DNA of 38,656 bases from Treponema sp. (GTDB lineage Bacteria > Spirochaetota > Spirochaetia > Treponematales > Treponemataceae): the NCBI GenBank assembly GCA_016282835.1, contig JAEELR010000059.1, positions 1-38,656 of the forward strand, written 5' to 3'. Of the stretch, positions 1-38,656 are shown in pieces (positions within the stretch are counted from its first letter, which is position 1; each line of letters starts with the position of its first letter). The notes below the pieces were generated by a model, which was given only the letters and a program-made list of their open reading frames with translations, made no database searches and was not told the DNA's origin. The position numbers and the translations under genes were made by a program.

Positions 1-178
1 CGTTATAGTAAGTATTATACAAGGTCTGGTCGATTATTTCGCTTTCGATTGTAACTTCACTGAGTTTTAATTTCGTGTTATGCAATGCGTTATAAAGCGA
101 TAAGAAATTTTCCTTTGCATTTACATCTTTCATAAATAGATCTACGAAAACTGAATCTCGGTATTTTGTGTTCTCCAT
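1..178 (-). CDS. Rpn-family (PD-(D/E)XK) nuclease/putative transposase, 5' part only
   Basis: The gene enters from the left edge and only its first 59 codons are visible. It begins with ATG at 178 on the minus strand, and AGGAGG lies 6-8 nt upstream (around 183-188). The N-terminus reads MENTKYRDSVFVDLFMKDVN and continues with AKENFLSLYNALHNT. This is the typical opening of the Rpn recombination-promoting nuclease / PD-(D/E)XK transposase-like proteins, which are abundant in Treponema and gut Firmicutes. The catalytic core is outside the window, so activity and integrity cannot be judged. It is transcribed away from the hairpin array at 259-376. Family assignment rests on the N-terminal motif only. 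Confidence 0.7.
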   Translation of the reverse strand, partial: MENTKYRDSVFVDLFMKDVNAKENFLSLYNALHNTKLKLSEVTIESEIIDQTLYNTYYN

Positions 179-258
179 GAGAACCTCCTGTTTTTAATTT
201 TGATCTTATTTATATATATACATTGGAATTATATTTTTATTCATTTTTTTGAAAAAAA

Positions 259-376
259 TTTGTCTAGTGTACACTAGACAAAGGAATTGAATGATTCCTT
301 TGTCTAGTGTACACTAGACAAAGGAATTGAATGATTCCTTTGTGGCAAAACATCACTTTGCTCGTTTTGCCACAAA
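259..376. repeat. Modular array of perfect palindromes/hairpins
   Basis: Two identical 40-bp units (259-298 and 299-338) each hold a perfect 24-bp palindrome with core TAGTGTACACTA. After it comes a linker that is itself an inverted repeat (GGAAT-tgaatg-ATTCC). The array ends in a third hairpin (13-bp arms 339-351 and 364-376, 12-nt loop). Every module starts TTTG and ends CAAA, so the array reads hairpin-linker-hairpin-linker-hairpin. It lies between the divergent Rpn gene and the TPR gene. A related array sits at 3457-3534. The function is unknown; it may be a REP/MITE-like mobile repeat or a transcription boundary. Confidence 0.85.
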
Positions 377-406
377 AAAGATTTCATAACATCATAGAAG
401 GCTTTT

Positions 407-1270
407 ATGAAGAAGTGGTGTATATTTTTCTTTCTAATTACTCTAAGCAGTCTATTTGCAGAGTCTAATCATGAAAAAGTAACTAAAGCATTACAGAACA
501 AAAAATACAATCATGCTAAAGTGATTCTAACAGAATGGGAAAAAGAAGATCCGCAAAACCCGGATTTATTAACAGGCTGGTTTAATTATTATCAGTTACG
601 AAAGCAAAAATCCATTACCCGGATGGGGCCTTCAAAACTCACGGGACAAGGATCTTATATCTACGGAGCAACAATTTATGATGAAGAAGATTTAAAAACT
701 GCAATAAGATATCTGGATAAGGCTTTAGAATTATATCCATACAGACTGGATATTCAGTTTGGTAAAACAAGATGCCTTCTTGATGCAGAACACTATACAG
801 AAGGAACAGACCAGTTAATTTCAGTACTAAAACTTTATGAAAAAGATCCTTCTCATGACTGGTACTGGACTCTTGATGAATCTTTTAAGGCAAATGGATG
901 GGATGTAAAGGATACATTTCTTGGCTGCTGTCAGGATTACATAAATATGATGGATTTTGGAGCGGACCGGGCAAAAACAAAGGAATTTTTAGATTGCTTA
1001 TTAAAAGTACTTGGAGAAAACCCTGTATTCCTGAATTACTATTCTATTTTTTATAAATATGCAGGAGATAATGAAAACAGATTAAAATGTCTTTTAAGAG
1101 CTTATAACCTTGATAAGGATGATTTTATTGTAATGGCAAACATCTGTTATACTTATCATGATATGAAAAAAGATAAAGAAGCTGATGACTGGTATAAGAA
1201 AATTTTGAGTTATCATACAGAAGAATCTGATAACTATGCTGAAAAATGTAAAAAATATATCAGCCAATAA
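407..1270 (+). CDS. Secreted tetratricopeptide-repeat protein, function unknown
   Basis: This is a 287-residue protein. Its Sec signal peptide (residues 1-18) is a hydrophobic stretch ending SSLFA before ES, so signal peptidase I cleavage after A18 is likely. There is no lipobox. The mature part is helical and contains TPR-like pairs, clearest around residues 97-145 (LKTAIRYLDKALELYP) and 205-280. It probably acts in the periplasm as a protein-interaction scaffold. GAAGG lies 5-6 nt before the ATG. It appears monocistronic: the hairpin array precedes it and a repeat element abuts its stop codon. I recognise no specific orthologue. Confidence 0.75.
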   Translation: MKKWCIFFFLITLSSLFAESNHEKVTKALQNKKYNHAKVILTEWEKEDPQNPDLLTGWFNYYQLRKQKSITRMGPSKLTGQGSYIYGATIYDEEDLKTAIRYLDKALELYPYRLDIQFGKTRCLLDAEHYTEGTDQLISVLKLYEKDPSHDWYWTLDESFKANGWDVKDTFLGCCQDYINMMDFGADRAKTKEFLDCLLKVLGENPVFLNYYSIFYKYAGDNENRLKCLLRAYNLDKDDFIVMANICYTYHDMKKDKEADDWYKKILSYHTEESDNYAEKCKKYISQ

Positions 1271-1330
1271 ATTCATTTCAGAATCTATAAGTCTCTGCAC
1301 GCACAGATTCTGAACCAAATTCAGAATGAC
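1269..1330 (-). repeat. Diverged copy of the 70-bp GTCATTCTGAA element
   Basis: Read on the minus strand from 1330, this begins GTCATTCTGAA, then TTCAGAATCTGT, AGAGACT and CTGAAAT. These are the same blocks in the same order as the two copies at 30059-30128 and 30142-30211. ATTCTGAA/TTCAGAAT forms a hairpin with a 5-nt loop. The distal end touches the TAA of the TPR gene at 1268-1270, so the element may double as its transcription terminator. Confidence 0.7.
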
Positions 1331-1393
1331 AAATTCAAGTAACGGCAGCCCGCCACTGACAGACTGCCGCCATAAGTTTTCCTCAAAAAAATT
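1331..1393. other. Short spacer with a CGGCAG/CTGCCG inverted repeat
   Basis: Between the repeat element and the convergent lipoprotein gene is an inverted repeat, CGGCAG and CTGCCG, separated by about 15 nt (roughly 1343-1369). A weak bidirectional terminator is possible. Nothing else is seen. Confidence 0.4.
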
Positions 1394-3424
1394 CTATTGT
1401 ATAACACCCATCCTTAAGTCATCAGTTATTATAACTGTTCCGGCAGTAATACAACCTCCCGCTGTCTGAACTGTAATCGGTGCGCTGTATGTTTGGCCGT
1501 CTTTTGTAACGTAAACAAGTATTGTCTTTGTGCCTATATCATCTCCATAAGTTCGCTTTGACCATTCGTTGTTTGTTACTCTAATTGCGTTTGTTTCATC
1601 TGCAAATTTTATACCGGGAACAGTTATTGAATCGCCTGTTATAAAATTCAGGAAAAGATAACCGTATAAGTTTGCTGTACCTGCATTTGTGGATGGCTGC
1701 AAATCATTAAAATCAAGAGAAATATCTTCCCCGGAATTTACAGTCACAGTTTTTGTCTGCTTATACACAATAGAATCACTTGATCCTGCTTTTAAAATTG
1801 CACTTACTTCATAGGTGTGAGAGCCGGAAGAGAAGAAACCGGCAAGATCAGAATCTTTTGCACAAGTTTTATTCAGTACAAAATAATTATCTTTCTTTAT
1901 AACATAAGAAGACATTTTTCCGCTACTTTTTAACGAAATATAATCTATATTGTTGCCATCAGCATAAAGCTTTATATCCAAGAAATATAAACTATTGTTC
2001 AACGACGAAGGTTTTATAGAAGCCGAATCATCTAAAACAACACTTTCCGGAACCGGTATGTTGAGCTTTATTGCAGGACCTTCTACATACGCATACAAAT
2101 AGATTTTTTTATCCTCGTCAATGTCATTTGTAAAACTTGCGCCAACAGCATAATCAAGTTTATGATTTGCGTTGTAATCTCCCCTTGAATCCCGGGAATT
2201 TTCCAATGACCAGCCTAGTAATTTATATCCGGCCGGCACTGAATAAATTTCTGTACCAGGAATTGTTACTGTTGAATCATAATCCACATCAAGTTTCAGA
2301 TAATTTGTTGAATAGCCCGTATCATAAGAAAATCCTTCAGGAACAGGATCCAGATTCAAAGGTGCATCTGCAAAAACAAACTGAACCTTTTTTGCAGTCC
2401 ATTTTGCAGTAAGAGTCATATCCTGTAAATCACCATTGGCCCATTCTCCGGCAAGTGTCCTCAAAATAATATGTTCCTGTCCTTTATCGTCAAACCATCC
2501 ATTAAAATTATAACCTTTTGCAGAAAGCTTGTACGGTTCTTCATCAATCCAAATAGATTTTCCATCTACTTCAACAATAGAATCTTCTGGGGCAGTTCCA
2601 TAAGCAGTAACAAAATGAATTGTGTAAGACTTTGGCGTATATTTTGCCTTAAAATTAACCGATTTTTCTACTTTAAAAGTTGTAAAATCTACAACAGTCT
2701 TAGTTGAATCATTTTCGTCGTACCAGCCGTCAATTGTGTATCCTGTTTTCGCTGGAACTTCAGGAACTTCGCTAAGAGTTTCATCTTTATCCAGATAATA
2801 TTTTTTTGTAGTATTTTCAAATTTTATCACGCAGTCAAAATCTGTGAAATCTGCAATAAGTTCAACAGTCTTACCATTAGTGTCTGTAAGATTTTTCTGC
2901 TTATCTCCGTTCGAGAAAGTTTTTTTCTCATCTCCAGACTGCATATACCAGCCGGAAGATTTTTTGTTTGCATACGAAAGCGTATTTTCCGGGATAGTAA
3001 ATTCTTCATCATATTTAACTGTAATCGATTCTGGCAATTTGTCTTCCTGAGAACTGCCTGCATCCCCTCTTTTGAAAACGACTGTATACTGAATCGGTTC
3101 AAATACAATGCGAACTGTTATGTCTTCTGTGAAAGTTGAAACTTCATTACCTTCTAAATCAACGAATTTAACAAAATTATAGCCCGTCTTTTCTTTATAT
3201 TCATACGGAACATAAATTGTACAAATATTCTCACCCTGTTTATAATATATATTTGAATAGATTTCTTGTCCGCTTTCATCTACAAGCGTTAATTTTATTT
3301 CTTTTACTTCCGGCTCAGGATTTGGATTAACAGGCTCGGGACAACCAGTTAAGAAAATACAAGATAAGAACGCAGCAAAAGCAGCATGCAAAATTGATTT
3401 GCCACAAAATAAACGATTTTTCAT
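1394..3424 (-). CDS. InlB B-repeat lipoprotein, putative surface protein
   Basis: A 676-residue lipoprotein. The signal peptide ends in the lipobox LTGC (Cys28), followed by a Pro/Glu-rich linker. Residues about 45-350 hold several InlB-type B repeats (Listeria-Bacteroides repeat, beta-grasp), shown by recurring GY-x-GW-[YF]-D and F-x-A-x-[YW] patterns such as GYTIDGWYDEND and GYNFNGWFDDKG. The C-terminal half is beta-rich without a recognised domain. Proteins of this kind are usually surface-exposed adhesins or modular surface proteins; the ligand here is unknown. GGAGGT lies 7 nt before ATG 3424. It diverges from the endonuclease-like lipoprotein gene across the hairpin array at 3457-3534. 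Confidence 0.85.
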   Translation of the reverse strand: MKNRLFCGKSILHAAFAAFLSCIFLTGCPEPVNPNPEPEVKEIKLTLVDESGQEIYSNIYYKQGENICTIYVPYEYKEKTGYNFVKFVDLEGNEVSTFTEDITVRIVFEPIQYTVVFKRGDAGSSQEDKLPESITVKYDEEFTIPENTLSYANKKSSGWYMQSGDEKKTFSNGDKQKNLTDTNGKTVELIADFTDFDCVIKFENTTKKYYLDKDETLSEVPEVPAKTGYTIDGWYDENDSTKTVVDFTTFKVEKSVNFKAKYTPKSYTIHFVTAYGTAPEDSIVEVDGKSIWIDEEPYKLSAKGYNFNGWFDDKGQEHIILRTLAGEWANGDLQDMTLTAKWTAKKVQFVFADAPLNLDPVPEGFSYDTGYSTNYLKLDVDYDSTVTIPGTEIYSVPAGYKLLGWSLENSRDSRGDYNANHKLDYAVGASFTNDIDEDKKIYLYAYVEGPAIKLNIPVPESVVLDDSASIKPSSLNNSLYFLDIKLYADGNNIDYISLKSSGKMSSYVIKKDNYFVLNKTCAKDSDLAGFFSSGSHTYEVSAILKAGSSDSIVYKQTKTVTVNSGEDISLDFNDLQPSTNAGTANLYGYLFLNFITGDSITVPGIKFADETNAIRVTNNEWSKRTYGDDIGTKTILVYVTKDGQTYSAPITVQTAGGCITAGTVIITDDLRMGVIQ

Positions 3425-3456
3425 TTAGACCTCCAATATCGTTATTAAGAATTTAT

Positions 3457-3534
3457 TTTGGGCGAAGGCAAGTGGAACAAGACTTCGCCCAAAGGAAATC
3501 TTCAACTTCCTTTGGGTAGTGTACACTACCCAAA
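3457..3534. repeat. Second modular hairpin array, related to 259-376
   Basis: Hairpin 1 has 11-bp arms (3457-3467 and 3483-3493, TTTGGGCGAAG and complement) and a 15-nt loop. A GGAA...TTCC linker (3494-3510) follows, then a perfect 24-bp palindrome (3511-3534) with the same TAGTGTACACTA core as 259-282. Its flanks are GGG/CCC instead of GTC/GAC. Module boundaries are again TTTG...CAAA. It is placed between divergent genes and is followed by an A-tract. Confidence 0.85.
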
Positions 3535-3558
3535 CTTTTGAAAAAAAATTACAAAAAT

Positions 3559-3587
3559 TAAACAAAAACATACTCCCGCTGTATATA
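3559..3587 (+). promoter_or_regulatory. Possible promoter abutting the start of the 3596 gene
   Basis: TAAACA (3559-3564), a 17-nt spacer and TATATA (3582-3587), ending 8 nt before the ATG. No Shine-Dalgarno is present, so a leaderless mRNA is possible. The -35 is weak. Confidence 0.4.
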
Positions 3588-3595
3588 AATTTAAT

Positions 3596-4762
3596 ATGAA
3601 GAAACAAATTATATACACGGGACTTTTAATTCTCCTCGTTACAGGCTGCCACTGTGAGAATACAAAATCATTCAAGGTGCGTGGCGGGGAAATTAAAATT
3701 ACAAACTGGAATGTACAGACTTTTTTTGATACTACAACTGACGGCTCGGAGTACAGGGATTTCAAGAACAACAGCAAATGGACTGTGCAGAAATACGAAA
3801 CGCGATTAAAAAATCTTGTGCAGGCAATGAAAAAAATTGACAGCGATATTTTTGTCTTTGAAGAAGTCGAAAATAAAAATGTCGTGCAGGATATTGCCAA
3901 CTTTCTTGCAGGCGAATGGAACTTAAAGCGGAAATACAAATACACTTTTTTCGAAAAAGAAAAATCCAGTGCGATTGGGCTCTGCATTTTCTCGAGATTT
4001 CCTTTGCGCTCTCCAAAAGTTCATTCGATGAATATAAAATCCCTTTCTAACAAAATGCCATCTTCCCGTCCAATCGTAGAAATAACTGCCGACATCAACG
4101 GAAAGCCTCTTACCCTTTTTATAAATCACTGGAAAAGCATGAGCGGCGGAAAAGAAGAAACTGAAGTCTGGCGAAACATTCAGGAAGGCACTTTGTACAC
4201 CGCACTCAATTCACTAAACAACAGCGACGCGCAAAGAAGTTATTTAATTGCAGGCGATTTCAACCGTGACATTTTAGATTTTTACACCAGCGAAAAACCT
4301 TATGTCTATATCCGGGAATGTGTTCACGGCGATTTCACAAATAACTCTCTTAAAGTAAAAAGCCTGTGGTATTTAGACGAAGCTGTTTCTGTAAACGACA
4401 AAACACCTGCCGCACCACAAAGATTTCTCCAAGGTCAAAAAGCCCTCGTGTCATCGCAGGAATTCCTCGCAAGCGGTACAACCCCTGCGTCATCGCAGAA
4501 ATTCCCTGCAACAGACGAAGCTTCTTCTTCATCGAAGCCAGCCGGTACCTACTCTTACAAAGGGACCTGGTCTAAAATCGACAACTTTTTCTGCAGTGAA
4601 AATATCTGTGTAGAAAAGTTTTACATTGAATCAAACGGAGACTGGTATAACAGCACAAAAGATGAACCAAACAGATTTGCTTTATGGCAGGATTCAAATT
4701 TTGGATACAGCGACCATTTACCAATCAGCTGTGAAATATGCATTGAACAAAATGTGAATTAA
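3596..4762 (+). CDS. Endonuclease/exonuclease/phosphatase-family lipoprotein
   Basis: A 388-residue lipoprotein (lipobox VTGC, Cys18) of the DNase I-like EEP superfamily. Visible motifs in order: ITNWNVQTFF (about 35-44), FVFEEVEN with the metal-binding Glu (about 87-94), LFINHWKS (about 178), AGDFNRD (about 219) and the C-terminal SDHLP (about 377) with the catalytic Asp-His. The substrate could be extracellular nucleic acid, a phosphoester or a phospholipid; the family does not settle which. Residues about 270-318 are a low-complexity Ser/Pro/Ala/Gln insertion that contains two in-frame copies of a 30-bp repeat (4443-4472 and 4482-4511). This separates the GDFN and SDH motifs but keeps the frame open. 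The gene ends 9 bp from the convergent lipoprotein gene. Confidence 0.85.
   Translation: MKKQIIYTGLLILLVTGCHCENTKSFKVRGGEIKITNWNVQTFFDTTTDGSEYRDFKNNSKWTVQKYETRLKNLVQAMKKIDSDIFVFEEVENKNVVQDIANFLAGEWNLKRKYKYTFFEKEKSSAIGLCIFSRFPLRSPKVHSMNIKSLSNKMPSSRPIVEITADINGKPLTLFINHWKSMSGGKEETEVWRNIQEGTLYTALNSLNNSDAQRSYLIAGDFNRDILDFYTSEKPYVYIRECVHGDFTNNSLKVKSLWYLDEAVSVNDKTPAAPQRFLQGQKALVSSQEFLASGTTPASSQKFPATDEASSSSKPAGTYSYKGTWSKIDNFFCSENICVEKFYIESNGDWYNSTKDEPNRFALWQDSNFGYSDHLPISCEICIEQNVN
4443..4511 (+). repeat. Two in-frame 30-bp repeats inside a coding sequence
   Basis: Copies at 4443-4472 and 4482-4511, 39 bp apart (13 codons), share the core GTCATCGCAG-[AG]-AATTCC and end GCAA. They encode S-S-Q-[EK]-F peptides. 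The core is close to a palindrome around AATT. It resembles an intergenic palindromic repeat that entered a gene in frame. Confidence 0.65.
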
Positions 4763-4771
4763 AACTGAAAT

Positions 4772-5275
4772 CTAAAAATTATAAATTGCCCAGACTTCAC
4801 TAATACTCTTTTGCCTGAGTTCATTTACAGAAGTAATGATTGCGTTTTCAGAAGAAAAATCTACTGTTTCGCCTGTGCCATCTGATGAAGTGCTGAACTT
4901 TAAAACACATTCTTTTCCTTCACCCTTTGTTATGGCAGCTTTTATAGTTTCACATTCAGCAACATATTTTTCTACAGGAAGTATTTTCTCTTTTGTAATT
5001 TTTCCTTTGAGGGTAACTTTTTTTACACTCGAATAGGATTGTGAACTTGCCCTTAAAGAAATCAAAGCCTCAAGGGCATAAGTGTTTTGCGGACAGTTCT
5101 CATACAAAGAAAGCTCTAAGACTGAATCATTTACTTCGCCTGCCTGCTTTACATTTTGTTCTGCATGTTCAGCAGTCTGTTCTGTCTTTTGTTCAATGTT
5201 TTTTTCCAGCTTATTTGATGCACAGCTTAAAAACAAAAGCGAAAGTAAAGAAACAAAAATCAGAGCCTTCTTCAT
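4772..5275 (-). CDS. Small lipoprotein of unknown function
   Basis: A 167-residue protein with a signal peptide and lipobox FLSC (Cys18). It is followed by a short Glu/Gln/Lys-rich linker (NIEQKTEQTAEHAEQ) and a beta-rich C-terminal domain of about 100 residues with no family I recognise. GAGGAC lies 6 nt before ATG 5275. It lies 34 nt downstream of the phosphofructokinase gene on the same strand and may be co-transcribed, without an evident functional link. Confidence 0.75.
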   Translation of the reverse strand: MKKALIFVSLLSLLFLSCASNKLEKNIEQKTEQTAEHAEQNVKQAGEVNDSVLELSLYENCPQNTYALEALISLRASSQSYSSVKKVTLKGKITKEKILPVEKYVAECETIKAAITKGEGKECVLKFSTSSDGTGETVDFSSENAIITSVNELRQKSISEVWAIYNF

Positions 5276-5309
5276 ACAAGTCCTCTATATACTCTATACA
5301 CTCTAAGTA

Positions 5310-6734
5310 TTATTTTTTACTTTTCATCTGATTAACTTTTTCAAGTCTGGCAAGTGCCTTTGCTTCAGTTTCATCAGCATTCTTCTGCAACCTTTCAAGC
5401 ATCTGCTTTTCATTGTTAACCATATAAACCGGCTGTAAAGTTGCATCCAGACAGTCGCGCCAGAGTGAACTTTCAGGGTCAACCATGTTTCTTGTTAAAG
5501 TTGCCATTGCAATCGGAATGTGTACGAACTTTTCGTGAACTAAACCAACAACAATCTTTGTCTTTCCGGCCATTGCAGCGTGTACCGCATTATTACCCAA
5601 ACGCTCACAATAAAGTGAATCGTTAGCAGTTGTTACAGAAGCACGAACTTCATAACCCGGATCAATGTATTTCAAATTAATGTGAATGTTTCTCTGCTTA
5701 AAGTATTCGTTAATCTTGTCGCGAAGGAATGTACCAATATCGGCAAGCTTTTTATTTCCCGAAGCATCTGTCTGACCTGTTGAATCTAAAAGCTCCTGAC
5801 CTGCACCTTCAGCAACAATAATTACTGCATGATGTCTTTTTTCAATTCTCTGTTCAAGGTGATGCAAAAATCCGTTTGGTCCGTCCAAATCAAAAGGTAC
5901 TTCCGGAATAAGACAGAAATTTGTTTCGTGACTTGCGAGTGCTGTTGCGGTTGCAATAAAGCCTGATTCACGACCCATAAGCTTTACAAGACCAATACCA
6001 CCAATCTGTGAATGAGCTTCCATGTGAATAGAATTAACAGCCTGAGTTGCCTTCTGTACGGCAGTTTCAAAACCGAATGAGCGGTCAATAAACTGAAGGT
6101 CATTATCAACAGTTTTTGGAATACCAACTACAGCAATCTTTAATCCGCGTCTTTCAATTTCATTTGCAATATCAAGGGCACCACGCTGAGTTCCATCGCC
6201 GCCAATAATAAACATAACGTTAATTCCAAGTCTTTCAATAGAATCAACAATGTCTACAGTTCTGTCTCCGCCACCACGCGAAGTTCCTAAGAATGTACCA
6301 CCAATTTTATGAATCGTATCAACATTATCAGGATTTAAATCTACAGGTTCATAGCCGGACTCATTAAAAAATCCCTTGTAACCAAACTGAATGCCCCGGA
6401 TTCTTCTAACGCCATAGCGGTTCCACAAACATCTGACTACAGCACGAATAACATCGTTCAAACCAGGACACAAGCCGCCACAAGTACAAATGCCGGCAGT
6501 AACATGTGCAGGATTAAAATAAATATATTCGCGAGGTCCTGCTTTTTCCATAAAATTTTCTTTTGCATCTGGTCCTTCTGGAGTTGAATCAGCAAAAGAG
6601 TTTACATGATATCGCACAAAAGAAGTGTCTTTTACATAAGCTGCTCTAAAAGTTCCGTGATCGAGCGAAAGTTCAATTGGTGACTTTACTTTACATTCAC
6701 CAAGATTCTCAACTGTAAAATCGTATTTTATCAT
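5310..6734 (-). CDS. pfk: 6-phosphofructokinase, long (about 48 kDa) type, predicted ATP-dependent
   Basis: A 474-residue enzyme phosphorylating fructose 6-phosphate in glycolysis. Motifs: GGLCPG (residues 86-91), [11 protein letters not shown] (145-155), GGDGT (178-182), PKTVDND (206-212) and MGRESGF for substrate binding further on. In this superfamily Gly at the GGDGT position goes with ATP as donor, whereas PPi-dependent enzymes carry GGDD; ATP use is therefore inferred. It is longer than the 320-residue E. coli-type PfkA because of N-terminal (about 80 residues) and C-terminal extensions, as in the spirochaete/Entamoeba group. GAGGA lies 7 nt before ATG 6734. A 257-bp spacer separates it from the upstream TraB gene, so it probably has its own promoter. 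Confidence 0.92.
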
Positions 6735-6877
6735 TCTATATCCTCTTTATTCATTTTATATACAATAGTAAGAAAAGAATATCTGTAAAATCTGAAAAAT
6801 TCAATGGTCTGTTTTTTGGCCGCAGGTTTTATCACGAGCAAAACACTTTTTCTGCTAAGATTTTATCCCTACAAATT

Positions 6878-6972
6878 CCGGTGTATACGCCCTTCCCTTA
6901 CGGTCACCGTCCTCGTTTCACTGCGGTCGGCAAGGGGCTCCATACCGTGCTGAATTCCTTTCGCCCCTTCCT
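6878..6972. other. G+C-rich intergenic block
   Basis: The 257-bp spacer between the TraB-family gene and pfk holds a block far richer in G+C than its surroundings. It includes the short palindrome ACGGTCACCGT and two CGCCC[CT]TCC-type segments. Similar blocks occur near 10.1, 19.0, 35.4 and 37.2 kb. It has no coding potential and its function is unknown. Confidence 0.5.
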
Positions 6973-6991
6973 GGAAAAATTTGTACTCAAA

Positions 6992-8251
6992 TCAATGAAT
7001 GAAAATCGATTTCACAAAGTCTACAATCTTATCAAAGAAAGCCGTTACAGAAACTAAAAGTCCCGCGCCTGAAATAAAAGTTCCAAGCGAGCTTCCCAGT
7101 GAAGAAAGTAAAAACACAAGCAAAACCCTTAAGATTCTATTTTTGTACCAGCCCTTTAATGAACCTGCATCTTCAGAAAGCTGTTCCATATCTGACACTA
7201 AAGGCTTTCTAATAAGGGCCTGAATTATTCCCGCAACAATTCCAATTCCTATAAAAGGACAAAGCGAAGTAATTGGTGCACCAATAAATGAAATCAAAAT
7301 TGTCACCGGGTGTGCCAGAGAAATAATTGCACCGACTGCAGCCAAAACTCCGTTCCACAAAATCCAGCTGCCGAGCATCTTCTTGCCTGCTTCTAATCCG
7401 CCAAAAACAAAACCGCTAACTATAAGCGCAACAATAAGAACTGGAATTAACCAGCCTAAAATTTTAGAACCAAGAGATCTAGGTGGAACTTCACTGATAT
7501 CAGAACAGTCAGTCTGTTTTTCACCGCGTGCAATTTCTTCCATATATTTCTGCACTCCAGGTAAGTGGCCTGCTCCTAAAACTGCTAACACATTATTTCC
7601 TTTACATTCCCAAATGTGGCTCGCAAGGTAGCGGTCGCGTTCATCAATCAAAACAGATTTTACCGTAGGAAGGAAACCCGAAATGTCTGACATCATCGAA
7701 TCCATTTCATTTTCTTTCTTTAAGCTTTCAATCTGCTCAGAAGAAACCTCCTCTTTACTGAAAGCACTGGAAATTAAAACAGAAAGAAGCTTGCATTTTC
7801 CCCACAAAGAATTTTTTGCCCAGGCTCTGCGAAGCGTTACGGCAATCGGGCGGTCAACCATCTCAAGCGGAATATTCATTTCCTTTGCTTTTTTCATTGC
7901 AGCAAGCATTTCGTCTCCGGGCTTAACATTTGTTTTTAAACCCATTCTTTTCTGGTAAGAACTCAAGATGATATTTGCAAACATTAAAAATCCCATCTTT
8001 TCTTTTAACACTTTTATAATATCCATCTTGCGCCAGCTTTCAGAATCTTCCATGCTTTCACGGCGCTTTTCATCAAGCTCAACAGCAACACAATCCGGCT
8101 TTTCTGTTTCAATGGAAGCTGTAACTTCTTCTACACTTTTTTCCGAAACATGTGCAGTTCCAACTAAAATAAATTTTCTGCCGTTTAATTCTAAAACTTT
8201 TTGTGTCTTTGTATTTTCTTCTGTTCTTTCTTCATTCAAATTTTCTTCCAT
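6992..8251 (-). CDS. TraB/PrgY-family membrane protein
   Basis: TraB/PrgY/GumN-type protein, 419 residues from the start chosen here. The N-terminal soluble domain has GTAHVS, a VAVELDE strand and VLGAGHLPG, the conserved His/Glu motifs thought to form a metal-dependent (EraA/TIKI-like) peptidase or binding site. The C-terminal third has about four to five hydrophobic segments. In Enterococcus, PrgY/TraB reduces peptide pheromone activity; the role in spirochaetes is unknown. An in-frame ATG at 8284 has no Shine-Dalgarno, while ATG 8251 is preceded by AGAGGAC at 5 nt, so 8251 is preferred. It follows the TPR lipoprotein gene by 42 nt and is probably in one operon with it. Confidence 0.85.
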   Translation of the reverse strand: MEENLNEERTEENTKTQKVLELNGRKFILVGTAHVSEKSVEEVTASIETEKPDCVAVELDEKRRESMEDSESWRKMDIIKVLKEKMGFLMFANIILSSYQKRMGLKTNVKPGDEMLAAMKKAKEMNIPLEMVDRPIAVTLRRAWAKNSLWGKCKLLSVLISSAFSKEEVSSEQIESLKKENEMDSMMSDISGFLPTVKSVLIDERDRYLASHIWECKGNNVLAVLGAGHLPGVQKYMEEIARGEKQTDCSDISEVPPRSLGSKILGWLIPVLIVALIVSGFVFGGLEAGKKMLGSWILWNGVLAAVGAIISLAHPVTILISFIGAPITSLCPFIGIGIVAGIIQALIRKPLVSDMEQLSEDAGSLKGWYKNRILRVLLVFLLSSLGSSLGTFISGAGLLVSVTAFFDKIVDFVKSIFIH

Positions 8252-8293
8252 AAAGTCCTCTGCATTTAAATCATTTTTAATCATCTATATTTT

Positions 8294-9931
8294 TTATTTA
8301 GCCTGCATTTCCCATTCAGCAATTCTGTATTCAAAAAACATCTGGCTGTTTACGCTGATAACCTTTGCGTACATTTCTTTTGCACTTTCATGAATTCCAA
8401 ACATATCATATAAAAGGCCCAGATAAAAATACATCTTGCCGCGTAAATTTATATCCTTTAAATTTGCAATCTGCTGTTCAAGATTTTTGTATCCGTTTTC
8501 ATCATGGAACGCCCTGAGCATTTTATATTCTATGCTGTTAATGTTGCCCATTTTCCTGAGGATGCCATTGCTGTAATCTTTTGCAGCTTTTTTATTTCCA
8601 AGCATATAGTAACAGTAAGTTACAAGAATCGGGTATGAAATGTTTGTCTGATTATTTTTTCTGCATTCATAAAAAGCACTTCCGGCAGTCCTGTAGTCTT
8701 TTTCGTGCAGAGCAAGAATGCCAATGTTTTCGTAAGCATAATAATACTTTGGATTACACTCCAGCACTTTATTATAATCTTCCAGTGCCTCTTTAAATTT
8801 ATCCTGCTCGTCACGGATTCCTGCCCTGTACGCATAAGCTAAGAAATAAGTTGGATCCAGTTCAATCGCCTTTGTCCACGCTTCTTCTGCTTCCTTAAAT
8901 TTTCCGTAGCCCCGGAAAGCTAATCCTGAATTACAGTAAAAATCATAGTTCTTAGGATTTATTTCTATTGCCTTCAAAAAATAATCTGAGGCGATTTTAT
9001 AATCATCGTGAGCATAGGCAAGTTTACCAAGGTAAGCATAAGCCATTTCATTTTTAGGATTTATGCTCAACAGGCGGTTAAAAATTTCTTCTGACTTTTC
9101 ATCATTCTCAAGATAGTATTCCATCTGACCATAGCCGAACAAAGCGGTTTCATTTCTTGGTTCACTCTTTAACGCTTTTGCATAATACATTTTTGCCTGC
9201 TTATAATTTTTGTTCAGCGAAGCATTCTGTGCGTATTCAATATTTGCCGGAGCGTTGTATGGATCTGCTTTCAGGATTGCCTGTAACTGTGCAGTTCTTT
9301 CTTTTGTGTTCCCGGTTTTTTGTGCTATGGCAAGCTTTATCTCCTTAACGTCCATGCTGTTGCTGTCAATTTTTAAAAGCTCTTCACATTCATTTCTTGC
9401 TTCATCATATTTTTCAGCAGAAACTAAAAGAGAAGCTTTTATTACTCTAAGGTTAAAATCCTTTCCTAAATCTTCATCAATTGAGTCATAAAGCTTTAAG
9501 GCCGAATCGTAATTTCCATTTTCCAAAGCTGCCTGAAGTTCATTCATGAATATTTTTTTTCTAAGTGAAAAATATATTTTATTTAATTCTTCATCCTTAG
9601 ATTTTTTCTGCAAAAGCTTTGAACATAAATCAAGCGCGTCCCTGTATTCTGAGCAAACGTCCAGAAGCTTAAGTTTTAAAAGGTTCAATTCATAATCGTT
9701 TTTGTATGACGAAGGAACTTCATCAAATTTCTTTAGTGCTTCCTTGTTTTTGTTTTCCCTGCATAACTGCTTTACATTAGAAATAAATTCTTCTTTATTA
9801 AAATTTGTATCTTCAACTTTAACAGGAGTTTCAGTCGTAACAGGCTTTTCAACTTTTGTAGATTCACAGCCGGCAAAAATTAAAGCTGCCAGACTGGCAA
9901 GAATTAGTACTTTTATAATTTTACACTTCAT
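8294..9931 (-). CDS. TPR-repeat lipoprotein
   Basis: A 545-residue lipoprotein: signal peptide from ATG 9931, lipobox FAGC, then at least ten tetratricopeptide repeats running to near the C-terminus. Examples are AKMYYAKALKSEPRNETALFG and ASDYFLKAIEINPKNYDFY. It is presumably anchored to the inner or outer membrane, with the TPR superhelix in the periplasm as a protein-binding scaffold. An upstream in-frame ATG (9970) would add 13 charged residues before the signal peptide. ATG 9931 has AAGGA 7 nt upstream and gives a normal signal peptide, so it is preferred. It is the first gene of a likely operon with the TraB-family gene. Confidence 0.85.
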   Translation of the reverse strand: MKCKIIKVLILASLAALIFAGCESTKVEKPVTTETPVKVEDTNFNKEEFISNVKQLCRENKNKEALKKFDEVPSSYKNDYELNLLKLKLLDVCSEYRDALDLCSKLLQKKSKDEELNKIYFSLRKKIFMNELQAALENGNYDSALKLYDSIDEDLGKDFNLRVIKASLLVSAEKYDEARNECEELLKIDSNSMDVKEIKLAIAQKTGNTKERTAQLQAILKADPYNAPANIEYAQNASLNKNYKQAKMYYAKALKSEPRNETALFGYGQMEYYLENDEKSEEIFNRLLSINPKNEMAYAYLGKLAYAHDDYKIASDYFLKAIEINPKNYDFYCNSGLAFRGYGKFKEAEEAWTKAIELDPTYFLAYAYRAGIRDEQDKFKEALEDYNKVLECNPKYYYAYENIGILALHEKDYRTAGSAFYECRKNNQTNISYPILVTYCYYMLGNKKAAKDYSNGILRKMGNINSIEYKMLRAFHDENGYKNLEQQIANLKDINLRGKMYFYLGLLYDMFGIHESAKEMYAKVISVNSQMFFEYRIAEWEMQAK

Positions 9932-10067
9932 ATTATTCCTTCTACTTTTTAATATTAAAACTTTTCTCAATACAATGAGTTACAAAAACTAGCGTTATTA
10001 AAGATAACATATATTAGGTTAAACTTTGAGTTTCATCAATTCAAAAATACAGTATTCAAAAATGTGT

Positions 10068-10149
10068 CTCAAAAATGTGTCCGCTCCCAGAAAAGACTTT
10101 TGGGGGAACGACAACCACTACTTGCGAAGCGTGGTTTTCTTTCCCCCAA
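10068..10149. repeat. Repeat element, relative of the 35336-35483 element
   Basis: The first 30 bp (10068-10097) match 35337-35366 at 29 of 30 positions. The rest differs in sequence but again folds as a nested hairpin: outer arms TTGGGGGAA (10100-10108) and TTCCCCCAA (10141-10149), inner arms AACCAC (10113-10118) and GTGGTT (10131-10136). Confidence 0.75.
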
Positions 10150-10206
10150 GCCCCTAATCTTTCTCGCACGCTTTAAATGGCTTTGCGATGATTTGAGGCT
10201 TTGTCA

Positions 10207-10232
10207 GGTGGTTTCGACTTCGCTCAACCACC
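10207..10232. repeat. GGTGGTT/AACCACC hairpin
   Basis: Arms of 7 bp with a 12-nt loop containing TCGA. The same hairpin type recurs at 30018-30041 and 35287-35321, each time in intergenic DNA. Confidence 0.7.
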
Positions 10233-10245
10233 GAACCAAACATCA

Positions 10246-10274
10246 TTGAATTTATTAATTCTAACAAGTAAAAT
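10246..10274 (+). promoter_or_regulatory. Promoter predicting a leaderless mRNA
   Basis: TTGAAT (10246-10251), 17-nt spacer, TAAAAT (10269-10274), then 7 nt to ATG 10282. The start codon lies where the transcription start is expected, and no Shine-Dalgarno is present. Confidence 0.6.
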
Positions 10275-10281
10275 CCAATTT

Positions 10282-12078
10282 ATGAAAATACATCCATTTA
10301 AAAGATTCATAGCTTTTACTCTCTGCTATCTCATTGCATTCATATTCATTTTCGTTCTTCAGTTTAAAACTGAATCGATTATTTCTAAAAATATAAACGG
10401 ATTAAATTTAACTTTAGCACAAACAGAAAAAGGTGAAAAAGAAACAAACCTTCAGAATCAATTTAAAATTGCATATAAAGGATTAATTTTAAGCTCATCG
10501 GAATTAAACCCGGCTTACGGAATTAGAGACGACGGTACAAAAGAAAACCTCATTCTGGAAAGTTATTCCCTGCCTGATGAACAAAGCGTTTTATTAAAGT
10601 TCAGGGATTTAACCTCAGTTCTATTTTATCTGTCAAAAAAGAATGAAGACACAGAATTATTTATTGTTGCAAAACCTTCAGCACAGTTTACAAAGATTAA
10701 TATTCCTTACGCATTAAATAAAAATATGAACCAGGAATTCTCAAGCACTTCTTCATCAATTATTTCTACAAAGAATTCAAATTTTATTTTAAAGGCTAAT
10801 AATCTTTCAAACAGTTTCATCTCACTTACTCAAGCAGAAACAACGGCAAGGTTCCAGTCATACGATCCGGGCAAAAAATTTACATTTGAAAACATTACTA
10901 ACTTTGCAAAGATTGATGAAAAAGAATATTCAGAAAACCTGCAGCTGCTGCGCGATGAATTAGTTTCAAAAGTTGCAAAAAAACTTCAGACCGCCGAAAA
11001 TGAAAATTTAAGCGAAAGCGAAATCACTTGCTATGTTGCAGAAATGATCAGGCTTGGAAAATATAACGAAGCATTAGACCTTATCCCTGCATCCTTCAAA
11101 AACGGAAACAAACGAACTTATGTTTCCAGTCCTTATTTCAACAATCTTGCAAACATGAACAAAGGACTTGTCATGCAGACAGAAAAATATGCATCTATGG
11201 TTTCCAATGCAATCGAAACAAAAAATCTTGCAATCTTTACAGTTGATGGAATCGGCGACTATATTTTACGCGAAAAGAAAACAGAAAAAATCAGGCAGTT
11301 ACTTTTGATTCCTTCTAAAATAGAAAACTTTGAGCCAAATCTTTTACAGGCCGTTGGAATCATAACTGTATACTCAAAATTATTCTCTGCAGAAAAACCT
11401 CTTTCAGCATACTTAGAATCATATTTACAGAAATGCATAACAGTAATTGAAGATTTATGTACATTCAATAACGGTGAGCTTTACTTAAATCTTTCAGAAG
11501 ATGCTGACAATTTTTACACTACAGTTTTGACAGGAACTTCTTTAGTAAAACTTGCTAAATGCGTAAATCAAACTGAATATAATCAGGGTGGACTTCTTTT
11601 AATCAATACGGCAATCGCTAAAACTGATGCAGAAAAACGCAATTCACAGCTTCTCGCTCAGATTTATCCTGTTTTATTTGATGACAACAAATTCTATCCA
11701 CACACAGAAATTCTAGGCTACTACGGAGAAACCTGTGTCTGGGCATGGACCTGTGCCGAATCAATTGATTACACAGTTACCCAGGACAGCATTGTTAATA
11801 TAAACATTGATTTCCCGTTGTACTTAACTCATCATGTTATCTTTAACGGAATTCCTAACTTCCATGCAAAAATTGAAATTCAAAAACAGATATTCAGGAC
11901 TGACCCGCGATTTGAGACTTACAATTCTTCAGGATATATCTATCAGACTGCATCTCAAACCTTTATGTTAAAGAGCAGACACAAATCTAAAGTTGAATTA
12001 ATCAGGCTTTTCTGTGACCCGCAGAAATTCACGGACGTTCAGGGAAACACGATTATTACATCAGCGAGAGAAGAATAA
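10282..12078 (+). CDS. Large membrane-anchored protein of unknown function
   Basis: A 598-residue protein with one N-terminal transmembrane helix (about residues 10-28, FIAFTLCYLIAFIFIFVLQF) and a large extracytoplasmic domain. I recognise no domain. The region 60-190 looks beta-rich, 200-480 is mainly helical, and the C-terminal 120 residues are beta-rich with conserved-looking aromatic residues. The ORF is open from 10201, but the residues before 10282 come from the repeat region and the transmembrane segment follows ATG 10282 directly. No Shine-Dalgarno precedes it; see the promoter at 10246. It precedes the glycosidase gene with a 153-bp gap that contains a separate promoter, so it is not strictly in that operon. 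Confidence 0.7.
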   Translation: MKIHPFKRFIAFTLCYLIAFIFIFVLQFKTESIISKNINGLNLTLAQTEKGEKETNLQNQFKIAYKGLILSSSELNPAYGIRDDGTKENLILESYSLPDEQSVLLKFRDLTSVLFYLSKKNEDTELFIVAKPSAQFTKINIPYALNKNMNQEFSSTSSSIISTKNSNFILKANNLSNSFISLTQAETTARFQSYDPGKKFTFENITNFAKIDEKEYSENLQLLRDELVSKVAKKLQTAENENLSESEITCYVAEMIRLGKYNEALDLIPASFKNGNKRTYVSSPYFNNLANMNKGLVMQTEKYASMVSNAIETKNLAIFTVDGIGDYILREKKTEKIRQLLLIPSKIENFEPNLLQAVGIITVYSKLFSAEKPLSAYLESYLQKCITVIEDLCTFNNGELYLNLSEDADNFYTTVLTGTSLVKLAKCVNQTEYNQGGLLLINTAIAKTDAEKRNSQLLAQIYPVLFDDNKFYPHTEILGYYGETCVWAWTCAESIDYTVTQDSIVNINIDFPLYLTHHVIFNGIPNFHAKIEIQKQIFRTDPRFETYNSSGYIYQTASQTFMLKSRHKSKVELIRLFCDPQKFTDVQGNTIITSAREE

Positions 12079-12171
12079 GCACAAAATTTCAATTTTTTCT
12101 ACTGAAAAACGGCAAATTTTACACACTTTTTCACTTTTTTTTTGTAATTTATGTCTTTTTTTACGGTTTTA

Positions 12172-12180
12172 TGGTATAAT
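12172..12180 (+). promoter_or_regulatory. Extended -10 promoter for the glycosidase-ppx-ppk operon
   Basis: TGG followed directly by a perfect TATAAT (12175-12180), with no good -35, 51 nt before the TTG start at 12232. The TGn extended -10 probably compensates for the missing -35. Confidence 0.6.
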
Positions 12181-12231
12181 ATAGAAAGTATTTTTTGCAT
12201 ATATTGTTGATTTTTCGACAAGGGAGCTATT

Positions 12232-13662
12232 TTGAATAAACACGATTTTCCAAAGATCCACTTTTACGACCAAGACTTTGTGGATATATATACAAAAACA
12301 TGGAATTGGCTTGGAGATTATTGGATTGATCCTAAGACAGGAGAAAAATCTGACGACGGTCTTTTTGTTTATCCTTCACATGGAAATTTAATTTTAGACC
12401 AGACTGAATCAATTTTCTCTTCATTCTTTTTAGTTTATTCAAATAAAAATTTCCCTGCAAATCAAAACATAGATTATTTTTATTCCAAACAGGAAGACAG
12501 TGGTGCAATCCGCTGGAAGTATGATGTAAAAACCGGAAAGCCGATTTTTGAAAAGAAAAATCCTGAAGGAATCGGTCTTCCGCTTTTTGCCTGGGCAGAA
12601 TTCAATCTTTATCATAAAAGTGCAAATAAACGCCGTGTAAAAGAAGTAATGCCAATCCTCCAGAAATACATGGAATGGATTGATAAAACTTTTAAAAAAC
12701 CAAACGGACTTTATGCAGTTCCTTTTGAAGCTTCTACAATGTTCAATTCTCCACGAAAAGGAAGTTATTATCCTGTAGACTTTAACTCTTGTGTTGCAAT
12801 TAACGCTGCCCACATGTCTGCTTTAGGAGATATCCTTAACGACAAAGACATCAGCTTCCAGTACAAGAAAATGTACTTCAGTTTAAAAACAAGAATTAAC
12901 AGTTTAATGTGGGACAATGAAACAGGCTTCTATCACGATTTAGACAAAACCGAGCACAGACTCCCTCAAAAAACTATTGCAGGATTCTGGCCGCTTTTAG
13001 CAGAACTTCCAAATGCAGATAAAGCAGAAATTCTTGTAGGTCATTTGAAAAATCCAAAGACATTCGGAACAGACCACCCGTTCCCTTCTTTAAGTGCAGA
13101 CTCTCCTGATTTTAAAGAAAGCGGTGAAGGTTACAAAGGCTCTGTTTTCCCTACATTCAACTTTATGATTATAAAGGGTCTTGAAAAATATCAGTACTAC
13201 GGACTTGCCCGCGAATGTGCAATCCGCCACCTCTATTTTATTCTCGAAGGTTTAAGTCCTCTTGATGCAAAACAGCAGGGCGATTTATACGAAGCTTATT
13301 TACCATGCAAAGAAGGTCCTGCCTGCTGCAGAGGAGAAAGCGACTTCCCTAGAAAAAGATTCTTACACTTTATCGGTCTTTCAACTATTACACTGATGAT
13401 TGAAAATGTTATCGGGTTAAGCATAAGCCTTCCACGAAAAACTGTAGACTGGATTATTCCTAACCTTGAAATAATGGGAATTGAAAAGCTCTCACTTAAA
13501 CGCAACCTCATCACAATTCTTAGCAACAAGTCAAACAGAGGCTGGGGCATTCAGATGGAAAGTGAAAAGCTTTATTACTTCACAATTAACATTATAGACC
13601 AGAAAAAGAAAACCTTGCCTATACCGTCTGGTAAGTGTTCAATGCTTATAGATAAACTCTAA
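12232..13662 (+). CDS. (alpha/alpha)6-barrel glycoside hydrolase, trehalase/MGH1-like
   Basis: A 476-residue protein without a signal peptide, so cytoplasmic. The sequence has the look of the trehalase/GH63 (MGH1-like) six-hairpin glycosidases: an N-terminal LDQTESIFSSFFLV, then GIGLPLFAWAEFNLY, NSLMWDNETGFYHDL, KTIAGFWPLLAELP and SGEGYKGSVFPTFNFMIIKGL, which are typical alternating barrel helices and loop acids. The exact substrate (alpha-glucoside, trehalose or other) cannot be assigned. Translation starts at TTG 12232, with AGGGAG 7-8 nt upstream. It is followed after 20 nt by ppx and then ppk, so sugar and polyphosphate reserve metabolism may be co-expressed. Confidence 0.75.
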   Translation: MNKHDFPKIHFYDQDFVDIYTKTWNWLGDYWIDPKTGEKSDDGLFVYPSHGNLILDQTESIFSSFFLVYSNKNFPANQNIDYFYSKQEDSGAIRWKYDVKTGKPIFEKKNPEGIGLPLFAWAEFNLYHKSANKRRVKEVMPILQKYMEWIDKTFKKPNGLYAVPFEASTMFNSPRKGSYYPVDFNSCVAINAAHMSALGDILNDKDISFQYKKMYFSLKTRINSLMWDNETGFYHDLDKTEHRLPQKTIAGFWPLLAELPNADKAEILVGHLKNPKTFGTDHPFPSLSADSPDFKESGEGYKGSVFPTFNFMIIKGLEKYQYYGLARECAIRHLYFILEGLSPLDAKQQGDLYEAYLPCKEGPACCRGESDFPRKRFLHFIGLSTITLMIENVIGLSISLPRKTVDWIIPNLEIMGIEKLSLKRNLITILSNKSNRGWGIQMESEKLYYFTINIIDQKKKTLPIPSGKCSMLIDKL

Positions 13663-13682
13663 TACGGAGGGCTGACTGACAA

Positions 13683-15227
13683 ATGCATGCACCGAAAGCT
13701 GTAATTGAAATTGGCTCAACGGGAATTCGTTTGTTAGTTGCAGACCCTGTTGAAGACAATCAGAATAAAAAGAAACAATTTAATGTACTCGACAGAAGCG
13801 ACCAGCATGTAAGCATTGGTCAGGATGTTTACACAAACGGAAACATAAGCCGCGAAACTTTACTTACCTGCATTCAGGTTTTAAACCGATACAAAGAACA
13901 GCTTGCTTCATATCAAATAGAAGAAAAAGATACAGCCGTTATAGCAACCAGTGCAATCCGTGAAGCAAAAAACAGAGACCCCTTTGTAGACCGCATTAAA
14001 GTCAAAACCGGTTTCACAGTACGCGTAATAGACGGAATTGAAGAAAACCGCTTAATGTATCTGGCAATTACCGACTGCCTTAAAGAAGAAAGTCTTGATG
14101 TAAGAAATTCAAATTCAATTATCATCGATATCAGCGGCGGCTCAACAGAAATGATGCTCTTAGAAAAAGGAACTATGATCAGCGCACACACAATCCGCCT
14201 TGGTTCTGTAATCATTGAGCAGCAGATGAAAAGCATGATAAGCACTACCGATGATATACAAAAGTTTATAGAAGACTTTATCAGAAATACAGCAAATAAT
14301 TTAAAAGCAGAAATAAACCTTGAAAATGTTGAGCAGTTTATTGCCGTAAGCAGCGACATGCGAATTGCAGCCCTTTTCTCTGGAATGCCGGTTTCACCTT
14401 TTCTGTGGGAAATCTCCAGAGGATCGTTTGAAAAATTTGTTGAAGAAATCAGATACGCTCCTTTAGAAGAAATTATTGCCAAGTTCAAAGTAAAATTTGC
14501 TGATGCACAGACATTTAAAATTGCCCTTATCGCCTACAGTGCTTTCTTGAAAATGACAAACGTTAAAACAATCATTGTACCGGAAACCTCTTTAAGAGAA
14601 GGCTACCTGTTAAGCTCGAAAAAAAACTCAGCTGCAGAAATTCACGACGAGTTTACCGACCAGATTATAGCAAGTGCTTCATCGCTATTAAGAAAATATA
14701 AGGGTGATGCAAAGCATGCAAACTTTGTAATGAACACAAGCTTAAAGCTTTACGATGCAATGCAAAATGAATTAGGACTGGAAGATTCTGCAAGAACACT
14801 TTTAGCAGTCAGTGCAATCCTTCACGACATTGGAGTTTTTATTCAGGCAGACAATCACAACCTGCATTCAAAATACATTATTTCCAATTCAGAAATTTTC
14901 GGGCTAAACCGCGACGAAAAAAATATTGTTGCACTCATTACAAAATTTCATAAAGGAAGTTTAATGCCTCAGGACGACAGCGAATTTAAATTGCTTTCCA
15001 GAAGCAGCCGCTTAATCATCCTTAAGCTTACGGCAATTCTTCGCGTTGCAGATGCTTTAGACAGAGGACACAGACAAAACCTTACGAACTATACGATTCA
15101 TTTAGCACAGGACACAATCACTTTAAGAATAAAAGGCTATAAAAATCTTTCGCTGGAAAAAATAGCAATCGGGCAAAAAGGTGATTTGTTTGAAAATGTC
15201 TTTGGATATAAAATTGTTCTTATATAA
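13683..15227 (+). CDS. ppx: Ppx/GppA phosphatase with C-terminal HD domain (exopolyphosphatase)
   Basis: A 514-residue protein. The N-terminal Ppx/GppA ASKHA fold is shown by the phosphate-1 loop IEIGSTGIRLLV (residues 5-16), AVIATSAIREAKN (about 77-89) and the phosphate-2 motif IIDISGGSTEMMLL (about 148-161). The C-terminal half has an HD-type domain with ILHDIGVFI (about 379) and later HKGS and ADALDRGH. It releases orthophosphate from polyphosphate and/or hydrolyses pppGpp. GGAGGG precedes the ATG by 11 nt, which is longer than usual. It sits 11 nt before ppk, so a synthesis/degradation pair is expressed together. Confidence 0.9.
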   Translation: MHAPKAVIEIGSTGIRLLVADPVEDNQNKKKQFNVLDRSDQHVSIGQDVYTNGNISRETLLTCIQVLNRYKEQLASYQIEEKDTAVIATSAIREAKNRDPFVDRIKVKTGFTVRVIDGIEENRLMYLAITDCLKEESLDVRNSNSIIIDISGGSTEMMLLEKGTMISAHTIRLGSVIIEQQMKSMISTTDDIQKFIEDFIRNTANNLKAEINLENVEQFIAVSSDMRIAALFSGMPVSPFLWEISRGSFEKFVEEIRYAPLEEIIAKFKVKFADAQTFKIALIAYSAFLKMTNVKTIIVPETSLREGYLLSSKKNSAAEIHDEFTDQIIASASSLLRKYKGDAKHANFVMNTSLKLYDAMQNELGLEDSARTLLAVSAILHDIGVFIQADNHNLHSKYIISNSEIFGLNRDEKNIVALITKFHKGSLMPQDDSEFKLLSRSSRLIILKLTAILRVADALDRGHRQNLTNYTIHLAQDTITLRIKGYKNLSLEKIAIGQKGDLFENVFGYKIVLI

Positions 15228-15238
15228 CGGAATGTGGA

Positions 15239-17374
15239 ATGGAAAAAAAGTTTTTTAACAGGGAACTAAGCTGGATAGAATTTAATGCACGCGTTTTAAA
15301 TGAAGGAACCAGAAACGAACTTCCCTTACTGGAAAAAATAAAATTCCTCGCAATCACAGAAAGCAACTTTGACGAATTTTTTCAAGTTAGGGTTGCTTCA
15401 ATTAAAGAACAAATTCGAAATGCAAATTCTAATGACGAAACTGCACAAAAATTATGTGAAGAGAATAAATTAATTCTAAAAAAAATCAGTTCAAGATGCC
15501 ACGAATTAATTTTACAGAGAGCCACTTTTTTAAAAACAAAAATCTTTCCTGAATTAAAAAGAAACGGAATACGCTATATAAAATCAAATGAATACACAAA
15601 GGCACAAAAATCCTACTTATATGAATACTTTAAGTCAGAAGTTTTTCCTGTTTTAACGCCGCTTAGAACAGACACAATTATTTTGCCTCACATTCCAAAC
15701 CTAAAGCTTGTGGCAGCATTTTTACTGGAAGCAAAATCAATTTTACAAAAAGTTAAAAATGCACTCACTGCAAAAAACAGCAGCAACTTAATTGCACTTG
15801 TTCAGATTCCGGAAAATCTTGAGCGCCTTATCTGGCTTCCTTCAGATGATAATGAACACACAAAAACTTTTGCTTTACTTGAAGATGTAATTTCATCCTT
15901 TGCTTCAGAATTATTCCCGGGATATAAAATAAAAGAAAACCTGTGCTTTAAAGTTAACCGCGATGCAGATTTAACAGTTGATGAAAACAATTCCAACTTT
16001 ATAGAAGCCATGCAGGAAGTCCTCGAAAAAAGGCAGTCATCATTTATTGTGCGCCTCATGTACACCGGAAACGCAAAAAAACTTCTTGAAGAGATTAAGA
16101 ATCAGCTGAACCTCGATGAAGAAGACATTTACAACATCGATTCAGTTTTAAACCTGAAAGTCTTAAACAACATAGAACTTTCAGAAAACAAAGAAAACCT
16201 TTTGTATCCGCAGTGGAAACATTTTGAAAGCAGCAGTCTGCCAAAAGAAAACACCTGCTGGAATTCAATAAGACAAAAAGACATTCTGCTTCAAACTCCA
16301 TACGAATCGTTTGACAGTTTTATCAAGTTCTTAAAAGACGCTTCTGTTGACCCGTATGTCCTTGCAATAAAAATGACTCTCTACAGAATAGGTTCTGCCT
16401 CTCCAATAATTCAGGCGCTGAAAGAAGCAGCTCAAAATGGAAAGCAGGTTACAGTCTTTGTAGAACTCAAGGCACGCTTTGATGAAAAACAAAACATCAG
16501 CTGGGTAACGGAATTAGAAAAAGTTGGCGTTACAGTAATTTACGGAATTGTAAATTTAAAAGTTCACGCAAAAATCTGTATGATAATCAGAAAAGAAAGT
16601 GACGGCATAAGACGATACGCACATTTGAGTACAGGAAACTACAATGTAGAAAATTCAAAGCTTTATTCTGACCTTTCAATTTTTACCTGCAGAAACGAAA
16701 TTACAAACGATGCAACTTTATTCTTCAACGCAATTTCCGGCTACAGTTCAATTCTTGCCATGCCAAATTTATATATGGCACCAATTTCAATGAAAGAAAA
16801 ACTCCTGGAACTTATAGACAAAGAAATAAAGCTTTCAACCCCGGAAAGAAGCGGACACATAATTGCAAAAATGAACAGTCTGTGTCATCCGCAGATTATA
16901 GAAAAACTTTACGAAGCAAGTAGAGCCGGCGTTAAAGTTGAACTCAATGTAAGGGGCATCTGCACACTAATTCCAGGTGTAAAAGGAATGAGCGAAAACA
17001 TAAAAGTTGTAAGCATAATCGACAGATACCTTGAGCACTCACGCGTATTTTATTTTGAAAACGCAGGCGACGAAAAACTATATTTAAGCAGTGCCGACTG
17101 GATGGAAAGAAATTTAGACAGGCGAATTGAATTAATGTTCCCGGTTTTAGACAAAGATATTTTTAACTACATCAAAGAAATTCTTTCCGGATATTTTATG
17201 GATAACACTCACAGCTATACTTTACAAAGCGACGGAAAGTGGCAGAAAAATTCTCCAAAAGCAAAAGAAAGTGAATACAGGGCACAGGAAGTTTTATACA
17301 AAAAATACAAAGCAAAAGAAGTCACAAAAAACTCCCTGCACGATACAGAATTCTCTGTCAGAAGAAATAACTAA
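15239..17374 (+). CDS. ppk1: Polyphosphate kinase 1
   Basis: A 711-residue protein, full length for PPK1. It transfers the gamma-phosphate of ATP to growing polyphosphate. The N-terminal domain starts FNRELSWIEFNARVL, with LAITESNFDEFFQVR just after. The autophosphorylated His is in VNLKVHAKICMI (His443), and the second conserved His region is LEHSRVFYF near residue 600, with YLSSADWMERNLDRR after it. The C-terminal 50 residues are Lys-rich and variable. Third gene of the glycosidase-ppx-ppk operon; it ends 43 nt from the convergent glpK gene with no clear terminator between them. Confidence 0.95.
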   Translation: MEKKFFNRELSWIEFNARVLNEGTRNELPLLEKIKFLAITESNFDEFFQVRVASIKEQIRNANSNDETAQKLCEENKLILKKISSRCHELILQRATFLKTKIFPELKRNGIRYIKSNEYTKAQKSYLYEYFKSEVFPVLTPLRTDTIILPHIPNLKLVAAFLLEAKSILQKVKNALTAKNSSNLIALVQIPENLERLIWLPSDDNEHTKTFALLEDVISSFASELFPGYKIKENLCFKVNRDADLTVDENNSNFIEAMQEVLEKRQSSFIVRLMYTGNAKKLLEEIKNQLNLDEEDIYNIDSVLNLKVLNNIELSENKENLLYPQWKHFESSSLPKENTCWNSIRQKDILLQTPYESFDSFIKFLKDASVDPYVLAIKMTLYRIGSASPIIQALKEAAQNGKQVTVFVELKARFDEKQNISWVTELEKVGVTVIYGIVNLKVHAKICMIIRKESDGIRRYAHLSTGNYNVENSKLYSDLSIFTCRNEITNDATLFFNAISGYSSILAMPNLYMAPISMKEKLLELIDKEIKLSTPERSGHIIAKMNSLCHPQIIEKLYEASRAGVKVELNVRGICTLIPGVKGMSENIKVVSIIDRYLEHSRVFYFENAGDEKLYLSSADWMERNLDRRIELMFPVLDKDIFNYIKEILSGYFMDNTHSYTLQSDGKWQKNSPKAKESEYRAQEVLYKKYKAKEVTKNSLHDTEFSVRRNN

Positions 17375-17417
17375 ACCCCACCCGGCTTCACTATGACAGG
17401 CTTCACCACAAACACAT

Positions 17418-18908
17418 TTACTCAATCCAGTTCATGCTTCGCTTAACGGCTTTCTGCCACATAGAATATAGTTCAGCCCGCTTTTCTTCATTCATATCAG
17501 GAACAAATTCTTTATCAGTTTTTCTGTTTTCTAAAATTTCTTCCTTCGACTTCCAGAAGCCGCACGCAAGCCCCGCAAGATATGCAGCACCCAAAGCAGT
17601 AGTTTCAACATTCTTCGGCCTCAAAACAGTAGCTCCTAAAATATCACTCTGGAACTGAAGCAGAATATCACTTACAGAAGCCCCGCCGTCAACATTCAGT
17701 ATATTAATCGGAATACCGGATTCTTTAACCATTGTATCAAGAACATCCTTCACCTGAAACGCAATACTTTCAAGCGCTGCCCTGCAAATATGTGCTTTCT
17801 TAACACCTCGCGTAAGACCAAGAATTGCACCACGCGCATACATATCCCAGTAAGGAGTTCCTAAGCCTACAAACGCCGGAACAATATAAACTCCATTCGA
17901 ATCTTCAACCTTTGCAGCAAACTCATTTATTTCTGCCGCTGAATTTATAAGCTCAAGTTCATCGCGCAGCCACTTAATAACAGCCCCCCCAATAAACACA
18001 CTTCCTTCCAGAGCGTACTCAACTTTTCCGTTCATCCCCAGAGCAACAGTTGTCAAAAGCTTGTCAGAGGAAATCGCCTTATCGCCTGTGTTCATCAGCA
18101 TAAAGCAGCCAGTACCATAAGTATTTTTTGCATCGCCTTTATTAAAACAGCCCTGCCCGAAAAGAGCCGCCTGCTGGTCGCCAATAGCAGAAGCAATAGG
18201 AATTTCTGCACCGCAAAGATCTTTATCCGTAACACAATAGACGCAGCTTGAATCTTTAACCTCAGGTAAAATTGAACGCGGAATATTTAAAAGCTCCAGA
18301 AGTTCATTATCCCAGTCCAGAGTGTGAATGTTAAAAAGCATGGTTCTGCTCGCATTAGTCACATCCGTTACATGGCACTTACCGCCCGAAAGCTTCCAGA
18401 TTAACCAGGTATCAATTGTTCCCGCAAGAATTTCTCCCCTTTCTGCTTTTTCCCTCACGCCAGGCACATTATCCAGAATCCATTTAATCTTTGTCGCACT
18501 AAAATATGAATCCACCTTAAGCCCGGTTTTCTCGCGAATCATTTCAGCCTTTCCCGACTTAACCAGTTCCTCGCAGGTTTTTGCCCCTCGCCTGCACTGC
18601 CACACAATCGCATTGTAAACACTCTTACCAGTATTTTTATCCCACAGAACAACAGTCTCGCGCTGATTCGTAATCCCGATCGCAGCAATCTCATCCTTCT
18701 TTATTTCCAAATCGACAAGAACATTTTCTAAAACAATAAGCTGGCTCTTAAAAAGTTCATCCGCATTATGTTCAACCCAGCCCGCCTTAGGATAAATCTG
18801 TGTAAACTCTTTTTGCGAAAATCCGAGGGGTGTTGCATTTTTATCGTAAACAACCGCGCGGGAAGAAGTAGTTCCCTGGTCCAGCGCAACAATATATTTT
18901 TTCTCCAT
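17418..18908 (-). CDS. glpK: Glycerol kinase
   Basis: A 496-residue FGGY-family kinase making glycerol 3-phosphate from glycerol and ATP in the cytoplasm. Visible: [15 protein letters not shown] (residues 8-22), [12 protein letters not shown], the glycerol-binding [32 protein letters not shown], and [18 protein letters not shown] in the C-terminal domain. Length and motif order match the family throughout. GGGAG lies 8-9 nt before ATG 18908. No glpF or glpD is adjacent, so it appears monocistronic. An extended -10 promoter lies at 18936-18944. Confidence 0.96.
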
Positions 18909-18935
18909 ATAAAATCTCCCAAAACTAGTTCTAAA

Positions 18936-18944
18936 ATCATACCA
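18936..18944 (-). promoter_or_regulatory. Extended -10 promoter of glpK
   Basis: On the minus strand TGG precedes TATGAT (18941-18936), 27 nt before the ATG. The -35 region is not convincing. Confidence 0.5.
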
Positions 18945-18989
18945 CAGTTTTTATAAATCTTGTATTTTTTTTATGGACGAAATTCCTCT

Positions 18990-19105
18990 CAATAGAAATT
19001 ATTAACTCTCAATACGACTTCATTTCTCTTTGTCCCGGCTTTTCAGGGTTCCAGGCCAAGCCTTCCATTCTTCGAACTCGCTCCGCTCGCCCTTCCAATC
19101 CGGCG
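18990..19105. other. G+C-rich intergenic block between glpK and the 19193 gene
   Basis: A non-coding block enriched in C and G, with segments such as GCTCCGCTCGCCCTTCC. It lies between divergent genes and is similar in composition to the blocks at 6.9, 35.4 and 37.2 kb. No clear long inverted repeat was found. Confidence 0.4.
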
Positions 19106-19148
19106 TAGAATTTTTGAAATTTCTTTAATTGAAAACCCACATTTCGCG

Positions 19149-19157
19149 TGATATAAT
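19149..19157 (+). promoter_or_regulatory. Extended -10 promoter of the 19193 gene
   Basis: TGA plus TATAAT (19152-19157). The surrounding 15 bp, GCGTGATATAATTTT (19146-19160), are identical to the rsmI promoter at 26847-26861. Here the leader is about 29 nt and carries a Shine-Dalgarno. Confidence 0.6.
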
Positions 19158-19192
19158 TTTAAATATATTCACAAAAACAACTTGGAGAAAAT

Positions 19193-20887
19193 ATGAGTGA
19201 CGAATTAGACCCAACCATTGCAGCCTTGTTACATGAAACTGTAAATTCAACAGGACCTGAAATTTCTGATGAATCAAATAATTATGGTGAAAAACAATTT
19301 GAAGCTAAAATGGCTGAACATTTTAAATCTGAAAGCGATACTAACACAGGCATTAAAACAGACGAAATTCGCGAAGTAGATTTAAGCATTACTCATTTTG
19401 ACAAATCAACATTCGAAAAAAAATTTTTAGATGAACCAAGTCCAGTTTTTGATGATCCAAATTATTATAAAGCGTGTTTAACAGGAGAAGGAGAAAGCTC
19501 TCAGAGACTTCACCAGATTTTAGTTAAATACTTAAACTGTCAGGACAAAAATGACAAGACTGTTTACCGACAGCAGATTGTAAATGCATACTGGGAATTT
19601 TTAAGAACCCTCTCGCAGAAAATAGGCTCGCCATCCTTCTCAGACTGTAAAAAAATGGCCTTCAGATTCGGCGTAGTGCTTCCTTCATTATTCAGCCCGG
19701 AACAGAAAACCTTCTTTGCAAAATCTATTCCAAACAATAATACCGGCGAACCAGTTTTATATATGGACGAATGGATAAAAGAAATAGTTAAAGGCCGAAT
19801 GAAGCTCAGTACCACGGATGAAGTTCCAACCAAATCAAAAGGACCTCAGGCTGATCAGCAGAGAATTATGGCGTTAAAGTCAAAAAACTCCGGTAAGCTT
19901 CAAAGTGCAGAAAACCTGGTAAACATCCGCGAAAGTGAAAGACGAAATCTTGAAATTGAAATTCAGGAACGAGTTAAGTTTTTATGCGAACACGAAGAAA
20001 TCTTAGGCCTGCAGCCTCACCGCGCAACATATACAGACTTACAGAAAAAAGCATTCTCTGAAATTACAAACAGATTCCACGAACTGCAGAAAATTGACCG
20101 TGAATTAAATAACTATCTCCGCGAATTAAAAGACGCAAAAGAAATAGAATCAAACCTTGATGCAAAATCTACAGCAGAAGCATTTAATGAACCAAGCGTA
20201 GGCAAAGATGAAATTCTTTCTGAAATGAATACAATCCGTCAGATGGCAAAAATGACTTGCGGACGACAGGGAAATCAGTTCCCTATTATGACACGAGAAT
20301 TTTTCCACTGTATGGATATTGGAACAGGCTTCAGGGAAAATGTTTTACAGGAGCTTGAATGGATTGAATCAATAGACCCTGAATGTTTCTGCCGAATTCA
20401 CCGTGGAGTTTCGCACCGAATTGTTCCTTATGTTTTGCTGGTCCCTACTTACGGCGACAACGGTTTCTGCTGGGAACCATTTGACAGATTTAACCGTGTA
20501 ACAAGCCGTGGCCGAATTGTAATCCCAATGTATCCAAGAGATTTAAAAATTGCCTGCCTTATGGCGGTTGGTGATTTAAGATGGCAGGTTGCAAAAGAAA
20601 AAGCATCCTTCGACTGGATGAGCGACGGACTTACCGGAAGATATTATCAGTATCTTGAAGAAAACAAAATGAAAGGCGACATAAAACAATTCTTTATAGA
20701 CGATTATATTTTGTGGATTACAAAAGAAGCAAACGGTACCCAGAAACTGCCAAAAGAAGTTCGTGACATTTTCTGGCGATACATGCCATTTACACAGGAA
20801 CGCAAAGACGAACTCAAAATGCGCTCACTTGTGTATCTGGAACTCTGCAAAAAGGATTACAACCGCAGCATAAGCGACGGCTATTAA
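19193..20887 (+). CDS. Large cytoplasmic protein of unknown function
   Basis: A 564-residue protein with no signal peptide or membrane segment. The first 90 residues are acidic and probably disordered. Residues about 95-200 are helical. About 225-335 is a long Lys/Glu/Arg-rich coiled coil (VNIRESERRNLEIEIQERVK). The C-terminal 210 residues form a compact aromatic- and Cys-containing domain (MTREFFHCMDIGTGFREN, FCWEPFDRFN, ASFDWMSDGLTGRYYQYLEE). I recognise no known family; it has the character of a conserved spirochaete hypothetical. TTGGAG lies 7 nt before the ATG. Convergent with the 20901-21323 gene. Confidence 0.75.
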   Translation: MSDELDPTIAALLHETVNSTGPEISDESNNYGEKQFEAKMAEHFKSESDTNTGIKTDEIREVDLSITHFDKSTFEKKFLDEPSPVFDDPNYYKACLTGEGESSQRLHQILVKYLNCQDKNDKTVYRQQIVNAYWEFLRTLSQKIGSPSFSDCKKMAFRFGVVLPSLFSPEQKTFFAKSIPNNNTGEPVLYMDEWIKEIVKGRMKLSTTDEVPTKSKGPQADQQRIMALKSKNSGKLQSAENLVNIRESERRNLEIEIQERVKFLCEHEEILGLQPHRATYTDLQKKAFSEITNRFHELQKIDRELNNYLRELKDAKEIESNLDAKSTAEAFNEPSVGKDEILSEMNTIRQMAKMTCGRQGNQFPIMTREFFHCMDIGTGFRENVLQELEWIESIDPECFCRIHRGVSHRIVPYVLLVPTYGDNGFCWEPFDRFNRVTSRGRIVIPMYPRDLKIACLMAVGDLRWQVAKEKASFDWMSDGLTGRYYQYLEENKMKGDIKQFFIDDYILWITKEANGTQKLPKEVRDIFWRYMPFTQERKDELKMRSLVYLELCKKDYNRSISDGY

Positions 20888-20900
20888 TCTTTATATTTTA

Positions 20901-21323
20901 TTATTTACCCCACTTTTCCTGTTCAGCTTTTTCTTCCTCAGTCGGCAATACAGAAGCAGGCATTTTAGTTTTATGTTCTGTGTTTTCCACCTGAGTTTCA
21001 GCTTCATCAGATGAAGATGCAGCAGGTTTTGTGTAACGGCCACCACGGCGTCTGAACCAGGAATCTTCAAATTTATGCTCGTTACCAAATTTCTGGATAA
21101 GCTTCATACTTACTTTACTGTAAATGAAAAAGCTTAGGAAAAGGCCTAAGATAATGGCAACCATTACAGTAATCATATAATAATCGCCTGAATCAACTTT
21201 AACAAAATATCTTAACAGTAAAACTCCGCCAGCAGTAAAAAGAAAAATTAAACCTAAAGTTAAAACAATATTTGCAAGTGTAGAAAGAACTACAAATAAA
21301 ACTGTAAACGCTTTTTTATTCAT
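20901..21323 (-). CDS. Small two-helix membrane protein of unknown function
   Basis: A 140-residue protein with two transmembrane segments (about residues 8-36 and 47-70). A charged cytoplasmic tail contains SWFRRRGGRYTKPAASSSDE and ends in a Glu/Lys-rich stretch. Its ATG overlaps the stop codon of lspA (ATGA at 21320-21323), so translation is coupled to lspA. No family is recognised. A role linked to lipoprotein processing is only a guess from the overlap. Confidence 0.75.
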   Translation of the reverse strand: MNKKAFTVLFVVLSTLANIVLTLGLIFLFTAGGVLLLRYFVKVDSGDYYMITVMVAIILGLFLSFFIYSKVSMKLIQKFGNEHKFEDSWFRRRGGRYTKPAASSSDEAETQVENTEHKTKMPASVLPTEEEKAEQEKWGK

Positions 21324-21910
21324 TCAGCTTCTTCCTCATTTTTTTTGGCTTCTTTTGCTTTTTTAGAATCTTTTGCAATAGCAACAAGAATTGAAATCAA
21401 AAATAAAGCTCCGCAAACTACAACAAAACTGTCTGCAATATTGAACGTAGGCCATCTGTCCCAGGAAAGGAAACCTTTTGTTCCAATCCCAAACCATTTG
21501 AAATCTAAAAAGTCTACAACGCCTGCCGGTCTGAAAATTCTGTCGATTATATTTCCAAGTCCACCGCCCAGAATTCCGCAGATTGACCATCGCTGAAGCT
21601 TTGTAAATTCATTGTTCCTAAAGTAAACAACAAATACAACAGCAATAACAATAAGCGGGATTACAGAAAATAAAACTTTTCTTACATTATCACTAAAGCC
21701 TGCACCAAAGCTGAAGGCAATTGCAGGATTTCTAACATGAATGAGTCTGAAGAAATTTCCAAGAATGTTTATAACAGCTCCATCTTCACCAGTATATAAA
21801 AGTGGAATGTACTTAACAACTAAAGCTTTAGAAAGCTGGTCTAGGATAATTGCTACTACGGTTAAAATTACAGGCAGCAATTTTGATTTTAATGTTTGTT
21901 TTTCGTTCAT
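21320..21910 (-). CDS. lspA: Signal peptidase II (prolipoprotein)
   Basis: A 196-residue polytopic aspartyl protease that removes signal peptides from lipidated prolipoproteins in the inner membrane. Four hydrophobic segments are visible, along with LDQLSKALV near the N-terminus, HVRNPAIAFSF, the GGGLGNIIDR motif, VVDF (Asp133) and FNIADS (Asp160); the last two carry the catalytic aspartates of the family. The charged C-terminal tail is longer than in E. coli LspA. No Shine-Dalgarno precedes ATG 21910, and the promoter ends 7 nt before it. The many lipoproteins in this window are its expected substrates. Confidence 0.95.
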   Translation of the reverse strand: MNEKQTLKSKLLPVILTVVAIILDQLSKALVVKYIPLLYTGEDGAVINILGNFFRLIHVRNPAIAFSFGAGFSDNVRKVLFSVIPLIVIAVVFVVYFRNNEFTKLQRWSICGILGGGLGNIIDRIFRPAGVVDFLDFKWFGIGTKGFLSWDRWPTFNIADSFVVVCGALFLISILVAIAKDSKKAKEAKKNEEEAE

Positions 21911-21917
21911 GCGTTTA

Positions 21918-21946
21918 AATATACTAAAGACAAGCCGTTAAGTCTA
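21918..21946 (-). promoter_or_regulatory. lspA promoter predicting a leaderless mRNA
   Basis: On the minus strand TAGACT (21946-21941), 17-nt spacer, TATATT (21923-21918), 7 nt, ATG 21910. No ribosome-binding site fits in the gap. Confidence 0.6.
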
Positions 21947-21953
21947 GAAAAAA

Positions 21954-23051
21954 TTATTCTGAAGCCTCGCTCAAATCCTGTGATTCTGCATCTGGAACTT
22001 CTGCACCGGGAGCTTCTGGCGGCAAGATTTTATTGCAGACTCTTTCAATCTCTTTTGCAAAATGATTTGAAAGATAACAGGTTCTGTCTGTTTCAATTTT
22101 TAATAAATATGCAAGAAACGGATAAGTATTTTCTACAGGACCATAGCCTTTTGTTTTATATGAAGCAGAAAGCTTACTTAAATCAAAAGTATAATCTACC
22201 AGATTATTTTCCTGCCTTACAGTTTTCATAGAATTACATAAATCTTCATCACCCAGTAAAAGAACAAAATCGTTTTCATCCGGGTTAGAAAGAGTTATTA
22301 AAGCTTCATATTCCTGCATAAAAATTTTTTTATTATAAGAATAAATTTTTTTATAGGTTTCAAAATCCTTGTATTTAAGTCTTCTGAATTCAAGATGTCT
22401 GTAGGGCCTTAAGTTTTTTACTCCCTTGAACCACTTTACATCATTTGTGAAAAACTCAGCACTGTACACTTCGTAACCGTCATGAGCAAGCCTGTTTATT
22501 GTATGACTGTAAAAATCAATTGGAGCTGTTTTTGGTGGAATAAACAAAACAATTTTTCTTGTGGCAGAAAGCCTTTCTTCACAATATTTTTTTTGCAGCA
22601 CTAAATTCTGTACCTTAAACTGTTTCTGTTCTTTAAACCCTTCCTTAAAGTTCCCGGTAAAATATGTTTTCTCTGTTTTCACATTCAATTTTTTCTCAGA
22701 AAGCTTTGCCGGCCTAAAATATACAAAAAGAAATGCGACAAAAACCGTAAAAATTAAATTAACGGAAGAAATCAGTTTAAATGCAATTCCATAGCGGTCT
22801 ATTACCAGATTAGACATAAGTCTTAATAACGCTCTGAAATTCCATATAAATGTAAAGAAAGTAAGCAGGAAAAGAATTATCTGAAACTCTGAAACACCAA
22901 AAATGCAAATACTTACAATGGAAGCAATCAAGGCAATTGTTGGAAGAACCGAAAGTGAATCATCTTTTGCATTAGTAATAAAAAAGAAGCGGATGTTTGT
23001 AACAAATAGTAAAACAAGAATTAAAATCTGAGAAAGCATTTCCTGATTCAT
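21954..23051 (-). CDS. Polytopic membrane protein of unknown function with soluble C-terminal domain
   Basis: A 365-residue protein from ATG 23051. The N-terminal about 125 residues hold four hydrophobic helices. The rest is a soluble alpha/beta-looking domain: RKIVLFIPPKTAPIDFYSH, then THDGYEVY-like and NDFVLLLGDED segments that recall an alpha/beta hydrolase layout. No GxSxG nucleophile is visible, however, so enzymatic function is not supported. The C-terminal tail is acidic and Pro/Ala-rich. The reading frame extends to a TTG at 23087, but that TTG forms part of a -35 box (TTGAAA), and a -10 ends 7 nt before ATG 23051; hence this start. Confidence 0.65.
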   Translation of the reverse strand: MNQEMLSQILILVLLFVTNIRFFFITNAKDDSLSVLPTIALIASIVSICIFGVSEFQIILFLLTFFTFIWNFRALLRLMSNLVIDRYGIAFKLISSVNLIFTVFVAFLFVYFRPAKLSEKKLNVKTEKTYFTGNFKEGFKEQKQFKVQNLVLQKKYCEERLSATRKIVLFIPPKTAPIDFYSHTINRLAHDGYEVYSAEFFTNDVKWFKGVKNLRPYRHLEFRRLKYKDFETYKKIYSYNKKIFMQEYEALITLSNPDENDFVLLLGDEDLCNSMKTVRQENNLVDYTFDLSKLSASYKTKGYGPVENTYPFLAYLLKIETDRTCYLSNHFAKEIERVCNKILPPEAPGAEVPDAESQDLSEASE

Positions 23052-23058
23052 ATAAAGC

Positions 23059-23087
23059 ATTTTATAGTTTATAAAAAGCAGTTTCAA
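23059..23087 (-). promoter_or_regulatory. Promoter predicting a leaderless mRNA for the 23051 gene
   Basis: On the minus strand TTGAAA (23087-23082), 17-nt spacer, TAAAAT (23064-23059), 7 nt, ATG 23051. Geometry is the same as at 10246-10274. No Shine-Dalgarno is present. Confidence 0.6.
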
Positions 23088-23179
23088 CTGATATTCTCTA
23101 TACTTTAACTGTTACATGGTAAAAACTTGACTTCCGGCTAATTTGGAGTAGCACTCAGGATTAGTCGGATATTATTATA

Positions 23180-23422
23180 ATGCACTTTATAAATATCAGC
23201 GGTCACATTCTGCCATATTTAAACAGAATGAAAAAACAGTTCAGAGTACTCTTAATAACTGGTTCTCGCCAGATTGGAAAATCAACTTTACTAAAAGAAA
23301 AGTTTCTCACAGACTATAAATATGTTACCCTCGATGATTCAAAAAATACAGTTTCATATTCTATAAATGATGATTATGGAACATTAAAAGTTGCAGAAAA
23401 TACTCCTGACTATGAGAAATAA
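23180..23422 (+). pseudogene. Truncated AAA_14/DUF4143-type ATPase remnant
   Basis: An 80-codon frame. Residues 1-53 match the start of the AAA_14 ATPases (usually about 400 residues with a C-terminal DUF4143): ISGHILPYLNR, then the P-loop GSRQIGKST and YKYVTLDD. After this the homology stops. The remaining 27 residues may derive from elsewhere in the same gene or be out-of-family sequence, so an internal deletion is likely. Walker B and the DUF4143 part are missing. Its 3' end overlaps the convergent membrane-protein gene by 13 bp. These ATPase genes often decay in gut bacterial genomes. Confidence 0.65.
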
Positions 23423-23802
23423 ACATATCTCCCCGCCAGCAAAAAGCAAAGTGCTTCAACCAGGGCAAGAGGAGTCATTGTGTACTTCTCTTTGCTGCTG
23501 GTGGAGAAAAAATTCATTACTGTGTTTATAAAAAAGAAGCCGGCAAAAACATAGCAGATAATCTTTGTGGCCCCGGAAGAAAACCACATCCTCATAAAGC
23601 CGCCTGCCTGCAGAAGAATCAGTCCTGCAAAAATTTGTGTAAGCAAAGAACCAGCACTTGCCGCCCTCAACGCAGGAGGAAGCACTTTATACTTTCCGCC
23701 CATTGTAAACTCCCCGAGAGGCAAACCTGCAATCAATAAAACTTCAAAAGCAGCCACTATAAATAACAATACAGCGCCCAAAATACTAAATACTTCTCTC
23801 AT
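23410..23802 (-). CDS. Four-helix membrane protein of unknown function
   Basis: A 130-residue very hydrophobic protein with four predicted transmembrane segments (about 5-28, 48-68, 78-97 and 108-127). Conserved-looking GLPLGEFTMGG lies after the first helix and LRAASAGSLLTQ before the second, as seen in small uncharacterised bacterial membrane proteins. Third gene of the padR operon, 33 nt after the hydrolase. AAGGGA precedes ATG 23802 by about 9 nt. It overlaps the convergent ATPase remnant by 13 bp. Confidence 0.75.
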   Translation of the reverse strand: MREVFSILGAVLLFIVAAFEVLLIAGLPLGEFTMGGKYKVLPPALRAASAGSLLTQIFAGLILLQAGGFMRMWFSSGATKIICYVFAGFFFINTVMNFFSTSSKEKYTMTPLALVEALCFLLAGRYVYFS

Positions 23803-23835
23803 TTTCTTTATCCCTTCGTTCAGTCTGATATCCGT

Positions 23836-24840
23836 TTACTTTGAAATTCCGTCTGTAACTTTTGTAATCCATTTAAGGCAGTCTTCATTTAATTTTTTCA
23901 GCTGTTCAGCAGCTTTTACTTTCTGGAAACCGCCATCCATAACTGCCGTTATAACCGGTGAAACTAGTGACAAATCGCACAGCCCCATGTGACCTATGTT
24001 CTCATAATGAATGTTCGTGTAAATTGTGCTGCTGCTGTCCAGAAATTTTGCATTGTTTCCGTACTGGTCCCACTCCTTCAAATGCGGATAAGAAGCATCA
24101 GAATAAATGCTTAATACAGGAACGCTATAATCCTTCTGATTAAAAACAAACTTACCGTTTTCAACACCTGTAATGTCATACATAAATGGCGATTCCAGAG
24201 CAATCACGCCGGTTACATCATCCCTGATTCTCGCCATAGCATAAGCTGCAGACCCGCCCAACGAGTGTCCTTCTACAATAAATTTACAGCCGCCAGATTT
24301 TGCTTTCCAGTCATCCATAACAGCATTCAGATCATCTGTCCTTATTTCCATCCACTTATGAAAAACTTCATAGGCTTTCTCCGGGTTTTCATCAGGTTTT
24401 AACGCAGACATCTCCATAAAAAAGTCCCTGCTTGGACCGCATTTCTTTCCGTTTTCATACACAACACTTGCTGCCTGCCCCGGATGAGCCACCGCAAGAA
24501 CAGTATATCCGTAACTTGCAAGCTCCCTGTACAAAGTCAGATTGTTATCTATGGTTCCGCATGATCCGTGAGAAGCAACAATAACCGGCTTGTCTTCGCT
24601 GCAATCTTTGGCATACCACTTCCTGACCTGCAGCTGCCTTGTGCTTCCGTCAGCAGAATATGGATCCGCCTTATCCTCGTTCACCCAATAATCCTCTGAA
24701 GCAACCTGATATTTTCCTGTAACCGGAATATTTTTTACGGGCGGGAACAAAATAAACTTAAGTGCAACTATCACCACCAGAATTATTGCAATTATACTAA
24801 TCATTTTTTTCACCTTCTTATTCCCTGAAATGCCATTCAT
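23836..24840 (-). CDS. Membrane-anchored alpha/beta hydrolase (dienelactone/PAF-acetylhydrolase-like)
   Basis: A 334-residue protein with an N-terminal transmembrane helix (about 12-31) and an extracytoplasmic alpha/beta-hydrolase domain. The likely triad is Ser193 in EGHSLGG, Asp248 in SIYSDAS and His284 in NIGHMG; the oxyanion-loop region ASHGSCGT is at about 89-96. The family hydrolyses esters or lipids; the substrate is unknown. The start ATG shares its A with the TAA stop of padR (TAATG, 1-nt overlap), so expression is translationally coupled to the regulator. Confidence 0.85.
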   Translation of the reverse strand: MNGISGNKKVKKMISIIAIILVVIVALKFILFPPVKNIPVTGKYQVASEDYWVNEDKADPYSADGSTRQLQVRKWYAKDCSEDKPVIVASHGSCGTIDNNLTLYRELASYGYTVLAVAHPGQAASVVYENGKKCGPSRDFFMEMSALKPDENPEKAYEVFHKWMEIRTDDLNAVMDDWKAKSGGCKFIVEGHSLGGSAAYAMARIRDDVTGVIALESPFMYDITGVENGKFVFNQKDYSVPVLSIYSDASYPHLKEWDQYGNNAKFLDSSSTIYTNIHYENIGHMGLCDLSLVSPVITAVMDGGFQKVKAAEQLKKLNEDCLKWITKVTDGISK

Positions 24841-25472
24841 TATTTATCCCCTTTCAGTTCGCGTTTCAGTATTTTCCTGTAAAAGTCCATGTCCGCCTTA
24901 ATCCTTTCAAGCCCGTACTCAAGCATGTAGAGCTGGTAATTGTCTATGTTTGTTACGGCCTGCTCAACACTCTTTTCACCCGACACCTCAAGCAGATTCC
25001 TGACAAGCGCAGGGTCTTCCTTTATTCGCTTAGTATTTCTTTCTATTACAGTTTTCTGCGTTTTATTAACATAATCTTTTATGGCAAGAAGCTTAGTGTA
25101 TTCTCCTTCCAGATCAGAAATATACGACTCCAGAAATGCAACCCTTTTTTCACCGGGAGCAATTCCAAGAAAGAATAGCTTACCCTCTTCCATGCTTTTC
25201 ATCTTCTGGATATTCATGGGAGTTCCCACCCAGTTTTTATAATACTTCACTCCTTCAGCCGTTATGCTGTACTGCTTCTTGAGAATGTTATTGTCCACAA
25301 ATTCGGTCACAGATATATATCCCTTTTCCAGAAGCTTCTTAATTGCAATCTGCATGCTGCCAAGACTGTCGCTGCAAACCGTAGAAAGATTCTGCTGTAT
25401 ATAAGTGCGCATTTCATAAATTGTCATTGCCCTAAATAAAAGCAAACTAAGGATAATATTTTCCACAGGCAT
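24840..25472 (-). CDS. PadR-family transcriptional regulator
   Basis: A 210-residue protein. Residues 1-85 form a PadR-type winged helix (ENIILSLLLFRAMTIYEMRTYIQQ, SMQIAIKKLLEKGYISV, KKQYSITAEGVKYY). Residues about 90-205 are the helical C-terminal dimerisation domain of the Vir_act_alpha_C type. It represses or activates genes in response to small molecules. AAGGAGGAC sits close to ATG 25472. It is the first gene of an operon with a hydrolase and a membrane protein, and two 13-bp palindromes overlapping its own promoter suggest autorepression. Confidence 0.88.
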   Translation of the reverse strand: MPVENIILSLLLFRAMTIYEMRTYIQQNLSTVCSDSLGSMQIAIKKLLEKGYISVTEFVDNNILKKQYSITAEGVKYYKNWVGTPMNIQKMKSMEEGKLFFLGIAPGEKRVAFLESYISDLEGEYTKLLAIKDYVNKTQKTVIERNTKRIKEDPALVRNLLEVSGEKSVEQAVTNIDNYQLYMLEYGLERIKADMDFYRKILKRELKGDK

Positions 25473-25487
25473 GTCCTCCTTAACACA

Positions 25488-25528
25488 TTACTAATAGTAA
25501 TATTACTAATAGTAATAATATCTGTCAA
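25488..25528 (-). promoter_or_regulatory. padR operon promoter with two overlapping 13-bp palindromic operators
   Basis: On the minus strand a consensus TTGACA (25528-25523), 17-nt spacer and TAATAT (25505-25500). Palindrome TTACTA-N-TAGTAA occurs twice, at 25488-25500 (just downstream of the -10, touching it) and 25503-25515 (overlapping the spacer and -10), with 15-bp periodicity. This is a typical arrangement for an autorepressor blocking RNA polymerase. Confidence 0.75.
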
Positions 25529-25565
25529 TACCTTTTCCTTTACTGTGAAAATAAAAACACTCTTA

Positions 25566-25594
25566 TTTCACATAAAAAAATTTTGTATTATAAT
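25566..25594 (+). promoter_or_regulatory. Promoter of the diguanylate cyclase gene
   Basis: TTTCAC (25566-25571), 17-nt spacer, perfect TATAAT (25589-25594), 19 nt before the ATG. A GAGAGAG tract serves as ribosome-binding site. Confidence 0.5.
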
Positions 25595-25613
25595 ATGGTA
25601 GAGAGAGTTTATT

Positions 25614-26822
25614 ATGAGTTATTCATATGTGGGCTTAATTGCTTTTTTTGTTCATATAATCATTAACTTCACTGAATTAACTGTTTCGCGAAAACAAAAT
25701 ATTTCAAAACCTCAAAAGGTGTATAAGTACTTTTTGTTTTTTGTACTTGTTTATTATGTTTTTGATATACTCTGGGGCTTTATCTACAGCCTGAAATTTC
25801 AGCTCCTTTCGTTTATCTGGACAGAACTGTATTTTGTTTCTGTAGCTATGGCTGTTTATTTCTGGACAAAATTTGTTGTTAAGTATATAGAAGGAAAAAA
25901 TGCCTTTACTTCGATTTTAAAATTTTCAGGAATCATTTTTTTAGTATTTGAATTTGTCTCTCTGCTCCTGAATCTTTTCCTGCCCGTAATGTTCTACTTT
26001 GATGATCTTGGCGCTTACCATACATCCATTGCCCGCACTTTAACTATGGCATTACAAACCCTGCTTTTTGCTACTACAGCATTCTATATGTTTGCAGTTG
26101 CAATAAAAAGTAAAGGTAAAATACGAAACAGACACTTTTGCGTCGGCTGCTTTGGAATTTCCATGACAGTCTTTGTTATTCTTTCTACGCTTTATCCTAT
26201 TCTTCCATTTTACTCACTGGGATATTTATTCGGCACCTGCTTTCTGCACACCTTTGTTCTTGAAGATGAAAAAGAGTCCCGCCGCATTGAACTGGAAAAG
26301 CTTTTTAAACTGGAAGAGCTGCACGAAAAAGAACTTGGTACCATGAGAAATATTGCATACACCGATTTGCTCACAGGCGTTAAGAGTAAAAATGCATATC
26401 AGGAAGAAGTACAGATAATTGATGAAAAAATCAAGGAAGGTCTATTGGAATCGTTTGGGCTTGTTGTTTTCGATTTAAATGATTTGAAACGCATAAACGA
26501 TATCAAGGGACACGATGCCGGAGACAAGTATCTCAAGTCTGCCTGCAAAATAATCTGTGAAACCTTTAAGCACTCGCCTATTTTCCGCATTGGTGGTGAT
26601 GAATTCATTGCTTTCCTGATTGGCGAGGATTTTTCTAACAGAGAAAGCTTAATTTCTGGCTTTGAACATTTGATGAAAGAAAATCAGTCTAATGATGATA
26701 TAGTGATTGCATTCGGCTATACAGAATTCATGGAAAATCAGGATAACAACTACTCTTCTATATTTAACCGCGCTGACCTTAAGATGTACGAAAGAAAAAA
26801 GAAGATGAAGAGCGCTATATAA
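25614..26822 (+). CDS. Membrane-bound diguanylate cyclase (GGDEF)
   Basis: A 402-residue protein. The N-terminal about 205 residues contain six or seven hydrophobic helices, as in membrane sensor modules. A short helical linker (about 210-240) precedes the GGDEF domain (about 243-400), with DLLTGVKSKNAYQEE, FDLNDLKRINDIKGHDAGDKYL and the intact active-site loop RIGGDEFIAF. It should make cyclic-di-GMP from two GTP. The residues before GGDEF (FKHSPIFRI) lack the RxxD inhibitory site, so product feedback through the I-site is not expected. The ligand of the sensor part is unknown. It stands alone between the padR operon and rsmI. Confidence 0.9.
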   Translation: MSYSYVGLIAFFVHIIINFTELTVSRKQNISKPQKVYKYFLFFVLVYYVFDILWGFIYSLKFQLLSFIWTELYFVSVAMAVYFWTKFVVKYIEGKNAFTSILKFSGIIFLVFEFVSLLLNLFLPVMFYFDDLGAYHTSIARTLTMALQTLLFATTAFYMFAVAIKSKGKIRNRHFCVGCFGISMTVFVILSTLYPILPFYSLGYLFGTCFLHTFVLEDEKESRRIELEKLFKLEELHEKELGTMRNIAYTDLLTGVKSKNAYQEEVQIIDEKIKEGLLESFGLVVFDLNDLKRINDIKGHDAGDKYLKSACKIICETFKHSPIFRIGGDEFIAFLIGEDFSNRESLISGFEHLMKENQSNDDIVIAFGYTEFMENQDNNYSSIFNRADLKMYERKKKMKSAI

Positions 26823-26828
26823 ATTTAC

Positions 26829-26858
26829 TTGAAGAATTACTTTTTTGCGTGATATAAT
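26829..26858 (+). promoter_or_regulatory. rsmI promoter predicting a leaderless mRNA
   Basis: TTGAAG (26829-26834), 18-nt spacer, TGA plus TATAAT (26853-26858), then 6 nt to GTG 26865. No Shine-Dalgarno is present, and the first codon is at the expected transcription start. Confidence 0.65.
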
Positions 26859-26864
26859 TTTTAT

Positions 26865-27590
26865 GTGGCAGAGTTATTTATTGTAGCAACACCTATTGGA
26901 AATTTAGGGGATATTACTTACAGGGCCTTAGAAACTTTTAAGAGTGTCGATTTAATTGCAGCAGAAGATACGCGGCACACACTGGAGCTTTTGACTCATT
27001 TTGAGATTAAAAAACCGTTGATTAGCTGCAGGGCTCAAAATGAAGCGGCTGTTGCTGAAAAGATTATTAAGGAGCTTGCTGAAGGTAAGAATGTTGCTTT
27101 TGCAAGTGATGCTGGAACTCCGGGAGTCAGTGATCCGGGGGCTGTTCTTGCACTTAATGTCCGAAAGGCGGGCTATAAAGTAACTCCAATTCCCGGCGCG
27201 AGTGCTTTTGCAACTTTAGTGAGTGTAGCTGGTGCCGGCGGAAAAACCATAATCTTTGAGGGCTTTCTTTCACCAAAACCTGGCAGAAGGCGAAAAAGAC
27301 TCAAGGAACTGATGGAAACTAATGCGGCAATTGTTTTGTACGAAAGTCCATACAGAATAGTTAAGCTTTTGACTGATATTGCCGATATTGATAGTGAGAG
27401 GCGTGTCGTCGTAGGCAGGGAGCTTACGAAACTTCACGAAGAAATAAATGATGGAAAAGCGGCGGATGTTCTGGCAGATTATTCTTCCAGGGCAAAAATT
27501 CTTGGCGAGTTTGCTGTTTTTATTGCAGGAAATAGTAATAAAAATGCTAAACTTTTCGAAGAAAATTCCGATAATATAAGCGAGGCGTAA
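26865..27590 (+). CDS. rsmI: 16S rRNA (cytidine1402-2'-O)-methyltransferase
   Basis: A 241-residue SAM-dependent tetrapyrrole-methylase-fold enzyme that methylates the ribose of C1402 in the 16S rRNA decoding centre. Motifs: FIVATPIGNLGDITYRAL at the very N-terminus, AEDTRHT, FASDAGTPGVSDPGA, PIPGASAF, FEGFLSPKPGRR and VLYESPYR. The start is GTG 26865: the family begins one or two residues before the conserved LYIVATPIGNL strand. The ATG at 26863 is out of frame and stops at once. Length is slightly short of E. coli RsmI (286) at the C-terminus. flgM starts 1 nt after its stop codon. Confidence 0.93.
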   Translation: MAELFIVATPIGNLGDITYRALETFKSVDLIAAEDTRHTLELLTHFEIKKPLISCRAQNEAAVAEKIIKELAEGKNVAFASDAGTPGVSDPGAVLALNVRKAGYKVTPIPGASAFATLVSVAGAGGKTIIFEGFLSPKPGRRRKRLKELMETNAAIVLYESPYRIVKLLTDIADIDSERRVVVGRELTKLHEEINDGKAADVLADYSSRAKILGEFAVFIAGNSNKNAKLFEENSDNISEA

Positions 27591-27591
27591 A

Positions 27592-27879
27592 ATGATGATA
27601 AATAAGATTTCTAGTGTTAACGTTATTAACAATTTGCAGAATGTCAAGAAAGCAAATGCTACTTCTAACGTAAAAGAAACTGCTGATGAAATCAGTATTT
27701 CTGAAGAAGCAAAAGCAATGCAGGAAGCCTATAAATTGGAGCAAATTGCAAAAGAGACACCGGATATTCGCGAAGATTTAGTTGAACGCGTTAGACAGAA
27801 GATTCAGGATCCAAATTACCTGAACGCTGATACTATTGCAGCAACAGCAGACAAGATTCTAAGCGCTTACGGATTGTAA
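27592..27879 (+). CDS. flgM: Anti-sigma-28 factor FlgM
   Basis: A 95-residue protein. The C-terminal half has the FlgM pattern: ISISEEAKAMQEAYKLEQIA, then IREDLVERVRQKIQDPNYLNADTIAATADKIL. It binds and inhibits the flagellar sigma factor FliA until the hook-basal body is finished, and is normally exported. The N-terminal half is disordered-looking, as usual. Two ATG codons are adjacent (27592 and 27595). The ribosome-binding site (GCGAGGCG) lies in the end of rsmI, 1 nt upstream. A terminator follows at 27905-27935, closing the rsmI-flgM operon. Confidence 0.88.
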   Translation: MMINKISSVNVINNLQNVKKANATSNVKETADEISISEEAKAMQEAYKLEQIAKETPDIREDLVERVRQKIQDPNYLNADTIAATADKILSAYGL

Positions 27880-27904
27880 TTTCTGTAAATTTAGGGGATA
27901 AATT

Positions 27905-27935
27905 GGGCGGACAATCAGTTCCGCTCTTTTTTTTT
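27905..27935 (+). terminator. Intrinsic terminator of rsmI-flgM
   Basis: Stem GGGCGGA (27905-27911) with TCCGCTC (27920-27926), including one G-U pair, an 8-nt loop, and nine T residues directly after. Confidence 0.85.
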
Positions 27936-27973
27936 AAAAATTATCAAGTTTTATTGGCAGGAGATTTTATCAA

Positions 27974-29122
27974 ATGGCAGACTTTGTGTTCAAAATATCA
28001 CCAAATGTTGTTTTAGGTTCATACACTTCAAGTAGATTAGGTCAGTTAGTTTCAGACTACGGCAGCAAATTTATGCTTATTATTGACCCTATTCTTAAAG
28101 AATTTGGCACAACTGAAAAGATTACAAAGTCTCTTACAGACAGAAATGTTGATTACTTTACTTTTGAGGAACTTCCATCCAATACAGATACTTCTATCCT
28201 GGAAAATGCATTAACGCTCGCAAAAGAAGCTCATGTTCACGGAGTTATTGCCTGTGGCGGCGGTCGTACTCTAGCAGTAGCAAAAGCTTTATGCGCTTTA
28301 TATTATGAAACTCACGATATTTATGATTTTATAGACGGAGCAACACCTTCTACAGCACCACTACCTTTAATCTGTCTGCCTACAACAATGCGCGACAACT
28401 TTATTTTTACAGAAAGAATTCCAATTGTTGATTCAAGAAGCAATATCATTAAACTTATAAAAACTCAGCCGGGCTTATGCAAACTCGTTGTATGGGATCC
28501 TTCCCTTTCACTGGGACTTACAGAAAAACAGAATTCAGCTATGGCCCTGGAAACTTTGTCTTTGGGCGTAGAAGCTTATATGAGCCAGAAGTCAACATTC
28601 TTCAGTGATATGTTGATTGAAAAGGGACTGGAATTGTTCAGCTACGGAATTGACGGCTCTCCAACACTTACAATCACAACCCCTCGCGAAGTTTTGTATT
28701 GCCAGGCAGGCTGTATGACAAGTTTGGGTGCAGCAACAAGTTCATTGGGAGCCTGTACTTTAATCGCGCTCGCAATCAATGGCCGCTATAAAATTTCCCG
28801 CTCGCTTACAAGTACAATTCTTTTGCCATACATTATTGAAGACGGTGCAAAATTCCAGGCTTCACGATTAGCTAAAATTGCTAAGATTCTACGCGCCTGT
28901 CCTGAAGACACAAAAGATGCAGATGCCGTTACAGCGTTTGCCGAATATGTAAGACAGAAAATTGCAAAAGTAAATCTTCCTTCAAGATTAAAGGAACTTT
29001 CTCTTTCTATAGAGCAGCTCACACTTGCTGTAGAAGACTGCGGCGATATGGACTTAATCAATTCTTTGCCTCGAAGCATGACAACAGATGATTTATTTGA
29101 AATTATAAAGCAGGCATACTAG
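27974..29122 (+). CDS. Iron-containing alcohol dehydrogenase homologue lacking metal ligands
   Basis: A 382-residue protein of the Fe-ADH/glycerol dehydrogenase/DHQS-like superfamily. The N-terminal nucleotide-binding part is recognisable: FMLIIDPILKEFG, VIACGGGRTLAVAKALC and ICLPTTMRDN. The conserved Asp/His ligand pattern (DAxxHAxEAY) is replaced by ETLSLGVEAY. The segments that normally bring the other two His (H-A-x-x-H and HG before LLP) read LIALAINGRYKISRSLTST. All usual metal ligands therefore appear lost. It may be a metal-independent or non-catalytic relative; the substrate is unknown. AGGAGA lies about 10 nt before the ATG. The methyltransferase gene starts directly after its stop codon. 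Confidence 0.75.
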   Translation: MADFVFKISPNVVLGSYTSSRLGQLVSDYGSKFMLIIDPILKEFGTTEKITKSLTDRNVDYFTFEELPSNTDTSILENALTLAKEAHVHGVIACGGGRTLAVAKALCALYYETHDIYDFIDGATPSTAPLPLICLPTTMRDNFIFTERIPIVDSRSNIIKLIKTQPGLCKLVVWDPSLSLGLTEKQNSAMALETLSLGVEAYMSQKSTFFSDMLIEKGLELFSYGIDGSPTLTITTPREVLYCQAGCMTSLGAATSSLGACTLIALAINGRYKISRSLTSTILLPYIIEDGAKFQASRLAKIAKILRACPEDTKDADAVTAFAEYVRQKIAKVNLPSRLKELSLSIEQLTLAVEDCGDMDLINSLPRSMTTDDLFEIIKQAY

Positions 29123-29944
29123 ATGATAGCACCAGAAAAACTATATCAACTCGAAAGCGGACAAAAACGAAGAAAGCTTGCATTAACTTTTGGTGAACTA
29201 GAACGCGACATTGCAGGAATTGCAGAAAAAGGTCTTGAGTATAATTTTAAGCAGCTCTCAAGAACTGATTACATAAAAGCTGTTGCGAAATTAGTTTTAG
29301 AAGATCCCAAGCTCCCGGAAAGCAGTGCCTCTCAGTTAAAAAAGCTTCTAGAAGAAATTCCTCTTGATGAAAGGCGCGTCTGTAACTTTGCCCGCAATGA
29401 ACTTTTGAAAATCATCGGAACCTTCCCCGCTGAATGGGATTTGGTGATTGCACCGCATAGCAGCGAAAAACTTACCGTTGAAAAAAGAAATTTCTATAAA
29501 GGCGTTTGTGTTTATGCAGAAGATATCCGCTCTCCGTTTAATTTAGGAAGTATTTTCCGTACGGCTGAAGGACTTGGCTGCGAAAAAGTTTATATTTCAC
29601 CAAACTGCACTGACCCTGAACAGACAAAAGCTATACGAAGCGCAATGGGCTGCATAGAAACATTAGGCTACACCCGCTCTTCTTTAGACGAACTGCCGGC
29701 TGATGTCCCGGTTTTTGTTCTGGAAACAGGCGGAACACCCATAGATGAATTTGATTTCCCTGAGCAAGGAATCGTTATAATTGGTTCTGAAGAATTAGGA
29801 GTAAGTCCCGAAGCGTTAAAACGAGCAACTTACGGCAGGGTTTCTATTCCAATGAAAGGATTAAAAGCTTCATTAAATGTAGGCGTTGCGTTCGGAATTC
29901 TAATGCAAAAGTGGGTTGAATTCCTGGAAAAAAGCGATAGTTGA
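29123..29944 (+). CDS. TrmH/SpoU-family RNA 2'-O-methyltransferase
   Basis: A 273-residue SPOUT methyltransferase. Residues 1-120 form an N-terminal helical extension of unknown role. The SpoU domain (about 128-265) has the three motifs: DIRSPFNLGSIFRTAEGLG (motif 1, Asn and Arg present), VIIGSEELGVSPE (motif 2) and SIPMKGLKASLNVGVAFGI (motif 3, trefoil knot). It methylates a tRNA or rRNA ribose; the target cannot be named from sequence. The ATG directly follows the TAG stop of the previous gene (29120-29122), so the two are co-transcribed and coupled. Confidence 0.88.
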   Translation: MIAPEKLYQLESGQKRRKLALTFGELERDIAGIAEKGLEYNFKQLSRTDYIKAVAKLVLEDPKLPESSASQLKKLLEEIPLDERRVCNFARNELLKIIGTFPAEWDLVIAPHSSEKLTVEKRNFYKGVCVYAEDIRSPFNLGSIFRTAEGLGCEKVYISPNCTDPEQTKAIRSAMGCIETLGYTRSSLDELPADVPVFVLETGGTPIDEFDFPEQGIVIIGSEELGVSPEALKRATYGRVSIPMKGLKASLNVGVAFGILMQKWVEFLEKSDS

Positions 29945-29973
29945 ACAAGTTCCTGCGGTCTCTGAGTGAAGAA

Positions 29974-30033
29974 TTGCAGTGGTTGAACTAGAGTTGCGGT
30001 GATTGAGCTAGAGTTGCGGTGGTTGAGCTCGTC
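29974..30033 (+). repeat. Three tandem 20-bp repeats
   Basis: Units at 29974-29993, 29994-30013 and 30014-30033 share TTGC-[AG]-GTG-[AG]-TTGA-[AG]-CT. The third leads into TCGAAACCAC to give the GGTGGTT-type hairpin also found at 10207 and 35287. Confidence 0.75.
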
Positions 30034-30058
30034 GAAACCACTGTATACAGAGCAACGC

Positions 30059-30128
30059 GTCATTCCGAACTTGTTTCGGAATCTGTATGGATAGAGACTG
30101 ACAGATACTGAAATAAACCCTGCATGAC
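30059..30128 (+). repeat. 70-bp palindromic element, copy 1
   Basis: Begins GTCATTCCGAA and ends GCATGAC. The internal hairpin ATTCCGAA/TTCGGAAT differs from copy 2 (ATTCTGAA/TTCAGAAT) by a compensatory pair, so the stem is conserved. Confidence 0.8.
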
Positions 30129-30141
30129 ACAAAATAATCCT

Positions 30142-30211
30142 GTCATTCTGAACTTGTTTCAGAATCTGTATGGATAGAGACTGACAAATACTGAAATAAA
30201 TTCAGCATGAC
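30142..30211 (+). repeat. 70-bp palindromic element, copy 2
   Basis: Begins GTCATTCTGAA and ends TTCAGCATGAC, terminal inverted repeats matching at 10 of 11 positions. It has the same length as copy 1 and is nearly identical in the middle. A third copy on the other strand is at 1269-1330. Confidence 0.8.
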
Positions 30212-30271
30212 TACGCGCTTAAACAGTGGCGAGCTTGACCGGTTTGTCGGATTTGAAGTGCATGTTAGGTT

Positions 30272-30790
30272 TTATTTCTTAAAGTTATTACAAGCTTCTT
30301 CGACCTTCTTAAAATCAATTACAATTTTTCCAACAGGAAATTCTGCTTCAGTTGCAGTGCATTTTTTTTCATACAAATTCTTTGCAGTTTTTTCTATTTT
30401 TTCGCGATTATCTTTACAGAAATTATACTCTGCCAGCATAAGCATTTTGTAACTGAAGTCTCCCTCATCATTGATTTTGTAATCTGTGAGTTCGGAAGAT
30501 GGAACTGGTATCATAGAATTAAAGCGAAGAGTTCCATACAATTTTTCCTTACTTCTCATGTAAATTGTTGTAAGATTATTTTTTCGGATTTTACCGTTAT
30601 CGTAATCTTTATCTTTTGGAGAAGACATCGGAACAAAATATTTAAAACCATTTATTTCAGTTATAATACCGACATATTTTCTGTGATATGTTCGTTCATT
30701 TGGTTTGTTTTTCATTACGTGAGTTTCGATTTTTGAAAGGTAAGCAATATATTCATCACTTACAATATAAAAAACATTATCTTCTGCCAT
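30272..30790 (-). CDS. toxN: ToxN/AbiQ-family type III toxin (endoribonuclease)
   Basis: A 172-residue protein matching the ToxN/AbiQ family in length and motif order. It has FYIVSDEYIAYL near the N-terminus, YVGIITEINGFKYFVPMSSPK (residues 39-59) with the family's [TS]SPK catalytic-region motif (Ser56-Ser57-Pro58-Lys59), then LYGTLRFNSMIPVP and a helical C-terminus (YKMLMLAEYNFCKDNREKI). Toxins of this family cut A-rich RNA and are neutralised by a repeat RNA encoded directly upstream. Here three 35-nt repeats and a terminator precede the gene in that order. The start ATG 30790 is 9 nt after the T-tract, with only GGGGA as ribosome-binding site, fitting low read-through expression. Likely roles are phage abortive infection and/or locus maintenance. 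Confidence 0.87.
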   Translation of the reverse strand: MAEDNVFYIVSDEYIAYLSKIETHVMKNKPNERTYHRKYVGIITEINGFKYFVPMSSPKDKDYDNGKIRKNNLTTIYMRSKEKLYGTLRFNSMIPVPSSELTDYKINDEGDFSYKMLMLAEYNFCKDNREKIEKTAKNLYEKKCTATEAEFPVGKIVIDFKKVEEACNNFKK

Positions 30791-30799
30791 TCTGTCCCC

Positions 30800-30829
30800 A
30801 AAAATAAAAAAGGCGACATTTAAGTCGCC
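30800..30829 (-). terminator. Intrinsic terminator between antitoxin RNA and toxin
   Basis: On the minus strand stem GGCGAC/GTCGCC (30829-30824 and 30817-30812), 6-nt loop, then TTTTTTATTTTT (30811-30800). As in known type III systems it should limit toxin mRNA relative to antitoxin RNA. Confidence 0.85.
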
Positions 30830-30936
30830 CGTTAAGTTCTCCAGTTTGGGTCGGAGCGTACCCAGTTTAAGTTTTCCGCTTTGAGTCGGAACGTACTCAG
30901 TTTAAGTTTTCCACTTAGGGCAGGAAAGCTCCCAAT
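30800..30936 (-). ncRNA. toxI: ToxI-like repeat antitoxin RNA
   Basis: On the minus strand there are three tandem repeats of 35 nt: 30933-30899, 30898-30864 and 30863 to about 30830. Each opens with a short stem-loop whose arms are GGG/CCC, GAGT/ACTC and GGGT/ACCC. The second and third differ by a G-C to A-T pair swap, which supports a folded RNA. Each ends in a shared A-rich half (GGA-[AG]-AACTTAA). The repeat number and 35-nt period resemble the AbiQ antitoxin antiQ. A promoter precedes it and a terminator follows. The RNA is inferred, not observed. Confidence 0.82.
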
Positions 30937-30942
30937 AATTAA

Positions 30943-30971
30943 AATATAACCTTGAATATTGCAGAAGTCAA
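30943..30971 (-). promoter_or_regulatory. Promoter of the toxIN-like locus
   Basis: On the minus strand TTGACT (30971-30966), 17-nt spacer, TATATT (30948-30943). The first antitoxin repeat begins 9 nt downstream, at the expected transcription start. Confidence 0.75.
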
Positions 30972-31070
30972 TAGGAAATATTTCTATCTGTTATCAAATC
31001 TAGACAATCTTTACTTGGATGAATTTATTTTCTTATTGATATTTAATAATTACTCTGAATATATTTTATT

Positions 31071-31775
31071 CTATAAATTTAAAAGCTCTTTTTTCTTTGC
31101 ATCATATTCGTCTTGAGTTATTGCACCATTATCAAGTAATTGCTTAAATTTTATTAATTCATCTGCATTTGATGTATTTATTTTTTCTTCGGTATTATTA
31201 TCAATTTGAATAATTGGATTAAATTTTTCAGAAAAGCAATTACTAAAAAACTTATCTGCATTAGGCTTGAATTGATTTTCTATTCCAAGAAGAATTACTT
31301 GTCCATCATTCTTTTCAATTGCAAGTAAAATTCTATCTTGATTTATCATACCTGCAAGTAATCCGACAACTCCTAATACCAATGCACCAGCCACAGCTTT
31401 ACCAGTATCTTTTTCTGCTTGTGTTCCTCCAACATAGTGAACTTCTGATACTTCATTTTTTTTAATTCCAAAATATACATTTTCACCCATTACAACTGTT
31501 TCTATATACAGACCTTCTTTTTCTGCTGATAAAACACATCGAGGAGCTTTTAGCATATTTGACTTAATCATATCTTCAATATGATTAATTCCTGCATATA
31601 AGTATATGTCCGAAAATTTAGGAGAAAATGAACTATACCCACCAACAATGTTTTTTGCTTCAGCTTTTGAAACGCTGTTTATATGTTCGCCTCCAGATTT
31701 ACTAGCATCTTTCTTTGTTACTGCAACAACAATAATTGCAATGATAAAGGAAATAATAAATAGAAAAGTAAACAT
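31071..31775 (-). CDS. Membrane-anchored SHOCT-domain protein
   Basis: A 234-residue protein. One N-terminal transmembrane helix (about 2-18) is followed by a beta-rich central region (about 45-190, containing the glycine-rich hydrophobic stretch AVAGALVLGVVGLLAGMI). The C-terminal SHOCT motif is KFKQLLDNGAITQDEYDAKKKELL (about 209-232), a short helical oligomerisation module common at the ends of bacterial membrane proteins. Its function is unknown. GGAGGT lies 6 nt before ATG 31775. It lies upstream of the toxin locus on the same strand, but the toxin locus has its own promoter. Confidence 0.78.
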   Translation of the reverse strand: MFTFLFIISFIIAIIVVAVTKKDASKSGGEHINSVSKAEAKNIVGGYSSFSPKFSDIYLYAGINHIEDMIKSNMLKAPRCVLSAEKEGLYIETVVMGENVYFGIKKNEVSEVHYVGGTQAEKDTGKAVAGALVLGVVGLLAGMINQDRILLAIEKNDGQVILLGIENQFKPNADKFFSNCFSEKFNPIIQIDNNTEEKINTSNADELIKFKQLLDNGAITQDEYDAKKKELLNL

Positions 31776-31886
31776 TTTGACCTCCGAGTTTTCTATTTTA
31801 TTTTTTGGAAATGTCGGATGACTTTACTTATTAACAATAAGCAGGCCAATGAGCCTGTCCACATAACATAATTTTACAGGTTTTAA

Positions 31887-33389
31887 CTACGATTCATTAT
31901 TAAATGATTTCTTTAAGCGCTCAGTAATTCCCTGCAGCTGTTCCTCTGAAGTAATATTAAACAATTTCAAAACAAACTGATCGATTTGTTCATAGTTAAT
32001 ATCACCTTCAATATAGTGGTCCATTGAATCCGCAAGATTTACTAAAGAGGTCAGTTTTTTCATGGCATCAGGAGCCTTACTTGGTTCATGGTGATATCGT
32101 AAAACTTCAGAAATTGATTCCGGGAAATTCCACTTTTCTGCAATCTTAGCACCAACTTCACCGTGGTTTACGCCGGCAACAAGAGTCTCAAATAATGAAG
32201 TACTTATTCCCTTTTCCAGACACAGGTTTTTAATCTTTTCTTTTATGTCAGTATGTGCATTGGCAAAAATAATTTTACCCATATCGTGCAAAAGTCCGCA
32301 TACATAGCTGTCTTCTATACAGTTCCTGTCTGAAGGTGCAGTACAGAAGTTTCTTGCCAAGTTATACGCAAAGAATGCAACTTTATATGAGTGATTCCAG
32401 AGCTTTTTATTATCATTATTCGAGCTGATCATGAGGTTTTCCATAGAACCTATACTGAACAAAAGGTTCCTGATTCCTCTGAGACCTACAATTTTTAGCG
32501 CTGTAGAAATAGAGTTACATTTCTGAGATCTCATATATGCTGCTGAGTTTACAAGCTTTAAAAGTTCACCGGTTAAAGAAACATCACTTGAAATTCGCAT
32601 TGCTATATCACTCATCTTAGAATTCGGGTCACTTATAAGCCTGTTGATTTGCGAAATATTTTCAGGGAACTCAGGCAAACCGTAAATGAGGTCAACAAAT
32701 TCTTTAGAAAGGTTATTGATGTTCTGAATAACTTCTTTACTGAACGGCAGGATAAGTCGGGTTATTGTTTCTCCGTTTTCAGAAAGCACCTGGTAATTTT
32801 CTTCAGTTAATCCTATTCGCCTTAAGATTAACATCATCATTACAAGTCCTAAACCTGCACCTTCTGAATTGTCCAGAACCTGATTAAGTCCTTCTTCTAT
32901 AGAATCATACTGCTGTGCCCTGGTGATTTTGTCGTGAATTCTTTTGTATTCGAAAACAGTTAATTCTGCTTTATTTCTGATTTCTACTTTTATCTTATTG
33001 TTTCTTGACTGGAAAATTGTCTTTATGTAGTAGCCCTGCTTTCTCTGTAATTCAAGATAATACTTTATGTCGGTTATGGTATCCTGCTTAAAATTTACCA
33101 TTCCGCGATTATATTCTTCTATATTATTGATATCTAATTTTTTTTCCTTGAAATAAACACGCTTTGTATTTGCTTTTTTTGCATTGTTAACTAATTCTTT
33201 TACACAGTAGCACAGGCACTCTATCATTTGTGTCTGGCCCAGAAGTGTCAGGAATGAACGCAAGACATTTGCAATATAATCTTCCATTTCGTGAGGTAAG
33301 GTATATGTTGTAATTGTAAGAGGAAGCCCTGATTGAATTGCAATTAAAATCTTTGAATCATCGACTTTTATTTTATTGATTTTACTCAT
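31887..33389 (-). CDS. HATPase-HDOD fusion signalling protein
   Basis: A 500-residue cytoplasmic protein. Residues about 55-225 resemble a GHKL/HATPase domain: an N-box-like CVKELVNNAKKANTKRVYF (about 67-85) and a G2-box-like DNSEGAGLGLVMMML (about 172-186). No histidine phosphoacceptor domain is present. Residues about 235-430 form an HDOD domain: LPEFPENISQINRLISDPNS, LLKLVNSAAYM, ALKIVGLRGIRNLLFSI, GLLHDMGKIIF and WNFPESISEVLRYHHEP. HDOD proteins act in signalling and motility control, often without catalysis. The combination suggests an ATP-responsive HDOD regulator. GGAG precedes the ATG by 8 nt. It is 97 nt downstream of the hybrid kinase gene on the same strand. Confidence 0.82.
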   Translation of the reverse strand: MSKINKIKVDDSKILIAIQSGLPLTITTYTLPHEMEDYIANVLRSFLTLLGQTQMIECLCYCVKELVNNAKKANTKRVYFKEKKLDINNIEEYNRGMVNFKQDTITDIKYYLELQRKQGYYIKTIFQSRNNKIKVEIRNKAELTVFEYKRIHDKITRAQQYDSIEEGLNQVLDNSEGAGLGLVMMMLILRRIGLTEENYQVLSENGETITRLILPFSKEVIQNINNLSKEFVDLIYGLPEFPENISQINRLISDPNSKMSDIAMRISSDVSLTGELLKLVNSAAYMRSQKCNSISTALKIVGLRGIRNLLFSIGSMENLMISSNNDNKKLWNHSYKVAFFAYNLARNFCTAPSDRNCIEDSYVCGLLHDMGKIIFANAHTDIKEKIKNLCLEKGISTSLFETLVAGVNHGEVGAKIAEKWNFPESISEVLRYHHEPSKAPDAMKKLTSLVNLADSMDHYIEGDINYEQIDQFVLKLFNITSEEQLQGITERLKKSFNNES

Positions 33390-33486
33390 GTCTTTTGCTC
33401 CAATATCTTTAAAATGATAACACAGAAACCTTAAAAATACAAACTTTATTGCCCGCTTCTACACCGCTTCGACCCACTTCAACACA

Positions 33487-35223
33487 CTATAAAAAGAGAG
33501 AAATTGTTTCCATTAAGTTGGCATAAGATATTGGTTTTGTAATATAGCTGTTTAATCCGTAGTAAGTTGCTTTTTCTTTATCCTCTTTAAATGCATTTGC
33601 TGACATTGCAATAATTGGAATATTAGAAAGCTCAGGATTTTCCAGATTACGAATTTTTGCTGTAGCAGAATAACCGTCCATCTCCGGCATAATGATATCC
33701 ATTAAAATTAAATCGTAATAACCCTGTGTCGAAGAGGTAAGCATATTTATTGCCTGCATTCCGCTTAAAGCTGTTTCGCATTTTATTTTTGCCATTTCCA
33801 GTAAACCGGTAGCAATTTCCAGATTGATTATATTGTCATCAACAACAAGAATTCGTTTGTTTTCAAAATTGTATGTTATGTGCTGAGTTTTTACTTCATT
33901 CAATAATTCAACTTTTTCGAAACTTAAATTGATTATAAACTCGCTTCCCTCACCAATTTTACTGCTTGCTGCAATAGTTCCGCCCAAAATGGTAACAAGT
34001 TTTTTCGTTATCGAAAGTCCCAGACCTAAGCCAAAAACACCCTTTGTACTTTCATCCTTTGCCCTTTCATAAGGCTCAAATATTTTTTCCAGAAACTCAG
34101 GTGCAATTCCTTTTCCTTCATCACGAACAATAATTTCATACTGCCCGCATTTTCTGTCCATGGAGCCAGCATCTTTTTGATTGATTGTTATATAAATATT
34201 TTTCCCGCATTCAGTATATTTTATCGAATTGTTTAACAGGTTCAGGATTATCTGCTTTATCTTTACTTTATCTGTCCTGACCGTGCAATCATTTAAATTT
34301 GAAAAATCAGTTATAAGCTTTATCCGTTTCAAATCAGCTTCTATCTTTACAAGCTGAATGGTTTCTTCTACAAGCACTTTTATATTTACCGTAGTGTTTT
34401 CAATCGGTGTAATTCCCTTTTCAATTTTCGAAAGCTCCAGAACATTATTCACAAGATTCAACAGGAATTCACTCGAAGCGCTAATCTGGTTCAAATAGGA
34501 TTCAACTTTATCCCTGTGGTCAATAGAAGCTTTTGCTAACTGAGTAAATCCTGTAATGGAATTAATTGATGTCCTGATATCATGCGAAGTGTTGGCAATA
34601 AAATCACTTTTTGAATCAGCAGCTTTTTGTGCAATCTTTTTTGCTTCCTCTAATTTCTTATTCTGCTTTGTGCTTAAATAATTTTGAATCTTAAAGATAA
34701 GACAAATCAGGAAAGCAATAAAAATCATACTGTAAGTCATGTCTATAATACTTGTAAGCGGACTTTCAATTGGAGCAACAAGAACGGGATGCTTAATAGT
34801 AAGCATTATCGTAGCAACATCAGCAACAGTACCAATAACAAACATAATGATTGCTTTATAACCGGTTAAAACTAAATAAGTAAATACAAGACCGGCAAGC
34901 ATCCAGAAAATCATTCCGCATTTAAAACCGCCAAAAGCACAGAATAAAACAGGAAGAATAATACAATTAGAAATGGTTAAAATAAAAATAGCCGCTGCCG
35001 TAGGATGCTTCCAGTTATTGGCAATTATGAGCGAAAAAGTAAAAAGACAAACTGCCGCAAAAGCAAATGCATTAGCAAAAAAAGAAAACTTCAGAATGAA
35101 ATTAAAAAGAATTGAAATTAAAGCTATAATATCAAGACCCAAAATTAAAACATTAAAAAACAAATGCTGTATTGTATATTCTTCATTAAAAAGATAATTC
35201 TTTATTTTTGCCTTAAAACTCAT
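33487..35223 (-). CDS. Hybrid sensor histidine kinase/response regulator
   Basis: 578 residues from ATG 35223. The N-terminal about 185 residues hold six hydrophobic helices (membrane sensor). A HisKA domain with NTSHDIRTSINSITGF (phosphoacceptor His near residue 211) follows, then HATPase boxes LNLLNNSIKYT, VRDEGKGIAPEFLEKIFEPYE and GVFGLGLGLSITKKLV. A C-terminal receiver domain has RILVVDDNIINLEIA, the phospho-Asp in LILMDIIMPEMDG, and ITKPI. It phosphorylates itself and passes phosphate to its own receiver; there is no output domain, so a partner is needed. An in-frame ATG at 35241 exists. 35223 gives a more typical N-terminus (MSFKAKIKNYLF) and has TATAAT 6 nt upstream; the choice is uncertain. 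Confidence 0.9.
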   Translation of the reverse strand: MSFKAKIKNYLFNEEYTIQHLFFNVLILGLDIIALISILFNFILKFSFFANAFAFAAVCLFTFSLIIANNWKHPTAAAIFILTISNCIILPVLFCAFGGFKCGMIFWMLAGLVFTYLVLTGYKAIIMFVIGTVADVATIMLTIKHPVLVAPIESPLTSIIDMTYSMIFIAFLICLIFKIQNYLSTKQNKKLEEAKKIAQKAADSKSDFIANTSHDIRTSINSITGFTQLAKASIDHRDKVESYLNQISASSEFLLNLVNNVLELSKIEKGITPIENTTVNIKVLVEETIQLVKIEADLKRIKLITDFSNLNDCTVRTDKVKIKQIILNLLNNSIKYTECGKNIYITINQKDAGSMDRKCGQYEIIVRDEGKGIAPEFLEKIFEPYERAKDESTKGVFGLGLGLSITKKLVTILGGTIAASSKIGEGSEFIINLSFEKVELLNEVKTQHITYNFENKRILVVDDNIINLEIATGLLEMAKIKCETALSGMQAINMLTSSTQGYYDLILMDIIMPEMDGYSATAKIRNLENPELSNIPIIAMSANAFKEDKEKATYYGLNSYITKPISYANLMETISLFL

Positions 35224-35229
35224 AATTCC

Positions 35230-35235
35230 ATTATA
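35230..35235 (-). promoter_or_regulatory. Possible -10 box abutting the histidine kinase start
   Basis: On the minus strand TATAAT ends 6 nt before ATG 35223. A second TATAAT lies at 35249-35244. No convincing -35 is seen for either. Confidence 0.35.
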
Positions 35236-35286
35236 CTCCATAAATTATAATAATGCATAAAACTTTTATTATTGTTCAGAAACTGC

Positions 35287-35321
35287 GGTGGTTGAGTAGG
35301 CAACGCCGTATCGAAACCACC
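35287..35321. repeat. GGTGGTT/AACCACC hairpin
   Basis: Arms at 35287-35293 and 35315-35321, the same arms as at 10207-10232 but a longer loop. It precedes the 148-bp element at 35336. Confidence 0.65.
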
Positions 35322-35335
35322 CTGCCTCATCAAAG

Positions 35336-35483
35336 ACTCAAAAATGTTTCCGCTCCCAGAAAAGACAGGCGGCCTCACGCGGTTGAAGGGTATAAGGTAT
35401 TTGACTCACTCGCTTACGCTCGTTCGCCCCTTCAAAGTGTTCGGCCGCCTTCTGCTTTTCTTCGCGCTACAACATTTTTGAGT
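35336..35483. repeat. 148-bp MITE-like element with 13-bp terminal inverted repeats
   Basis: Ends ACTCAAAAATGTT (35336-35348) and its exact complement (35471-35483). Nested internal inverted repeats: AGGCGGCC (35367-35374) with GGCCGCCT (35443-35450), and TTGAAGGG (35383-35390) with CCCTTCAA (35428-35435). The left 30 bp match the element at 10068. No coding capacity. It sits between the divergent histidine kinase gene and the end of prsW. Confidence 0.75.
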
Positions 35484-35517
35484 TACTTCCTAACCGAGGT
35501 AATTTCAATACGCATCG

Positions 35518-36183
35518 CTATTCAATCACCACTTCAGTCTTGTCAATCTTCCCTCTGAGCCGTAAGAACCTGATTCTGCATTCCAAGATACTGATTAAGA
35601 CAACAACAAATGAAATATAGAAGAAAAAATTACTCAGCTTAAAGCCCGCAAAATAATCATAGACACCGTGTAAAAGGAAAGCCCATACAAATGGTGAAAC
35701 AGAAAGTTTTTTAACGCGAATCGAATAAACAAAAAGCGAACTCAAACCGCAGCAGGCTGTATGAATGATTACCGATGTAAAAAACCTAAGCTCAAGACTG
35801 GTAGAGCCCGAAAGAAAATACACTATGTTTTCAAAACACGCTAAAGATAATCCGCACAAAAGTCCGCACGCAAAAAACGAATTAATATTCATCTTTTTAT
35901 ATGGAAGAAAAAACAACAGAATCATCTTAAAACTTTCTTCTATTATACCGTTAAGAATCAGGGCCTTTAGTAAAACAGCCGGCAAAGTAGAAGCCTGAAG
36001 TAAATTTTTCTGCTCTATAAAAAACTGAACTGCAGTAATGGGAATAACGGCAAGCAGACCCAGAACACAAGCTAAAACTGAATGGAAAAAATTCAAAGAC
36101 TTAACACAAAGCTTTATAACAATAAAAAAAACTACAACTATTAAAATGCTCGCAATAAGCGGCAGATAAAGACTAAAATTCAT
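35518..36183 (-). CDS. PrsW-family intramembrane metalloprotease
   Basis: A 221-residue protein with about seven transmembrane helices. PrsW motifs are present: NGIIEESFKM (Glu82-Glu83 and Lys86), the FENIVYF segment, VIIHTACCGLSSLFVYSI with a conserved His, and AFLLHGVYDYF with the last conserved His and Asp. In Bacillus PrsW cleaves the anti-sigma factor RsiW; the substrate here is unknown and no sigma/anti-sigma pair is adjacent. No Shine-Dalgarno precedes ATG 36183, and a promoter ends 9 nt upstream. Confidence 0.87.
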   Translation of the reverse strand: MNFSLYLPLIASILIVVVFFIVIKLCVKSLNFFHSVLACVLGLLAVIPITAVQFFIEQKNLLQASTLPAVLLKALILNGIIEESFKMILLFFLPYKKMNINSFFACGLLCGLSLACFENIVYFLSGSTSLELRFFTSVIIHTACCGLSSLFVYSIRVKKLSVSPFVWAFLLHGVYDYFAGFKLSNFFFYISFVVVLISILECRIRFLRLRGKIDKTEVVIE

Positions 36184-36192
36184 ACAAGAAAC

Positions 36193-36221
36193 ATTTTAGA
36201 AAATCTAAATCCATTTGTAAA
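36193..36221 (-). promoter_or_regulatory. prsW promoter with near-zero leader
   Basis: On the minus strand TTTACA (36221-36216), 17-nt spacer, TAAAAT (36198-36193), 9 nt to ATG 36183. An inverted repeat AATCTAAA (36202-36209) / TTTAGATT (36223-36230) straddles the -35 and spacer and could be an operator. Confidence 0.55.
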
Positions 36222-36252
36222 GTTTAGATTATTTTTACCGAAAATTTAAAAG

Positions 36253-37173
36253 ATGAAAAAGAATTCTATTTTATTAACAGTTATTATTTCTCTCGTAGGT
36301 TTTGCATTTATTTCGTGCAATTTTTTAACCACATCTAAACCGGATTCAGGAATAACCGCTCCTGCCATAGATGTAGATTCATCTGGAACAGCACTTGTAA
36401 TTACACCAACAATTTTGTCTTCAACAGAATACATGAATATTTTCCGCTACGAAGTTACAGGAACCGGAACAGATGCAACCGTTGTAGAAAACTCACTCCG
36501 CTGTATAGGACAGAATTTAAAATCAGCAGAATACACTAAAACTGGAACAGTTATCTTTTTTGACAAATACACTGATGACGCAAAGTTCTATCAGTACTAT
36601 GTGCGCTACAGAACTACAAACGGATACAAAGTTTCAAAAACAACAGGAACTTATAAAGGCCGCCAGACAGACAATAATTACAAAGAAGTAGCAGTAAAGC
36701 TTGCAGGCGGTGTAGAAAAAGTTAAAATCACCTACGACGGAGAGTCAGCAATTCTTTCACTAAATGCTGCAGAAGTTACAATTCCGAACACAGACAAGGA
36801 CGACACAGAAAACCCTGGTCAGAAAATTAAGTTCACATTTGAAGTAGCAATTTCGAATTCTGCTCAGACCCGTCTTTTTAAACTCACAGAAGTCACAGGC
36901 GTTTACCAGATTGACTTACGAAAAGTTCTGCCCGATCAATTCCTGGACACTAACCTCACCATAAAAGCACTGGTCGGAGTTGAAACCGATGAACACACAC
37001 AAGGCCAATCAGAAAACCTTGCGACAGACTATTACAATTACTATTACTCAATGCCGTTAAAAGAAATCACTTTGCACAATGTAAATGATGAAGAGATTTC
37101 GTATTTCGTCGTGAAAAATGAAACTGAGCTTGTAGATTTACTTGAATACCCGGACGGAAAAATTTCTGAATAA
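36253..37173 (+). CDS. Lipoprotein of unknown function
   Basis: A 306-residue protein with signal peptide and lipobox FISC (Cys22). The mature part is beta-rich, with two segments that look like Ig-like or fibronectin-like sandwiches (about 45-140 and 145-235) and many Tyr residues (FYQYYVRYRTTNGYKV). No family is recognised. It is divergent from prsW. No Shine-Dalgarno or convincing promoter is seen directly upstream. The next gene is also a lipoprotein, 252 bp downstream. Confidence 0.75.
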   Translation: MKKNSILLTVIISLVGFAFISCNFLTTSKPDSGITAPAIDVDSSGTALVITPTILSSTEYMNIFRYEVTGTGTDATVVENSLRCIGQNLKSAEYTKTGTVIFFDKYTDDAKFYQYYVRYRTTNGYKVSKTTGTYKGRQTDNNYKEVAVKLAGGVEKVKITYDGESAILSLNAAEVTIPNTDKDDTENPGQKIKFTFEVAISNSAQTRLFKLTEVTGVYQIDLRKVLPDQFLDTNLTIKALVGVETDEHTQGQSENLATDYYNYYYSMPLKEITLHNVNDEEISYFVVKNETELVDLLEYPDGKISE

Positions 37174-37425
37174 ATTTTTGTGGGGGAAAGCCTCGCTTGA
37201 AACTTCGTTGCGAATACCCCTACGCGTGCACTTCGTTGCCCGCTACCCTTTCTAACGGGGCAAATTTTTTTATCTTACGGCAGCCCCGTAACACCCCAGC
37301 CTAATCACCGCATCTCTCCGCATCCCCACTTTCCTTAAATAAATTAAGTGGATTTTTACAAATTACTGGAATAAAATTTATATGAATTTATACAAACGGA
37401 AATTTTTTATAAGGGAGTGTGTCAT
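37174..37425. other. Intergenic region with G+C-rich block
   Basis: A G+C-rich block (about 37180-37262) contains ACTTCGTTGC twice and ends ACGGGGC before a T-rich run. It is followed by a small inverted repeat TTACGG/CCGTAA (37275-37291). The last 100 bp are A/T-rich and probably hold the promoter of the next gene, though no clear pair of boxes was identified. Confidence 0.5.
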
Positions 37426-38656
37426 ATGGAAAAATTCAGAAACTTTTTTATTAAAACAATTATTTGCACCCTTTTTCTAGGTTTAATGGCTTGTTCAACA
37501 GAAACAAATAAAACTTACCTTGTAATTTCATCATCAAAATCCAGTAGAAATATAACACAAACTGTTGAAAACTTAACAGACATTTCTCTTAAAGGAACAC
37601 TAAACGGTACAGAAACAAACTTAGCAGACTGGGAAAACTGGAATGCAGCAAATAACACTAAAATTGAAATAGAAGCAGGTTCATGGACTTTTACTTTGAC
37701 TGCATACATTGAAGAACAGGAATATAAATCAGTTGTACAGGCCGTTATTATTCCTAACACAGTAAATCCCGTTTCTTTCCATCTTAAAAAAATAGAAACA
37801 CACGAAGACCTTGATAACACACAGGTCGATATTTCTATAGATATAGATCCTGATTCTCCGTCAATTGTACAGGAAAGATTCTATATGAATAATAATTTAA
37901 ACGACTTATACATAAAAACCTCATTCCCTAAAGAAGATAGTGAGTTTATATATGCCGCACACATTTCTTTCGCCGAATTGCCTGAGTATGAAAGCGAAGA
38001 AGCTTATTGTTATAACAATACATGGCACTTTTCTTTAGCTGAAATCAACACTTACTGTGAAGCAGAAAAAAAAGACAGCTGTACAATAACTCCTAAAGTT
38101 AAATTCGAAAAATACAGAAAAGAATCAGAATATTCAAACTGGACAAATGCAGAGTTTCTTTCAGACCAAGAAATTGGCGGTGAAGAATCACTTACATATA
38201 CCGTTCCGGAAACGACTTGCAACAAAATGGATACACCTTATTTCTATGTAGAAAGTACTTCGCAGGGTATCAGAGTAATTGCTAAACCTTACGATGAATA
38301 CACTCAAAGGTGTCATATAGGATTAAAAACTGCAGACAACACAATCATTAATTACAGTGAATACGATTACAATAAATCTAACACCGCTTTATTTAAGTGT
38401 GTAAATCCAGGAGCAAATTATTACATCTATATTTCTTATTATGGAACGCCAAATGCTGAATGGGACTGGAGATATAATGTACAATCAACAACACCAGTTT
38501 GTGCAAAAGCAGGCAACGGTGAAATCAGTTATAATATGGGCAACCCTTCATATGATGACTCAACTAAAACACTTACATTAAGCCCAATTCGTTTTGCATC
38601 AGACAAATATACATTGAAAGCTAATCCAATCATTTACCTTGCAGACAATTCAACAG
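37426..38656 (+). CDS. Lipoprotein of unknown function, 3' end outside the window
   Basis: The frame is open from ATG 37426 to the end of the window (410 codons visible). The ATG is preceded by AAGGGAG at 10-11 nt. The signal peptide ends in the lipobox LMAC (Cys23). The first 100 mature residues include a beta-sandwich-like segment (ISLKGTLNGTETNLADW and AGSWTFTLTAYIEEQEYKS). The rest is beta-rich with many Tyr, Asn and Cys residues, including a part like DTPYFYVESTSQGIRVIAKP that suggests another sandwich domain. A surface-exposed role is plausible but not shown. Confidence 0.75.
   Translation, partial: MEKFRNFFIKTIICTLFLGLMACSTETNKTYLVISSSKSSRNITQTVENLTDISLKGTLNGTETNLADWENWNAANNTKIEIEAGSWTFTLTAYIEEQEYKSVVQAVIIPNTVNPVSFHLKKIETHEDLDNTQVDISIDIDPDSPSIVQERFYMNNNLNDLYIKTSFPKEDSEFIYAAHISFAELPEYESEEAYCYNNTWHFSLAEINTYCEAEKKDSCTITPKVKFEKYRKESEYSNWTNAEFLSDQEIGGEESLTYTVPETTCNKMDTPYFYVESTSQGIRVIAKPYDEYTQRCHIGLKTADNTIINYSEYDYNKSNTALFKCVNPGANYYIYISYYGTPNAEWDWRYNVQSTTPVCAKAGNGEISYNMGNPSYDDSTKTLTLSPIRFASDKYTLKANPIIYLADNST

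Follow-up and report, generated by a model that had tools for sequence, protein, structure and literature searches.

A dispersed palindromic repeat family of Treponema with a conserved fold and variable stems

A 148-bp non-coding stretch with inverted ends at 35336–35483, together with a second element at 10068 that begins alike and continues differently, raises the question of what kind of repeat this Treponema genome carries and which of its properties are kept from copy to copy. The window, that is, the whole stretch of 38,656 nucleotides analyzed, is a single contig (C93) of a 2.77-Mb draft genome (G000, 93% complete), hereafter the own genome. The element is flanked by genes for a PrsW-like protease (35518–36183, − strand) and a hybrid histidine kinase (33487–35241, − strand). 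Its 13-bp inverted ends, ACTCAAAAATGTT (35336–35348) and AACATTTTTGAGT (35471–35483), are perfect, as the initial annotation had stated. The parts of the element are as follows.

35336–35483, + strand: element core, one of ~18 full-length copies in the own genome (covariance model R1 match at 35339–35481, 179.6 bits)
35336–35348, + strand: outermost core stem, 5′ arm, the 13-bp inverted end (mirrored variation of this stem in other copies)
35471–35483, + strand: outermost core stem, 3′ arm (perfect inverted partner)
35349–35367, + strand: conserved internal loops and invariant stems, 5′ side, TCCGCTCCCAGAAAAGACA (11 of 13 5′-loop columns invariant in 18 copies)
35450–35470, + strand: the same loops and stems, 3′ side, TTCTGCTTTTCTTCGCGCTAC (36 genomic sites versus 0 for a reversed control)
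35368–35374, + strand: variable stem 4, 5′ arm GGCGGCC, partner 35443–35449 (several pairs changed on both sides)
35443–35449, + strand: variable stem 4, 3′ arm GGCCGCC (covariation of aligned copies)
35383–35390, + strand: apical stem, 5′ arm TTGAAGGG, partner 35428–35435 (aligned-copy structure)
35428–35435, + strand: apical stem, 3′ arm CCCTTCAA (aligned-copy structure)
35391–35427, + strand: apical region with the motif TATAAGGTATYTGACT...TCGC, the genus-wide peak of sequence conservation (comparison with relatives)

Folded as DNA, the 148 nt reach −32.4 kcal/mol, compared with a mean of −17.1 for shuffled sequences (z = −5.35), and none of 200 shuffles is as good. The structure had been described as two nested GC-rich hairpins; the nesting stands, whereas the two separate hairpins resolve into a single rod whose stems are nested and whose internal loops are conserved. 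Rather than being a simple terminal repeat, the 13-bp ends form one stem of this six-stem rod.

In the own genome there are 39 occurrences of the left motif and none of its reversed control pattern, which excludes chance; with 39 left ends in 2.77 Mb, the further copies that the initial annotation suggested seeking by their left end do exist. The right motif occurs 36 times (reversed control 0), and R1 returned 34 matches. Several copies sit at the ends of contigs, which is usual for repeats in draft assemblies. All copies examined are intergenic, with unrelated neighbors in convergent, divergent and tandem orientations, and no linked gene was found to be common to the loci apart from the element's own spurious ORF. 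Rather than a gene-linked regulator, the family is a dispersed repeat. At the present locus, an ORF of 101 aa (35253–35558) crosses the element, and ORFs like it are seen at other loci; it is probably no gene, since those lookalikes arise only because the repeat is common to the loci.

A structure alignment of the 18 full copies from the own genome yields a rod of six stems with the internal loops TC/CTAC, TCCC/TC, ACA/TTCTG, TC/TC and GG/A, in which 98.9% of the pair cells are paired. The loops are nearly invariant among these copies and the stems variable. Thirteen pairs have changed on both sides, in 51 cells; shuffling gives 13.8 ± 3.1 cells, and sliding the partner no more than 6. Comparison of every copy with every other gives 653 mirrored stem differences and 162 that affect one arm (~80% mirrored), the mirrored ones nearly always exchanging one Watson–Crick pair for another, and G·U pairs are rare (5/702 cells). 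All these counts come from related sequences and are not independent events. The covariation is repeated in another species, G020, whose 10 copies are 95% paired and display 15 pairs changed on both sides (25 cells versus 6.1 ± 1.9), with G·U in 3 of 378 cells. It is the fold that the family keeps: the stems are free but paired, and the loops and apical motif are constant. In the single orthologous pair read directly (L219/L175), there is one core-stem difference, and it is unmirrored, which counts against the explanation favored below.

Beyond the own genome, 58 relatives were searched with R1, and 12 of them, all of the same genus, contain members. The family is present in many species, roughly one third of the genus. 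A phylum sample of 393 genomes contained members in 12, all of this genus, and none in other genera. An exact-motif search of named genomes gave one true copy (L040), from an uncultured Spirochaetaceae; nine other exact-motif matches proved to be unrelated chance matches. In relatives, the letters of the outermost core stem are wholly different (CAAGATTCAA, GAAAACAGAGG, CATCTGTAC, AGGAACCGC and others), each stem being paired with its own partner; the apical motif TAATAGGTATCTGACTCGC...TCGCAC is retained, as is the CTCCC-type loop. Some relatives carry inverted side-by-side pairs of elements 75–115 bp apart (L212 in G324:C49, L213 in G386:C103 and L112 in G059:C47). Phage, plasmid and viral collections gave no match to the element. 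In the literature searched, no published description of the family was found, and one may exist elsewhere; nor was anything found there on compensatory changes in MITEs or on rumen Treponema repeats.

Where the element ends is a separate matter. In many copies an outer palindrome (GGTYRAANNTCGAGTTT...) adds ~35–45 bp to each side, and the 13-bp stem is relettered in relatives; these observations do not support the 13-bp repeats as the ends of the element or as the boundaries of a simple MITE. The 60-nt flanks of copies in the own genome pair at −23.8 kcal/mol with their own partner versus −15.5 with the partners of other copies (0 of 2000 permutations), and copy-specific flank complementarity is similar in G020 and G028. 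The core usually sits inside a further outer palindrome that is partly copy-specific. For the copy at 35336–35483 the flank values are −33.9 versus −19.2 kcal/mol with the flanks of other copies, and the paired features are these.

35287–35321, + strand: REP-like hairpin GGTGGTTGAG...CCACC in the left flank, forming an outer stem with its inverted relative in the right flank (flank complementarity)
35498–35530, − strand: degenerate inverted relative of that hairpin in the right flank, overlapping the 3′ end of the PrsW-like gene (read directly)

The left-flank hairpin matches repeats in three other genomes (G014, G015 and G061). The common outer repeat, GGTYRAANNTCGAGTTT, is carried by many copies in the own genome and in G022, G028 and G059, and TA comes before it at 26 of 62 ends. 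Widespread though this terminal repeat is, other species and copies have other outer stems; the copies of G005, G009, G273 and G369 carry a different outer repeat, TGTGGAAGGCAAGTGC, which speaks against the outer repeat being a fixed end that defines the family.

The element at 10068 had been reported to share its left end with the copy at 35336 and to differ inside. Both statements are accurate: 29 of the 30 bases in its left end (CTCAAAAATGTGTCCGCTCCCAGAAAAGAC) match, and the two interiors differ. It comprises the following parts.

10017–10034, + strand: left outer terminal repeat GGTTAAACTTTGAGTTTC, with TA just before it (outer-repeat comparison)
10067–10098, + strand: half-element consisting of the family's 5′ arm without the 3′ arm (motif searches)
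10099–10215, + strand: unrelated repeat module TTTTGGGGGAACGACAACCACTAC..., right edge provisional, joined to the half-element (same module after AGAAAAGNN in L028 and L102)

In the 10068 copy a half-element is joined to another repeat; it is one of three half-elements in the own genome that are fused at one internal position, after AGAAAAGNN, to the repeat GGGGGAACGACAACC... At the left edge of the 10068 copy lies an exact 13-bp tandem duplication, TCAAAAATGTGTC (10056–10081), as though the end had been duplicated in copying. Three copies (L023, L028 and L069) are without the hairpin tip, which was deleted between short TCTGC repeats. Two others were noted for their interiors: L024 (1510, − strand) holds ~79 extra bases with palindromes of their own inside the apical region, and L105, read by eye, seemingly has a G020-type core within the arms of an own-type element.

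Whole interiors also differ among relatives. In G009, seven copies keep the type A stems and carry another apical domain, GAGCCGGGACA...CCCTTGCAAATG replacing TGTGCGGTATAAGGTATCTGACTCGC...; this second domain (L267–L273) has a hypervariable center between the constant GAGCCGGGACA and CCCTTGCAAATG. At an orthologous site (G273:C16/G009:C22), the flanks and both terminal repeats match and the interiors are mostly unalignable. Interiors are exchanged between copies, by a route that may be recombination between common arms or nested insertion. The initial annotation's suggestion of recombination between related elements is supported by the two apical domains of G009, the G273/G009 site and the recurrent junction at 10068. 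A clean empty site was found neither at the window's own locus, which is too divergent in relatives, nor among the G273 and G009 sites compared, and no target-site duplication was established at the element loci compared. The G009 counterpart of G273:C23:51.6k is without most of the element, and because a left remnant stays (G009:C11), it represents a deletion rather than a clean empty site. At G009:C43, the homology to G273 ends at the element's left edge.

Other repeats lie elsewhere in the window. A 40-bp tandem repeat at 259–343 has a unit containing the perfect palindrome TTTGTCTAGTGTACACTAGACAAA, and other palindromic repeats cluster at 29970–30211 (GGTGGTTGAGCT tandem units and GTCATTCCGAACTTGTTTCAG... 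units with an 83-bp period). A type III toxin-antitoxin locus (30272–30937) consists of a ToxN toxin gene (30272–30790, − strand) and, beside it, an antitoxin RNA-like 35-bp tandem repeat (30832–30916), with a terminator-like hairpin near 30812–30830.

We favor, with a probability of roughly 0.6, the reading that the family consists of genus-restricted, non-autonomous, dispersed, non-coding nested palindromes of MITE-like character that are read as folded strands, have their arms re-equalized and recombine their interiors. On our best reading it is loosely of the bacterial MITE kind and appears new; its members are short, non-coding and present in many dispersed intergenic copies (39 left ends, no flanking ORF in common). 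From the covariation, in which loops and apex are conserved and stems are free but paired, we infer that the fold matters at some step. During its spread, the element may at some step be read as a folded single strand, in which case only copies with intact stems and loops would multiply. Template switching at hairpins during replication probably copies arm onto arm and so keeps the stems paired; the near absence of G·U and the mirrored multi-base changes point to such copying at the DNA level. Since template switching alone would erase the conserved asymmetric loops, selection for the loops must be added, and it would act most simply at the moment of spreading. Recombination between copies with common outer arms would swap interiors, and slippage or fusion would yield tip-less and half copies, such as that at 10068. 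Mobility is suggested by the dispersal of the copies, and the mobilizing enzyme probably acts in trans. Several results count against this explanation. The own draft genome, 93% complete, gave 0 matches to the Y1 transposase (PF01797; RAYT), for which control genomes were positive, and none to the DDE_3 transposase (PF13358); no autonomous relative or related insertion sequence was seen; and the loci compared gave neither a clean empty site nor a proven target duplication.

A bolder proposal, which we put forward tentatively, is that the family is mobile DNA defined by shape, whose machinery would recognize a folded single strand in which the loops and the apical motif are fixed. If so, every stem, "terminal repeats" included, would be free to change, and interiors and outer palindromes would be traded as modules.

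Several established kinds of element could produce a similar picture. A classical terminal-inverted-repeat MITE of a TA-targeting insertion sequence, in the IS630/Tc1 style and like RUP or ERIC, would have GGTYRAANNTCGAGTTT as its transposase sites and an interior of palindromic filler. The TA that flanks the outer repeat at many ends agrees with this, as do the size, intergenic location and palindromic form, which fit the bacterial MITEs reviewed in PMC2229807. We nevertheless consider it unlikely, given that the own genome is without a DDE_3 match, that species with the same core carry unrelated outer repeats, and that filler would not retain asymmetric loops and mirrored stem changes.

A structured RNA, too, is usually recognized by covarying stems together with loops and an apical motif that stay the same, and the family could act as RNA, which we count against the favored explanation. 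A dispersed RNA of this kind would be transcribed, its loops and apex would bind protein or RNA, and selection on each copy would keep the stems. RNA stems usually pass through G·U, however, which is nearly absent in both genomes counted above; the gene context is randomly oriented, broken and interior-swapped copies are common, and Rfam gave no match, neither for the window at gathering score nor for the element itself in its loci. Such an RNA seems to us a doubtful prospect. Lower still we place folded-strand recombination sites like integron attC, in which a tyrosine recombinase or HUH enzyme would cut a conserved unpaired loop and the interiors would be captured cassettes. A structure that is kept while its sequence varies, the conservation of unpaired bases and the exchange of interiors would all suit such sites; the stem arms, however, have no RYYYAAC/GTTRRRY boxes, arrays and cassette ORFs are missing, and a Y1 enzyme was not found in the own genome. 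Hardly credible is a degenerate by-product of slippage and template switching that accumulates palindromes with neither mobility nor function, which would account for the mirrored stem changes and the tip deletions between short direct repeats (L023, L028 and L069), whereas ~40 copies beside unrelated genes require dispersal and sequence-conserved loops are unexpected of a neutral process.

Palindromic repeats are usually classed by sequence and terminal repeats, and a family whose stems change in near-perfect mirror around fixed loops would escape such searches. With dozens of copies per genome, the present family offers a natural test of whether template switching at hairpins maintains structure in bacterial chromosomes, and the same copies also test whether such elements move as folded strands.

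Among known systems, ERIC, Correia (NEMIS) and RUP are bacterial MITEs with TA termini (PMC2229807). Like them, the family is 100–230 bp long, non-coding and intergenic, with tens of copies, a long hairpin and often TA before the outer repeat; unlike them, its stems and the outer repeat of its relatives change in mirror, its loops and apex are kept, and its interiors are exchangeable. BOX of Streptococcus pneumoniae (PMC3049150) is likewise a modular, folded composite repeat of a narrow taxonomic group. BOX (boxA-boxB(n)-boxC) varies by the copy number of its tandem boxB units (PMC3049150), whereas the family swaps unrelated apical domains within the same nested stems; a search for a tandem internal unit at 35336–35483 found none, and identity with BOX was rejected on this ground.

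REP/REPIN elements, mobilized by RAYT (TnpAREP) (PMC8266576, PMC3116915), are dispersed palindromes too, and the folded-strand step is proposed here by analogy with them. REPs measure 20–40 bp and bear a GTAG/CGTC tag (PMC3733652), unlike the family, whose core spans 120–150 nt with several loops and has no conserved GTAG/CGTC at its ends; with the core too long, the tag absent and 0 matches to PF01797 in the own draft genome, REP/RAYT identity was rejected. Integron attC sites resemble the family in that the fold is conserved, the sequence varies and unpaired bases are kept, which is no test of relatedness, and the family differs in having neither R″/R′ boxes nor cassette arrays; attC identity was rejected on the base stems (CAAAAATG/CATTTTTG, AGGAA.../...TTCCT, CAAGATTC/GAATCTTG and others), which hold no RYYYAAC/GTTRRRY boxes. 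Multi-base compensations produced by template switching have been documented in RNA genes (PMC8794818). Hairpins maintained in this manner are the parallel that explains mirrored multi-base changes without G·U intermediates, the difference being that those hairpins belong to RNA genes and the present ones to a dispersed palindromic repeat family.
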